Assembly: GCA_020060385.1 (NCBI GenBank)
Contig: JAGVAH010000010.1
Coordinates: 1-55,372, forward strand
Length of the DNA stretch: 55,372 bases
Source: Syntrophobacterales bacterium
GTDB lineage: Bacteria > Desulfobacterota > Desulfobaccia > Desulfobaccales > 0-14-0-80-60-11
Direction: 5' to 3'
A program made the position numbers and the translations under genes. The notes under the pieces were generated by a model. The model was not told the DNA's origin and did not search any database. It saw only the letters and a list, made by a program, of their open reading frames with translations. The first letter of the stretch is position 1. Each line of letters opens with the position of its first letter. This document shows, in pieces, positions 1 to 55,372 of the stretch.

Positions 1-25
1 CCCCCGCTGGGGGGAGAGGGGATAA

Positions 26-265
26 GAGGAAAGAACTTTTGGCAAATGCTATAATAATACGGTAAATAATTCTGGAACAGGGATAAACATTTGCAATAGC
101 AGCACTGTTATCGGCAATAACGTTCTTTGCTTCACTGGACAAACCGGAATTTCTGCCCCCAATAATTATATCCTGATTGACCAGAACTCAGTGTTCGGCC
201 CAGGCACCCATTACAGTGGAGGCGGCAGCCTGGTCGTCAAAACAGCAAACAACGCTGGATTCTAA
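26..265 (+). pseudogene. C-terminal fragment of a beta-helix-like protein
   Basis: The frame ending in TAA at 263-265 is open back to a TAA at 23-25 and gives about 79 residues rich in Asn, Gly, Ser, Thr, Val and Ile (for example NNSGTGINICNSSTVIGNN). This is the look of right-handed parallel beta-helix or other solenoid surface proteins. There is no ATG, GTG or TTG at a sensible place and no ribosome binding site. The first 22 bases resemble the C/G-rich palindromic repeat seen at 15821 and 50174, so the gene may have been cut by a repeat, or its 5' part lies outside the window. Function unknown; the fold assignment is by composition only. Confidence 0.4.
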
Positions 266-335
266 GATATAAAAGTGAGGTCTGCCCTGCATTCTGAGGC
301 CGACTGAACAGATGGACGCATGGTAATATGCAGGT

Positions 336-363
336 AAAAAGGGCGGACCCTCGGGTCCGCCCT
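336..363 (-). terminator. Rho-independent terminator of groES-groEL
   Basis: A GC-rich stem (341-350 pairs with 354-363, three-base loop) is followed on the minus strand by five T (336-340). It lies about 85 bases past the groEL stop. On the plus strand it could also stop the beta-helix fragment, but the T run there is poor. Confidence 0.8.
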
Positions 364-419
364 CTGTTTGACATTTGAGGTACGGGTGGGGTTTTCAGGT
401 CCCCAGGCAAAAAACCCGG

Positions 420-447
420 CCCCTGATCCCTGCCCCCTAACCCCTGC
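420..447. repeat. heptad (7-bp period) tract, unit YCCCTRM
   Basis: Four consecutive 7-base units (CCCCTGA, TCCCTGC, CCCCTAA, CCCCTGC) lie directly after the groEL stop. This is one of at least eleven such tracts in the window. Confidence 0.6.
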
Positions 448-448
448 T

Positions 449-2104
<1,656 letters not shown>

Positions 2105-2162
2105 CTAAAAATTTATCTGGGAAAAAAGTACTTAGATCAGTGAAACGATGAGATGCGGGCAC

Positions 2163-2450
2163 TTACCCGATGATGGCCAGGATATCCTCTTCCCGCATCA
2201 TTAAGTACTCTTCGCCTTCCACTTTGATTTCGGTGCCGGAGTATTTGCCGAAGAGGACCTTGTCCCCTTCCTTCACCTGCAGGGACATGCGCTGGCCTTG
2301 CTCGCTCATTTTGCCGGGGCCCACGGCGACGACTTTGCCCTCAATGGGCTTTTCCTTGGCGGAGTCGGGGATGACGATGCCGCCTTTGGTGACCGTCAGT
2401 TCTTCAGTCCGTTTGACCAAGACACGATCATTCAAGGGTTTGACTTTCAT
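2163..2450 (-). CDS. groES: co-chaperonin GroES (Hsp10)
   Basis: The 95-residue lid of the GroEL cage. It begins [14 protein letters not shown] and keeps the [13 protein letters not shown] mobile-loop region (residues about 23-35) that contacts GroEL, and the [13 protein letters not shown]-terminus. AGGAGG is spaced about six bases before the ATG. It is the first gene of the operon; promoter and CIRCE operator lie 40-105 bases upstream. Confidence 0.97.
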
Positions 2451-2492
2451 GGAAAACCTCCTGATTGAAAAGATAAAAACCGATTAGCGGTA

Positions 2493-2519
2493 TTAGCACT
2501 CAATGTTGGTTAGTGCTAA
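2493..2519 (-). promoter_or_regulatory. CIRCE operator (HrcA site)
   Basis: TTAGCACTC, nine bases, TAGTGCTAA: an inverted repeat matching the CIRCE consensus TTAGCACTC-N9-GAGTGCTAA with one mismatch. It sits between the groES promoter and start codon, the usual place for HrcA repression of groE operons. hrcA itself is not in the window. Confidence 0.93.
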
Positions 2520-2525
2520 CAGTAG

Positions 2526-2554
2526 TCTATAACCATAAGATTGGGGAAAATCAA
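2526..2554 (-). promoter_or_regulatory. sigma70-type promoter of groES-groEL
   Basis: On the minus strand, TTGATT (2554-2549) and TATAGA (2531-2526) are separated by 17 bases. The -10 ends seven bases before the CIRCE operator, so transcription would start at the operator edge. Confidence 0.7.
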
Positions 2555-2585
2555 GGGGGAAGTAAGAAAAAATCAGTCGGCACAC

Positions 2586-2615
2586 AAAAGGAGGCCAGCC
2601 CCAGGGCCGGCCTCC
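2586..2615 (-). terminator. terminator after the phospholipase operon
   Basis: The arms GGAGGCC and GGCCTCC form a long GC stem that is followed on the minus strand by TTTT. It lies about 28 bases past the stop of the gene ending at 2643. Confidence 0.75.
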
Positions 2616-2642
2616 ACCTAGCGGCTTCCTAAATTTTGCGGA

Positions 2643-3593
2643 TCATTGCGGCTGGACTATCAGCCACAGACCGCCAATGGTCCTCCGGGTTTTAGTATGC
2701 ATCTGTGTGACCTGCACCACATGTATGTCTCCAGGGCGTACTTCAGGATTGCGTGACAAGGTTATCACCCCGGGACGCACTTCACCTGCGGCCATGGCCA
2801 CCTTCCCCCGAAATCTCGAGGGCAGATCCACAGGCTTGCGGAAACGGCCCGTAAGGGGGGTCCGCAATTCCTTGGTGGGCCTCCCCCCTTCCCAAGCCAG
2901 GGGCTCACTCAGATTGAGTCTGATATCTGGCAGCGGGGCTGTGGCAAATTGCGCAAAATCGCACCCTAAAGCAGTGCGAATCATCTCCCCTTTGCGCCCC
3001 ACCTTTAGCTCCGTGGCGGTTACCAGAAATTCCCCCTGACCGGGCAGCGGGTTTACCACCAGAAAGCCGAAGGACATTGATTTTTCTTTAATTTTGAGGA
3101 CGTTGATATTGCGTTGGGCTACGTGCCGGTCCCCCACCACGTCAAAGATGGCGGGGTTGCTGTAACAATCAGGAGGCATACTCAGGCAAACCCGGGCCAA
3201 AAGGCAGCGGTGCCCGGCTTCATTGACTGTCGGCACCCAGGATAGGGTGAACGTTTTGGTGTTATAGCCGTCAATGCTTATGAAGTCGCCCCCCAGAGGT
3301 GTGGCCGTAGCCGGGGAGAAGGCCGTGGAGGGATCTGCCAGGAACACCTCGACGTAGGCATCCACCGCGGGGATGCCCCCTGCATTGGTGACTATGACTT
3401 CCACCTGATTCCCACCGTCAACGATGGCTTCGTACCCGTGCATTCCCCCCGGCTGAATGATGGTAATGTCCGGGCTGATCCAAAACTCCAGGCCCGGAGC
3501 CAACGGCACATTCCCGTTATCAGCCGGATTCGTGCGGATGTAAAGATACGTGATGCCATCGAACTCGCCATTCTTACCTTCACCATTGCTCAT
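2643..3593 (-). CDS. Ig/CARDB-like beta-sandwich protein, partner of a PLC-like protein
   Basis: A 316-residue protein of unknown function. Residues about 40-150 look like a CARDB/Ig-like adhesion module (VEVIVTNAGGIPAVDAYVEVFLAD is typical of its strands). The C-terminal part is beta-rich with no motif I recognise. There is no signal peptide and no membrane span. Its AGGAGG overlaps the stop codon of the upstream phospholipase-like gene and the start is only nine bases past that stop, so the two are almost certainly co-translated. A terminator follows. The family call is by strand pattern only. Confidence 0.8.
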   Translation of the reverse strand: MSNGEGKNGEFDGITYLYIRTNPADNGNVPLAPGLEFWISPDITIIQPGGMHGYEAIVDGGNQVEVIVTNAGGIPAVDAYVEVFLADPSTAFSPATATPLGGDFISIDGYNTKTFTLSWVPTVNEAGHRCLLARVCLSMPPDCYSNPAIFDVVGDRHVAQRNINVLKIKEKSMSFGFLVVNPLPGQGEFLVTATELKVGRKGEMIRTALGCDFAQFATAPLPDIRLNLSEPLAWEGGRPTKELRTPLTGRFRKPVDLPSRFRGKVAMAAGEVRPGVITLSRNPEVRPGDIHVVQVTQMHTKTRRTIGGLWLIVQPQ

Positions 3594-3602
3594 GGCATCC
3601 TC

Positions 3603-5429
3603 CTACGCATCGATATAGTCCACCGGAACGGGGTTGCTGGCTTCAATATTCTTCGGATCTTTAGCCCGCCAGGTCTTCCAGCCATAGCCCCGGTCGGCGT
3701 CCAGGTTGAAATTGGGGAGGTTTTCCATCCGGGCGCCAATAAGTCGGGCGCAAAATGCCAAGGCGCATCCCAATTGGCCCGTGTTCCAGGTATTCTTGTC
3801 GATGAAATGCGTGTACTTGTCGCTGTTGCCATAAGGCCCGATACAGTCATAGAGCTTGACTATCTGCGGATCATATTTGTAGCCCTTGGAGATGAAGGCC
3901 TCGGGAAACGCCCCATGGAATGGCTTGGGAGCAGGCTCGGCATGGTCAAGCTCCTGAAGGGTGCCGGTGTAGATCAGATGATGTTCAGTGGTGCCCAGGA
4001 GGGCGTGGGCTTCCTGCTTGCGGGGATACAGGTTGAAGTTCGCTGCCACTCCCCCCATGAGCTGCACGTAAGCGGTGTTCAGGAAGGCCTTGCCATAGGG
4101 AAGCTTCTGGAGATCCTGAGGTTCGGGGAAGAGGTAACCACCCAAAACCAGAAGGAACCGGAGATTGTCGTAGATCTCGTAGATAGCCTTTTGAATCTGG
4201 TATAAGAACCATTTGAGTACGGCTAGGGCCTCGGTCAGCGGCAGGAGGAAGATATCGTCTATGTGGCTGATAATCCAGGTGAAGGTATAAACCAGGACCT
4301 CCACCAGCCACTTCACAAACCCGAAAATGGCCTCGAAGATCCCCCAGAGGCTAAAGCTACCGCCGCCTTGATGCCCAGGAGGAGAGGGAAATCCGCTCGT
4401 ATAATCATTGATTAAAGCCATGGTGGCCGCACCCGGAGGGGGCACAGGCGTCGGTTTCTGGGCGCTGCCGATGCTGGTGACGTACTCAAACCACTTCAGC
4501 CACAAGCGGTAGGTGGTGTCCAGGTCATCGACATTAAACCCTACCGGACAGGGATGGGAGTAGACTTGGTTCATGGCCTCCAGGAACATCTTCCCTAATT
4601 TCTCTGGCAACTTTTCATCGGGAAACTCGCAGAGGCGATAGTAGTAGCTCCCGGCTATGCCGTTGGGGATGTAAATATCCTCCGATTCTAAGGACAAGCA
4701 TCCCTTTCTGGTGGTGTCGTCCGGGTAGTAGTTGCGCGCATAGGCGTCAATCCAGTTCTCCACCAGCTTGTGACGGTGCCAGTGGGTGCGGTACGGCCCT
4801 CCCACAACGGCATTGACAAAGGAGTGGCCCACCACGTCCACCCCGATATGGCTGGCATAGCCCAGGCAATAGCGCATCAGGTCCTTGTCCCCCTGGGCCA
4901 TCTTCCACATGGTCGAGGCGAACTGCCCGGTGCGCCGGTCGTGCAGGAAGTCAAACCAGTACCACTTGTCCTCAGGCTCTCCTTGTTGAACCTTGGGATA
5001 AAAGGGGTAGAAAAGATCGATCTTTTTGGTAACCAGGACCTCCACGGCTGTCAAAAGGGTGGTGGTGATAAGACTAGCCGTGTCCTGAATCTGAGAAATC
5101 AACCCTTGAAATAACGCCTTATCCAAGGCGGCCAGGGCATCATCCAACGCCTGCTTCACTGGTTCTATATACTTTTCATAGAACTCAATGAAGGGCTTCA
5201 AGGCATCGTAGACCTTGAAGTAGAAGTTGACCAATTCATCCAGGGGCGTGCCGTACTCCTTTAACGAGAAAAAAAGAAAATCCGGGCCCATACTGCCAAA
5301 CGCGGCATAGGGGCTACACGGTTCCCCTTTTAGGAGATCGGCAAATTCCTTCCCTGGCTTGCCCCCCATTTCCTGGAGAAATGGCGGGAGTCGGTCCTGG
5401 ACAATCAGATGCACAATTGGACCTGGCAT
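3603..5429 (-). CDS. zinc-dependent phospholipase C-like protein
   Basis: A 608-residue protein whose N-terminal part resembles the Zn_dep_PLPC domain (PF00882): it begins MPGPIVHL, then FGSMGPDFLFF near residue 50, then GYASHIGVDVVGHSFVN, the His/Asp metal-binding signature. A central hydrophobic stretch (GIFEAIFGFVKWLVEVLVYTF onward) may form membrane-associated helices; the C-terminal region is unrecognised. No classical signal peptide. The ATG at 5429 is chosen because AGGAGG lies seven bases upstream and the domain starts there; an in-frame start at 5525 would only add a 32-residue unconserved leader. It is the first gene of a two-gene operon. Phospholipid hydrolysis is inferred from the family. 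Confidence 0.85.
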   Translation of the reverse strand: MPGPIVHLIVQDRLPPFLQEMGGKPGKEFADLLKGEPCSPYAAFGSMGPDFLFFSLKEYGTPLDELVNFYFKVYDALKPFIEFYEKYIEPVKQALDDALAALDKALFQGLISQIQDTASLITTTLLTAVEVLVTKKIDLFYPFYPKVQQGEPEDKWYWFDFLHDRRTGQFASTMWKMAQGDKDLMRYCLGYASHIGVDVVGHSFVNAVVGGPYRTHWHRHKLVENWIDAYARNYYPDDTTRKGCLSLESEDIYIPNGIAGSYYYRLCEFPDEKLPEKLGKMFLEAMNQVYSHPCPVGFNVDDLDTTYRLWLKWFEYVTSIGSAQKPTPVPPPGAATMALINDYTSGFPSPPGHQGGGSFSLWGIFEAIFGFVKWLVEVLVYTFTWIISHIDDIFLLPLTEALAVLKWFLYQIQKAIYEIYDNLRFLLVLGGYLFPEPQDLQKLPYGKAFLNTAYVQLMGGVAANFNLYPRKQEAHALLGTTEHHLIYTGTLQELDHAEPAPKPFHGAFPEAFISKGYKYDPQIVKLYDCIGPYGNSDKYTHFIDKNTWNTGQLGCALAFCARLIGARMENLPNFNLDADRGYGWKTWRAKDPKNIEASNPVPVDYIDA

Positions 5430-5780
5430 GAGATAACCTCCTCTTCCAACCGTTGGAGGAAAGCTCGGCATCGGCCGGGAAACACAGGGAAGGTAATCCC
5501 TTGGCCCCACGCCAATGCCAGCCACGGCTCCCAGGAGACCAAGGCGCCCTGAGCCTTTTTCTTCCTGGCAGGAAAGAACCCGTTAGATTGCCGTCTGAAT
5601 AAGGGTTGGGTTATTTAGTTGATAAAGAGGCGGAATGGTGGTTTCCAAACAAAACTGCCTGCGTTTGGCACCTATGGCTATGGGCGGGGCTAAAGGTTAA
5701 CACAAGAATTAACCGAAGGGAAGAGAAATATTTGTAAACTTAATCGAAGGCGCTCGGGGTTTTGCTTCCCGAGCGCCTAT
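5430..5780. other. intergenic region, 351 bp
   Basis: Holds the promoter region of the phospholipase operon and the hairpin behind the transglycosylase gene. I see no gene and no convincing -10/-35 pair. Confidence 0.5.
5748..5778 (-). terminator. hairpin directly after the transglycosylase gene
   Basis: A perfect 11-bp stem (AGGCGCTCGGG / CCCGAGCGCCT, nine-base loop) begins two bases past the stop codon at 5781. The following minus-strand sequence is only mildly T-rich, so it may terminate transcription or simply protect the 3' end. Confidence 0.5.
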
Positions 5781-7304
5781 TTACAGGGTCCCGGCGAGTA
5801 TCGTCCGGGTGGAGGCCTTGGAAACCTTCTCCCTGTCTTTGGAGCGTTTGTTAGAGGAACTGCTCTTTTTGGAACTCTTGGGGGCGGCTTCGCCTTTTCT
5901 GGCCAACTGCACGCCGCTCTTTTTGCCGGTGGGCCTCTCCCGGGTCATGACCTTACCTTTGCCCTTGCCCTCCCGGCTGGCCACCTGGGTCTTGCTCCGG
6001 TCCTTGTGCCCGGACTTGGCTTGAGATGGCAGAGGCAGCACCGAAGCGGTGTGGACGGCCGCGGCCTTGCTCGGGGTGCGGTGGTGGGATCTTCCCTTTT
6101 TGGCTACGACCACTTCGGCCCGGCCTTTTTTCTTGCTTTTTCTGGCCGCGCTTTTGCTCTTCTTGTCACCCTTGTGGGTATGATTGCCTTTTACCTGATG
6201 GGCCGTAGCCCTATGGTGGGTGGAGGCCCTTCTGCTGGCAGTCCGGGTCGATCTGGAGGCCACCGCTGGATGCTCCAGGCTGGCTATCATGATATTTTTG
6301 GCAAAGAGCTCTTGGCTCTTGGCGGGCAGTTTCAAAGTGTAGGTGCCGTCAGGGGGGGTGATGCCCCGGAGCAGTTCCGGGTTGAGGGACTGTATCTCCT
6401 CCACCGGCACATTGACGGCCACGGCCGCGGCCTTCAAGGAAGTGGGCTCCTTGACCTGCACCTTGTCAATGGCCAGGGCCGGCAGGTAGGGGACCCCTTT
6501 GAACCCGAATTTCTCCGGGTTCTTGGCAATAATGGTGGCCGCAATCAACTGGGGCACGTAATTCTTGGTTTCCGTGGGCAGGCACTGGTTGGCGGAGAGT
6601 TCCCAGAAGTTTTTATGATTGCTATGGTTCAGCTCTTTTTGCACCCGGCCCTCGCCGCAGTTGTAGCTGGCCGCGGCCAGATACCAGGAACCGAATTGTT
6701 TATACAGGTCCAGGAGGTATTTGGCGGCCGCGCGGGTGGATTTTTCCGGGTCCCGGCGTTCATCCACGTAGCCGTCCATGGCCAGCCCGTAACGGGCCCC
6801 CGTGCCCCTGATGAACTGCCACATGCCGCAGGCATGGGCATGGGAATAGGCATTGGGGTTGAAACCGCTTTCAATCATGGCCAGATAGGCCAGGTCTTCC
6901 GGCAGGCCGTATTCCTGGAAGACCTCTTTGATCATGGGCAAATAGCGGGTGGAGCGGGAGAGATAGCGGCGGATGGTGCCCTTGCGTTCGGTGGAGAAAT
7001 AGACCAGGTAGGCCCTGACTTGCTTGTTCATCTGAATGGGGGCATCAAATTTGACCTGATGGTCCCATTTCTTCAATTCCTCTTCCAGGCTGGGGTCCCA
7101 ACCGGAGATGCCGCTCTTGGCGTAGAGTTCCTCCAAGCGCTTGGCGCTCAACTCCTCGGTCAAGGATGATTCATCATTATTATCGTCAGGAACTGCAGCG
7201 GTGGGAACTTGCGGAATCGGCTCCTGTTTTGCCACCTGGCGGCCGCCGCCGCAACCCGTCAACAGAAGAAAACACAGAACTACCCCCATCCCCCAAGAAA
7301 ACAT
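5781..7304 (-). CDS. mltD: MltD-like lytic transglycosylase lipoprotein
   Basis: Cleaves the glycan chains of peptidoglycan, probably from the inner face of the outer membrane. The N-terminus is a lipoprotein signal with lipobox LTGC (Cys18). The SLT domain spans about residues 117-265 with the catalytic Glu145 in AMIESGFNP and the family motifs GMWQF and AAASYNCGEGR. A single degenerate LysM-like segment follows at about 290-330. Residues 345-507 form a Lys/Arg/Ser/His-rich low-complexity tail, unlike standard MltD, which ends in LysM repeats; the tail could bind anionic wall polymers. GAGGAAA precedes the ATG. Transcribed alone, with a promoter candidate at 7413-7442. Confidence 0.9.
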   Translation of the reverse strand: MFSWGMGVVLCFLLLTGCGGGRQVAKQEPIPQVPTAAVPDDNNDESSLTEELSAKRLEELYAKSGISGWDPSLEEELKKWDHQVKFDAPIQMNKQVRAYLVYFSTERKGTIRRYLSRSTRYLPMIKEVFQEYGLPEDLAYLAMIESGFNPNAYSHAHACGMWQFIRGTGARYGLAMDGYVDERRDPEKSTRAAAKYLLDLYKQFGSWYLAAASYNCGEGRVQKELNHSNHKNFWELSANQCLPTETKNYVPQLIAATIIAKNPEKFGFKGVPYLPALAIDKVQVKEPTSLKAAAVAVNVPVEEIQSLNPELLRGITPPDGTYTLKLPAKSQELFAKNIMIASLEHPAVASRSTRTASRRASTHHRATAHQVKGNHTHKGDKKSKSAARKSKKKGRAEVVVAKKGRSHHRTPSKAAAVHTASVLPLPSQAKSGHKDRSKTQVASREGKGKGKVMTRERPTGKKSGVQLARKGEAAPKSSKKSSSSNKRSKDREKVSKASTRTILAGTL

Positions 7305-7891
7305 ATAATTTCCTCATACGAGGGGTATGAACCGGCTCGGCAGGATTTCAGGCCTTCTCGCACCGCCTCCCCCATTGAGACGGGCCTGCCCATAAATACT
7401 TTAGGTCATTTCCCTATACCAGATAATACCCATTAAAATCAAGGGAAAAATGGTTTCAATAACTTTTTTCTCTACTTGCCGAGCTTTATTGCCGTAGTGC
7501 TGTAATAATATTTCAATGAATATTCAACTTGTTAAAGTTAATAAAAATTATTTTTCAAAAAAATGCGGAAAGATGGTTTTTCAGGAAACGAGGAGGCAGA
7601 CCGGCCCCCTGACTTTTCCCCATTTTTCCCCGGGCTGCAGAGCTCCCAAGAGTAAGGCAACCTTCCATATAAATAATCCTTGTAAAAATAAAGACAAATT
7701 TTATTATTTATATCTAAGTTGCCGTTAATAAGAACTTTAAAATAATAATGCAGGCTCGCATCCAGGTGCGCGCCCCCCAGGGGGGACACGGGGATCGGTC
7801 CCCATGAAAAGACCTCGGCGGCGGCGACTTGGGGTTAACTGAATAATATCCGCCACAAATTTAAGTTAACAATTAACCGGAGACGGCAATC
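7305..7891. other. divergent intergenic region, 587 bp
   Basis: The region between mltD (minus) and the metallophosphoesterase (plus) is AT-rich over about 7430-7750. Small GC palindromes lie near 7780-7805 (GCCCCCC/GGGGGG and GGGGATCGGTCCCC). I recognise no riboswitch or RNA gene; only short frames without start signals are present. Confidence 0.5.
7413..7442 (-). promoter_or_regulatory. candidate promoter of the mltD-like gene
   Basis: TTGATT and TATAGG on the minus strand, spaced by 18 bases, similar to the groE promoter (TTGATT-N17-TATAGA). This would leave a 5' leader of about 100 bases. Confidence 0.45.
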
Positions 7892-8836
7892 ATGACCGGA
7901 AAGTTGGGGCTGATTAAGGCGCGGTTGGGGCAGGTTTTGCTGTTTTTAATGTTGGCCCTGTTCCTGGGAGGCGCGGTCCTGGTTAAGTCCGCAGCCGCCT
8001 TCCGTTTTGTCTTTTTGGGGGACTCCCGCACTTACGGCCAGGAGCTTTACAACCAGGAAGCCTTGAAAGATTTGCTGCGGGAGGTGAAAAAGCTTAAGAA
8101 GGTGCAAAAGCACCATTTCGATTTTGTGGTCTTCGGGGGCGACATGGCCAGGTGGGGCGGAACCAAGCATCTGGGCGATTGGCTCTCTTTTATGCGGAAA
8201 GAACTCCGCCATGAACTCCGTGGCCTTAAGCTTTATCCGGTGAAGGGGAATCATGAGATTCATGCAGGCGATACGCACAAGTCCATCCAGGAGTTGGACC
8301 GGGAATATAACCAGGTCTTCGGCCTGCAGCGGGCCTATTACACCTTTACCCATGGGAGGCGGAACCAGACCCTGTTTGTGGTCCTGGACACCCATGAACA
8401 TCGCCATGAAAAGAACCGGGACCATCCTCATATCTCCCAGGGCCAGTTGCATTGGTTGAGAAACAAGCTGCACCATGCCCGGGAGCGGCAGATCATCGTC
8501 ATCGGCCATGCGCCGCTGCAACCGATGCACGGCCACCAGGCGGATGCATCCATGAAGAAACTGGAAACTTTGCTGAAAAGTCACCATAAGGTAGTCTTGT
8601 ACATTTGCGGTCACGATCACGATTATCAGGTGCGCAGACTCGGTTCCCACCTCACCCAGATCATCTGCGGCAATGCGGGGGCTGGCGCCAATGTTCCCTG
8701 GTGCTTCCTGGTGGTGGATGTGGATAACCAGGGAGTGCGCTTCACCGGCTACCGGGGTAAGCATGGCAAGTATCACGCCGACCATCATCAAGCTCAAAGC
8801 CCGCCACAGCATCAACCTCGCAAACGCCATCATTGA
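7892..8836 (+). CDS. secreted calcineurin-like metallophosphoesterase
   Basis: A 314-residue exported hydrolase of the calcineurin-like phosphoesterase superfamily. An N-terminal hydrophobic segment (residues about 14-36, ending SAAA) is a signal peptide or anchor. The metal-binding motifs appear in order: GDSR (near 43), GGDMA (near 85), GNHE (near 119), GHAP (near 205) and GHDHDY (near 240). The C-terminus is rich in His, Gln and Lys, which may bind metal. The substrate cannot be read from sequence. A GGAG about ten bases upstream supports the start. The next gene begins 75 bases downstream and may be co-transcribed. Confidence 0.9.
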   Translation: MTGKLGLIKARLGQVLLFLMLALFLGGAVLVKSAAAFRFVFLGDSRTYGQELYNQEALKDLLREVKKLKKVQKHHFDFVVFGGDMARWGGTKHLGDWLSFMRKELRHELRGLKLYPVKGNHEIHAGDTHKSIQELDREYNQVFGLQRAYYTFTHGRRNQTLFVVLDTHEHRHEKNRDHPHISQGQLHWLRNKLHHARERQIIVIGHAPLQPMHGHQADASMKKLETLLKSHHKVVLYICGHDHDYQVRRLGSHLTQIICGNAGAGANVPWCFLVVDVDNQGVRFTGYRGKHGKYHADHHQAQSPPQHQPRKRHH

Positions 8837-8911
8837 GGCAATGGAGTCCTCTCCCCGCACCCGGGCCCGGGCGGGGGAGCGCTGGTTGATAAGGGGGCCG
8901 GTTTATTCATA

Positions 8912-9835
8912 ATGGCGCGCCAGACCTTCCCTGCGATCCTGGAAATCTCCCTGGCCCTGGGGTTTCTGGCCCTGGGTTTGGCGGGAGTTCTCAGCGGCCG
9001 GACCTTGGTCCGGGAGTACCTCTATTTCTTCGCCTGGTATCCCTTTCTCCTCCTGCTGGACGGCCTGCTCCGCTGGCGGCAGGGGGAATCCTGGCTGCTG
9101 GAACGGCCCCGGGATTTCCTGCAAATGGGTTTTTTGTCGGTCACGGTCTGGCTGGTCTTCGAGGCCTGCAATCTGGTCTTGGGGAACTGGCGCTATGCCG
9201 GCATCCAGCCCCACTGGTGGCTGCGCTGGCCCGGCTACGCTTTGGCCTTTGCCACCGTGCTCCCCGGCATCCTCCTCACCGCCCGGGTGCTGGCCGGGTG
9301 GGGGGCCTGGCGGGGAACCCCGGGCCGCAGCCGCAGCTGGACTTCCTGGCAGCCTCTCTTCCTCCTCCTGGGCGCGGTCTGCCTGGTCCTGACCCTGACC
9401 CGGCCCGGTTATGCCTTCCCCCTGGTGTGGGGGGCCTTTTTCTTTCTCCTGGACCCCATAAACGACCTGTGGACGGGAAATTCCATGACCCGGCGCTGGC
9501 TGGCGGGGGAGCGCCGGGAAATTTATTGCCTGCTGGCCGCGGGCCTCATCTGCGGAATCTGGTGGGAGATGTGGAACTACCCGGCCACGGCCCGATGGGT
9601 TTATGCCCTGCCCATCCTCAACTTCGGCAAAATCTTCGAAATGCCCGTCCTGGGCTACCTGGGTTTCCTGCCCTTTGCCCTGGAAGGCGCGGTCATGTAT
9701 AATTTTTATCAGGCCCTGGAAGAGAGGGTGCTCACTACCCCCGGGAGGCGGCGCTGGTCTTACTTGGTGCAACTGGCCTTCTGGCTCATCATGTTTACGG
9801 CCATGGACGCCTGGACGGTGATTTCGTATCAGTGA
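8912..9835 (+). CDS. polytopic membrane protein of unknown function
   Basis: 307 residues with about seven or eight hydrophobic spans and many Trp/Leu/Phe. I do not recognise the family. Charged residues sit in short loops (for example LRWRQGESWLLERPRD near 50-66), and the WWEMWNYPATARWVYALP segment near 215 looks conserved, as in carotenoid-biosynthesis-like or DUF membrane proteins, but no catalytic motif is clear. The ribosome binding site is weak. The upstream gap has a GC hairpin near 8851-8880. A heptad tract begins over the stop codon. Confidence 0.8.
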   Translation: MARQTFPAILEISLALGFLALGLAGVLSGRTLVREYLYFFAWYPFLLLLDGLLRWRQGESWLLERPRDFLQMGFLSVTVWLVFEACNLVLGNWRYAGIQPHWWLRWPGYALAFATVLPGILLTARVLAGWGAWRGTPGRSRSWTSWQPLFLLLGAVCLVLTLTRPGYAFPLVWGAFFFLLDPINDLWTGNSMTRRWLAGERREIYCLLAAGLICGIWWEMWNYPATARWVYALPILNFGKIFEMPVLGYLGFLPFALEGAVMYNFYQALEERVLTTPGRRRWSYLVQLAFWLIMFTAMDAWTVISYQ

Positions 9836-9859
9836 GCAGCAAGCTGTGAGCAGTAAGCA
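9832..9859. repeat. heptad tract, unit GTGAGCA
   Basis: Four 7-base units (GTGAGCA, GCAAGCT, GTGAGCA, GTAAGCA) start on the stop codon of the membrane protein gene. Confidence 0.65.
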
Positions 9860-9916
9860 GATGATAGAGCGGGCCGCGGCCGCCACTTTATGCTTTACCA
9901 ACCCAAGGAATAAATA

Positions 9917-10564
9917 ATGAAAGTCATGGCCTTTAACGGCAGCCCCCGGAAGAAATGGAATACCGCCACCCTGCTGGGCCAGGCCCTGGCAGGGGCCGCG
10001 TCCCAGGGCGCGGCCACCGAACTCATCCATCTCTATGATCTCAAATTCACGGGATGTACCAGCTGTTTCAAATGCAAGACCATTGGCGGCAAAAGCTATG
10101 GCCGCTGCGGGGTCAAGGATGATCTGCGGCCCATCCTGAAAAAAGTCGAGTCCGCGGATGTCCTGATTTTGGGCTCCCCCATCTATTTCGGCTCGGTCTC
10201 CGGGGAGATGCGCTCCTTGATGGAGCGGTTGCTCTTTCCCTTTTTTACTTATACCGACCCGCCCCAGTCCCTTTTCCCGAAAAAGATGCCCACGGCCTGC
10301 ATTTATACGATGAATGTCACCGAAGAGATTATGCAGGCATGGGGTTATATGGATCACTTTAATAAAAATCAGAGCTATCTGCAGATGGTCTTCGGTTCTT
10401 GCGAGTCACTTCTCTGTTTCGATACCTATCAGTTTAAGGATTATTCCAAGGTGCTGGCCACCCGCTTTGATGTGGAGCATAAGGCCAAAAGACGCCAGGA
10501 GGTCTTCCCCCAGGACTGCCAGAAGGCCTTTGACCTGGGGGCCAGATTGGTTCGGCAGGTGTAG
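9917..10564 (+). CDS. NAD(P)H-dependent FMN reductase / iron-sulfur flavoprotein-like
   Basis: A 215-residue flavodoxin-fold protein. MKVMAFNGSPRK is the FMN phosphate-binding loop of the NADPH-dependent FMN reductase family. CTSCFKCK followed by GRCGVKDDL (residues about 46-70) is the cysteine pattern of iron-sulfur flavoproteins and related reductases. GSPIYFGSVSGEMRSLMERL is the second FMN contact. It probably moves electrons between NAD(P)H or ferredoxin and small acceptors in the cytoplasm; the partner is unknown. Start ATG at 9917. It stands between a membrane protein and rimO with no clear operon link. Confidence 0.88.
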   Translation: MKVMAFNGSPRKKWNTATLLGQALAGAASQGAATELIHLYDLKFTGCTSCFKCKTIGGKSYGRCGVKDDLRPILKKVESADVLILGSPIYFGSVSGEMRSLMERLLFPFFTYTDPPQSLFPKKMPTACIYTMNVTEEIMQAWGYMDHFNKNQSYLQMVFGSCESLLCFDTYQFKDYSKVLATRFDVEHKAKRRQEVFPQDCQKAFDLGARLVRQV

Positions 10565-10581
10565 GGCGGACCCCTTTCCCT

Positions 10582-10635
10582 CGTTCCCAAGCTCCGCTTG
10601 GGAACGATAAATTTTCGCCCAAGCTCTGCTTGGGC
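10582..10635. repeat. two palindromic hairpin units
   Basis: CGTTCCCAAGC-TCC-GCTTGGGAACG (10582-10606) and GCCCAAGC-TCT-GCTTGGGC (10617-10635 region) form two strong, related hairpins between the flavoprotein gene and rimO. They look like a REP-type dispersed palindrome and could also end transcription of the flavoprotein gene. Confidence 0.6.
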
Positions 10636-10644
10636 ACCTTATTT

Positions 10645-12039
10645 ATGGCTTTAATAAACTCTAAAACCTCCACCCAGAAAACAGAAAACAGAAAACAGAA
10701 AACCGTCTATCCCATCTCCCTGGGCTGTCCCAAGAACCTGGTGGACACGGAGATCATGCTGGGGCACCTCGCCCGGGCGGGCTGGGAGGTGGCGGCCTCT
10801 CCCGAAGCCGCGTCCCTGCTGCTGGTGAACACCTGCGCCTTTATTGCCGCCGCCTCCCAGGAGGCGGTGGACACCATCCTGGAGATGGCCCGCCATAAAG
10901 AGGCCGACCCCGGGAAACGCCTGGTGGTCACCGGCTGCCTGGTGCAGCGTTACGGTCCGGAACTGGTGGCCCAGCTCCAGGAGGTGGATTACTTCCTGGG
11001 GGTGCATGATTTTCTCCGGCTGCCGGAAATACTGCAAACCTCTGGGCCTGGCAAAACAACCTGCCTGTGGGCCGCCGGGCCCCCCCTGGACTATGCCGCG
11101 CCCCAGCCCCGGTATGCGGCCACGCCCCAGGCTTATGCGTATTTAAAAATCGCGGAAGGTTGCAGCCACCGCTGCACCTATTGCACCATCCCCGCCATCC
11201 GGGGCCCCTATCGCAGCCGCCCCCTTAACACCCTTCTGGCCGAGGCCCAGGCCCTGGCTGCAGCCGGAGTCAAGGAACTGAACCTGGTGGCCCAGGACAC
11301 CACCGCCTACGGCCGGGACCGGAAGAAGAGCCCGGGGTTGCCGGAACTGCTCCAGGAGCTTTGCGGGATTCAAGGCCTGGAGTGGATCCGCCTCCTCTAC
11401 GGCCACCCGGCCCGGATTACTCCGGAACTGCTTCAGACCATGGCCGGGCACCCCCAAATCTGCCCCTATCTCGATCTGCCCATCCAGCACGGCCATGACG
11501 AGATGCTCCGGCGCCTGGGCCGGGGCTACTCCCGGAACTCCATCCTGGAAACCTGCCGCCTGATCCGGGAATATCTCCCCCACGGGGTCCTGCGCACCAC
11601 GGTGATGGTGGGCTGCCCCGGGGAGACGGAGGAGCACTTTACTGCCCTCCTTGACCTGATCCAGGAGGTGCGCTTTGAGCACCTGGGAGTCTTCCTATAT
11701 TCCCCGGAGACAGGCACCCCCGCGGCTTCCTTTACCCCCCCGGTGCCCCGGCGCCTGGCCCGGCAGCGGGCCGGATTGATCAAAAAAATCCAGGCCCGGA
11801 TCGTCAAGGAGCGCCTAAAATCCCTGAAAGGCACCATCCAGCCGGTGCTGGTGGAGGGGTTGAGCCCCGAGAGCGACTACCTGCTTGCCGGCCGCCTCAT
11901 TACCCAGGCCCCGGAGATCGACGGCCAGGTGTACATCACCGCCGGCGCGGCCCGCATCGGGGAGATTCAACCCGTGCGCCTCACCCGGGCCCTGCCCTAC
12001 GATTTAGTGGGAGAGGTGGTTGAAGAAAGTAATCAGTGA
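10645..12039 (+). CDS. rimO: ribosomal protein S12 methylthiotransferase RimO
   Basis: Radical SAM enzyme that adds a methylthio group to the conserved aspartate of ribosomal protein S12. With the ATG at 10645 the protein has 464 residues. The N-terminal MTTase cluster cysteines are Cys28 (SLGCPKN), Cys64 (NTCAF) and Cys98 (TGCLVQRYG). The radical SAM motif is Cys173-x3-Cys177-x2-Cys180. A TRAM-type domain ends the protein. The first 20 residues are unusual: they are encoded largely by four copies of a 7-base repeat, and family members normally start right at the VYPISLGCPKN core. No other start codon lies nearer, and there is no ribosome binding site, so the true start is uncertain. Confidence 0.95.
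   Translation: MALINSKTSTQKTENRKQKTVYPISLGCPKNLVDTEIMLGHLARAGWEVAASPEAASLLLVNTCAFIAAASQEAVDTILEMARHKEADPGKRLVVTGCLVQRYGPELVAQLQEVDYFLGVHDFLRLPEILQTSGPGKTTCLWAAGPPLDYAAPQPRYAATPQAYAYLKIAEGCSHRCTYCTIPAIRGPYRSRPLNTLLAEAQALAAAGVKELNLVAQDTTAYGRDRKKSPGLPELLQELCGIQGLEWIRLLYGHPARITPELLQTMAGHPQICPYLDLPIQHGHDEMLRRLGRGYSRNSILETCRLIREYLPHGVLRTTVMVGCPGETEEHFTALLDLIQEVRFEHLGVFLYSPETGTPAASFTPPVPRRLARQRAGLIKKIQARIVKERLKSLKGTIQPVLVEGLSPESDYLLAGRLITQAPEIDGQVYITAGAARIGEIQPVRLTRALPYDLVGEVVEESNQ
10675..10702. repeat. four perfect heptad repeats (CAGAAAA) in the 5' end of rimO
   Basis: CAGAAAA is repeated four times without mismatch, between the ATG of rimO and its conserved core. Seven is not a multiple of three, so gain or loss of a unit would shift the frame. 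Confidence 0.9.
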
Positions 12040-12070
12040 TCTGTTTTTTTACTGATTACTGATCACTATC
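12029..12070. repeat. heptad tract over the rimO stop
   Basis: Six 7-base units in phase: GTAATCA, GTGATCT, GTTTTTT, TACTGAT, TACTGAT, CACTATC. The tract starts in the last codons of rimO. Confidence 0.6.
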
Positions 12071-12096
12071 CTTCCCCGCAATCTCCCGGGAAATGT

Positions 12097-12125
12097 TTGA
12101 CATCGCCGGGGAACTAAGTTATTTT
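12097..12125 (+). promoter_or_regulatory. sigma70-type promoter of the polyprenyl synthase gene
   Basis: A perfect -35 TTGACA (12097-12102), a 17-base spacer and TATTTT (12120-12125), about 26 bases before the ATG at 12152. Confidence 0.65.
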
Positions 12126-12151
12126 ATTCACAATAAAAGAATCTTGAATCT

Positions 12152-13120
12152 ATGGGCGCAAAAGGCATTCTCAAGGAACTGGAGGGAGAGGTGGCGGCCA
12201 TCAACCAGGCGTTGGTGGACAATCTCCAGTCCCATGTTCCTTTAATTTCCCAGGTGGGACGGCATATCCTCCTCAGCGGCGGCAAGCGCATCCGGCCCCT
12301 CCTCTTTCTCCTGTCCGCGCGGATGTGCGGCTGCCAGGGGCCATATCTGGCGGACTTCTCCACTATTTTTGAATACCTGCATGCAGCCACCCTTCTCCAT
12401 GATGATGTGGTGGACACCGCGGAAGTGCGCCGGGGCCAGTCCACCGCCAACACCATCTGGGGCAACCAGGCCGTGATCCTGGTGGGGGACTTTCTGCTTT
12501 CCAAGTCCCTCTCCCTGGCGGTGACCACCAATCAGCTGCGGGTCCTCAAGGTTCTGGCCCACACCACCACCATGATGGCGGAAGGGGAGATTCTGCAACT
12601 GCTGCACACCAGCAACCTGAATATCAATGAACAGGAGTACTTGGAGGTGGTCAACCGCAAGACCGCCACCCTCATGTCCGCGGCCTGTCAAATCGGGGCT
12701 ATTTTGGGGGAGGCCCCCCCGGAACAGGAAGAGGCCCTGGCCCAATACGGCTTGAACCTGGGGATCACCTTCCAGGTGGTGGACGATATCCTGGATTTTA
12801 CCGGCAATGAGCGGGAAATGGGCAAACCCATCGGCAACGACCTGAAGGAAGGACGCATCACCGTGCCGGTGATCCATGCCCTGGCCCAGGCCAATCCCCC
12901 GGATCGGCAGAGATTGTCAGACATTGTCCGGGATTTGAAGCCGGAAATGGTTCCGGAACTGCAGCATCTTCTGTTTAAATACCGTTCCCTGGACCACGCC
13001 CGCAACCTGGCCCGGGAATTCACCTTGAAGGCCCAGGCCAATCTGGAAGCCTTTCCCCCGGTGCCCGAGAAGGCGTACTTCCTGGCCTTTACGGAAGAAC
13101 TGCTGGGTCGGACGCATTAA
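12152..13120 (+). CDS. ispB: polyprenyl diphosphate synthase (long-chain, IspB type)
   Basis: Trans-isoprenyl diphosphate synthase that extends allylic diphosphates with isopentenyl diphosphate. In anaerobes the product usually supplies the menaquinone side chain. At 322 residues the length is typical. GGKRIRP (43-49) binds substrate. The first aspartate-rich motif is Asp84-Asp85-x2-Asp88 followed by RRGQSTAN, and the second is Asp211-Asp212-x2-Asp215. Small residues before the first motif suggest a long-chain product, but the chain length cannot be set from sequence. A good promoter precedes it, and it appears to be a single-gene unit with a hairpin at its end. Confidence 0.93.
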   Translation: MGAKGILKELEGEVAAINQALVDNLQSHVPLISQVGRHILLSGGKRIRPLLFLLSARMCGCQGPYLADFSTIFEYLHAATLLHDDVVDTAEVRRGQSTANTIWGNQAVILVGDFLLSKSLSLAVTTNQLRVLKVLAHTTTMMAEGEILQLLHTSNLNINEQEYLEVVNRKTATLMSAACQIGAILGEAPPEQEEALAQYGLNLGITFQVVDDILDFTGNEREMGKPIGNDLKEGRITVPVIHALAQANPPDRQRLSDIVRDLKPEMVPELQHLLFKYRSLDHARNLAREFTLKAQANLEAFPPVPEKAYFLAFTEELLGRTH

Positions 13121-13139
13121 AAGCAGTTTTTGGTTTTTT
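13095..13139 (+). terminator. candidate terminator of the polyprenyl synthase gene
   Basis: AAGAACTGCT (13095-13104) pairs with AGCAGTTTTT (13122-13131) around a 17-base loop, followed by GG and six T. The stem overlaps the end of the coding region, and the T-rich part is also a heptad tract. Confidence 0.45.
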
Positions 13140-13463
13140 GTTTTCAGTTTGTAGGGCGGGAAAGCAAGCGCATCACGCCTTCAATAATTAATTCCCTGCC
13201 GGACTTCCGCCTTATCTATCTTGAAAAGTTCCGAGCGGCAGCACAGGCTTTCCAGCCTGTGCGAATAGCCAGGGCGGGCGAGACGCCCGCCCCTACGGAC
13301 TTTTCGTGATTTATGGGTGAGCCCTTGGTTCATGAATGGCTGACCCCCTGATGCAGGAAAAACCGGTTGAGAATTATTGAAAAAACTGTTAGTTAAAAGG
13401 GTGCTTCAGGCCCGGCCCACGTAAGGAGGGCCGGGTGGGCAACCTTGAGGGAAGGAGAAATTG
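13121..13463. other. intergenic region, 343 bp, packed with short repeats
   Basis: Contains a heptad tract (13126-13153), one copy of the GTAGGGCGGGAAAGC repeat (from 13151), a hairpin GCACAGGCT/AGCCTGTGC (13241-13262) and a hairpin GGGCGGGCG/CGCCCGCCC (13272-13292). No gene seen. Confidence 0.6.
13126..13153. repeat. heptad tract, unit GTTTTTG
   Basis: Four 7-base units: GTTTTTG, GTTTTTT, GTTTTCA, GTTTGTA, just past the polyprenyl synthase stop. Confidence 0.6.
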
Positions 13464-15539
13464 ATGGCAGGTAAAACGGCACAGATCCGCAATCTGGCCC
13501 TCATCGGCCACAGCGGCTGCGGCAAAACCTCCCTGGCCGAGGCCCTCCTCTTTGGGGCCGGATCCACCTCCCGGCTGGGCAAGGTGGATGACGGCAGTTC
13601 CATCCTGGATTTCGAGCCGGAGGAAATCAAACGCAAAATTACCATTTCCACGGCTTTTCATCATTATCAGTGGAAAAAGCACGCGGTCTACCTGGCCGAC
13701 ACCCCCGGGGACGATAACTTCCTGGCCGACACCCGGGCCGCCTTGCACGTGGCCGACGCCGCGGTGGTGGTCATCGACGCGGTGGACGGCGTCAAGGTGG
13801 GCACGGAGAAGGTCTGGCTGGCCGCCAATCATTACGGTCTGCCCCGCCTGATCTTTATCAATAAGATGGACCGGGAACGCGCGGACTTCGAACCGGTGCT
13901 CAAAGAGGCCAAGGACATTCTGGAAGCCCCGGTGGTGCCCCTGCAGATCCCCATCGGCAAAGAGGCCGCTTTCAAAGGGGTGGTGGACCTGGTAGCCACG
14001 AAGGCCATGGTGGCCGCGGGGGGCAAGCTGGAAGCGGGCCCCATCCCCGACGATCTGAAAGAGGAAGTGGAACAGTACCGCAACGATCTCCTCAACTTCG
14101 CGGCGGAAAGCGACGACGCGCTCATCGAGAAATTCCTGGAAGAAGGGGAGCTCACCCCGGAGGAGATCTACCGGGGCCTGAGGATCGGCACCCTCAAAGG
14201 GGCCATCGTCCCGGCGCTTTGCGGCGCCTCCTCGAGCAATCTGGGCCCGGCCCTCCTCCTGGACGCCATCAACCATTTCCTGCCCGCGCCCGAGGACCGG
14301 GGCCCGGTAAAAGGACAAAAACCCGGCTCCGGGGAAGAAGTGGTGCTGGAGGTGGACCCTGACGGGCCCTTCGCGGCCCAGGTCTTCAAGACCGTGGCCG
14401 ACCCCTACGCCGGCCGGCTCTCCATCTTCCGGGTCTACAGCGGCACCGTGGCCTCCGATGCCTCCTTCTTCAATGTCACCCGCGCCGCGGCCGAGAGATA
14501 CGGGCAATTATTCCTGCCGGAAGGCAAAGGCCAGAAAGCCGTGGCCACCGCCGGCCCGGGGGCCTTCGCGGCCGTGGCCAAACTGAAGGAGACGGTCACC
14601 GGCGACACCCTGGCCACCGAAGGGAAGCCCCTGCTGCTGCCCCCCCTCATGGCCTCCAAACCCATGGTCACCCTGGCGGTGGAGTCCAAGGTGCGGGGCG
14701 AGGAAGACAAGGTCGTTGCCTCCATTAACAAACTGATTGAAGAAGACCCTTCCCTCCAACTCTCCCGGAATACGGAAACCAAGGAAATCCTCCTTTCCGG
14801 TGTGGGCTCGGTGCATATTGAAGCCAATATGGAAAAGATGAAGCGGAAATTCGGGGTGGAGGCCGTGCTCAAACCCCAGAAAGTCCCTTACCGGGAGACC
14901 ATCAAAGGCACCACCAAGGTCCAGGGCAAATACAAGCGCCAGTCCGGCGGCCGGGGCCAATTCGGCGACACCTGGCTGGAGTTGGAGCCCTTGCCCCGGA
15001 GCTCTGGTTTCGAGTTCGTGGACAAGATCGTGGGCGGCGCCATCCCCCGGAATTTTATCCCCTCCGTGGAAAAGGGCATCGCCGAGGCCAAGGAGGAAGG
15101 CGCGCTGGCCGGCTTCCCCACCGTGGATTTCCGGGTCACCCTCTATGACGGCTCCTTCCACGAAGTGGATTCTTCGGATATGGCCTTTAAAATCGCCGGC
15201 TCCATGGGTTTCAAGAAAGGGGTGCTGCAAGCCAATCCCACCTTGCTGGAACCCATCATGAAGATGACCGTGACCGTGCCCGAAGCCAACATGGGAGACA
15301 TCATCGGCGACCTCAACGGCCGCCGGGGCCGGGTCCTGGGCATGGACGCCCAGGGCAAAAACCAGGTGATCACCGCGCATGTGCCCATGAGCGAAGTGCT
15401 GATGTATGCGCCGGACCTCATCTCCAAGACCGGGGGCCGGGGCACCTACGATATGGAATTCGACCACTACGAAGAAGTGCCCGCGCACCTGGCGGAGAAG
15501 ATCATCAACGAAACCAAGGCGGCCAAGGAGAAAGAGTGA
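13464..15539 (+). CDS. EF-G-like translational GTPase (FusA2/EF-G2 type)
   Basis: A 691-residue paralogue of elongation factor G with the full domain order. GTPase motifs: G1 GHSGCGKT (15-22), switch I region FEPEEIKRKITIS (50-62) in place of the usual ERGITI form, G3 DTPGD (79-83) and G4 NKMD (133-136). Canonical EF-G has His after DTPG; here it is Asp83, so the residue that positions the hydrolytic water is missing. Such divergent EF-Gs are known as an EF-G2/EF-G-like family whose exact role is unsettled; canonical fusA is probably elsewhere. The start is ATG 13464, with AAGGAG eight bases upstream; a TTG directly before it is not used. Confidence 0.92.
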   Translation: MAGKTAQIRNLALIGHSGCGKTSLAEALLFGAGSTSRLGKVDDGSSILDFEPEEIKRKITISTAFHHYQWKKHAVYLADTPGDDNFLADTRAALHVADAAVVVIDAVDGVKVGTEKVWLAANHYGLPRLIFINKMDRERADFEPVLKEAKDILEAPVVPLQIPIGKEAAFKGVVDLVATKAMVAAGGKLEAGPIPDDLKEEVEQYRNDLLNFAAESDDALIEKFLEEGELTPEEIYRGLRIGTLKGAIVPALCGASSSNLGPALLLDAINHFLPAPEDRGPVKGQKPGSGEEVVLEVDPDGPFAAQVFKTVADPYAGRLSIFRVYSGTVASDASFFNVTRAAAERYGQLFLPEGKGQKAVATAGPGAFAAVAKLKETVTGDTLATEGKPLLLPPLMASKPMVTLAVESKVRGEEDKVVASINKLIEEDPSLQLSRNTETKEILLSGVGSVHIEANMEKMKRKFGVEAVLKPQKVPYRETIKGTTKVQGKYKRQSGGRGQFGDTWLELEPLPRSSGFEFVDKIVGGAIPRNFIPSVEKGIAEAKEEGALAGFPTVDFRVTLYDGSFHEVDSSDMAFKIAGSMGFKKGVLQANPTLLEPIMKMTVTVPEANMGDIIGDLNGRRGRVLGMDAQGKNQVITAHVPMSEVLMYAPDLISKTGGRGTYDMEFDHYEEVPAHLAEKIINETKAAKEKE

Positions 15540-15541
15540 AG

Positions 15542-15562
15542 CAGGGGCCAGGGGTCAGGGGC
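15542..15562. repeat. heptad tract, unit CAGGGGY
   Basis: CAGGGGC, CAGGGGT, CAGGGGC directly after the stop of the EF-G-like gene. Confidence 0.6.
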
Positions 15563-15670
15563 GATAGTATGGGATTCCAACTATGAGGACATTTTACCCA
15601 CTCCCCCAATCCCTATAAAGATCCTTTTTGCGTCTTTGCATCTTTGCGTGAGATAAAAGGGCTGTAGGCT

Positions 15671-15700
15671 GTAGGGCGGGAAAGCGAAGCGCATCCCGCC
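15671..15700 (+). repeat. dispersed repeat GTAGGGCGGGAAAGC..., copy 2
   Basis: Near-identical to the copy starting at 13151 and to the inverted copy at 15911-15939. The right part (GCGCATCCCGCC) is partly complementary to the left, so each copy can form a hairpin. Confidence 0.7.
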
Positions 15701-15820
15701 TTCGGCGATGGTGTTGGACCTGGCTTCTGGCGTCGGGAGGTGCATCGCTTTCTCTCCCTACATTGCCTATTCCCTCTTTTCCCGGGGTCACCCCTGAAAA
15801 GATAATTGCCCTCTCTTTCT

Positions 15821-15846
15821 CCCTCTCCCCCCGCGGGGGGAGAGGG
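15821..15846. repeat. C/G palindrome with 12-bp arms
   Basis: CCCTCTCCCCCC-GC-GGGGGGAGAGGG is a perfect palindrome. Related sequence occurs at the start of the window, at 46855-46885 and at 50174-50205, so this is a dispersed repeat core. Confidence 0.7.
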
Positions 15847-15910
15847 CTGGGGTGAGGGGGGGAGATTTTCCTGGCTTCCCAGGGTGTCATGGCATTATAG
15901 CTTGCAAAAG

Positions 15911-15939
15911 GCGGGATGCGCTGCGCTTTCCCGCCCTAC
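15911..15939 (-). repeat. dispersed repeat GTAGGGCGGGAAAGC..., inverted copy
   Basis: Reverse complement of the copy at 15671-15700 with a small internal change. Confidence 0.7.
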
Positions 15940-16096
15940 CCCGCTTAGCCGCTCCAACGCTTGATAATATTATGATTTCCCCTGGTTTCCGGACTCTTTC
16001 TGGGAACCAGGGGAAATTTTTTGAGCTCTGGAACCTGTACATAAAAAGGGGGAAAACTTCGCCCTCATCTCAAACTCCCAATCCAACCCCCTGGTG

Positions 16097-16117
16097 GCAC
16101 AGGCGTCTCGCCTGTGC
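16097..16117. repeat. hairpin GCACAGGCG/CGCCTGTGC
   Basis: A perfect 9-bp stem with loop TCT, about 29 bases before the cupin start. Its arms match part of the hairpin at 13241-13262, so it is likely a dispersed element rather than a dedicated regulator. Confidence 0.6.
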
Positions 16118-16145
16118 TATAAGATATTAGCTTGAGAGGTCGGGT

Positions 16146-16499
16146 ATGGATGATTTTCCGGATTTTATGAAAAATCCGCTTAACAGAATTGCCCTTAAAT
16201 CCCAATACACTGACGATATTGAGGGATATGTCTTCGATGGTGCGGACGGCAGTCAAGTCGCTTTCTGGAAATGCCCGAAAGATAGGCTTTCGCAACCGCA
16301 TGCCCATGATTATGATGAATATATGATAGTGGTGCAGGGAAGATATACCTTGATCATCAACAACCAGAAAATTCCCCTTTCTGCCGGGCAGGAATATCAT
16401 ATTCCAAAAGGAATAATTCACGCCGGTGAGGTCACCGCCGGGACCAGGACAATTCATGTGTTTGGGGGCAAGCGGCTCACCAGGGAAGACCGATTTTGA
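16146..16499 (+). CDS. small cupin-domain protein
   Basis: 117 residues forming one cupin barrel. The first motif contains His-x-His (PHAHDYDEYMIVVQGRY, near residues 52-68); the second has GQEYHIPKGIIHAG (near 85-98). The histidines and glutamate are a plausible metal site, but the substrate is unknown. An AGAGG-like site precedes the ATG. The MOSC gene starts five bases after its stop, so they form a two-gene unit, hinting at a role linked to molybdenum cofactor or sulfur transfer (inference only). Confidence 0.85.
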   Translation: MDDFPDFMKNPLNRIALKSQYTDDIEGYVFDGADGSQVAFWKCPKDRLSQPHAHDYDEYMIVVQGRYTLIINNQKIPLSAGQEYHIPKGIIHAGEVTAGTRTIHVFGGKRLTREDRF

Positions 16500-16504
16500 A
16501 CATT

Positions 16505-16969
16505 ATGACTCAGCAAACCTCCAAACAAAGTCATCAAGCCCGCATTGTTGCCGTCTCCGTCAGCGACCGCAAGGGCGTGGTCAAACACAACGTGGACCAG
16601 GCCCGGCTGTTGGTGGACCACGGCCTGGAGGGGGACGCGCACGCGGAAGGGGGCCATCGCCAGGTGAGCCTCCTGGCCCAGGAGAGCATTGATAAAATGC
16701 GGGCCGCGGGGGCCCAGGTCAAGGCCGGGGATTTCGCGGAAAACCTCACCACGTTAGGGCTGGACGTCTGGGCCCTGCCGGTGGGCACGCGGCTGAGAGT
16801 GGGTTCGGAGGTGGAACTGGAAATCACCCAGATCGGCAAGGCCTGCCACAAAGGCTGCGCCATCCGGGAACTGGTGGGGGACTGCATCATGCCCCGGGAG
16901 GGGGTCTTCGCCCGGGTGCTGCAGGCAGGGATAGTTAAACCCGGAGATGTGATCGAAGTGTTAAGCTGA
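16505..16969 (+). CDS. MOSC domain protein
   Basis: A 154-residue single MOSC (molybdenum cofactor sulfurase C-terminal) domain. The GLEGDAHAEGGHRQVSLLAQESI segment (near 37-60) and KACHKGCAIRELVGDCIMPREGVFARV (near 114-140), with the conserved cysteine, are characteristic. Stand-alone MOSC proteins are thought to bind Moco or carry sulfur to metal centres; the exact partner is unknown. The ATG at 16505 follows the cupin stop by five bases; a TTG at 16496 is a less likely start. A mog-type gene 640 bases away supports a molybdenum cofactor context. Confidence 0.9.
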   Translation: MTQQTSKQSHQARIVAVSVSDRKGVVKHNVDQARLLVDHGLEGDAHAEGGHRQVSLLAQESIDKMRAAGAQVKAGDFAENLTTLGLDVWALPVGTRLRVGSEVELEITQIGKACHKGCAIRELVGDCIMPREGVFARVLQAGIVKPGDVIEVLS

Positions 16970-16986
16970 CCTCTACAATATAAAAA

Positions 16987-17006
16987 AAGCGGCCCGGAGG
17001 CCGCTT
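16987..17006. terminator. stem-loop between converging MOSC and GYD genes
   Basis: AAGCGGCC-CGGA-GGCCGCTT. On the minus strand it is followed by seven T, a good terminator for the GYD gene; it also stands 18 bases after the MOSC stop and may act in both directions. Confidence 0.7.
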
Positions 17007-17048
17007 CAGGAAGGACTTATTTAATCAGATTCGAAAAATAGTTATTTA

Positions 17049-17168
17049 TACCAAGTCGCAATCTAACGGCAACTTTCTTGTAGGGGCGAACCTTGTGTTC
17101 GCCCGCCCGCACAGGGCGAATACAAGATTCGCCCCTACAGTTCAATGTCATTTGATTGCGAAATGGTA
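17049..17168. mobile_element. 120-bp MITE-like element with terminal inverted repeats
   Basis: The ends TACCAAGTCGCAATCTAA (17049-17066) and TTTGATTGCGAAATGGTA (17151-17168) are inverted repeats, 15 of 18 matching, with TA at both outer edges as expected for a TA target duplication. The interior has an inverted pair of GTAGGGGCGAA-like sequence. A truncated inverted copy lies at 45518-45581 (about 61 of 64 identical). No coding capacity. The element ends immediately before the stop codon of the GYD gene. Confidence 0.75.
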
Positions 17169-17453
17169 TTAGGTGAAAATTTTCATGGCTTCAGCTTCGC
17201 TGAAGGCCTGGAGAGTTTCGGTCTTGCCGCCGTATTTAGCACTCAAAGTAATGACAATTTTGGCTATGGTTTCCGGGTTGGGGGCCTCTAAAATACAAAT
17301 CTCATCATATTGTCCCATGAGCATGTACCAGGCCTTGATTTCCGCGCCCATGTCCTTCACGGTTTGTTTGAATTCCTCGGACACCTTGGCCACATCCTGC
17401 ATGGCCGCAAAACTTTTTTCCGTCCATTTCGCCAAAACCACAAAAGTCGCCAT
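17169..17453 (-). CDS. GYD domain protein
   Basis: A 94-residue protein of the GYD family (PF08734): MATFVVLAKWTEKS at the start and MLMGQYDEICILEAPNPE near 45-62, which holds the family's Gly-x-Tyr-Asp motif as GQYD. These are small dimeric alpha/beta ferredoxin-like proteins without a settled function. GGGAGGT six bases before the ATG is a strong start. The 120-bp element abuts the stop codon, so the last residues may have been altered by its insertion, though the length is normal. Confidence 0.9.
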   Translation of the reverse strand: MATFVVLAKWTEKSFAAMQDVAKVSEEFKQTVKDMGAEIKAWYMLMGQYDEICILEAPNPETIAKIVITLSAKYGGKTETLQAFSEAEAMKIFT

Positions 17454-17553
17454 GTTGATACCTCCCTATTGCTAGGATTTTGTCCCTCAATCCGGAACAA
17501 GGGTCCACGAATTGACCATATTTTAGGGGTTAACGGCAGTTATGCAAGAATCC

Positions 17554-17583
17554 TTGACATTTTTAACAATTAATTAAAATAAT
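17554..17583 (+). promoter_or_regulatory. sigma70-type promoter of the mog-type gene
   Basis: TTGACA (17554-17559), an 18-base AT-rich spacer and AATAAT (17578-17583), 23 bases before the ATG at 17607. Confidence 0.6.
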
Positions 17584-17606
17584 TAGCATCCATAGCAGAG
17601 GCTAAT

Positions 17607-18101
17607 ATGAAAATCCGGGTGGGCATTCTCACGGTCAGCGACAAAGGCCACGCGGGGGAGCGGGCAGATACCGCAGGCCCCGAACTGGGACTCCTGTTGA
17701 ATCAAGAAATATTCCAGGTGGCGGCCACGGGGCTGGTCCCCGACACCCAGGAGGCCATTGTCGCCCAACTGGTTCAGTGGAGCGATCAGGACCACCTGCA
17801 CCTCATCCTCACCACCGGGGGCACCGGCCTCACCCCCCGGGATATCACCCCGGAGGCCACCCTGGCCGTGGCCGAACGCCTGGTGCCTGGTATCCCCGAA
17901 GCCATGCGGGCCTTCGGCCTCACCAAGACCCCCCACGCCATGCTCTCCAGGGCGGTGGCCGTGACCCGGGGCTGCACCCTGATCATCAACCTCCCAGGCA
18001 GCCCCAAAGGCGCCCGGGAAAGCCTGGAAGCCATCCTCCCCGCCCTGCCCCACGCCCTGGAAAAGCTCCAAGGCAGTCCTGCCGAATGCGGCGCGCCTTA
18101 A
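17607..18101 (+). CDS. mog: MogA/MoaB-type molybdopterin adenylyltransferase
   Basis: A 164-residue protein of the MoCF-biosynthesis fold, which adenylylates molybdopterin before metal insertion. TVSDKGHAGERADTAGP at residues 9-25, the active-site loop LTTGGTGLTPRDITPEAT near 69-86 and NLPGSPKGARE near 131-141 are the family signatures. Mog and MoaB cannot be cleanly separated by eye. AGAGG precedes the ATG and a good promoter lies upstream. Together with the MOSC gene it suggests a molybdenum- or tungsten-enzyme background. Confidence 0.92.
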   Translation: MKIRVGILTVSDKGHAGERADTAGPELGLLLNQEIFQVAATGLVPDTQEAIVAQLVQWSDQDHLHLILTTGGTGLTPRDITPEATLAVAERLVPGIPEAMRAFGLTKTPHAMLSRAVAVTRGCTLIINLPGSPKGARESLEAILPALPHALEKLQGSPAECGAP

Positions 18102-18120
18102 GGGAGAGAAGGTGACCCAG

Positions 18121-18169
18121 TAATCAGTGATCAGTGATCAGTTTTTCCCTGGCCCCTGGCCCCTGTCTT
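18121..18169. repeat. heptad tract, seven units
   Basis: TAATCAG, TGATCAG, TGATCAG, TTTTTCC, CTGGCCC, CTGGCCC, CTGTCTT: seven units in one phase although the unit sequence changes midway. It lies between the converging mog and hypothetical genes. Confidence 0.65.
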
Positions 18170-18172
18170 CCT

Positions 18173-18565
18173 TCAGTTCCCCTCCGGGCCGGAGGGCCCC
18201 TCCTCCGGGGGCGGCGCCGCGGCCCGGGGAGGAGGCGCAGACGCCCAGGCGGTGCGGATCTTTTCCCTTATGCCTTCAATGGCTTGATATTGCTTGTCTT
18301 TACCGGCCTGAATGACTCTGGCCTTTCCCAGGGCGTCCTTCACGCCTTCGGTGAGCATGGGGTTGACTTCCCCCTGTGCCAGGGCCTGGAGCACCGCGCC
18401 CCCCAGGCGCCGCTGGGCCCGGCGGAGTCTTTGCTGCTGCCCGCAGATCAGGGTGTACCGGCCCAGGATCAGGGTCCGGCGCAGGGTGTTGACTGCGAAC
18501 CTCTTGGCACAGCCCCAGACGGCTTTCAGGACCCCTGCGGCCTGGTTTTTGACGTCAGCATTCAT
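18173..18565 (-). CDS. hypothetical protein, 130 aa
   Basis: No family recognised. Residues 1-100 look like a helical, Arg/Gln/Leu-rich domain (TLRRTLILGRYTLICGQQQRLRR) without a signal peptide or membrane span; the last 25 residues are a Pro/Ala/Gly-rich tail. I prefer this frame over the plus-strand frame in the same place because it has a good ribosome binding site (GGGAGAAGG about nine bases before ATG) and a mixed, protein-like composition. It is separated from the Mut7-C gene by 167 bases. Confidence 0.6.
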   Translation of the reverse strand: MNADVKNQAAGVLKAVWGCAKRFAVNTLRRTLILGRYTLICGQQQRLRRAQRRLGGAVLQALAQGEVNPMLTEGVKDALGKARVIQAGKDKQYQAIEGIREKIRTAWASAPPPRAAAPPPEEGPSGPEGN

Positions 18566-18732
18566 GATTTAACCTTCTCCCGCAAAATTATGGACTCGGT
18601 CCTTAATGGGTTTTTCCAGGCCTTTTCACCAATATAGGGTTAAGGATGCCGCCAGGCAATCCAGGAGACCCGAAAAAAGCTGTTTAAGGGGCAGGGCCAA
18701 ATGGTTAACCTGCCGCCTGCTGCCCCCCGCCC

Positions 18733-19173
18733 CTACCCCAATTTTTCCATCACCCTGCCGACAATGCCCGGCAGGTGGCTGCCGGGCCAGAAGATCTGGC
18801 GGCATTGGGGGCATTGGTGAAACTGCTCCTGGGTATGGAAGACATGTTCAGGCACCAACCCCAGAACCTGCTCCCGGGGTAGGGCCACCAGGATGGCGTT
18901 GCATTGGCCGCAGCGGCTGAGAAACTTGAGGTGGCCCCGGGTAATCCCCAGGCCGCGGATCACTTCCTCCAGTTGGGTCTCGGGGTCGGCGGCGGTAAGC
19001 ACCAGCAGATCTTCCCGGCTCTGGCGGGCCAGGGCCTGTTGCCGGGTCAAAAGGTGGACGCCGGGCACCGCGGCCGGCAACCTGGAGGAGAACCGCTGCA
19101 CCGTGGTGTCAAAACCGCAGAACCGCAGCCATTTGGCCAGCCCCGCCAGGGGCAGGTCCACGATGAACTTCAT
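18733..19173 (-). CDS. Mut7-C RNase domain protein with zinc ribbon
   Basis: A 146-residue protein of the Mut7-C family (PF01927). The N-terminal PIN-like half contains MKFIVDLPLAGLAKWLRFCGFDT and LLVLTAADPE, whose acidic residues would bind metal; the C-terminal half has paired cysteines (CGQCN near 88-92, CPQCR near 121-125) forming a zinc ribbon. RNase activity is inferred from the family; no bacterial substrate is known to me. It lies between two heptad tracts and the hypothetical gene. Confidence 0.88.
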   Translation of the reverse strand: MKFIVDLPLAGLAKWLRFCGFDTTVQRFSSRLPAAVPGVHLLTRQQALARQSREDLLVLTAADPETQLEEVIRGLGITRGHLKFLSRCGQCNAILVALPREQVLGLVPEHVFHTQEQFHQCPQCRQIFWPGSHLPGIVGRVMEKLG

Positions 19174-19194
19174 GGCCTTGCCCTTAATCTGGTT

Positions 19195-19222
19195 AGTTCA
19201 AAGTTCAAGGTTCAAAGCTAAG
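19195..19222. repeat. heptad tract, unit AGTTCAA
   Basis: AGTTCAA, AGTTCAA, GGTTCAA, AGCTAAG, just before the start of the Mut7-C gene. Confidence 0.6.
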
Positions 19223-19282
19223 ACCAAGATTTCTTATAAACTCTTAGTATTTGATGGGGAAGCCGAAGTCTCAGGTGTAACT

Positions 19283-19310
19283 GCTCACTGCCCAACGCTC
19301 ACTGCTCATT
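19283..19310. repeat. heptad tract, unit GCTCACT
   Basis: GCTCACT, GCCCAAC, GCTCACT, GCTCATT, running over the stop codon of the LolB-like gene. Confidence 0.6.
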
Positions 19311-20088
19311 TCAAAGGTTCTTCCACCACTGCCGGGGACTTGGGCAGGGTCAGATCCCCGTCCTTGAGGAGGGGGTTAACCAGCATCTCTCTATAGGCCA
19401 GGCGCAGTTCTCCCTTCGGCTGCAGGGTCTTCACCGTTACCTGGCCGGGCAGGCCGGGGGCGGTCTGCCCGTAGTTGGTGAACTCCGCGGCAAAGCGGAG
19501 CTGGCCATCGGGCCCGAACCATTCATCTTTAACCGGCTGCAGCTCCTGGGCCCCCACCCAGAGGCGCTCTTTGATGGCTCCGTCAGGATAGCGCCATTCC
19601 AAGAGATAACGTCCCTGGTCCCTTTCATAGGCCCACTTGAAGGGTGGGCCAGAACTCAAAGGCAGGTCTCCCACCATCAGGCGCAGGGCCTGGTGCAGGG
19701 TCATGGCCGGGGGAATGAAGGCCGCCAGGTTGCCGGGAGTGGCCGCGCCCCGGTAGAGTTTGCCCTCTTTGGGGGAAAGGACCTGCACTTCCCGGCCATT
19801 GCTGTAGAAGTACAGCAGGGAACGGCCCAGGAAATCCAGGACGTCCGCCCTGATGGTCTCGGGCATGCGGCCCTTGATGAGGCTGGTGCCCGAATAATTC
19901 CGCTGGGGAGAAAGAAAGGTGAGGCGTCCCTTGGCCTCGAAGGATTGCACCTGGGGCCTTCCGGCCTGGAGCCGGGAAACCAGCTCCGCGGCTGAAGAAA
20001 CAGTAACAGGAGGAGCCGGAGGCGGCAGGGAGCGGCACCCCCCCAGGCAGAGAGCCGCCACCAGCCAAACCAGGCGCCGCGGCTTCAA
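19306..20088 (-). CDS. LolB-like / DUF4292-like outer membrane lipoprotein
   Basis: A 260-residue lipoprotein: signal peptide with lipobox LGGC (Cys18), then a beta-rich domain reminiscent of LolB, which inserts lipoproteins into the outer membrane. Segments such as FEAKGRLTFLSPQRNYSGT and LLYFYSNGREVQVLSPKEGKLYRG fit the half-open barrel pattern. True LolB is about 200 residues and diverges strongly, so this could also be a DUF4292-type lipoprotein. The ATG overlaps the stop of the upstream TPR gene by four bases (ATGA), so the two are translationally coupled and likely act together at the outer membrane. Confidence 0.8.
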   Translation of the reverse strand: MKPRRLVWLVAALCLGGCRSLPPPAPPVTVSSAAELVSRLQAGRPQVQSFEAKGRLTFLSPQRNYSGTSLIKGRMPETIRADVLDFLGRSLLYFYSNGREVQVLSPKEGKLYRGAATPGNLAAFIPPAMTLHQALRLMVGDLPLSSGPPFKWAYERDQGRYLLEWRYPDGAIKERLWVGAQELQPVKDEWFGPDGQLRFAAEFTNYGQTAPGLPGQVTVKTLQPKGELRLAYREMLVNPLLKDGDLTLPKSPAVVEEPLK

Positions 20089-21785
20089 TGGTTTTCCCCT
20101 TTGGTGGCGGATTCCAACTCTTTGATCTTTTTCCGCAGTTCCTTGATGTTGGCGTTTTCCAGGGTCAGGGCGCGGCGGTAGGTGCGTAGGGCCTCGGCGG
20201 GGCGTTTCTGTTTGAGGTAGGCGTCCCCCAGGTGTTCGGCCACAGTACCGTCGTGGGGCATGATCTTGGCGGCCCGCTCCAGTTCTTCCACGGCCCGGTC
20301 GATCTGGCCTTTCTTAAAGAAGACCCACCCCAGGCTGTCGACGATGAAGCCGCTGTCGGGTTTGGCCCGGAGGGCCGCGCGGATCAACCTTTCGGCCTCA
20401 TCCAGATGAATGCCCGCTTCGGCATAGGAATATCCCAGGAAATTTTGGGCGTCGGGATTATCCGGGTCCAGTTCCAAAACGGCCTTAATATACTTGATGC
20501 TGTTCTCTATGTCCTTCTTCTTTTCATAGATCACCGCCAGGCGGAAATTGATCTCTTCCGAGCGGGGCAGTTTTTCCAGTCCCTCCAGGAGCACGGCAAT
20601 GGCCCGGTCCCAGCGCCGTTCATCTTCATAAAAATAGGCCCAGGTCAGATAAATATCCTCTCGATTGGGCGCCGCTTTCTTGAGCTCGGCCAAGAGACGG
20701 AAGGCCTGATCTTTTTCCCCCTGCTGGAAGTAGAGATAGGCCAACCGCAGCCGCGCGGAGATGAAATTTTCGCAGTTCCGGTCCACCAGTTGGTATTCCC
20801 GGGCTGCGGCCCGTAGATCTCCTTTCTCCTCCAGGGCCAGGCCCACGTAATAACGGGCCCTTTCCCGGTAGCGGGGGTGTTCCATCACCTGGCGGAATTC
20901 CCGGATGGCGGCGTCAGCCTCCTTCTGTTCCAGATAAATGAGGCCGATATTAAAGATCAGGGCGACTTCGTTTTTATCCAGTTCCTTGGCCTTCTGGAAG
21001 GCCCTATGGGCTTCCACCCGGCGCCCCAGGATCAAGGCCAGACGGCCGATACTGGTGTAGGCCCGGGCGTTCTTGGGCTGCCGCTTTAAAATGCGGCGAT
21101 AAAGGTTCATGGCCCGGGAATAATGCTTTTCCCTTTCCAGGACCGTGGCCAGGTCGAACATGGCCGGGACAAAATTGGGGTCCATGGTGAGGACCCGCAG
21201 CAGTTCCTTCTTGGCTTCCGCCAGTTGATCCATCTCCAGATAAATGCGCCCCAGGTAATAATAACCCACCAACAACCTGGGCTCCTGGCGCAGCAGTTCC
21301 TGAATGGAGCGGACGGCTTTAAAATAGCGCCGCTGCTGGGCATAGAGGGTGGCCAGAAAGAGGCGGGCCTCCTTGTTTTCGGGGTCCAGCACCAGGATGC
21401 GTTCGTATTCCGCGGTGGCCTCCCGGAGCTGATTCAGACCCACATGGAGCCCGGCCAGAATGAAATGAGCCTCCTGCTGTTTGGGATCCAGCCTTAAGGC
21501 CTTGTTCACATGCTCCAGGGCCTTCTTCACCTCCCCCAGGCGCTGGTAGAGGGCCGCCAGTTCCGTCTCCATCTGCGCGGAGTCAGGGTCGTATTTCAAG
21601 GCCTCTTCATATTCCTTGACCGCACCCCCGGCATCCTCCGCCAGCAGATAACGTTGGGCCAGCAGGTAATGGTAGTATGCCTCGCTCCTCGAGGGCTCCA
21701 CCCCCTCCCCAGAGATTCCCCCGGTGCGGATTCCCAGAGAGTGACACCCCCCCCGCCCAAGAGCATCAAGAAGAGCAGGCCCCAA
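20085..21785 (-). CDS. TPR-repeat protein, probably a lipoprotein with a broken signal-peptide frame
   Basis: About 13 tetratricopeptide repeats fill residues 35-540 (for example AYYHYLLAQRYLLAEDAGGAVKEYEEAL); such solenoids act as protein-interaction scaffolds. As the frame stands, the protein would start at a TTG (21785) with a leader that makes little sense. In another frame, an ATG at 21832 encodes a clear hydrophobic signal sequence (MGIIFKAWLAPRIIIIWGLLFLM is its start), and removing one G from the run at 21747-21754 fuses it to the TPR frame as ...LLGGGCHSLGIRTGG, a lipobox. So the true gene probably spans 20085-21832. It overlaps the LolB-like gene by four bases. Confidence 0.85.
   Translation of the reverse strand: MGPALLDALGRGGCHSLGIRTGGISGEGVEPSRSEAYYHYLLAQRYLLAEDAGGAVKEYEEALKYDPDSAQMETELAALYQRLGEVKKALEHVNKALRLDPKQQEAHFILAGLHVGLNQLREATAEYERILVLDPENKEARLFLATLYAQQRRYFKAVRSIQELLRQEPRLLVGYYYLGRIYLEMDQLAEAKKELLRVLTMDPNFVPAMFDLATVLEREKHYSRAMNLYRRILKRQPKNARAYTSIGRLALILGRRVEAHRAFQKAKELDKNEVALIFNIGLIYLEQKEADAAIREFRQVMEHPRYRERARYYVGLALEEKGDLRAAAREYQLVDRNCENFISARLRLAYLYFQQGEKDQAFRLLAELKKAAPNREDIYLTWAYFYEDERRWDRAIAVLLEGLEKLPRSEEINFRLAVIYEKKKDIENSIKYIKAVLELDPDNPDAQNFLGYSYAEAGIHLDEAERLIRAALRAKPDSGFIVDSLGWVFFKKGQIDRAVEELERAAKIMPHDGTVAEHLGDAYLKQKRPAEALRTYRRALTLENANIKELRKKIKELESATKGENH
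21747..21754 (-). other. run of eight G where the TPR lipoprotein frame breaks
   Basis: Eight C on the plus strand. Seven would join the signal peptide starting at 21832 to the TPR frame and create a lipobox ending at Cys. Either a sequencing/assembly indel or a slippage-prone contingency tract. Confidence 0.7.
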
Positions 21786-21932
21786 ATAATGATGATCCTG
21801 GGGGCGAGCCAGGCCTTAAAAATTATCCCCATCAGCTAATAATTCCTCTCGCTTCCACGCACCACTAAATAATAATGGTTCATGAGTATGGATATATATT
21901 GGGTACCAATAGCAGCGCGGCTTTTCTCCACG

Positions 21933-22931
21933 TTAATCACTCATGGGGGTTTGATAATCTTCCCAATCCGGGATTTCGTTCTTGAGAAAGTGGCGCAATT
22001 TTTTGATCATCCGGTCCTCAATCTGGCGCACCCTTTCCCGGGAAATCTGATGACGGGCCCCGATTTCCTGCAAGGTCAGGGGGTGTTCCGCCAGCAGCCG
22101 CAGGTTTAAAATGTCCAGTTCCTTCTCATTCAGATCTTTCTTAAACTCTTCCAGTTTGCGGCGGAAGAGATCCTTCAATTCCCAATCGGCCAGGGCCTCT
22201 TCCACCTGGGGTTCCGAGGCCGGCAGGAAATTTTTGTGGTACTCGTCCGAACCCTCTTTCAGGGGCGCGTCCAGGGATAATTCCCATCCCCCCAGGCGTT
22301 GGTCCATCTCTATGACTTCCTCTTCCCGCACCTGCAGGGTCTCCGCCAACAGCTTGGGGCCCGGCTCGAAGCCCAGAGCCCGGAGCTTCTCCTTCTCCCT
22401 TCTTAAGTTGTAGAAAAGTTTGCGCTGGGACTGGGTGGTGCCGATCTTCACCAGCTTCCAGTTGTCCATGATGAACTTGAGGATATAGGCCTTGATCCAA
22501 AAGGAGGCGTAATAAGAAAGCTTAATGCCCCGGTAGGGATCGAATTTTTTGATGGCGTGCATCAGGCCGATATTGCCCTCCTGGATCAGGTCCAAGAGGT
22601 TTTTCATCCAGAACTTTTGAAATTCCAGGGCGATCTTGATGACCAGGCGCAGATTGCTGGTAATCAGCTTATAGCCCGTCTCCTTGTCCTTGGTTTCATG
22701 ATAATGGAGGGTCAGTTCCTTTTCTTCTTCCGGAGTGAGCAGGGCATAGCGGTTGGCCTCCCGGATATAGCGCTGCAGGAGGTCCAGCTCCACCGGCACC
22801 GGCAGGGCGGCTTTGCCCTGGGGCTCCTCTTCCTGGGCCTCCTCCGGGACCTCTTCCAACTCCGGCTCCAGGATTTCCGGCAATTCCTGGTTGTAGTCGT
22901 CTTTTTGGTCCAGATCAAACTGATCGTTCAC
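21933..22931 (-). CDS. rpoH: RNA polymerase sigma factor RpoH (sigma-32 type)
   Basis: A 332-residue alternative sigma factor for heat-shock promoters. After an acidic N-terminal stretch (residues 15-42) come region 2 (NLRLVIKIALEFQ, LLDLIQEGNIGLMHAIKKFD, the -10 binding helix WIKAYIL), the RpoH box just after it (KLVKIGTTQSQRKLFYNL) and region 4 with a helix-turn-helix (TLQEIGARHQISRERVRQIEDR). The start is GTG at 22931 with an AGGAAGG-type site. It follows hisF by 29 bases, so it is probably co-transcribed with hisHF. The same window shows HrcA-type control of groE, so heat-shock control may be split between RpoH and HrcA. Confidence 0.93.
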   Translation of the reverse strand: MNDQFDLDQKDDYNQELPEILEPELEEVPEEAQEEEPQGKAALPVPVELDLLQRYIREANRYALLTPEEEKELTLHYHETKDKETGYKLITSNLRLVIKIALEFQKFWMKNLLDLIQEGNIGLMHAIKKFDPYRGIKLSYYASFWIKAYILKFIMDNWKLVKIGTTQSQRKLFYNLRREKEKLRALGFEPGPKLLAETLQVREEEVIEMDQRLGGWELSLDAPLKEGSDEYHKNFLPASEPQVEEALADWELKDLFRRKLEEFKKDLNEKELDILNLRLLAEHPLTLQEIGARHQISRERVRQIEDRMIKKLRHFLKNEIPDWEDYQTPMSD

Positions 22932-22960
22932 TGAGACCTTCCTGGGTGCAACTTACCGGT

Positions 22961-23740
22961 TTACCAGAGGAGGCGCACGGGAATGCCCCGCTGCTGGAGA
23001 TAATCCTTGATCTCCTGGATGCTATAGGTGCCGTAATGGACCATGGAGGCGATGAGCGCGGCGTCGGCCCGGCCCGTGGTCAGCACCTCCGCCAGATGCT
23101 CCGGCGTGCCCGCGCCCCCGGAGGCGATGACCGGGATGGAGACTGCTGCGGAAATCATCCGGGTCAGGGTCAGTTCGTAGCCCGCCTGGGTGCCGTCCGC
23201 GTCAATGGAATTGAGGCAGATCTCCCCCGCGCCCAGCCGTTCCGCTTCCTGAGCCCACCAGAGCGCGTCGATGCCCATGGGGGTGCGGCCGCCGTGGATC
23301 ACCATCTCGTAGCCCGAAGGGATGGCCTCCGAGGACGCCACTTTTTTCACGTCCATCCCCAAAACGATGCACTGGCTGCCGAAATCTCTGGCCCCCGCGG
23401 CGATGAGATTGGGCTCCAACATCGCCGCAGTATTGACGCTGACCTTTTCCGCGCCGGCCAGGAGCACGGCCCGCATATCCTGGAGATTGCGGATGCCGCC
23501 GCCCACGGAGAAGGGGATGAGAATGGCCGCGGCCACCTGCCGCACCACCTCGATCATGATGTCCCGGCGGTCGCTGGACGCGGTGATGTCGTAAAACACC
23601 AGCTCATCGGCCCCGGCTTCGTAATAATGCCGGGCCATGGCCACCGGATCGCCGATATCCACATTGTTCTTGAATTTGATGCCCTTGGTGGTGCGGCCGT
23701 CCCTGACGTCCAGGCAGGGGATGATGCGCTTACTCAGCAT
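22961..23740 (-). CDS. hisF: imidazole glycerol phosphate synthase cyclase subunit HisF
   Basis: Uses ammonia from HisH to close the imidazole ring, giving IGP and AICAR in histidine synthesis. A complete 259-residue (beta-alpha)8 barrel with both catalytic aspartates, Asp11 (IPCLDVRDG) and Asp130 (VLGMDVKKV), and phosphate-binding GGGIRN and [10 protein letters not shown]. The start overlaps the end of hisH by 11 bases, as expected for subunits made in equal amounts. rpoH follows. Confidence 0.97.
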
Positions 23741-24353
23741 AGGAACCGTCCCAGGCCAGAAAATTTTCCAGGAGCTGCAACCCGAAACGGCCGCTCTTTT
23801 CCGGGTGAAACTGGGTGGCCACCAGGTTGCGCCAACCGATGACGCTGGAAAAAGTGGCGCCGTGCTCCGTGACCCCCAGGACCATGTCTTCCTGGGCTGG
23901 AGAAGGATAATAACTATGCACGAAATAATATTCGGCCCCCTCCGGCAGCCCCTTAAAAATGGGGTGTTCCCGGAGAAACCGCACCTGGTTCCAGCCCATG
24001 TGGGGGATCTTCAAACCTGGCTGCCGGGGCAGGGCCCGGGTGCGCCCGGGGAGCACCCCCAGGCAGCGGGTGTTCTCATTTTCATCGCTGTATTCCAGGA
24101 CCACCTGGGCCCCCAGGCAGATCCCCAGAATGGGCGCCCCCCGGGCAAAGGCCTCCTGCAGGGCCTGATCCAGCTGCAGCTCCTGGAGGATGGCCATGGC
24201 CTTGCCGGCCGCGCCCACTCCGGGGAAGATGACGCGCTGGGCCCGGGCCACCACTGCCGGGTCCTGGGTCACCTCCCCGGCCACTCCCAGGACCTTCAGG
24301 GAACGCACCACACTGGTGAGGTTCCCGGCCTGATAATCTATGATCACCACCAT
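23730..24353 (-). CDS. hisH: imidazole glycerol phosphate synthase glutaminase subunit HisH
   Basis: Class I glutamine amidotransferase that feeds ammonia to HisF. 207 residues with the catalytic triad: Cys79 in LGICLGAQ, His183 and Glu185 in QFHPEKSG. The start [12 protein letters not shown] is standard for the family. The ribosome binding site is weak. It is the first of three genes (hisH, hisF, rpoH); the other his genes are not in the window. Confidence 0.97.
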
Positions 24354-24598
24354 AAGGGGTCTTACTTTCCCAATAAATTTCTAACCTAGAGAATCTATCA
24401 ATCCCACGTCCTTACGTCAATATAATCCCTTGAAAAATGGGGAGGGAGAGAGGGAACGCTGATTAAAGGAATCTTATCCAGAACTTTGGAACATGTTCAT
24501 GATTATGGCCTGCGGCAAGTTACTCTAAAGACATCTGGTTGAGCCGCCGGGGGAATGCGGCAGTGCGGCCAGATTTGCAAGCGGCCAGGTTTTGTAAG

Positions 24599-24679
24599 CC
24601 CCCCTTTTCTAAAGGGAGATTCACTCTGATTATTAGGCGGTTATATAATTCCCCCTTGCCTCCCTTAAGAAAAGAGAGG
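24599..24679. repeat. 81-bp element with about 20-bp terminal inverted repeats
   Basis: The left arm CCCCCCTTTTCTAAAGGGAG and the right arm at 24660-24679 are inverted repeats, 17 of 20 matching. MITE-like or REP-like; no second copy in this window. Confidence 0.5.
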
Positions 24680-24747
24680 TATAAAAATTCCCAGATCAGA
24701 CCTTGCCATATATCAAAGAGCCACACTAGCTAACAGAATTTTCTAAG

Positions 24748-24782
24748 GCTGACTGCTGATAGCTGCAAGCTGACTGCTTCCT
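24748..24782. repeat. heptad tract, unit GCTGACT
   Basis: Five 7-base units: GCTGACT, GCTGATA, GCTGCAA, GCTGACT, GCTTCCT, ending just before the ribosome binding site of the LOR/SDH gene. Confidence 0.7.
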
Positions 24783-24796
24783 AGGAGGTTCACCCC

Positions 24797-25894
24797 ATGG
24801 CCTTTACTCTGCCCCCGTATCATCCTCCGGATTTTCACCAGCCGCCGCTTAAAGATGCGCCCCTGGTGCGCTTCGCCCCGGTGCTGCAGCCGGGTATCGC
24901 TCCGGAAAACTACCATGCCACCACCATCTTCCCGGAGTATTTGCAATTGCATAAGGGCCACTGGGTCTTAATCACCCAATCCCGGATGGATTGCGTGGTG
25001 GTCCGGCTGGGAGACGGCTCGCTGCTGGTCAAGGAATTTCACCACCTGCAAAAAGGGGAGGAGGTGGCCTTGGGCCGGGGGGAAAACGGCGAGGAGGGCA
25101 TCTTCGTCCATACCGAGGCCTTTGCGCCGCCGCGGCCGCTGGCCGAGAAATTCCCGTTTCGCACCTTTCCCTCCCGGGAGACCTCCTTTTCCATAGATTA
25201 CGATGAACTGTACGAACTCTTGGCCCATGAACGGGAAAAGGGCTTCATCCTCTGGGTGGTGGGTCCGGCCGCGGTCTTTGACCGGGATTCCCGGGAGGCC
25301 CTGGTCTCGCTGATCAAGCAGGGTTACATCCACGGCCTCCTGGCCGGCAATGCCCTGGCGGTCCATGACCTGGAAGCCGCGCTCTTTCAAACGGCCCTGG
25401 GCCAGGAGATTTATAGCAAGCGCCAGGTCCACCTGGGGCATTACCATCATCTGGACGCCCTCAATCTGGTGCGGGCTGCCGGCTCCCTGGCCCGGGCCAT
25501 GGAATCCGGGTTGGTCAAAGATGGGGTGATGCACGCCCTTTGGCAACAGCAGATACCCTACGTCCTGGCCGGCTCCATCCGGGACGACGGGCCCCTGCCG
25601 GAGGTGATCACCGATGTCCTTTCAGCCCAGGACGCCATGAGGGCTTTATGTAACCGGGCCACCACGGTGATTGCCGTGGCCAGCCAGTTGCACAGCATTG
25701 CCGCGGGCAATCTGATTCCTGGTTATCGGGTCCTGCCGGAGGGCCAGGTGCGGCCGGTCTATTTTTATGTGGTGGATATGAGCGAATTCGCTATGGCCAA
25801 GCTCGCCAACCGGGGCTCCCTGGCGGCCCGGGGGATTTTGACCAACGCCCAGGATTTCCTGGTGATCTTGGCCCGGGGCCTGAGCCGGAGATGA
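24797..25894 (+). CDS. LOR/SDH-type protein (TIGR00300-like, possible ornithine cyclodeaminase)
   Basis: A 365-residue protein whose C-terminal two thirds resemble the LOR/SDH bifunctional-enzyme conserved region (TIGR00300), best known from archaeal ornithine cyclodeaminases and the ArgZ-type arginine dihydrolase C-terminus. The segment GSIRDDGPLPEVITDV (near residues 256-271) and the NAD-binding-like VVGPAAVFD and GLLAGNALAVHDLE stretches are the basis. The N-terminal 130 residues are less typical. Activity on ornithine is an inference. AGGAGG lies eight bases before the ATG. It stands alone between hisH and the hybrid kinase. Confidence 0.75.
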   Translation: MAFTLPPYHPPDFHQPPLKDAPLVRFAPVLQPGIAPENYHATTIFPEYLQLHKGHWVLITQSRMDCVVVRLGDGSLLVKEFHHLQKGEEVALGRGENGEEGIFVHTEAFAPPRPLAEKFPFRTFPSRETSFSIDYDELYELLAHEREKGFILWVVGPAAVFDRDSREALVSLIKQGYIHGLLAGNALAVHDLEAALFQTALGQEIYSKRQVHLGHYHHLDALNLVRAAGSLARAMESGLVKDGVMHALWQQQIPYVLAGSIRDDGPLPEVITDVLSAQDAMRALCNRATTVIAVASQLHSIAAGNLIPGYRVLPEGQVRPVYFYVVDMSEFAMAKLANRGSLAARGILTNAQDFLVILARGLSRR

Positions 25895-25968
25895 TGGCTG
25901 ACATAGCAAATATGTGGCAGTGACCTTGAATATCAAAGGTTGCATGTTGATAGCTGCGTTCATGCAGG

Positions 25969-28900
25969 TTAGGGGGTATCCAACACCTCCCTCACTTTCT
26001 GCACTAAAGCCTGCACCCGGAAGGGCTTGGCAATAAAATTGACCTTAGAGTCAAGAACCCCATGATGGACTATGGCATTTTCCGTATAGCCCGACATATA
26101 GAGCACCTTCATTTTCGGATGCACCAGCTTTAGCCTTTCGGCCAGGACGCTACCACTGATCTTGGGCATCACCACATCGGTCAGCATTAAATCTATGGGA
26201 GCCTTTTCCTGCTCACAAATCAACAGAGCCTCGCCGCCTTGTGCAGCTTCCAGCACCTTAAACCCATACTTGCGCAGGCCTATGGAGGTCAATTCCCGCA
26301 GAGCGGCATCATCTTCCACCACCAGGATAGTTTCTTTCCCTTCCAGGGGGGTGGGGGCCGCAGACTTTGACTTAAGATCTTTTATTTTTTCTTCCACCCG
26401 GGGCAGATACACTTTAAAAGTTGTGCCTTGTCCGGGCTCACTGTAAACCCAGATATGGCCGCCACTCTGTTTGACGATCCCATAGACGGTGGCCAGGCCT
26501 AAGCCGGTGCCTTTGCCGATCTCCTTGGTGGTATAAAAGGGTTCAAAAATGTGGGCAAAGGTATCCGCATCCATCCCCACCCCATTATCGCGTATCGCCA
26601 GCATCACATGAGGACCGGGGGTGACGCCCTCGTGCCTCCCGGCATAATCCTTGTCCAGATAAACGTTGGCGGTTTCAATGGTCAATCTGCCCCCTTGAGG
26701 CATGGCATCCCGTGCATTTATCGCCAGATTCATGATGATCTGTTCGATCTGGCTGGGATCGACCTTAACCAGATCAAGTTCCTCGTCAATAAGGGCGATC
26801 AGATCAATGTCTTCGCCGATCAAGCGCCGCAGCATCTTGTCTATATCAATGACCACATCGTTGAGGTTGATCACCCGGGGTTGTAAAATCTGTTTGCGGC
26901 TAAAGGCTAACAACTGGTTAGTCAGTTGGGCTCCCCGGAGTGTAGCTTTCGTGATCTCTTCCAATAATGAGTACAGAGGATCTTCTTTTCGAAGATCCAC
27001 CATCATAATTTCGCTGTAACCCATAATAGCGGTGAGTAGGTTGTTAAAATCGTGGGCTACTCCTCCCGCAAGCCGCCCCACCGCTTCCATCTTTTGGGCC
27101 TTTAAAAGTTGTTCCTCCATGTTCCGTTTCTCGGTTATGTCCCGAGCTACACCGAACATCAGTTTTTCTTCCTGCAAAGGAAAGGAGTTCCAGGAGATCC
27201 AGCGGTAGGAGCCATCCTGACACTGGTAGCGGTTCTCAAATTGTATCACAGGATTGCCTTTTCTTAGTCGGTCACCTGCGGCTATGGTAGCAAGACGATC
27301 CTCAGGATGCACAAAATCCAACCAAGAGCGGCTTAATAATTCCGTCTCCGGCCACCCCAGAGTTTTGCTCCAGGCCGGGTTTATCTGCTTGAAGAACCCA
27401 TCAAACCCGGCAACACACAGCATGTCCATGGACATATTAAACAGGCGGTCACGTTCTTCTTCTAAACTTTTGCGATCAGTAATATCAAAAAAGACCCCGC
27501 TGATATGATCAATCTTGCTTTTAGAATCATAGATAATCCGGTTCATGGCCTGAACCCAGCGAACCTCCCCGTTCTTTTTGCGGATGCGGTGTTCGGTGAC
27601 ATAAGAACCATCACCTTCCCGGGCCTCAAGGAGAAGCTTTTTCGCCTGGTCAATATCTTCAGATAAAATAAGGTCCATCCATGTTTTCTTGCGAGTATTA
27701 AATTCCTCCATGGAATATCCGGTGATTTCTTCAATCTTCTGGTCGAAGCATTCCAGGCTCCAATCTGTATAGCCCTTATAGACCACCGCTGGAACTTGTT
27801 GCACCAACTGGCGATATTGTTCTTCGCTTTTGAGCAATTCCTCTTCTGCCCTTTTGCGCTCAGTGATGTCTCTAAAAAAACCAACTACATAAGTGTTTCC
27901 AGTCAATTCTATGAGGAATGAGTTTATATCCGCGTAAAAAATACTGCCATCCCTTCTCTTAACCGGAATATCTGTTACAAAAATAGTGTCTCCCCGAACC
28001 AGTTTGTCAAAACGATCCAGAACCTCCGGCAGGTTTTCCTGAGGATGGATGTCTTCCACTTTCATCTTAAAAAGTTCTGCGAAACTATATCCCAGCATTT
28101 GAGAGATCATTTCGTTGCCTAAAATAAACATTTTGGTCTTGATATCAGCCAAAAGAATGCCATCTCTGGCGTTATTGAAAACTCCCCTGAATTTTTCCTC
28201 TGATTGGCCCAGGGCTTCCTCTGCTTTTTTGAGTTCATCGATATATGAAACCAAATCGCCTCGCAGGCGCTCATTCTCCAGGGCCACCTGGGCCCCGTAA
28301 GATAATTGGCGATCTATCACCAAGATGGTGACCATATAGTTATTGTGGCGGTTGATTCCCTCATCGGTCAGCCCGTGCTCGCCGAAACTATAAAATCCCG
28401 CTATCGGCATCTTTGGTGCTAAAGTCTGAATGTTATGGATTGCTTCGTGGTCTTTATCTCCTAACAGTTGAGACCGGAGGGCACAAGGGAAGACCAAGGT
28501 CAAAGCAGGATCGCTGATGTGACCATGAAGAAGGGCTTTATGGAAAGCCGCTGGGCCGGCGGACAGCAGGTCATCCGGGTTTCCCTCCATTATCGCTAAG
28601 ACAGTGCCTTCAGACACGGGCTGGGCAAACCGCACTCCCCCGGCTGGCGTGAAAAAACTGGCCACATTGATGCTATATTCACCATAGCCTACGGAGGTTC
28701 CCACCGGACGTCCGGTGGCTAAAGTCAGGTGTTTACCTGCAAGGGCTTCCTGAGAGGTGCCCTGCATGCGGCTATAAATTTCGGCCGCAGGTTGGCCGTC
28801 CAACTCCAGCACTTGATGATTGCTAGTGCTGGTGACCGTTGCTATTTGATTAGTGGGGCGAAAGCCGTGGGCCATGGCGAGGCCGAAGCGCAATTGGGTC

Positions 28901-29529
28901 TCAAAAATCGCCACCAGCATACTATCGGGGTAGGCCCGTTGGCCCCAAAGCACGTAATTGGTTTCTAACCGCCAGTCATCGGCCGCGGCGCCCCCAAAGA
29001 GAGGAACACGCCCCGTGGACAACCTTTTGAGTTCTTCCAGAATCTCGAAACTGCGGGAATCGGAGACCCTGGTGTTGCCTGGGGTAAATAAGAGCCCGAA
29101 AACGGATTTCCCCTGCAGGGTCAGTTCCGGCCAAATGCTGCTGTCTTGAAGAGAAAAAAAGGGGGCTACTTCTGGCACACTCACCGCCTGGATCACCGCT
29201 TGCTGCCAGTCCCGGGAAACACCCTGTCCCACTCCCACCCGCACTCGCAAATAGGGTGAAGCCAAGGCGACTACCACCACACTCTCCCGATGCTGCCCGT
29301 TGCAGATCTCACCTGCCGTGGTGGCACCCAGCAACGGAACTTCACCTACTTCGTTATGAATGCCCCGAAGAAGCTCCTCCAGGTTATAGCGCACCGACGC
29401 GAAAATCAGCATCGCTGAAATTCGCCTTTTATCGATTCCCTTTATAGCCTCTTTAGCAGCCTCTGCTCCTACAGCATAGGCACTATCTCCTTTGGAAGCG
29501 CCATAGCCAACTTCAAGGGTAACGTCCAT
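25969..29529 (-). CDS. FIST-PAS hybrid histidine kinase
   Basis: A 1186-residue cytoplasmic sensor. Residues about 1-390 form FIST N and C domains ([29 protein letters not shown]), predicted small-ligand sensors often thought to bind amino acids. A short coiled coil leads to three PAS/PAC domains (about 430-800; each ends in an ITERKRAEE- or ITDRK-like linker). The kinase core has the phospho-acceptor His in [11 protein letters not shown], the N box [14 protein letters not shown] and G boxes DNGVGMD and [13 protein letters not shown]-terminal receiver has the Asp in MLTDVVMP. No transmembrane segment, so the stimulus is internal. No separate response regulator adjoins it. GAGGAT precedes the ATG. 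Confidence 0.92.
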
Positions 29530-30061
29530 GATATAAATCCTCAGGAATGACGCTTGGGGAGGTTAGCGTCTACCGCCTGCTAATATTCGCCGGGTGGCCC
29601 CCCAATATGGTACGTATCGCCGTTCCATAAATAGAAAAGAAAAGATTGCCAACCACTTAACAACGGTCCATCAGAGGGATTTCCTCTTCTATTTACAAAG
29701 TTATATTTTGTGGAGACTGAGTTTAAATATTTACATGAAGATGTCAATCTATTTTTCGTCCGCAGAAGTCTCTAAGGGAAAGATCACTGTTTTCCTCTGA
29801 ACCTCTAAATAAGTTTCGGGGTTGCCAGTGGGAAGGTTTAGCCATTCCTGTAGAATAGGCCCATTGTCGTGAAGCAGACCAATCGAAGAGAGGCAGGGGG
29901 GTGAGTGGAAAAAGATTTTATGCGGCTTAGATCATTGTGAAGATGCGGGAAGCAAAGGTAGCCTTGGCGTAATGGCTAACGGCGGCCCATGTTTGCCTCC
30001 CTCGGGCATTGCCAATCATAACGTGGATATCCTGCCATTATCCGCCATTAATGATCCTCTA
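29530..30061. other. intergenic region, 532 bp
   Basis: Lies between the kinase start and the end of the cDPGS-like gene. AT-rich near 29620-29800. I find no gene with a start signal, no RNA gene and no clear repeat. Confidence 0.5.
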
Positions 30062-31390
30062 TTAAAATCGCGTACACGCGGTCATCCTCTTCTCCAGCAC
30101 CTTTGCCAGCGTCGGCTCCCCGTAATCCTGATATTCATAGCGCACCCGGATAGTGGGTTTATTGCAGCAGAGAAGGCGGTGGAAGTGGATGGGGGTGGAA
30201 AAGAGGACCAGGTCGGCGGGGGTGTTATTGATGGTCGCGGCCAGGTCCTGAATTTGCTGCTCACTGTAGCCCATGGCCGGAAGTACCGGGCCGATATGGG
30301 GATATTCTCGATAAACTCCTTGGAGCGTACCCACGGCAAAGGCCCGGGGGTCCATTATCCGGGCCGCGCCGCATTTTTCCGCAGCCAGATAACCGGCCCC
30401 GTAGGCCATGCCCCCATGGGTCAGGGTGGGGCCGTCCTCCACCACCAGCACGGTCTTGCCGTGAATCCGCTCCGGCTCCTTGACCAGGGCCGGCGACGCG
30501 GCCAGGAGGATATCCGCGCCCGGCGCGTTTTCCCTAATATGCCGGCGCACGATGTCGATATTGCCGGGAGCAGCCGCATCCACCTTGTTGATGATGGCGA
30601 TATCGGCCAGCAGCATGTTGATCTCCCCCGGGTAATAGGCCAATTCATGCCCCGGCCTTAAGGGGTCAAAGAGGACCACGTGCAAGTCGGGTCGGAAAAA
30701 GGGAGTGTCATTGTTGCCGCCGTCCCAGACAATGATGTCCGCCTCCTGCTCCGCCCGGGCCAGGATGCGGCGGTAATCGACGCCCCCATAGACGACGATG
30801 CCCTGGTCCACCAGGGGCTCGTATTCCTCCCGCTCTTCGATGGTTATCCGGTACCGGGAAAAATCCGGGAAGGCCCCGAAGCGTTGCACCACCTGCTCCT
30901 TAAGGTCCCCATAGGGCATGGGATGGCGCACCACCACCGTCTTTTTGCCCCAGCCCCCCAGGATCTCGCAGATCTTCCGGGTCGTCTGGGATTTGCCGCA
31001 CCCGGTCCTGACCCCACAGACCGCAATCACCGGCTTGGCGGCCGTGAGCATGGTCCGGGCCGCGCCGGGGAGGAGAAAATCAGCCCCCGCGGCCATTGCC
31101 AGGGAGGCCTTGTGCATCACTTCTTCATGGGGGACGTCGCTGTAAGAAAAAACCACCAGATCGACCTTTTTCTCCCGCACCAGAACGGCCAATTCCGCCT
31201 CCGGGTAGACAGGGATGCCTTCCGGGTAGAGGGAACCGGCCAGTTCCGGGGGATAGAGGCGGTGGGCCTCCAGGGGAATCTGGGCCGCGGTGAAGGCCAC
31301 CACCTGGTAAGCGGCATTATCCTTATATAGAACGTTGAAATTATGAAAATCCCGGCCCGCCGCACCCATGATGATGACCTTTTTTGGCAT
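30062..31390 (-). CDS. cyclic 2,3-diphosphoglycerate synthetase-like P-loop protein
   Basis: 442 residues of the COG2403 / cDPGS-related family. The N-terminal domain (MPKKVIIMGAAGRDFHNFN) looks Rossmann-like. A P-loop GVRTGCGKS sits at residues 126-134, followed by downstream NTPase elements (IIVWDGGNNDTPFF, then INKVDA, a G4-like guanine-binding motif). Archaeal relatives make the thermoprotectant cyclic 2,3-diphosphoglycerate; bacterial members are usually annotated as GTPases of unknown function. The start is ATG 31390. It appears monocistronic. Confidence 0.82.
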   Translation of the reverse strand: MPKKVIIMGAAGRDFHNFNVLYKDNAAYQVVAFTAAQIPLEAHRLYPPELAGSLYPEGIPVYPEAELAVLVREKKVDLVVFSYSDVPHEEVMHKASLAMAAGADFLLPGAARTMLTAAKPVIAVCGVRTGCGKSQTTRKICEILGGWGKKTVVVRHPMPYGDLKEQVVQRFGAFPDFSRYRITIEEREEYEPLVDQGIVVYGGVDYRRILARAEQEADIIVWDGGNNDTPFFRPDLHVVLFDPLRPGHELAYYPGEINMLLADIAIINKVDAAAPGNIDIVRRHIRENAPGADILLAASPALVKEPERIHGKTVLVVEDGPTLTHGGMAYGAGYLAAEKCGAARIMDPRAFAVGTLQGVYREYPHIGPVLPAMGYSEQQIQDLAATINNTPADLVLFSTPIHFHRLLCCNKPTIRVRYEYQDYGEPTLAKVLEKRMTACTRF

Positions 31391-31636
31391 TGCCGCTTCG
31401 CTCCCCTGGTTTCGATAAGCCGATTATAGCAGCAATTGCGGGAGCGCATGGAAAAGTTTCCGGATTTCTTTCCCCTCTAAGAGCTAAACCAGCTTCCCGG
31501 ACTGGCGCAAGGCATAGGGAATGCTTAATTGTCTTGATTAGAGAAGTCAGCGTCCACCTGCAGCCCTCTCCAGGGCGGACACTTGGGGCCGCGCCTGTAA
31601 AAAATTGATATTAAATGGCGGCTTGGTATAACTACC

Positions 31637-31664
31637 GATAACTGTTTTTAGTTTTTGGTTATGT
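31637..31664. repeat. heptad tract, unit GTTTTTA
   Basis: GATAACT, GTTTTTA, GTTTTTG, GTTATGT in phase. Confidence 0.55.
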
Positions 31665-31721
31665 GAGATATCCATTAAACAATAGTGACTGGCATAAATT
31701 TGCCCTGCCATGTGATTTTAT

Positions 31722-31787
31722 TTTGTCATCCTGAGCGAAGCGAAGGATCTAGATTCTTCGGTCGCTCCGCTCCCTCAGAATGACAAA
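31722..31787. repeat. 66-bp palindromic dispersed repeat, copy 1
   Basis: The ends TTTGTCATCCTGAG and CTCAGAATGACAAA are inverted repeats (13 of 14), with GAGCGAAGCGAAGGATCTAG inside. A related copy is at 50408-50478. Resembles widespread bacterial REP-like elements. Confidence 0.75.
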
Positions 31788-31818
31788 CCTTTTTCACTAT
31801 TGGGGAAAGGAAGGCAAG

Positions 31819-33237
31819 ATGATCAAAGGCTGTTTCATCAATAACAAATGGGTGGAAACCGGACAAAAGCTCCCGGTCCTCTCCCCCTGGTCCGGGGAGA
31901 AGGTGGGAGAGGTCTCCCTGGCGGGGGGCCAGGAATGGGAAGAAGCCATAGTTGCAGCCGTAAAAGCGGCCAGCGTTTTTAAATCCCTTTCCAGCCTGGA
32001 GCGCCAGCAGCTGCTGGCAAAGCTGGCCGCGGGGGTGAAGGAGCGCCAGGAGGAACTGGCCCAGATGATCGTGGCGGAGGGGGGCAAACCCATCACCTAC
32101 GCCCGGGGGGAGATGGGCCGGGGCGTGGTCACCCTCACCCTGGCTGCAGAAGAGGCCGCCAGAATCGGAGGCGAAGTCCTGCCCCTGGATTTGACCACGG
32201 CCACTAAGGGCCGCTGGGGCCTGACCCGGCGCTTCCCCCTGGGCCCGGTCCTGGGGATTGCCCCCTTCAATTTCCCCTTCAACCTGGTGGCCCACAAGGT
32301 GGGGCCGGCCCTGGCCGCGGGCAACCCCATCATCGTCAAGCCCGCGTCCGCCACCCCCCTGACCGCGCTCCTGCTGGGGGAGATCTATGGGCAGGCCGGC
32401 CTCCCTGCCGGGGGGTTGCAGGTCTTGCCCAGCTCTTCCCAGATGGCGGAAAAGTACGTGGGGGATGATCGTCTCCAGGCCCTGTCCTTTACCGGCAGCG
32501 CCGCGGTGGGCTGGCGGCTCAAGGGCCTGGCGGGGCGCAAAAAGGTGATCCTGGAACTGGGGGGTAACGCCGCCTGCATCGTGGATAAGGACGCTAACCT
32601 GGATCTGGCCGCCAGGCGGGCCGCCACCGGCGCCTTTTACCAGGCGGGGCAGGTGTGCATCGCGGTCAAGCGCCTCCTGGTGCACCAGGATATCTATGAG
32701 TCTTTTAAAGAAACTTTCCTCCAGGTCCTGAAAGAAAAGGTGGTGGCCGGGGACCCCCGCCGGCAGGAAACCGTGGTGGGGCCGCTCATTGACCAGGAGG
32801 CCGCGGCCAAGGTCAGGGAGCGGGTCCAGGAAGCCTTGGACCAGGGAGCCCGTCTCGTGGCCGGCAACCTGGGGGAGGGGACCCTCATGCCGCCCCTGGT
32901 GCTGGAGGAGGTGACCAGGGAGATGGCGGTTTGGCGGGAAGAGGTCTTCGGGCCGGTGGTGGTCCTGGCTCCCTGCGCAGATTTCCCCCAGGCCCTGGAG
33001 ATGGCCAATGACACGGTTTACGGGCTCCAGGCCGGGGTCTTTACGAATAATCTGGCCCACGTCTGGCAGGCCTTCGAGACCCTGGAAGTGGGGGGAGTGA
33101 TCCTCAATGATTCCCCGGCCTTCCGGTTGGACCATATGCCTTACGGCGGCGTCAAGGCCTCGGGCCTGGGCCGGGAGGGGCTGCGTTACGCCATTGAAGA
33201 GCTCACCGAAATGCGCCTGTTGGCCTTGAATGTCTGA
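31819..33237 (+). CDS. NAD(P)-dependent aldehyde dehydrogenase
   Basis: A 472-residue ALDH-superfamily enzyme that oxidises an aldehyde to an acid. Active-site residues are present: Asn155 (in APFNFPFN), Glu246 (LELGGN) and the nucleophile Cys280 (QAGQVCIAVKR), plus the Lys of the cofactor loop IIVKPASATP. The sequence flavour recalls lactaldehyde or glyceraldehyde-3-phosphate (non-phosphorylating) dehydrogenases. The start at 31819 is chosen because AAGGAAGG precedes it; an in-frame ATG at 31780 lies inside the palindromic repeat. The decarboxylase gene starts 87 bases downstream, suggesting they handle the same aldehyde. Confidence 0.93.
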   Translation: MIKGCFINNKWVETGQKLPVLSPWSGEKVGEVSLAGGQEWEEAIVAAVKAASVFKSLSSLERQQLLAKLAAGVKERQEELAQMIVAEGGKPITYARGEMGRGVVTLTLAAEEAARIGGEVLPLDLTTATKGRWGLTRRFPLGPVLGIAPFNFPFNLVAHKVGPALAAGNPIIVKPASATPLTALLLGEIYGQAGLPAGGLQVLPSSSQMAEKYVGDDRLQALSFTGSAAVGWRLKGLAGRKKVILELGGNAACIVDKDANLDLAARRAATGAFYQAGQVCIAVKRLLVHQDIYESFKETFLQVLKEKVVAGDPRRQETVVGPLIDQEAAAKVRERVQEALDQGARLVAGNLGEGTLMPPLVLEEVTREMAVWREEVFGPVVVLAPCADFPQALEMANDTVYGLQAGVFTNNLAHVWQAFETLEVGGVILNDSPAFRLDHMPYGGVKASGLGREGLRYAIEELTEMRLLALNV

Positions 33238-33324
33238 AGATCTCACGCAAAGGCGCAAAGACGCCATAAAGACAACCGGCTGCTGATAAGTGGCGAAAGA
33301 TGGTGCATCCAGGAGGATCGCGGC

Positions 33325-34992
33325 ATGAGTGAAACCTTGGTAGGGCATGTACTGAGGCGTTTAAAGCAACTGGGCATCAGGGAGGTCTTCGGGGTGCCTG
33401 GCGACTTCTCCTTCGGCATCAGCGATCCCATCTGCCAGGACCCGGAACTCCGCTGGATCGGCACCAGCAATGAGCTGAACGCGGCCTACGCCGCGGACGG
33501 CTATGCCCGCATCAAGGGCTTTGCGGCGCTGTGTACGGCCTTCGGCGTGGGTGAACTGAGCGCCATCAACGGCCTGGCCGGCTCCTACACCGAACATCTG
33601 CCCGTGTTCCATCTGGTGGGCATGCCCAATACCAAGACCCAGCGGGAACGGCGGCTGGTGCACCACACCCTGGGGAAAGGGGAGTTTGACGTCTTCCTGA
33701 GGATGGCCCAGCCCGCGGTTTGCGCCAGCTCTATTTTGACGCCGGAGAACGCGGCCAGCGAGATGGAGCGTCTGGTGACCGCGGCCATCAGCCATCGCCG
33801 CCCCGTATATCTGGGAATCCCCGCGGACCATGCCGCGGCCCGGCTGCCCCAGGGAGCGGCTGCGGTAAGACAGGTTCCCGCTCCCGCCACTGACCGGGAA
33901 GCGCTAAAGGAAGCGGTGGAGCTCATAGCCGCCAAGCTCGCCAAGGCCAGGACCGCGGCCATCCTGGCGGGTTACCTAATTACCCGCCTGGGGTGCCAGG
34001 AAGCGGCCCTGACCCTGGTGGAGGCCAGCAATCTTCCCTTTGCCACCATGTTCATGGACAAAACGGCCCTGGACGAAACCCATCCCCAATTCATCGGCAT
34101 GTACGACGGGCGCATCATGAATCCCGAAATCCGGGAGTTTATCGAGGACTGTGACTGCGTTCTGAACTTGGGCGCCCTGTGGAGCGATCTCAATACCGGC
34201 GCCTTTACCGCCCACATCGACCCGGCCAAGATGATGGCCGTGATGCATCACCACGTGCGGGTGGGCCGGGCCTTTTTCCCCAACATCGAGTTCTGCGACG
34301 CCCTGGAGGAGTTGACCCGGAAAGTAAGGAAGAAAAAAGTAACGGCCCCGCAGGTCCATGGATTAGGCGAGCCCCAGGGCGCTCCGGACGATAAGATCAC
34401 CCCGGCCTACCTCTATCCCCGCTGGGAGAAGTTCTTCCGGCCGGGGGACCTGGTCATGGCCGAGACGGGCACGGTGGCCATGGGCCTGGCCTTCGCCCGC
34501 ATGCCCCAGGGCTCGACCTTTCAGAACCAGCTCCTCTGGTGTTCCATCGGCTGGGCCACCCCTGCGGCCCTGGGCGCAGCCTTGGCGGAACCTGCCCGGC
34601 GCACCATCCTCATCACCGGGGAAGGCGCGCTGCAGATGACCCTCCAGGAGATCGGCCAATTCTGTCGGTACGGGTGTAAACCCATTATTTTTTGCCTGAA
34701 TAACCAGGGCTACCTGATTGAGCGGCTGCTCTGCAAAGACCCCATGGAATGTTACAACGACCTGGCGCCCTGGAACTACCAGCAATTGCCCGAGGTTTTG
34801 GGATGCCGGGATTGGTTTACGGCCAGGGCGGCCACCAACGCCCAGTTGGAGGCAGCCATGGAGCAGGCCGCCACCTGCGGCCGGGGCGCTTTCATCGAAG
34901 TGGTGACGGAGAAGATGGCGGCCCCCCCCATGGCCCTGAAGCTCCATGAATCCATCCAGACGCTTTATGGCCTGAAGCGCGTGGGTGAATAA
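33325..34992 (+). CDS. thiamine-diphosphate 2-oxoacid decarboxylase (pyruvate/indolepyruvate decarboxylase family)
   Basis: A 555-residue ThDP enzyme that splits a 2-oxoacid into an aldehyde and CO2. Hallmarks of the PDC/IPDC group are visible: Asp28 (VPGDFSF), the cofactor-activating Glu50 (SNELNAAYAADGYAR) and the catalytic His113-His114 pair (VHHTLGKGEFDVF). The ThDP/Mg motif reads GEGALQ...NNQGY, so the usual GDG aspartate is Glu, a conservative but unusual change. The substrate cannot be fixed: pyruvate, phenylpyruvate, indolepyruvate and branched-chain oxoacids are all possible. AGGAGG precedes the ATG. With the adjacent aldehyde dehydrogenase it would convert a 2-oxoacid to a carboxylic acid without CoA. 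Confidence 0.9.
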   Translation: MSETLVGHVLRRLKQLGIREVFGVPGDFSFGISDPICQDPELRWIGTSNELNAAYAADGYARIKGFAALCTAFGVGELSAINGLAGSYTEHLPVFHLVGMPNTKTQRERRLVHHTLGKGEFDVFLRMAQPAVCASSILTPENAASEMERLVTAAISHRRPVYLGIPADHAAARLPQGAAAVRQVPAPATDREALKEAVELIAAKLAKARTAAILAGYLITRLGCQEAALTLVEASNLPFATMFMDKTALDETHPQFIGMYDGRIMNPEIREFIEDCDCVLNLGALWSDLNTGAFTAHIDPAKMMAVMHHHVRVGRAFFPNIEFCDALEELTRKVRKKKVTAPQVHGLGEPQGAPDDKITPAYLYPRWEKFFRPGDLVMAETGTVAMGLAFARMPQGSTFQNQLLWCSIGWATPAALGAALAEPARRTILITGEGALQMTLQEIGQFCRYGCKPIIFCLNNQGYLIERLLCKDPMECYNDLAPWNYQQLPEVLGCRDWFTARAATNAQLEAAMEQAATCGRGAFIEVVTEKMAAPPMALKLHESIQTLYGLKRVGE

Positions 34993-35709
34993 GGCACGGG
35001 TACCGGGGCGCACCCCGTGGGCACGCTCAGGGGAAAAAAATCTTCACTGGTGGCTTGGCAGCAGGCAAACCGGCAACAATCCCTTTAAAAGTTAAAGACC
35101 CTGCATGAATAGCGGCTCCTTGCAGGATCTCGCCGTTCTTATAAAATTGCCTCTAGGCCCCAATAACGCCCTCCCTTTTTTTATATTCCCTTACTTAAAT
35201 AAAGCTTTGCCATGACCTTTTCCCATGATAAACCCTAGCCTGAGGCAAGGGAGTTACGCTTTAAATGGCAAAGGAAAACCCTTTATGCCGTTTCCCTGGA
35301 AACGCGGGATGGCTGGCTCCTTAAAAATCCAACTGCCTTTCATCTACAAGGTTCTCCTTTTTTTTCTCTTTTGCCTTGGCATCACCCTGCCCTCTCTCTT
35401 CCTGCTGCTGATCCCCGGCAGTCAACTGAGCAAACCATTCCTTTCCGCCTTGGCTGAAGACCCTATCTGGGATCCTCAAATAATTATTACCTGCCCTGGT
35501 GCGCCCCAGCCGCAGCCACCGATTCCGGCTGCTGCCGGCCAGACGGCTGGATCTTTCCAGGCCTGGGGGGCCTGCCTGCGGCTGGGCCCCAGGCCCCTCA
35601 CCCCCGGGCTCAGCCACGTTCACCTTGTCCCAGGTCTTGTTCCTCCAACGTTTTTCCCGAATCGGCTATGGTTGCCTGAAAAATTAGGTCCCCCAAGGAT
35701 GCGCCTAAC
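34993..35709. other. region between decarboxylase and PKD gene, 717 bp
   Basis: Contains a small GC hairpin just after the decarboxylase stop (CGGGG/CCCCG near 35005-35018) and one doubtful reading frame (35225-35713). Nothing else recognised. Confidence 0.4.
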
Positions 35710-35713
35710 ATGA
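35225..35713 (+). CDS. doubtful ORF, possible small membrane protein
   Basis: A 162-residue frame with one hydrophobic span (near 38-62, YKVLLFFLFCLGITLPSLFL) and a Pro/Gly-rich remainder without recognisable domain. In its favour, its stop overlaps the ATG of the PKD gene as ATGA. Against it, there is no clear ribosome binding site and the C-terminal composition is poor. Starts at 35285 or 35309 are equally possible. Confidence 0.3.
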   Translation: MINPSLRQGSYALNGKGKPFMPFPWKRGMAGSLKIQLPFIYKVLLFFLFCLGITLPSLFLLLIPGSQLSKPFLSALAEDPIWDPQIIITCPGAPQPQPPIPAAAGQTAGSFQAWGACLRLGPRPLTPGLSHVHLVPGLVPPTFFPNRLWLPEKLGPPRMRLT

Positions 35714-37365
35714 AAAAAACTTTATTCATTGCCATGTGGCTATCCCTTTTAGCCAGCCTGCTGTTTGGCCCTCTTAACCACCCCAGCGCCGCCCAGGTAC
35801 AGACCATCGCCAGCGGCCTCGACAATCCCGTCAGTATCCTGGTGGATGGCACCTATGTCTTTTGGACCGAAGGGCTGGTCAACAATTACGTCAAGTGGAC
35901 TAATAAGGGAGGGGCCGCACCGGTCTATTCTTATCCCCTGGACTACAGTTTTCACAGTCACAGCCTCGCCCAAGACAGTTCCTTCGTTTACTTTAGCCTA
36001 TGGACCCCAGCCGCTTCACCTTTGAACGTCCACCCCAACGTGGGGGCGCAAATAGTGCGCCTCCCCAAATTTGCCGGGCAAATAGGCCCCCAGGCTCTAT
36101 TTCAGTTTACCAACTCCCAAATCTTCCAAGGACCTTACGCCTTTGACATCGGCTATTTTGGACCGCTGAAAGCAGATCTGGGGAGAGTGTTTTTCGCAGT
36201 CAACAATTTCGCCAACAGCCGGGCTGAGGAAATTCGCTGGGTTTCCGCCCTAGGAGCGAGTTATCCAGATGATGTCAGGTTGCTCGGCACTGCCGACCAG
36301 ACAGTGGAAGTCACCTGCCTGGCTACGGATCTCGTCAGCGTCACCTGGGGGGAAAAATATAATCCCAATAATAATGGGGCGATCCGCGCCGCCCCCCTGG
36401 TGGGAGGACTGAGCAACACCATCGCCACCCTGGCGGGCTATGCCGGCTCCCTGGCAACTCCCGTCTCAGGCGTGGGCGGCGGGAAGATCTTCTGGCTGGA
36501 AGCGAACCCTAGCGGTCCCGAGGTCGTGGCCCTCAAGGTTTGTCAGACAGGAGTAGCCCCATCGACTTTAGCCTCTAATGTGTACCCTTTTATGACTTTT
36601 GGAAACGTGGCCCTGGCAGTAGATGCCCTGAATGCCTACTACTTCAAAGTCGGCAGCTCCGGCATGGCTGAGGTGGTGCAGTTGCCCCTTGCCGGAGGCT
36701 CAGCCACGGTCCTGGCCAGCGGAATAACTATGCCCGCGGCCATTACGGTGGACAACGCCTACGTTTACTGGACGGAGTGGGGAAGCGGGGCTAATACCGG
36801 GGCGGTTAAAAGGGTGGCCAAAATAAGCACCCCTAACCCACCACCGATGGCCAACTTCACCGCCTCGCCCGCCAATGGCCCGGCTCCCCTGCCGGTGCAG
36901 TTCACCGATACCTCCACGGGCTCCATTACCAGCCGTTATTGGGACTTTGGGGACGGCAGCGGCAGCGCCGCCGCCAATCCCAGCCACACTTATGACAACC
37001 CTGGTTTCTATGGGGTGTCTTTGACGGTGACCGGCTCTTTGGGGACCACTACTAAAAGGTCTGCCATCGAGGTGAGCGACTTCCTGCCGCCGGTGGCCAA
37101 TTTCACCGCCACCCCCACCAGTGGCCGGGCGCCGCTGACGGTACAATTCACCGACACCTCCACCGGCAGTATCGCCACCCGGATTTGGGACTTTGGAGAC
37201 GGTGTCAGCACCATGGGCCAGAGTGTCAGTCATACGTATCAAAAACCGGGAAAATATACGGCCACTCTGATATTGACCGGTTTCACCGGTTCTGATAGCA
37301 AAACCGCCACCATCACGGTCAGAGGGAAGCCCTTGCCGTTTCTTATCCACATATTGGATGACTGA
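35710..37365 (+). CDS. secreted beta-propeller-like protein with two PKD domains
   Basis: 551 residues. A signal peptide (MKKTLFIAMWLSLLASLLFG..., cleavage near residue 28) is followed by about 350 residues with repeated YVFWTEG / YVYWTEWG strands, as in DUF5050- or NHL-like propellers, then two PKD domains (about 380-455 and 460-540), each with PVQFTDTS or LTVQFTDTS and YWDFGDGS or IWDFGDGV. PKD modules mediate extracellular protein or sugar contacts. It ends shortly after the second PKD domain without a sorting signal. Probably an exported binding protein; target unknown. Confidence 0.88.
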   Translation: MKKTLFIAMWLSLLASLLFGPLNHPSAAQVQTIASGLDNPVSILVDGTYVFWTEGLVNNYVKWTNKGGAAPVYSYPLDYSFHSHSLAQDSSFVYFSLWTPAASPLNVHPNVGAQIVRLPKFAGQIGPQALFQFTNSQIFQGPYAFDIGYFGPLKADLGRVFFAVNNFANSRAEEIRWVSALGASYPDDVRLLGTADQTVEVTCLATDLVSVTWGEKYNPNNNGAIRAAPLVGGLSNTIATLAGYAGSLATPVSGVGGGKIFWLEANPSGPEVVALKVCQTGVAPSTLASNVYPFMTFGNVALAVDALNAYYFKVGSSGMAEVVQLPLAGGSATVLASGITMPAAITVDNAYVYWTEWGSGANTGAVKRVAKISTPNPPPMANFTASPANGPAPLPVQFTDTSTGSITSRYWDFGDGSGSAAANPSHTYDNPGFYGVSLTVTGSLGTTTKRSAIEVSDFLPPVANFTATPTSGRAPLTVQFTDTSTGSIATRIWDFGDGVSTMGQSVSHTYQKPGKYTATLILTGFTGSDSKTATITVRGKPLPFLIHILDD

Positions 37366-37666
37366 ACAAGATTAGCCTGGCCGCTTAGCCGCTGCCGCTT
37401 CCAGGTCCGGTGGACGCTGGGGGAAAGGGTCATGCAGCCGCGAGGGTCCCGGCTGAGACCAGGGGCAAGGGTCTAATGGGATTCTTTATGGCAATACTTG
37501 CAACATAACCTGTTTTTTGTGCTCTCACCAAAAGTATCATGAGTTTTGTCCAAGACCAATAAAGTTATTTTGCGGGGAAACTGTTTCTTTTCCGAAATTT
37601 TACTTGCATTTCCTTACATTTTTAGGCAAAATAGGGACTTAGAGAACTTCTGGGAGGGGGAGCCTG
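37366..37666. other. intergenic region, 301 bp
   Basis: No gene seen. The last 90 bases are AT-rich and hold a weak promoter-like pair (TTGCAT, 17 bases, CAAAAT, ending near 37631) ahead of the ftsB-type gene. Confidence 0.4.
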
Positions 37667-38059
37667 ATGGCCGGAGCGGCTGTTGCGGAGGGGACCCAGA
37701 AGGGCAAAAAGAAGCGCCATTTCCTGGCGGGGGTGGCCCTCTCCGTGGGATTGGTGTTGGCCTTCCTGGCTTTGTTTTGCCACCAGGGTCTGTACCGGAT
37801 TTATTGCTTGCGCCAGGAGCGCCAGTCTCTGGAGCAGGAAACCAACCGTCTGGCCGCGGAAAACCTGCGGTTGGCCCGCACCATCGACCGCCTGCGCCAC
37901 GACCCGGAGATGATTCAGGATCTCATCCGCCGGGAACTGAATTTCATCAGGAAAAACGACATTATCATCCAGTTCCCGCAACCGGCCGGAAGAAATCAAG
38001 CCCTTCCTCCAGCCCGGGCCCAAGCCCCCCCCCACCGCCCCCAACCCGGAGGGAGGTAA
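37667..38059 (+). CDS. ftsB: FtsB/DivIC-type septum formation initiator
   Basis: A 130-residue bitopic division protein. A basic N-terminus (KGKKKRH) precedes one membrane span (about residues 19-42) and a periplasmic coiled coil (LRQERQSLEQETNRLAAENLRLARTID starts it). The RRELNFIRKNDIIIQFP segment near 88-104 is the conserved end of the domain that contacts FtsL and FtsQ. A Pro-rich tail follows. GGGAG lies before the ATG. The downstream TPR gene starts two bases after its stop, so they are co-translated. Confidence 0.88.
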   Translation: MAGAAVAEGTQKGKKKRHFLAGVALSVGLVLAFLALFCHQGLYRIYCLRQERQSLEQETNRLAAENLRLARTIDRLRHDPEMIQDLIRRELNFIRKNDIIIQFPQPAGRNQALPPARAQAPPHRPQPGGR

Positions 38060-38061
38060 AG

Positions 38062-38559
38062 ATGACTGGGCAAGGAGTCTCTCTGGAGCGCCTCAAGGAG
38101 CGCCTGGAGCGGGAACCCTGCGCCGGGGCCATGTACCTGCTGGCCGAGACCTATTATCAACAGGGCCAGTATCCCCAGGCCGCGGCTGCCAGCCGCCAGG
38201 CCCTGTCCCTATACCCCGAGAACCTGGAACTCCGCCTGATTTTGGGACAGTCCCTGGTCTCCCTGGGAGAGTATGCTGAAGCCGAGGAGATCCTGGAGCC
38301 CTTGATCGTGGCCATCGGCCGCCTGGGGGAGGTCTTTAACACCCTGCACCACCTTTACGGGGGGCAGGGCCGCCTGGCGGCTGCGGATCAGGCCGGAGAG
38401 CTTTACCGCCTCCTGAAAGAGGGCCTGGAGGCTCTGGGAAAAGGAGAAGGGACCTTTGTCCCGCCCCAGGCTGCGGCGGCGGGCGCCGGCAAACGCAGCT
38501 ACCTCCTCCGGACCCTGGAGGCCCTGGAGAAGTGGCAACGGGCCTTGCAATCGCACTGA
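38062..38559 (+). CDS. small TPR-repeat protein
   Basis: 165 residues with about three tetratricopeptide-like repeats (AMYLLAETYYQQGQYPQAAAASRQAL and LRLILGQSLVSLGEYAEAEEILEPL). No signal peptide. Its ribosome binding site GGGAGG overlaps the end of ftsB, and it lies between ftsB and efp. A scaffold or adaptor role is likely; the partner is unknown. The reading frame is open further upstream in the ftsB region, but only the ATG at 38062 has a proper start signal. Confidence 0.85.
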   Translation: MTGQGVSLERLKERLEREPCAGAMYLLAETYYQQGQYPQAAAASRQALSLYPENLELRLILGQSLVSLGEYAEAEEILEPLIVAIGRLGEVFNTLHHLYGGQGRLAAADQAGELYRLLKEGLEALGKGEGTFVPPQAAAAGAGKRSYLLRTLEALEKWQRALQSH

Positions 38560-38596
38560 GAAATCCAAGGTTCAAGAGAAGAAAGGTGACTTGCCC

Positions 38597-39156
38597 ATGT
38601 ACGGCACCGCTGAATTCAAGAAAGGCCTAAAAATCGAGCTGGACGGCTCGCCCTTCATGATCGTCGATTTTCAGCACGTCAAACCCGGGAAAGGCGGCGC
38701 CTTCGTGCGCACCAAGTTGAAGAACCTCCTCACCGGCCGGGTGCTGGACCAGACCTTCCGTTCCGGGGAGAAAGTGAAGAAGCCGGACCTGGTGGAAAAG
38801 GAGATGCAGTACCTTTATAAGGATGGGGACAGCTACTGCCTGATGGACAATGACACTTACGAGCAGATCATGCTCACCACCGAACAGGTGGGCGACGCGG
38901 TCCTGTTCCTGACCGAAAATATGAACCTGAAGGTCCTCATTTTCAACCAGCAGCCGGTGGCCGTGGATCTGCCCAATTTTGTGGAATTGACGGTGGCCCA
39001 GACAGAGCCGGGGGTGCGGGCGACACCGCCACCGGCGGCACCAAGCCCGCCACCCTGGAAAGCGGGGCGGTGATCCAGGTGCCCTTGTTTATCAATGAGG
39101 GAGACCGGTTGAAGGTGGACACCCGCACCGGCACTTATATCGAACGTCTCAAATGA
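38597..39156 (+). CDS. efp: elongation factor P, frame broken near the C-terminus
   Basis: EF-P relieves ribosomes stalled at polyproline. The N-terminal KOW-like domain, with the modifiable Lys32 in [10 protein letters not shown], and the OB domains are intact to residue about 140. The frame then shifts: after TEPGVR it reads a Pro-rich tail and stops at 39073, while the next frame reads [21 protein letters not shown]... to ...TYIERLK and TGA at 39154-39156, which is the normal EF-P C-terminus. Adding one G near 39010-39022 (GGGGGTGCGGG) restores a 186-residue protein. Either a sequencing deletion or a true lesion; two unusual lesions in one window favour the former. It follows ftsB-TPR. Confidence 0.9.
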
Positions 39157-39157
39157 C

Positions 39158-39541
39158 TTAGGCCACCTTTACCAACACCACGTAGCGGCGCACTCCGAAT
39201 TTTATCGCCTTTTTCTTCGATCTCATGAAGACGTCCGCCTTCTTTTTGATGCGGGGGTGCATGCGGTCCTGAAAATCAAACACCCCCATTCCGTGGAGCA
39301 ATACCCGGTCACCGAAATTAAGGTTCAAGCTCCGCTCCACGTCCCGGCTGACCGCCATCATTCCTTCACTCACCTTCTGGCCGGAAGCGGTGTACCCCGG
39401 GCGGGAGCCTTTGCCCCCATATACCCCCGGATGATAAGCGGTAACAGTGACAATAGACATCGACACACTCATGGTCGGCTGCGGCCAACCCAGAAATCCT
39501 ACCACCATACCCAGCAGACAATAGAGCACTATCTTGCGCAT
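39158..39541 (-). CDS. 3D-domain protein (secreted)
   Basis: A 127-residue protein with a signal peptide (MRKIVLYCLLGMVVGFLGW) and a 3D domain: VTAYHPG, TASGQKVSEGMMAVS, FGDRVLLHGMGVFDFQDRMH and KFGVRR. The domain takes its name from three conserved Asp (GDR, FDFQD) and has a double-psi barrel related to the MltA and RlpA catalytic fold, so a role in cell wall glycan cleavage is likely but unproven. The start is ATG 39541 with GAGAGGG five bases upstream; a TTG at 39559 is not favoured. It converges on efp, one base between the stops. Confidence 0.88.
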   Translation of the reverse strand: MRKIVLYCLLGMVVGFLGWPQPTMSVSMSIVTVTAYHPGVYGGKGSRPGYTASGQKVSEGMMAVSRDVERSLNLNFGDRVLLHGMGVFDFQDRMHPRIKKKADVFMRSKKKAIKFGVRRYVVLVKVA

Positions 39542-40416
39542 ACGTCCCTCTCTTTCCAAGAGGCTTATGGATATTTATCAAGTTTTGGTTTGGGAAATTG
39601 GGAAAAGGAAAGCCTGGAAAAGCTTTGGACCTGAGCCGGGTGTGGTCTGTGCCGGTAGAGTGCGCCGGTCAGCTCCGGGGCCGTCCTTCCAGGAAGCGTC
39701 CTCTCCGCTTCCTGGGGGTCTTGGCCAGTTTCAGATCCCTCCGTTTTTTACCGGGGCTGAAGCGTACCAGCTGAGGCCATCCACGCGGGCTCACAAAATT
39801 TATTGTGCCTTATAGCACAAGCTAGAAAGGCTGTCAAGAAAATATTTTTGGCAATACAGCTAACTATTATTTATTCTTAATAAAATAACTATAATAATTA
39901 TTGCCCATATGTTTAAAGGGTGATTATTCCTTATAAAGGGCTTTTTCTAGGAAAAATATGGAGCTTTTTCCCTTTAAAAACCATTATTTTCTTTAAAAGT
40001 GGGATATTTTTTTTTGAAAAAATTATTATTCTGAGAATATGTCAATAATGACCAAATTAAATAATAATAACTTTTAGTTAGCTAATAATTTAATTAATGT
40101 TTCCCACCCACCGCCTTCTGGATCCGGAACTTTAATTTTTTCCTAAAAAAAACCGGTCACGGGCCTCCGGGGAGGCAAACATTAGAAGTACGGCTGATGG
40201 TGTGGGTAGCGGCGAGAAAAACTGGAGTGAAAAACGGTTAAGGACTTACATGACCAGGTGCGGGGAGGGGCCGGAAATCTACAGTCTGATTACTTTACCC
40301 ACCTTCCTCAATAATTGCCACCGCCCACAGGAGTTGGAGGTGTGGGCGGAGGCCTGGGCCCCTGGCCCCCCCAAATTCCCCCTTCTTAACCCGCGGACCG
40401 CGGGTCCTCAAACCCC
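39542..40416. other. 875-bp region without a gene, with an AT-rich island
   Basis: From about 39790 to 40120 the sequence is roughly three quarters A+T, far from the GC-rich surroundings, with many TAATAATAA-like runs. A small palindrome GGAAGCG/CGCTTCC lies near 39692-39712 and TTGTGC/GCACAA at 39803-39820. The GC-rich part from 40200 carries only shadow frames of the selenoprotein gene. A hairpin ACCCGC/GCGGGT (40389-40405) lies past the selenoprotein stop but lacks a T run. Confidence 0.55.
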
Positions 40417-40632
40417 TCAGGAGCCCCCGAAGCCTATGCTCACCTGCCCGGCCTCCACCAGTACCGGCACCTTCCGGGCGCCCTTGGTGAGCTGCAGCAT
40501 CTCTTCCAGGGCCTGGGGGTCTTCCCGCACGTCCCGATAATTGACCTGGAATCCTTCCTTGCCTTTGGCCTCCCGGGCCCTCAAGGTAAAAGGTCAACTT
40601 TTTTTGCCGAAAATGGTCACCTCTGGGGCCAT
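40417..40632 (-). CDS. glutaredoxin-like selenoprotein with in-frame UGA (Sec)
   Basis: A 71-residue protein if UGA at 40596-40594 is read as selenocysteine. It starts MAPEVTIFGKKS-U-PFTLRAREAK, so the UGA takes the place of the first Cys of the glutaredoxin CPYC/CPFT motif; the rest (VREDPQALEEMLQL, KVPVLVEAGQVSIGFGGS) follows the thioredoxin fold with cis-Pro in KVPVL and the GFGG end. Translation past UGA stays in frame to TGA at 40417. GAGG lies five bases before the ATG, overlapping the upstream AMIN gene's end. A SECIS-like hairpin follows the UGA. NCBIfam describes similar Uxx-type glutaredoxin-like (seleno)proteins. No other Cys is present, so a redox role without Sec is unlikely. Alternative: a pseudogene with a Cys (TGC/TGT) to TGA mutation. 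Confidence 0.85.
40562..40586 (-). promoter_or_regulatory. putative bacterial SECIS hairpin
   Basis: CCTT-gag-GGCC-[CGGGA]-GGCC-a-AAGG. The apical loop begins 18 bases after the UGA and has G in its second position, matching the published rule for bacterial SECIS elements (upper stem-loop within about 16-37 bases, G in the first two loop bases). Confidence 0.75.
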
Positions 40633-40642
40633 ACTCACCTCG

Positions 40643-41824
40643 CTAACCGGTCTGCAGGAAAAAGACCTTCAGGAAGAGAAAATCCACCAGGTTGAGAATC
40701 ACCAGGGGATTTTCGGACAGGGTATATTGCACCCCTTCGAAGCGGGGGCTGACCTTTTTCTTCACCTTTTCCATAAACATTTGGAACAACTGGGGATTTT
40801 CAGGGCAGACCCGCTGCAGAAAGGTTTGGAAGACCTTGGCGTCCCGCAAGGCCACGTTTTGGGTCTCCTGGCGGAGCTTCACCCGCAGGGGCTTTAAGGC
40901 ATCATCAAAGAAATCGCCGATGTCTTCGAATTTCTGTCTTATCTGAGAGAAAGTCCACTGCCGCAAGCCCCGGTATTGATCGGCGGTCTCCCCTCCCAGG
41001 TTGTCGGTGGTCAAAGTAACGATGTTGATGCTGGGGGCCATGGGATTATTGGCCGGCAGATTGACGATCTTCACGGCCAGTTCCGGATATTGCCGGTTGG
41101 TGATGGTGTAGTCCCGGCTGAAGCGCTGCCCGGGGCGGTCATAGGTGTGGGATTCGGACACCACCCAGCCGTCCCTTTCCAACCCCTGGAGCAAGGGGCG
41201 CGCCTTGGGAATGAGGCGCTGCAACTCGGCAAAACTGCCGGGGGCCGCCGTGCCCCGTTCCTCTTTAAAGCCGTAATCTTCCGGCGCGGGCGGGGGCGGC
41301 TCTGGCTCCCAACGACCAGGGGTGTCCGGCGTCTCCGGGGGTTCAGGAGAGGGGGTCTGCCTCGCCACGGTGGCGGCGGCATCCGGCGTCAGCCCTAAGA
41401 TAAACATCGCCTGCCCGGCCGCGCCCGTGCGGGCTTGACGCCAGAATTTGTAAGGCTGCTCCGGAAAGAGCTCCAAAACGATCTTCACGCCCCCAGGTGA
41501 AGACATGGTGACCACCTGTTCCACCAGGAGGTCATCCCCGGCCATGCTGCTGGGCAGCCGGCCGGCCCGGGCCTGGGGAAATTCCACCACCAGTTGGGGT
41601 TTCCCGCCCTCTGAATGGGTGGAGACCCGGGGTTCGGCAGCCCGGCTCAAGACCACGGTGAGCATGGTGTTTTCCCCCACCCGGCTCAAGCCCACGCGGC
41701 GCACTTCCACCGCCGGGCTGCGCCCCCAGGTGGCAGCCGCCGACGCCACCAGAAACCCCAGGCAGAGGCAGATTATCCCTGCCCCGGGGATCTTCCCTGA
41801 CAGAATCTTGCTCGGAAGGGACAT
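40643..41824 (-). CDS. AMIN-domain exported protein
   Basis: 393 residues. A signal peptide or anchor (residues 15-32) leads to an AMIN domain (about 38-145; VEVRRVGLSR, TMLTVVLSRAAEPRVS, GGVKIVLELFPEQPYKF), a domain that targets proteins to peptidoglycan or secretion machinery in the periplasm. A Pro/Glu-rich linker (about 157-185) is followed by a 200-residue C-terminal domain I do not recognise (TYDRPGQRFSRDYTITNRQYP; NIVTLTTDNLGGE). The lipoprotein gene lies ten bases upstream and the selenoprotein gene starts over its 3' end, so all belong to one operon. Confidence 0.85.
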   Translation of the reverse strand: MSLPSKILSGKIPGAGIICLCLGFLVASAAATWGRSPAVEVRRVGLSRVGENTMLTVVLSRAAEPRVSTHSEGGKPQLVVEFPQARAGRLPSSMAGDDLLVEQVVTMSSPGGVKIVLELFPEQPYKFWRQARTGAAGQAMFILGLTPDAAATVARQTPSPEPPETPDTPGRWEPEPPPPAPEDYGFKEERGTAAPGSFAELQRLIPKARPLLQGLERDGWVVSESHTYDRPGQRFSRDYTITNRQYPELAVKIVNLPANNPMAPSINIVTLTTDNLGGETADQYRGLRQWTFSQIRQKFEDIGDFFDDALKPLRVKLRQETQNVALRDAKVFQTFLQRVCPENPQLFQMFMEKVKKKVSPRFEGVQYTLSENPLVILNLVDFLFLKVFFLQTG

Positions 41825-41835
41825 AAGCCGGATGC

Positions 41836-42213
41836 TTAGCCTCCTTCCGGGACCCGACGAAAATTCACGCAGGAGCCGGGAGGACAGCCGGGGTGCCAGT
41901 CGGCGGACATGTCCGCGGACAACAGGTTGCCGCCGTTGCCGGGAGTGACGATGAGGATGGCGCCGGATTTGGTGTAGATCCAGATCCTGCCTTCGTTCAC
42001 CATCCAGGTGAACTCCGTGGATTTTCCGGCATGGGTCCAGGTCCCTTTGCCATCCCCTTTGAGGTCCAGATCAACGAAACTCTTGCCGGCAAAGGGCTCC
42101 ACGGAGCGATACTTCCCCGCGAAGGGAGCGCGGGACTCCCCACAGCCCCCCAGGGCCAGGCAAACCATGACCAGACCAAGGATTGCGGCCAACTTCCAGA
42201 ATTCTTTCTTCAT
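41836..42213 (-). CDS. small lipoprotein
   Basis: 125 residues, signal peptide with lipobox LGGC (Cys24). The mature part is a compact beta-rich domain (GKYRSVEPFAGKSFVDLDLKGDGKGTWTH; WMVNEGRIWIYTKSGAI), like several small DUF lipoproteins; a C-terminal Cys pair (GCPPGSC) could form a disulfide. Unknown function. The ATG overlaps the stop of the upstream fusion gene by four bases (ATGA), so translation is coupled. Confidence 0.85.
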   Translation of the reverse strand: MKKEFWKLAAILGLVMVCLALGGCGESRAPFAGKYRSVEPFAGKSFVDLDLKGDGKGTWTHAGKSTEFTWMVNEGRIWIYTKSGAILIVTPGNGGNLLSADMSADWHPGCPPGSCVNFRRVPEGG

Positions 42214-43649
42214 ATTTTTCTATCCCGCAAGATGAACCCTCCCCGATCCAGGACCAGAAAGCGATCGTAGAGGAAGATTTGGATACACATCACCAGCATG
42301 CCCGCATTTTTGGTTACTTTCCACCAGTTCACCGGTTCTCCGACTTCCCCCACGCACCCGCAGTTGATGGGCAGGTGATGGAAAATAGCATCCACCAGCC
42401 CCACAATAAAGATGATATTCATGCCCGCGATCAGGGTGGCCGCGGCCCGGGTGCGGATGCCCAAGATGAGGAATAACCCCACCACCAGTTCCGCCCAGGG
42501 CAGGACCAGGGCCCAGAGATTCACCCCCCAGGAGGGCATCATCCCGTAGTCCACCACGTTCAGGGCAAAGACCGCGGGGCGCATAATCTTGCTCAAGGCA
42601 AAGGAGATAAAAATGAACCCCAGGATTATCCTGCCCACTATGGCCAGGTAGGGGCTGCGACGGATGGGGGGGATGAGGATGAGCAAGAAGATGCCCACCG
42701 GCAGCCACTCCACATAGCCCGGCAAACCCAGGGGCAGGCTGGCGGCTTCCTTGGGCTCTTGCCCTTCTATGGGAAGGGCGTGCGCCCAGCCGCTGTAATC
42801 TTTCAGGGCTACAACATGTTGCATGCCTTTTTGTTTCAATAACCGGCCCAGTTCCAGGTCGAAGCGCCGGCTGAAGGTGCCCCCGTAAACGATGATGGTC
42901 TTATCCTTGGCCCCCGGCGTCTGTTCCACCGTGAACTGGAACAGGGGGTACATCAGATCGAACAAGATCAAGGGCAGGTTTGAGGCGCCCTTGATGTGTT
43001 CCTGCTTATAAAAGGCGCTTTTCCTGGCATCCACCACGATGGCCTGGTTTTTCTTATACAATTCCTGGGCCTGCATCAGGGAAATTTCCGGAATATCGTA
43101 CTTGACACCCCAGTCGTGGACCAAAGGAATGCGGTTGTCGTTGTAAATGTTGACCACCAGGGCGAGGATGATGCTCAGGCCGATCATCAGGACGTAGTCA
43201 AACCAGGAAATCTGGCGCAGCTTGACCTGGTGCACCACCTCGCTCTCCAGGCGCCGGTCCCCGGAGATCAGCCATTGGGAGAGCTGATGGATGATATGCC
43301 GGGCCAATTGGGGGTTGTGATCCAATAAATGGTCAAATTCCTCTTTGGAGACCTTGATCAGCCGGGATTCTTCCATGGCCTCCACCGAGGCGGTGCGGGG
43401 CTGGCCGGTCACCAGGGCCACTTCGCCGAAATAGGCCCCCCCGGCCAGTTCCGTCAAATCGGTGCGGATGCCGTCCGCGGTTTCCCGGAAGACCTTGACC
43501 CGACCGGACTGGATCACATAAAAAAATTCCGGAGACTCTCCTTGGGTGACTAGGCGCTCACCGGCCGGGACCACCACCTCCTGCCCCAAATGGCACAATT
43601 TTAGCCCGTCCACCCCCTTGGATTCGGATGGTTTCTGCTCTTCAGCCAT
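42210..43649 (-). CDS. cyclic-nucleotide-binding / rhodanese-like / DoxX-MauE fusion protein
   Basis: A 479-residue protein with three parts. Residues about 15-140: CNB domain (PAGERLVTQGESPEFFYVIQSG, GGAYFGEVALVTGQPRTASV), a regulatory sensor. One membrane span (about 150-170) follows. Residues about 195-300: rhodanese-like domain with the usual lead-in QAIVVDARKSAFYKQEHIKGASNLP, but the catalytic loop reads VYGGTFSRR, so the active Cys is absent. Residues about 320-479: four or five membrane spans of the DoxX/MauE redox-partner type, with NCGC near 430. First gene of an operon with the lipoprotein, AMIN protein and selenoprotein; an exported redox or maturation role is suggested. Confidence 0.85.
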   Translation of the reverse strand: MAEEQKPSESKGVDGLKLCHLGQEVVVPAGERLVTQGESPEFFYVIQSGRVKVFRETADGIRTDLTELAGGAYFGEVALVTGQPRTASVEAMEESRLIKVSKEEFDHLLDHNPQLARHIIHQLSQWLISGDRRLESEVVHQVKLRQISWFDYVLMIGLSIILALVVNIYNDNRIPLVHDWGVKYDIPEISLMQAQELYKKNQAIVVDARKSAFYKQEHIKGASNLPLILFDLMYPLFQFTVEQTPGAKDKTIIVYGGTFSRRFDLELGRLLKQKGMQHVVALKDYSGWAHALPIEGQEPKEAASLPLGLPGYVEWLPVGIFLLILIPPIRRSPYLAIVGRIILGFIFISFALSKIMRPAVFALNVVDYGMMPSWGVNLWALVLPWAELVVGLFLILGIRTRAAATLIAGMNIIFIVGLVDAIFHHLPINCGCVGEVGEPVNWWKVTKNAGMLVMCIQIFLYDRFLVLDRGGFILRDRKI

Positions 43650-43878
43650 CTTGCCCTTCCTCTGCCCCGCATCTCGCGCCCGGGCCGGTGACCAGAGTTA
43701 CCATAAAGATGTCTAATTCTTTTACCACAGGAACTTGAAGAAGGGAACTCTCTGAATCCATGGAAATCCACTTCTTCCCGCCCTACCCTGCTCTTTGTTC
43801 CCCCCTTTTCCGGTTAAATTTTTTTCCTTGTCGCACCTTTTTCTCATTTTGAAAAAAAATTGTCCCGACTTGCGAGCC

Positions 43879-43895
43879 TTCTCTCAATGAGAGAA
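43879..43895. promoter_or_regulatory. operator-like inverted repeat
   Basis: TTCTCTC-AAT-GAGAGAA, a perfect 7-bp inverted repeat in the divergent gap between the fusion-protein operon and the glycosyltransferase gene, with a further TTCTCA half-site at 43898. It could bind a dimeric regulator; nothing is known. Confidence 0.35.
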
Positions 43896-43926
43896 TTTTC
43901 TCAAACCCCCAGAGCCGGCCGCGGTT

Positions 43927-45429
43927 ATGCTAAATAATTTTAATAATTATTATAATGGCTTACAAAATATTTTCCCCGGACTGTTTGGCAAGCCCTTTGC
44001 ATCTTCCTCCTCAAGAACAATTTTGCCATCTTTGGTGGGGTCATTAAAAACTATGTCAACCTTTGCCGCTTCTCCCTGGTCCCAGGGCAAATGGACGCAA
44101 AATCAGGAAGCCCAACTGGAGAAACGTCTCCAGACCCTGGACCTGGTTTTGAAGATCCTGGTACCTGCAGCTTTGCTGCTCTGTCTGGTTCTCTCCCTCA
44201 AGTTCGGGTCCTTCAACGGCTACCTGCAGCTGATGAGCCGCCAGAGTTTCGCCACCCCTCTCATGGCCCTGGGGGCCGGGTTTACCCTAGCCTATCTGGC
44301 CTTCCAGGTGGTGCGCACCATACTCTGGTGGCGTTATCAACCTCATCCCCTCTCCCCGGGCCCCCTGCCCCGGGTGACTATCATCGTCCCTGCCTACAAC
44401 GAAGGGGCCATGGTGGAAAAGGCCCTTTATTCCGCGGCCGCCAGCGACTATCCGGCCGACCGCCTGGAGATCATCTGTATTGACGATGGCTCCAAAGACG
44501 ACACCTGGTCTTACATCGAGAAGGCCCGGCAACGCCATCCGGAGTTGATCAAAGCCATCCGCTTCCCCAAAAACCGGGGCAAGAAAGAGGGCCTCTACGC
44601 CGGGTTCACCCAGGGGACAGGCGACTTCTTCGTCACCATCGACTCCGACAGCATCATTGCTCCGGATACCGTCAAACAGGTCATCACCCCCATGCTCCAG
44701 AACCCGGTCATCGGCGCGGTGGCCGGCAATGTCAAGGTCTATAACCGGGCCCGCTGCCTGCTGGCCCGCATGCTGGCCGTGCGCTTCGTCCTGGCCTTCG
44801 ATTTCCTGCGGGCCTCCCAGTCCCTGTACGGCGCGGTCACCTGCACCCCCGGGGCCCTGTCCGCTTACCGCCGCTCCGCTCTCACCCCTATCCTGGAGAA
44901 ATGGCGGCAGCAAACCTTCATGGGTAACCCCGCCAATATCGGCGAAGACCGGGCCTTGACCAATTTCGTCATGCGCCAGGGTTTTTATATCACCTACCAG
45001 CGCAGCGCGGTGGTCCACACCACCGTACCGGAGACCTACCGGGGGCTATGCCGCATGTACCTCCGCTGGGACCGCAGCAACTTCCGGGAATCCTGGGTCC
45101 AGCTCTTCTTCATCTTTTCCAATTACCGCAAAAGAGACCGGCTGCTGCCCATCATCGACTTCTTCATCACCCAGATCGAATTTCCCTTGACCTATCTCTT
45201 CCTGGGCCTTCTCCTCTTATCCTTCTTCATCTATCCCTTCGTCATGGTGAAATTCTTTGCGGGCCTGGGCGTCATCACCATGGTCTATATGTTCTACTAT
45301 ATCTACCAGGAGCGGGACCTGGATTTCGTCTACGGCATCCTTTATTCCTACTTCGCGTTCTTCTTCCTCAACTGGGTCCAGCCTTACGCCTTCATCACCC
45401 TGAAGAATGACCGCTGGTTGACGCGCTAG
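43927..45429 (+). CDS. family 2 glycosyltransferase, hyaluronan/chitin-synthase-like membrane protein
   Basis: 500 residues from ATG 43927. Two N-terminal membrane spans (about 74-95 and 110-132) lead to a GT-A catalytic domain: TIIVPAYNEG, DDGSKDD, the metal-binding DSD, GEDRAL, and RWDRSNFRE in the position of the processive QxxRW motif. Two or three C-terminal spans follow, making a polymer-extruding NodC/HasA-like layout. It probably makes an extracellular or capsular polysaccharide from an NDP-sugar. An ATG at 44053 is an alternative start, since the first 42 residues are poorly conserved in style and no ribosome binding site precedes 43927. Confidence 0.85.
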   Translation: MLNNFNNYYNGLQNIFPGLFGKPFASSSSRTILPSLVGSLKTMSTFAASPWSQGKWTQNQEAQLEKRLQTLDLVLKILVPAALLLCLVLSLKFGSFNGYLQLMSRQSFATPLMALGAGFTLAYLAFQVVRTILWWRYQPHPLSPGPLPRVTIIVPAYNEGAMVEKALYSAAASDYPADRLEIICIDDGSKDDTWSYIEKARQRHPELIKAIRFPKNRGKKEGLYAGFTQGTGDFFVTIDSDSIIAPDTVKQVITPMLQNPVIGAVAGNVKVYNRARCLLARMLAVRFVLAFDFLRASQSLYGAVTCTPGALSAYRRSALTPILEKWRQQTFMGNPANIGEDRALTNFVMRQGFYITYQRSAVVHTTVPETYRGLCRMYLRWDRSNFRESWVQLFFIFSNYRKRDRLLPIIDFFITQIEFPLTYLFLGLLLLSFFIYPFVMVKFFAGLGVITMVYMFYYIYQERDLDFVYGILYSYFAFFFLNWVQPYAFITLKNDRWLTR

Positions 45430-45459
45430 AGCCCGATTCAGGGATTGATATCTAGTAAA

Positions 45460-45490
45460 AGGGGGTGCGGCTATTCCTGCCGCACCCCCT
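45460..45490. terminator. hairpin between converging glycosyltransferase and CrtC-like genes
   Basis: AGGGGGTGCGG and CCGCACCCCCT form an 11-bp stem with a nine-base loop, 30 bases after the glycosyltransferase stop. On the minus strand it is followed by TTTT; on the plus strand by TTATGG. Probably bidirectional. Confidence 0.6.
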
Positions 45491-45517
45491 TATGGTTCTG
45501 TGCCTGGGAAGTTCCAA

Positions 45518-45581
45518 GTGCGGGCGGGGGAACACAAGGTTCGCCCCTACAAGGAAATTGCCGTTAGATTGCGACTTGGTA
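45518..45581 (-). mobile_element. truncated inverted copy of the 120-bp MITE
   Basis: Matches the left half of the element at 17049-17168 in inverse orientation (about 61 of 64), keeping the outer end TTAGATTGCGACTTGGTA. The other half is missing. Confidence 0.7.
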
Positions 45582-45602
45582 TGGCCCCTGCCCCCCTGGC
45601 CC

Positions 45603-46718
45603 CTAAAAAAGCCCTCCCAGTTTGCCCGCGTAGCCCGTAAGCTCGGCATAACCCTCGCCCGTGACCGTGCGTTGGTGGCCTTGGCCTGCCACTTTCATCT
45701 GCCCTTCCCAATAGGTGACGCCCCCGGCCGCGCCGGCCCGGATCTCCTGGTCCGCCAGGGTGGGGGTGAGGGTGAGGGTGTAGCCCGCACCCGGAATTTC
45801 CAGCTGCCAGCCGGCAGGATAGACGGCCCGGCTGTGGGGGGATTTCCAGGTGGCGGTGGGGGTGATCTTAAAGTCGGCCAGATTTAGGCGCCGGGCCTGG
45901 CCCGCCGGGTCGATGAGGGTGCCGGAGGATGCAGGATCGATGGACCCGTCCCGGCCGCGCAAAAGATAAAGCATCACTTCCCAGCCGTCGTCCAGTTGCA
46001 GCGCGAACCAGTCCCAGCCCGCCTGCTCCGGGGCCAGGGTATGGGTGAAAAACTCGTGGTCCATCCAGGAGGAGCCGGTCACTTCCAGGGTCCGCTCCCC
46101 CAAAGTCAGGCGGCCCCGGGTCTCCAGGCGGCTGAGGGAGTAATAATAGCTGGCCGCAGCACCCTGGGCCGCTTTGCGGCTGAAGCCCTGATCCCCGTGG
46201 AGCACCGGGGGCTTCAGGGGCATGCAAAAAAGGTCCAGGCCCAGGCCCTCGTCCCGGGCGGTGAGGTGCATGGCGCCATCCTCCATCTCCGCCCGCCAAT
46301 CATCGATCCATACCTGGAGACGCCCTTCATCTGCACCCGCCAGGCCCAGCGCGCCCCGGGACGCCTTTTCCCGGAACAGGAATTGGCCCCGGGTGATGTC
46401 GCTCAAGGCCAGGTGCGCGAAATAGACGGTGTGCAGGGCCCAGGCGGAGTGGGCCCGGGGTTCGGGCCTTTTTACCCCGGCCCGGAAGAAGGTGAGTTGA
46501 TACCCGAAGGACTCGCCATCCTTGGCCCCCAGATGGCCGGTGTAATACCACCACTCCGTTTTATAGCGGGGATGGGCCCCGTGGTCCCGGGGAAAACGAA
46601 AGACCCGGCCCGGCCGGGGAATCTCGAACTCCGGGCCGGCCCCGGCCAGAGAAGGAACTATCAGTATTAATAGAATAATAAGAAGGAAATGGATTAGAGC
46701 ATCAGGCCTGGTTAACAT
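45603..46718 (-). CDS. CrtC/AttH-like secreted protein
   Basis: 371 residues from ATG 46718. A signal peptide (HFLLIILLILIVPSLAGAG) is followed by a double-lipocalin-like protein of the CrtC (hydroxyneurosporene synthase) / AttH family: HPRYKTEWWYYTGHL near residue 50 is the signature, and SWMDHEFF, WDWFALQLDDGWEVMLYLLR and YPAGWQLEIPGAGYTLTLTP follow. Known members include carotenoid hydratases and secreted proteins of unknown function; the activity here is not clear. The frame extends upstream to 46835, but that part lies in the dispersed repeat at 46770-46885 and has no signal, so 46718 is preferred. Confidence 0.82.
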   Translation of the reverse strand: MLTRPDALIHFLLIILLILIVPSLAGAGPEFEIPRPGRVFRFPRDHGAHPRYKTEWWYYTGHLGAKDGESFGYQLTFFRAGVKRPEPRAHSAWALHTVYFAHLALSDITRGQFLFREKASRGALGLAGADEGRLQVWIDDWRAEMEDGAMHLTARDEGLGLDLFCMPLKPPVLHGDQGFSRKAAQGAAASYYYSLSRLETRGRLTLGERTLEVTGSSWMDHEFFTHTLAPEQAGWDWFALQLDDGWEVMLYLLRGRDGSIDPASSGTLIDPAGQARRLNLADFKITPTATWKSPHSRAVYPAGWQLEIPGAGYTLTLTPTLADQEIRAGAAGGVTYWEGQMKVAGQGHQRTVTGEGYAELTGYAGKLGGLF

Positions 46719-46769
46719 GCCGACTTTATTAAAAATTCTGTAGCGTCCTCTCTTCTCCCCTCCTCCTGG

Positions 46770-46885
46770 GGGCTTATCGTTACCCACAAGTAGGGGGAGT
46801 ATGGAAGGGCTATGGCAATTATTAAGCAATTGCATACCCTTATGCCCCCCTCACCCTAACCCTCTCCCCCGAGGAGAGAGGGAAA
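46770..46885 (-). repeat. about 120-bp dispersed repeat, copy A (inverted)
   Basis: The reverse complement matches 50174-50293 closely, including GGGTATGCAATTGCTTAATAATTGCC-type sequence and TACTTGTGGGTAACGATA at the end. It contains the C/G palindrome core seen at 15821. Plus-oriented sequence at 46918-46968 resembles the tail of copy B, so the locus may be a rearranged pair. Confidence 0.8.
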
Positions 46886-47005
46886 TAATATGAGGCATAT
46901 CCATAAGATATCAACTTATGGGTAATGATGAGCCCTGTTGGGGGGAGAGTCGCGGTAGGGGTGGCGTCTGTGGACCCTGCCCCACCAGATCTGGCGGTCC
47001 CGCCC

Positions 47006-47353
47006 TTATTCAATCTCCACCCCTTCATAGATATGGGCCAGGACCGTGCGCTCCCCCACCTGCGCCGGGATGACGTTGCGCTGGTAGGGCTCCCCTTCGA
47101 ACGCGTCCAGTTCCGGAAATCTTTCCGGCAGGGCCGCGGAGGTGAAGAGCCAGGCCGGATGCTCCGGCCCCCCGGGGTCGTATTGAAAGGCCTTAAACCC
47201 CCAATACTCCCCCATGCGCCCATTAATGACACACTCCTCCCAGGTACCCGGCAGGTCCGCCAGCAAAAAGTGGTACATCCCTCCGGGCACCAGGCTGCCG
47301 TAGACGATTAATCTTTTATCTGTATCAAGGCCATCCATATCATCATCGATCAA
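47006..47353 (-). CDS. gamma-glutamylcyclotransferase (AIG2-like) family protein
   Basis: A 115-residue AIG2/GGCT-fold protein. The nucleotide-less substrate loop YGSLVPGG (residues 18-25) and the catalytic-type Glu in DAFEGEPYQR (near 84-93) are visible. Relatives convert gamma-glutamyl amines or peptides to 5-oxoproline; the bacterial substrate is not known. The start appears to be TTG 47353 with GGAG seven bases upstream; ATG 47338 is the other choice. It is alone, beside the repeat cluster at 46770-46970. Confidence 0.85.
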   Translation of the reverse strand: MIDDDMDGLDTDKRLIVYGSLVPGGMYHFLLADLPGTWEECVINGRMGEYWGFKAFQYDPGGPEHPAWLFTSAALPERFPELDAFEGEPYQRNVIPAQVGERTVLAHIYEGVEIE

Positions 47354-47465
47354 AGGCGAACTCCATATAATTAAGTAACCTCTGCATAAAATAATTTACT
47401 TTTAAGACAATGGATATTAATCTAGCATTAAATTTAGTATTTAAGATCTCCTAAAGGTACAGAAT

Positions 47466-48170
47466 ATGTTGCTACCTTCTAAAATGCCGCGGCTCCGTTT
47501 ATTGATTTGCTGCTGCTTTTTGGGGGTCGCCTCTTGGGGCTGCGCCGCAGCGCCGGCGCCTACCCCCCAAGCCCCGCAGCTGGCAGTGGAAACTTATTAT
47601 TATGTGGGCGTCAAGGAAATCAAGCTCAAGACCCAGCCTGATCCCGCCGCAGCCGACGCCGCCACGGTCAAGTTGAACGAGCGGGTGCAGAGCCTGAAAC
47701 GCCAGGGCGGCTGGTTCCTGGTGCGCACCGCCGGGGGCCAGGAAGGTTGGGCCAACGACAGGTATCTAAAGCTCGACCCGGTCAGTGATTTTTATGTGCG
47801 CCGCTGGGGGGTGCGCCTCCGCCAGGCCCCGGAAGGCCGGGCCAAGACCGTGGACAGGCTGCGCCTCAACGATCAGGTCAAACTGCTGGAGCAAAACGAC
47901 CAGGGATGGGCCCGGGTCACCAACTCCCGCAGCCAGAAGACCGGCTGGCTGGAAATGAATGATTTGTCCACGGATAAGACCGTGGTCCGCCGCCGCTATA
48001 AGAAGCCAGGCCAGGCTGAGCCAGCCACTCCCGAAACCGGCGCCCCCCCTGAAGAACCACCCGCGGCCCCGGCTCCGGGCATCTTAACCCCCGCCCCGGC
48101 CCAGGCCGCGCCGCCTCCCAAGGCCCCGGCGCCTCGCAAACAGCGGCCCGAATTGTTCGAACCTTTCTAG
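47466..48170 (+). CDS. SH3-domain lipoprotein
   Basis: 234 residues. An N-terminal signal with a weak lipobox (SWGC, Cys26) precedes two bacterial SH3-like domains: YYVGVKEIKLKTQPDP... (about 45-105; KRQGGWFLVRTAGGQEGWANDRYL) and DFYVRRWGVRLRQAPEG... (about 108-165). Such domains often bind peptidoglycan. The last 60 residues are Pro/Ala-rich. AAAGG lies nine bases before the ATG. It could be exported to the periplasm as a wall-associated protein. Confidence 0.85.
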   Translation: MLLPSKMPRLRLLICCCFLGVASWGCAAAPAPTPQAPQLAVETYYYVGVKEIKLKTQPDPAAADAATVKLNERVQSLKRQGGWFLVRTAGGQEGWANDRYLKLDPVSDFYVRRWGVRLRQAPEGRAKTVDRLRLNDQVKLLEQNDQGWARVTNSRSQKTGWLEMNDLSTDKTVVRRRYKKPGQAEPATPETGAPPEEPPAAPAPGILTPAPAQAAPPPKAPAPRKQRPELFEPF

Positions 48171-48285
48171 GGCAGGGCCCGGGGGTCACCTTAGCCAATA
48201 AAGGCCAGCATCACTTCCCCTCCCCGGGTGGGAGGGGGAGTGATTGACATCATTCCCAGAAAATTAATCCACCAGCCCGGCGCCC

Positions 48286-49965
48286 CTAGTCCGAAACACC
48301 GTCGCCAGTGACTTCTTCCCTTTTTTCCAGGCGCTTCCGGGTAAATTCTTCCACCGAGCTGTAGCCCCCGGGGGTGACCATGGCCTGGGCCTTGGACCAG
48401 AAATAAATCTTCACCGGTTTGTCCACCAGACGGGAGATCCTCTTTTCCAGCCGCGCGGCCTCATTGGGGGAAATGACCCGGGAACCCACCACCTCCACCC
48501 GCACCTGCCATTTATCGTCCTTGGGGGCCGCGTCCACGTTGGTGGCAAAGATATTGTCCAACCCCCGGAATTCATCCCGCACCGCTTTTTCGATCTGGTC
48601 CCGGATCTTTTTCTGTTCCGGGGTCGGTAATCCCAGATGGGACCAGCCGTAAAGGATTCTGCCCCGGTCATCCACATCCACGGTGGTGAGACACCTGACC
48701 ATCAGGTGGATGGTGAGGTCGTTGAGCCGGTGCTGGATGGCCTTTTCCAGTTCCTGGATTTCCGTGGGAATAAGCACCCTGGGGCCCTGGATGGAGGCCA
48801 GGATCACCGGGCCGGCAGGAAAATGCAGCAGATCCACTTCCAGCAGTTCCAACTCCGGCCGGTCATACAAAATCTCCCGCAAGGCCTGTTCCGCAAACTG
48901 GGTCTTGAAGACGTCGGGGGCCAGTTCCCGGGTCATAAACGCGCCGTTGAGATTCTCCGCGGTCACCTGGCTGGTGGTGCCGGTGGCCCCCACATCTTTG
49001 GCCAGAACCGAGCGGACCACCAGGGCTGTGGGCGCATCCACCTTCTTAGATATGGTCTCCTGGATGGCCTTAACCCGGTTGGGATTGATGACCCTGGGGG
49101 TGCGCACAGTGGCCAGGACATAGAGCTCCCCCTGGCTGTATTGATGGACCATGCTCACCAGGCCGGTGGTGGGCATTTTGGATAATTCCTTGTTAATGAT
49201 TTGTTTGATGTTGTTGGTCAAATTCCGCTCCTGGACGATCTTCACCAGGGAGTGGGTCATGATAACAGCCACCAGCAGGAAACCCACCGCGGGCACACCG
49301 AAGCGTTTGCCCAGGGCCAGTTTATCGCCCCAGGGCACGTCTTGGGCCAGACCAGCGGCAATGAAGGTGGCCGAGGCGATGATGAGGATGGAAATAAAGT
49401 TGGCCAGAAACAGGAGAAAAGAGCCCCATGCACCCTGATAAGCCCCCACCGCCAGGCAGATGCCGCTGTTGGCCAGGGGCGGAACGATGGCAGTGGCGAT
49501 GGCCACCCCGGGGAGGGCCGGACTGAGATGTTCGTCGATCATGGCGTAGCAACCCGCGAAGCCTGCCAGCACCGCCACCAACAGGTCCAGGAGGTTGGGC
49601 TGGGTGCGAGAGAGCATCTCCGGCGTCACCTCCACCGCCAGGGGCAGGGAGCCGAAAATCCAGGCAATGCCCACCGCGGCCATCATGCCCATGACTTCCG
49701 CGCGGATGGCCCGTCCCAGGAGGCTGGCGTCCCCTCGCACCAGGGCCAGGGCTATCCCGAAGATGGGGCTCATCAGGGGGGCCACCAGCATGGCGCCGAT
49801 GATCACTGCGGTGCTGTTGGCAATGAGGCCCAGGGAGGCGATTAGGGTGGAGGTGGCCACCAGGGCATAGAAGCGGATCCCCGGCTCGGAGCCCACCGCA
49901 ATTCCCTGGAGCACCGCCTCCTGGCGTTGGGGGGACATCTGGAAGATGGAGAGGTCAAGGGCCAT
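48286..49965 (-). CDS. DUF389 membrane protein (TIGR00341-like)
   Basis: 559 residues. The N-terminal half has about six hydrophobic spans with the family motifs STLIASLGLIANSTAVIIGAMLVAPLMSPI and IATAIVPPLANSGICLAVGAYQG. The C-terminal half (about 250-559) is a soluble region with three repeated beta-alpha units (VRTPRVINPNRVKAIQETISKKVD, IQGPRVLIPTEIQELEKAIQHRL, VGSRVISPNEAARLEKRISRLV). Function unknown; a transport role has been proposed for the family. AAAGGAGG lies just before the ATG. Confidence 0.9.
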   Translation of the reverse strand: MALDLSIFQMSPQRQEAVLQGIAVGSEPGIRFYALVATSTLIASLGLIANSTAVIIGAMLVAPLMSPIFGIALALVRGDASLLGRAIRAEVMGMMAAVGIAWIFGSLPLAVEVTPEMLSRTQPNLLDLLVAVLAGFAGCYAMIDEHLSPALPGVAIATAIVPPLANSGICLAVGAYQGAWGSFLLFLANFISILIIASATFIAAGLAQDVPWGDKLALGKRFGVPAVGFLLVAVIMTHSLVKIVQERNLTNNIKQIINKELSKMPTTGLVSMVHQYSQGELYVLATVRTPRVINPNRVKAIQETISKKVDAPTALVVRSVLAKDVGATGTTSQVTAENLNGAFMTRELAPDVFKTQFAEQALREILYDRPELELLEVDLLHFPAGPVILASIQGPRVLIPTEIQELEKAIQHRLNDLTIHLMVRCLTTVDVDDRGRILYGWSHLGLPTPEQKKIRDQIEKAVRDEFRGLDNIFATNVDAAPKDDKWQVRVEVVGSRVISPNEAARLEKRISRLVDKPVKIYFWSKAQAMVTPGGYSSVEEFTRKRLEKREEVTGDGVSD

Positions 49966-50173
49966 GGCGCCTCCTTTCCGATCTGCTGCCTTCTATGACG
50001 GCTTTGCGGCAATAATCTGATTTTCCATTGAAGCAAAATGCCCGTCTAAAGGCCAGTATTAAACAGCATTTTTATGGAGATTTTAATAAGGAAAAATGGA
50101 CTATGATAAGCTTTCGATAATACTAATTAAATATCTATTTAGAAAAAGGGGGGAACAAAAGGGTTTCTCCTTT

Positions 50174-50293
50174 TTTCCCTCTCCCTCCAGCGGGGGGAGA
50201 GGGCCAGGGTGAGGGGAGCATAAGGGTATACAATTGCTTAATAATTGCCATAGCCCTTCCATCCTCCCCCTACTTGTGGGTAACGATATGCCC
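50174..50293 (+). repeat. about 120-bp dispersed repeat, copy B
   Basis: Inverse of copy A at 46770-46885, about 90 percent identical by eye. It begins with the C/G palindrome core and ends in TACTTGTGGGTAACGATATGCCC. No coding capacity. Confidence 0.8.
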
Positions 50294-50407
50294 TTGAAGG
50301 GGGAGGGTCGCGGGGAGGGGGAGTTTTTTAAAAAAGTCGATATCTTGTAACTTATTTCTGGGACATGATATAGAAGATATTACCAAACCTCCTAATCTGC
50401 CAGTCTG

Positions 50408-50478
50408 GCATTCGGAGCGAAGCGAAGAATCTAGTAATTTCAATAACTAGACCCTTCGGCCGCGGCTCAGGATGACAA
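50408..50478. repeat. palindromic dispersed repeat, copy 2
   Basis: Holds GGAGCGAAGCGAAGAATCTAG and, in inverted orientation, CTAGACCCTTCGGCCGCGGC with GCTCAGGATGACAAA. It is related to copy 1 at 31722-31787 but with a different centre. Confidence 0.7.
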
Positions 50479-50689
50479 AGAAAATAGGTTTTACAATAAT
50501 TTTTTATAACTTCTCCAAATCCAGACCTTATCTGTATTTTTCCTTCTTCCGGAAATACCTCGGCCTCCGGGCCAGATCTCCTGGATACGCTCCACTTTTA
50601 GATAGTTTCTGGAAAGTATTTAGTGTAAACTTCGGTTCTCCTTTTAAACTTTCCTTGTCCGAGAAGATACCCTGAAAAGTAAAATATCC

Positions 50690-51943
50690 ATGGTCCTCAA
50701 GGCCTTAAGAGAAAATTGTAGTCGGCCCAGAGCCATCCTCCTGATCGGTCTGGCCGGGATAGCGGTACTTGCTTCAGGCTGCGGCGTGGTGCGGACGCGC
50801 CACCCGGTGCCCCCGGCCCTTCAAGAGGAAGCGCAGGTGGTGGGCATGCCGGATATCCGGGGTTATGCTGATGCCGCGGATGACAGCTTGTTCAGGAGCG
50901 CGGTGGACTCCGTCCGCCAGGAGTTGGCGGCCCAACCCGGCAAACCCGCGGGGGTCTTCCTCACCGACACCGTGGACTTTCTGGCCCTCTCCGGGGGCGG
51001 CGCGGATGGGGCCTTCGGCGCGGGGCTGCTCTGCGGCTGGAGCGAACATGGCGACCGGCCCCGGTTCAAGCTGGTGACCGGCATCAGCACCGGCTCCTTG
51101 ATCGCGCCATTTGCCTTTCTGGGCCCCAAGTACGATGCGCCGCTAAAAGAAGTGTACACCACCATTAGTACCAAGAATATCTATAGGTTGCGCAACCTGT
51201 TGAAGATGCTCCATTCCGATTCCCTGGCCGACACCTGGCCCCTGGCGGAGCTGGCAACCAAGTACATGGATGACCAGATGCTCCGGGATATCGCCGCGGA
51301 ACATCAAAAAGGCCGCCGCTTATTTGTGGGCACCGCCAACCTGGACGCCCAGCGCCTCACCGTCTGGGACATGGGCGCCATCGCCGCCATGGGCACCCCG
51401 GAGGCTTTTAAACTCTTCCGCCGCCTCTTGCTGGCCTCCGCGGCCATTCCCGTGATGTTCCCTCCCATCTATCTGGAGGTGGAGGCCGGCGGCAAAAAGT
51501 ACGACGATGTCCACGTGGACGGCGGCGCGGTGGCGGAAGTGATCACTTAGGAGTTCACCTTCAGGCCCCTGGCGGTCAAGGATGCAGTCAGGGGCCAAGG
51601 CGGCAGACCCAGGCCCGGCCGGATGTATATCATCCGCAACAGCAAGACCCAGCCCGAGTGGGGGAAGACTGAAGCCGGGCTCAAAGGTATCACGGAACGG
51701 GCCTTGAACACCATCATCAAGTATCAGGGCATCGGCGACCTCTACCGCATTTATGCCTTGAGCAAGGTGGACGGGGTGGACTTCAACCTGGCCGCGATCC
51801 CCGGGGACTTCAACGTGGAACGTCAGGAAGAATTTGACCGCAATTACATGAACCAATTGTTCAATCTGGGCTTTGACTTGGGGAAACGGGGCTATCCCTG
51901 GATGAAACATCCCCCGGGATTGGAGCGGGCCGTGGCAGCCTAA
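50690..51943 (+). pseudogene. patatin-like phospholipase lipoprotein interrupted by UAG
   Basis: The frame opens at ATG 50690 with a lipoprotein signal (lipobox ASGC), then LSGGGADGAFGAG (oxyanion motif), the nucleophile Ser in TGISTGSLI and the catalytic Asp in HVDGGAVAE. A TAG at 51548-51550 ends it at residue 286. Translation continues in the same frame as EFTFRPLAVKDA...MYIIRNSKTQPEW... to 51943, the normal C-terminal part of this family (IGDLYRIYALSKVDGVDFNLAAIPGDF). A CAG to TAG change would explain it. The catalytic dyad lies before the stop, so the short form might still work. The unknown gene follows 87 bases later. Confidence 0.8.
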
Positions 51944-52030
51944 AAGGGGACCCCCCAGGGGAAGGCCTCCCTGGAGAAGCAAGGACCAGAAAGATAGCCA
52001 AATAAATCTTCTATCGCAAAGGAACAGCTG

Positions 52031-53308
52031 ATGCAGACCTGGTTTCAAGGAATGGGGAAAGGCGGATGGAGCCTTTTCCGGAGTTTGGCAACCGTTATCC
52101 TGTTAACCTTGATCATCTCCACCGGGGTGGCCCTGGGGGCCGCCAATTACGAAGCGCCCAGCGCCAAGCGGGCCTCCGAAGTGTTGCCCCCCAACCTGAG
52201 GTCCGGTCCCCACTTCCGGGTGCAGGACCGGGTGGCCGCGGACGGCTACATGCTCCGGTTTACGGTGAATTCGGATTACGGGACCTTCACGGTCACCGGG
52301 GAATACGGCCTCCGCAAGCTCATCAGGGAAATTCAAGCCATTGCCGCGCTGAAGAGAACGAGCAAGGGCGAGGCCTTTGCCGAGGGGGTGAGGGGCAAGG
52401 CCCAGGACACCGTGGAATTTGCCGCCAATCTCATTGATGATCCGGGCCGCACCCTGTCCAGCGTTCCCCAGGGGGTGGCCAAGCTCTTCGACAACATCGC
52501 CACGGGCCTGCAAAAACCCCGGGAGCCCCGGCGGGACAGCCTGGGGGCCCAGCTCTTGAACGTCTCCGACGCCAAAAGAAAGATTGCCTATGACCTGGGG
52601 GTGGACGTCTACTCCAGCAACCGGGCGCTGCAAAATGAATTGGACAGCCTGAGCCGGGCTCAGGCCCTGGGTTCCCTGGGGCTCTCCGCGGCCATCCCCT
52701 ATGGAGGCGGCGCGGTGGTGGGTATGAGCAGAATGTCTCAAACCGCCAGCTCCGTCAACCGGCTGCTCCGGGATGAATCCCCCAGCTCTCTCCGCAATAT
52801 CAATGAAGGTAAGCTCCAAGCCATGGGGGTGGACCGGAGCCTGACGGAGCGATTCCTCAATAATACGCAGCTCAGTCCCCGCCATAAGACCGTGATCGTG
52901 GCCTGCCTGGAAAAGCTGTACCGGGCCCGGGGCCGGGACGCATTCATCGGTTTTTCCTTACAGGCCCATGATGAAGCCACGGCCAACTTTATGCAAAACC
53001 TGGCCGAACTCCTGGCGGCTTATCAGCAAACAGTTGCTCCCATCCTGGAGATCACCGCGCCGGGGATCATCCTGGCCCGGACGGCCAATGACACGGTATT
53101 TATTCCCTTCCCCCTGGATTACGGGGTCTGGACCGTGCGGGCCGAGCGGGTGGTTAAAAAAACCTTGGCCCGCCGCCAGACCTCCCGCCCGCCCCGGGTT
53201 GAATTCTGGGTTACGGGCGCGGTTTCGCCCCTGGCCCGCCGCCAGCTTGAGGCCCAGGGCATTCAGGTGACGGAGCACGTGGACCGGCGCATCGGCATGA
53301 TGGACTAA
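52031..53308 (+). CDS. exported protein of unknown function
   Basis: 425 residues not assigned to a known family. A signal sequence or anchor at residues 16-36 (SLATVILLTLIISTGVALGA) precedes a mostly helical mid-part with Ala/Gly/Ser-rich stretches (SLGLSAAIPYGGGAVVGMSR, near 220) and a C-terminal part that is more beta-like. No catalytic motif seen. An AAAGGAA-type site lies before the ATG. It sits between the patatin pseudogene and the Trp/Tyr/Gly-rich protein, in the same direction, so the three may be one unit. Confidence 0.75.
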   Translation: MQTWFQGMGKGGWSLFRSLATVILLTLIISTGVALGAANYEAPSAKRASEVLPPNLRSGPHFRVQDRVAADGYMLRFTVNSDYGTFTVTGEYGLRKLIREIQAIAALKRTSKGEAFAEGVRGKAQDTVEFAANLIDDPGRTLSSVPQGVAKLFDNIATGLQKPREPRRDSLGAQLLNVSDAKRKIAYDLGVDVYSSNRALQNELDSLSRAQALGSLGLSAAIPYGGGAVVGMSRMSQTASSVNRLLRDESPSSLRNINEGKLQAMGVDRSLTERFLNNTQLSPRHKTVIVACLEKLYRARGRDAFIGFSLQAHDEATANFMQNLAELLAAYQQTVAPILEITAPGIILARTANDTVFIPFPLDYGVWTVRAERVVKKTLARRQTSRPPRVEFWVTGAVSPLARRQLEAQGIQVTEHVDRRIGMMD

Positions 53309-53362
53309 TCCCCCTTGAGTGATTATCAGAAAGTTTATGTTTTCCTAAAGGAGTTGTCAGCC

Positions 53363-55372
53363 ATGCACAGAAAGAGTTCAGTTTGGCATTTTATGGGAAG
53401 GGCCCTCCTGCCGGTTCTGGCCCTGGTCCTGATGGGGGGCCGGCCGGCCCTGGCGGCCCAGGATAAGTGGCCCAAACGCTTCGAACATCCCAAGGGCATG
53501 GTTGTCATGTACCAGCCCCAATTGGAAACCTATCAGGACGATAAACTCACGGGCCGGGCCGCGGTGTCGGTGAAGACCAGAACCATGAAGGCCCCGGTCT
53601 TTGGAGCCGTCTGGCTCTCCGGCCGGGTGGCGGTGGACCGGGATACCCGCATGGCCACCATTGATGAGGTCAAGGTCACGGACGCCAAATTTCCCAACGC
53701 CACCCCGGAGCAACTGGAGAAACTCAAGAACTTCCTCAATACGGAAATGGCGGACTGGAGCGTACCCATCTCCCTGGACCGGCTCCTGGCAGCCCTGGAG
53801 GTGGTGGAGAAGGAACAGGCCGGCGACCAGGGCCTGAAAAACGAGCCGCCCCGGATCATCTTCGTCAACCATCCCGCGGTGCTGGTCCCCCTGGACGGGG
53901 ACCCCAAGCTGCTGCCCCTCCCCAAATCCTCCCTGATGCGGGTGGCGAATACGCCCTTTCTGATGCTGTACGATACCGGGGCCAAGACCTATTACCTGAA
54001 GGGCGGCGCCGCCTGGCTGGCTGCGGGGGATTTGAAGGGCCCCTGGAAGGACCTGGAGAAAGTCCCGGAGGCCCTCACCAAGCTGGAGGAGACCGCCCAG
54101 AAAGCCGCGTCGGGTCAGGCCGCACCCAAAAAAGTGGAGGCCCAGGCCGGGAAGATGCCCGAGGTCATCGTCAGCACCGTGCCCGCGGAGCTGTTGGCCA
54201 CGGATGGAGAGCCCCAGTACACTCCCATTAAAGACACCAGCCTCCTGTATATGAGCAATACCGAGAGCAATATCTTCATGGACACGGCCACCCAGGACTA
54301 TTATGCCCTCATCTCCGGCCGCTGGTTCAAGACCAAATCCCTGGCGGACGGCCCCTGGAGCTACCTGGCCCCGAACCAGCTACCCGCCGACTTTGCCAAG
54401 ATCCCGGAAAACTCGGTGAAGGGTCTTGTCTTGGTGAGCGTCGCCGGCACTGCCCAGGCCAAAGAGGCGGTCTTGGAAAATTCCATTCCCCAGACCGCGG
54501 TCATCGACCGGAAAAAGGCCACCACCACGGTGAATTACGCGGGGGACCCCAAATTCGAGAAGATCGGGGACACCAACCTGGAATACGCGGTGAATACCGG
54601 CACGCCGGTCTTCAAGGAAGGGACCAAGTACTACGCGGTGGACCAGGGGGTGTGGTACGAGGCTGACTCCCCCAACGGCCTCTGGACCGTGTCGGTGACC
54701 CCTCCCGCCGAGGTGAACAAGATTCCCCCCAGCAACCCCCGTTACAACGCCAAGTACGTCAAGGTCTATGATTCCACGGAGGACACGGTCACCGTGGGCT
54801 ACACCCCCGGCTATACCGGCTCCTATGTGGACAACGGCACGGTGGCTTACGGCACGGGTTACAATTATGCGGGCTATTCCACCCCGGAGGCCTATATTCC
54901 GCCCCCGGCCACCTATGGCTACGCCGCGGCCTATGACCCCTACGCCGGCTCCTGGGGTTATCAGACCCCGTATTACAATCCCGCCAGCTGGCTCGTCCCC
55001 GGGCTGGTGGGTTTTGCCGCGGGCGCGGCCGTGGCCGCGGCCACCGGCCCCTGGTGGGGCCATGGCTACGGCTACTGGGGCGGCGGCGGCTGGTGGGGCG
55101 CCGGCGGCTATAACAATATCAACATCAATAATATTCATAATAATGTGATCAACCGGCATCCGGATCACCGCTGGGATCACGGGCGGCCCATCCATCACCC
55201 GGTGACCAGACCGGGAGAACGTCCGGGGCGGCCCTCGACCCTGCCCGCCAACCGGCCCAACCTCTATAACCGTCCGGGCAACGAGAATCGGCTGGCCTCC
55301 CGGCCCGGCCAACCTGGTACCCGCCCCGGCCAACCTGGCGCCCGGCCTGGAGGTGGGGCCACCGGCGGCAAG
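53363..55372 (+). CDS. large exported protein with Gly/Tyr/Trp/Asn-rich C-terminus, runs off the window
   Basis: At least 670 residues without a stop; the 3' end lies beyond the window. ATG 53363 with AAAGGAG about nine bases upstream; signal peptide ending near PALAAQ. The first 340 residues are a soluble region with repeated pieces (VNHPAVLVPLDGD; MLYDTGAKTYYLKG; LLYMSNTESNIFMDTATQDYY; GRWFKTKSLADGPWSY), each close to a beta-rich unit. Further similar units follow, then a Gly/Tyr/Trp-rich stretch (GYWGGGGWWGAGGYNNIN) and a Pro/Gly/Arg-rich, His-rich end. This resembles proteobacterial proteins annotated as carbohydrate-binding family V/XII; function unknown. Confidence 0.85.
   Translation, partial: MHRKSSVWHFMGRALLPVLALVLMGGRPALAAQDKWPKRFEHPKGMVVMYQPQLETYQDDKLTGRAAVSVKTRTMKAPVFGAVWLSGRVAVDRDTRMATIDEVKVTDAKFPNATPEQLEKLKNFLNTEMADWSVPISLDRLLAALEVVEKEQAGDQGLKNEPPRIIFVNHPAVLVPLDGDPKLLPLPKSSLMRVANTPFLMLYDTGAKTYYLKGGAAWLAAGDLKGPWKDLEKVPEALTKLEETAQKAASGQAAPKKVEAQAGKMPEVIVSTVPAELLATDGEPQYTPIKDTSLLYMSNTESNIFMDTATQDYYALISGRWFKTKSLADGPWSYLAPNQLPADFAKIPENSVKGLVLVSVAGTAQAKEAVLENSIPQTAVIDRKKATTTVNYAGDPKFEKIGDTNLEYAVNTGTPVFKEGTKYYAVDQGVWYEADSPNGLWTVSVTPPAEVNKIPPSNPRYNAKYVKVYDSTEDTVTVGYTPGYTGSYVDNGTVAYGTGYNYAGYSTPEAYIPPPATYGYAAAYDPYAGSWGYQTPYYNPASWLVPGLVGFAAGAAVAAATGPWWGHGYGYWGGGGWWGAGGYNNININNIHNNVINRHPDHRWDHGRPIHHPVTRPGERPGRPSTLPANRPNLYNRPGNENRLASRPGQPGTRPGQPGARPGGGATGGK

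Follow-up and report, generated by a model that had tools for sequence, protein, structure and literature searches.

A predicted two-selenocysteine UXX-star family 1 gene from a Syntrophobacterales bacterium, with a selenocysteine UGA close to its UGA stop codon

Identification of the gene and of its family

The window studied here, by which we mean the whole stretch of 55,372 nucleotides, carries on its minus strand (40408 to 40632) what is, in all likelihood and judging from sequence, a complete gene of UXX-star selenoprotein family 1, coding for 74 amino acids with one selenocysteine (Sec) at residue 13 and another at residue 72. The translation, the NF041114 profile and the relatives of the gene all point to this identification. 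The frame opens at the ATG at 40632, runs through MAPEVTIFGKKS to the TGA at 40596-40594 and goes on in frame with PFTLRAREAK; this read-through without loss of frame, described in the original prediction, was seen again in the sequence. The first UGA (40594 to 40596, minus strand) would encode Sec13, where a glutaredoxin-type motif, here UPFT, has its catalytic residue. Near the other end come the TGA at 40419-40417, the codons GGG GTT and the TGA at 40410-40408, in this order. Reading the first of these TGAs as Sec gives the tail GGSUGV, and the 74-residue product is then MAPEVTIFGKKSUPFTLRAREAKGKEGFQVNYRDVREDPQALEEMLQLTKGARKVPVLVEAGQVSIGFGGSUGV, followed by a stop. The original prediction had ended the gene at the TGA at 40417, and so misplaced its 3' end because the second Sec was missed: that UGA (40417 to 40419, minus strand) is very probably the codon of Sec72, in a C-terminal U-x-V-stop or "UXX-star" motif, and the true stop is the UGA at 40408 to 40410 on the same strand, 6 nt past its end. 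A Shine-Dalgarno-like GAGGTGA (40635 to 40641, minus strand) agrees with the ribosome binding site proposed earlier. The overlap with the upstream gene, claimed at the same time, does not exist, as the upstream gene stops at 40643 and leaves a gap of 10 nt.

The 74-residue form matches NF041114 (UXX-star selenoprotein family 1) over 70 of 70 positions with 106.2 bits (E = 7.5e-31), the curated cut-off of NCBIfam being 72 bits. It also exceeds the cut-offs of the umbrella model NF041212 (Uxx_star; 83 bits, cut-off 66) and of PF00462 (Glutaredoxin; 39.5 bits, gathering cut-off 22.9), and stays under those of the other UXX-star and glutaredoxin models of NCBIfam. Both motifs of family 1 are present, the N-terminal UxxT as UPFT at residues 13-16 and the C-terminal U-x-x-stop, with its Sec codon, as GGSUGV-stop. 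The host genome gave a second NF041212 match, L002 with 30 bits, where the sequence is glutaredoxin-like with an ordinary CxxC. In a 2026 review (PMC13188914), NF041114 is listed as "Distant Grx-like protein 1 (UXX-star selenoprotein family 1)", with the motif UxxT and 2 Sec, and is assigned no precise function. Since it is listed there with 2 Sec, the two-Sec kind is already catalogued, and the gene of the window departs in nothing from the definition of family 1.

Conservation of the two UGA codons

An NF041114 match over the cut-off was found in 100 of the 395 genomes of the phylum, most of them with two UGAs, and in 21 of the 22 genomes of the host's family; this frequency in the family and the E value given above exclude a chance resemblance. 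Both UGAs are present in 19 of these 22 genomes; the two other carriers are a form with Cys13 and a gene cut by the end of a contig. We read 82 members, namely the window's own gene and 81 from relatives. Site 13 is a TGA in 73 members and a Cys codon (TGC or TGT) in the 9 others, which is the alternation of Sec and Cys in homologues that had been named in advance as support for a selenoprotein. Site 72 is a TGA in all 82 members. The search for this second site targeted TGA, and none of the sequences dropped out for it. The tail U-x-[V/I]-stop ends 79 of the 82 members, the position of the stop being kept in 79, and the stop codon which follows this tail is itself UGA in 42 of the 79.

Relatives under or near the family threshold tell which part of the protein varies. 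Four of them (L209, L211, L216 and L219) have the tail Sec alongside CPYC or CPFC dithiol sites, and in the sub-threshold L202 (G111) the catalytic Cys or Sec has become Gly (GGPYT), yet the C-terminal U-G-V-stop is kept. In the same sub-threshold and borderline set, relatives with a normal last helix do not have the tail Sec. Because the tail Sec is retained with dithiol sites as well as with Gly, it appears to be the constant part of the family, rather than the Sec of UPFT, bearing in mind that the family cut-off favours tail-bearing sequences. By comparison of sequences, the evidence for the second Sec appears stronger than that for the N-terminal one.

In one genome (L065, G367) UXX-star family 1 is present as a tandem pair of genes, at 6060-6272 and 6485-6697, about 210 nt apart. 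No relative was found in the plasmid records searched, and the matches in viral contigs were all distant glutaredoxins, which share 29-35% identity and stop short of the tail.

Hairpins downstream of the two UGA codons

The published criteria for a bacterial SECIS (PMC13188914, Fig 2) are a loop of 3-9 nt, an upper stem of 4-16 bp, a G among the first two nucleotides of the loop, a distance of 16-37 nt from the UGA to the loop and a minimum free energy of at most -7.5 kcal/mol. Folding gives one candidate behind each UGA. Hairpin 1, for Sec13 (40567 to 40579, minus strand), has a 4-bp GC stem and a loop CGGGA situated 18 nt past the UGA. The original prediction had described this loop correctly, with its G in the second position, but had let the hairpin begin 18 bases after the TGA, which is the distance of the loop; the stem starts at 14 nt. 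Hairpin 2, for Sec72 (40388 to 40406, minus strand), has an 8-bp stem and a loop GUC, again 18 nt past its UGA. It starts two nt past the stop codon, and all of it belongs to the 3' untranslated region; being outside the coding region, it is therefore free of coding constraint. The energy is -13.5 kcal/mol for hairpin 2, and -12.4 kcal/mol for the 40-nt stretch of hairpin 1, the 4-bp hairpin by itself having -5.3. In both hairpins the stem, the spacing, the loop length and the place of the G are within the published limits, and so are the energies of the stretches as folded. Folding of the single sequence, which is weak evidence, gave z -1.44 for a 61-nt stretch and -1.41 for hairpin 2, and hairpin 1 by itself is not more stable than its shuffles (z -0.15).

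The relatives are more informative about hairpin 2. Counted on unaligned sequences, a hairpin of at most -8 kcal/mol is found at its site in 74% of the 82 members; at control sites located in and behind the same genes the share is 3-5%. Among the 14 genomes of the order, which were not selected, 90% of the stem cells are paired and the covariation is 0.379, against at most 0.133 for slid controls. In a set of 34 members, 91.9% of the stem cells are paired and the covariation is 0.877, while the controls reach at most 0.152; this set was picked for showing a hairpin and is therefore biased. In an alignment of the downstream regions of all 82 members the stems were out of register, and it was left out of the covariation analysis.

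As hairpin 1 overlaps conserved codons (Ala-Arg-x-Ala), we compared it with synonymous recodings of the same stretch. Members with Sec13 have an average of -3.7 kcal/mol, against -0.9 kcal/mol for the recodings, and 23 of the 73 reach p<=0.05, against 0 of the 9 members with Cys13; the gene of the window has p=0.05. Thus the conserved hairpin expected downstream of the internal UGA is indeed stronger in many relatives than the choice of synonymous codons would give. Hairpin 1 is also present in a Cys13 relative (G166), and one group of relatives does not have it. On these comparisons hairpin 1 appears supported, but weaker than hairpin 2.

Selenocysteine-decoding machinery

The host genome has SelA (597 bits), SelB (364 bits) and SelD (377 bits), all over their cut-offs, the gene of SelD carrying an internal UGA itself, and two genes of tRNA-Sec, both of 78.3 bits (G000:C30:27215-27308 and G000:C134:25843-25936). 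The sel genes that a selenoprotein calls for are therefore in the same genome. Together with the NF041114 match, the Sec/Cys column and the downstream hairpin, they bear out the central claim of the original prediction, a glutaredoxin-like protein containing Sec. In the phylum, selA is too common to test co-occurrence (355 of 395 genomes).

Several genomes with UXX-star have no selA match. Three of them combine a two-UGA UXX-star gene with SelB and tRNA-Sec: G038 (SelB in L146/L153, tRNA-Sec in L157), G069 (L148, L155, L159) and G272 (L147, L154, L158). G038 is a single contig of 2.54 Mb, 99% complete, and has three copies of tRNA-Sec. In these three genomes SelA gave nothing at E<=1e-3 and SepSecS nothing over its cut-off, and none of the SelB or tRNA-Sec genes read had a SelA-like open reading frame beside it. 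The missing SelA, a point against the two-Sec reading, may reflect either a gap in the data or a divergent Sec synthase.

Two other readings of the gene have to be weighed against all this. Without the relatives, a TGA which ends an open reading frame resembles a stop, and one could suppose that only the UGA at 40594-40596 is recoded and that the UGA at 40417-40419 is a normal stop, giving a protein of 71 residues; this shorter form is already over the NF041114 cut-off, with 97.1 bits. The second Sec, however, raises the score to 106.2 bits and completes the match, and the ending U-x-[VI]-stop of 79 of the 82 members, the covariation of the hairpin behind this UGA and the 2 Sec given to the family in PMC13188914 all speak against a normal stop. 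We consider the 71-residue reading very improbable. Even less credible is a broken gene, one in decay or wrongly assembled, whose internal UGA would be a nonsense mutation. A draft assembly of 175 contigs and two stop codons in frame could raise this suspicion, but the relatives refute it: both UGAs are found in 19 of the 22 genomes of the family and in most members across the phylum, and the protein sequence downstream of the internal UGA is kept, with 61-84% identity within the order.

Predicted fold

AlphaFold2 (ten sequences) predicts a glutaredoxin fold for the two-Sec protein with a mean pLDDT of 87.9, and the best PDB matches found by Foldseek are glutaredoxins and NrdH. The last helix of glutaredoxins is absent from the model, which ends in a short extended tail, so that in the model this helix is replaced by the tail GG-S-U-G-V. 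Two short strand segments can be noticed, at residues 54-55 and at residues 72-73, the latter comprising the tail Sec. Segment 54-55 directly precedes Pro56, which is conserved, corresponds to the cis-Pro of glutaredoxins and adjoins the active site. Because the two segments stand alone in the secondary-structure string with no other obvious partner, the Sec of the tail is probably situated next to the active site.

Genomic context

Within the host's order, the UXX-star gene is the last of a conserved operon. All its genes mentioned here are on the minus strand. The first gene of this putative operon (42210 to 43649) codes for a membrane protein of 479 amino acids in which, according to Pfam, cNMP-binding, rhodanese and MauE/DoxX domains are joined; it is found on the same strand as UXX-star in 13 of the 14 genomes of the order, and a search starting from this fusion protein found UXX-star downstream in 10 of 10 named relatives. 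It is followed by the gene of a small lipoprotein-like protein (41836 to 42213), near UXX-star in 8 of the 14 genomes, and by the upstream neighbour (40643 to 41824), an open reading frame for a secreted AMIN-like protein of 393 amino acids, which adjoins UXX-star in 13 of the 14. The original prediction had called this neighbour the AMIN gene; the resemblance holds, but no Pfam AMIN match was found at E<=0.01. The operon has no metal-resistance gene. Its named relatives suggest that the host is a Desulfobacca-like bacterium of the former Deltaproteobacteria.

Elsewhere in the phylum the neighbours of UXX-star are mostly housekeeping genes, and the operon appears, from the genomes compared, to be specific to the host's order. 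Hence the rhodanese/MauE protein cannot be the general partner of UXX-star. The neighbourhoods of the UXX-star family were reportedly treated in an original paper by Haft and Tolstoy in 2025.

Possible mechanism and function

We propose that SelB, with Sec-tRNA-Sec, would decode the UGA of codon 13 with the help of the in-gene hairpin, and the UGA of codon 72 by way of a hairpin situated wholly past the stop codon. Counted between their first bases, the Sec72 UGA and the stop UGA are 9 nt apart, with 6 nt lying between the two codons. To judge from the spacing, the stop UGA would be too near the hairpin to be recoded and would end translation. The tail Sec and the Sec of UPFT (Cys or Gly in some relatives) may form an active pair, which would reduce a substrate or take sulfur from it, and in the host's order the likely partner would be the co-encoded rhodanese/MauE-DoxX membrane protein. 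The gene product may in this sense be the Sec redox enzyme of the operon that the original prediction supposed.

We give about an even chance to a function as a selenol/thiol redox relay, the likeliest of those considered, for which the chemistry and the substrate are our deduction; the rhodanese/MauE protein can be put forward as its partner only tentatively. Residue 13 can be Sec, Cys or Gly, whereas the Sec of the tail does not change, and on this ground the tail Sec, rather than that of UPFT, may be the essential residue. It is possible, though doubtful, that everything holds together, that is, that the tail Sec is essential, that the protein is the selenium-based sulfur relay of a cNMP-controlled rhodanese/MauE-DoxX system and that the UGAs are told apart by their spacing from the hairpins.

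Two further functions compete with the relay, neither of them affecting the reading of the gene itself. Metal binding has been suggested for the Sec residues of UXX-star (PMC13188914), and both selenols could bind a metal or metalloid (Hg, As, Cu) in a chaperone or detoxification protein; a tail Sec kept with Gly at residue 13 (L202) would fit a ligand. The glutaredoxin fold, a catalytic Cys column which is Sec or Cys in 82 of 82 members, and an operon endowed with rhodanese and MauE-DoxX domains instead of metal-resistance genes argue in the other direction. Metal binding is a fair rival to the redox relay, and we rate it as rather unlikely. We think much the same of a carrier whose Sec residues would pass on sulfane sulfur (or selenium) from the rhodanese domain, cNMP sensing being placed on the membrane partner here too: the association with the fusion protein in 13 of the 14 genomes of the order and in the 10 named relatives favours it, but the neighbours differ outside the order.

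Comparison with known systems

The tail of mammalian thioredoxin reductase is Gly-Cys-Sec-Gly. It has in common with the predicted protein a Sec near the end of a flexible tail, and this is a resemblance only: the architectures are unrelated, the mammalian enzyme depends on a eukaryotic SECIS, and the protein of the window has no FAD domain. Closer are the classical glutaredoxins and NrdH (PF00462, TIGR02181, PDB 1h75, 3ic4, 7c10), with which it shares the fold, the cis-Pro segment and the active-site column CPxx. It differs from them by Sec instead of Cys, Thr instead of the second Cys, the absence of the C-terminal helix and the added C-terminal Sec. A classical dithiol glutaredoxin, considered as a candidate, was rejected, for the protein has UPFT instead of CPYC and its model is without the C-terminal helix. 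NF041211 (family 2), NF047338 (family 3) and NF045501 (HUGP/GUXX-star fusion) also have a glutaredoxin-like domain and, close to the C-terminus, a Sec, but the protein of the window reaches only 43-51 bits with them, the cut-offs being 100, 97 and 325.

With UXX-star family 1 (NF041114) the likeness is complete: a full-length match, UxxT near the start, U-x-x-stop at the C-terminus and two Sec. An annotation which halts at either UGA misses the UXX-star protein or truncates it. The succession of a Sec UGA, two codons, a stop UGA and a hairpin makes a compact natural construct for studying how SelB separates neighbouring UGAs; if our reading is true, this pair of differently read UGAs is a natural test of the spacing rule of SelB. 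Compared with family 1 at large, the gene of the window stands out by an operon partner specific to the host's order. Two things are added here: in one order of Desulfobacterota this partner, the membrane protein with cNMP-binding, rhodanese and MauE-DoxX domains, is conserved, and of the two Sec residues the one in the tail appears to vary less.
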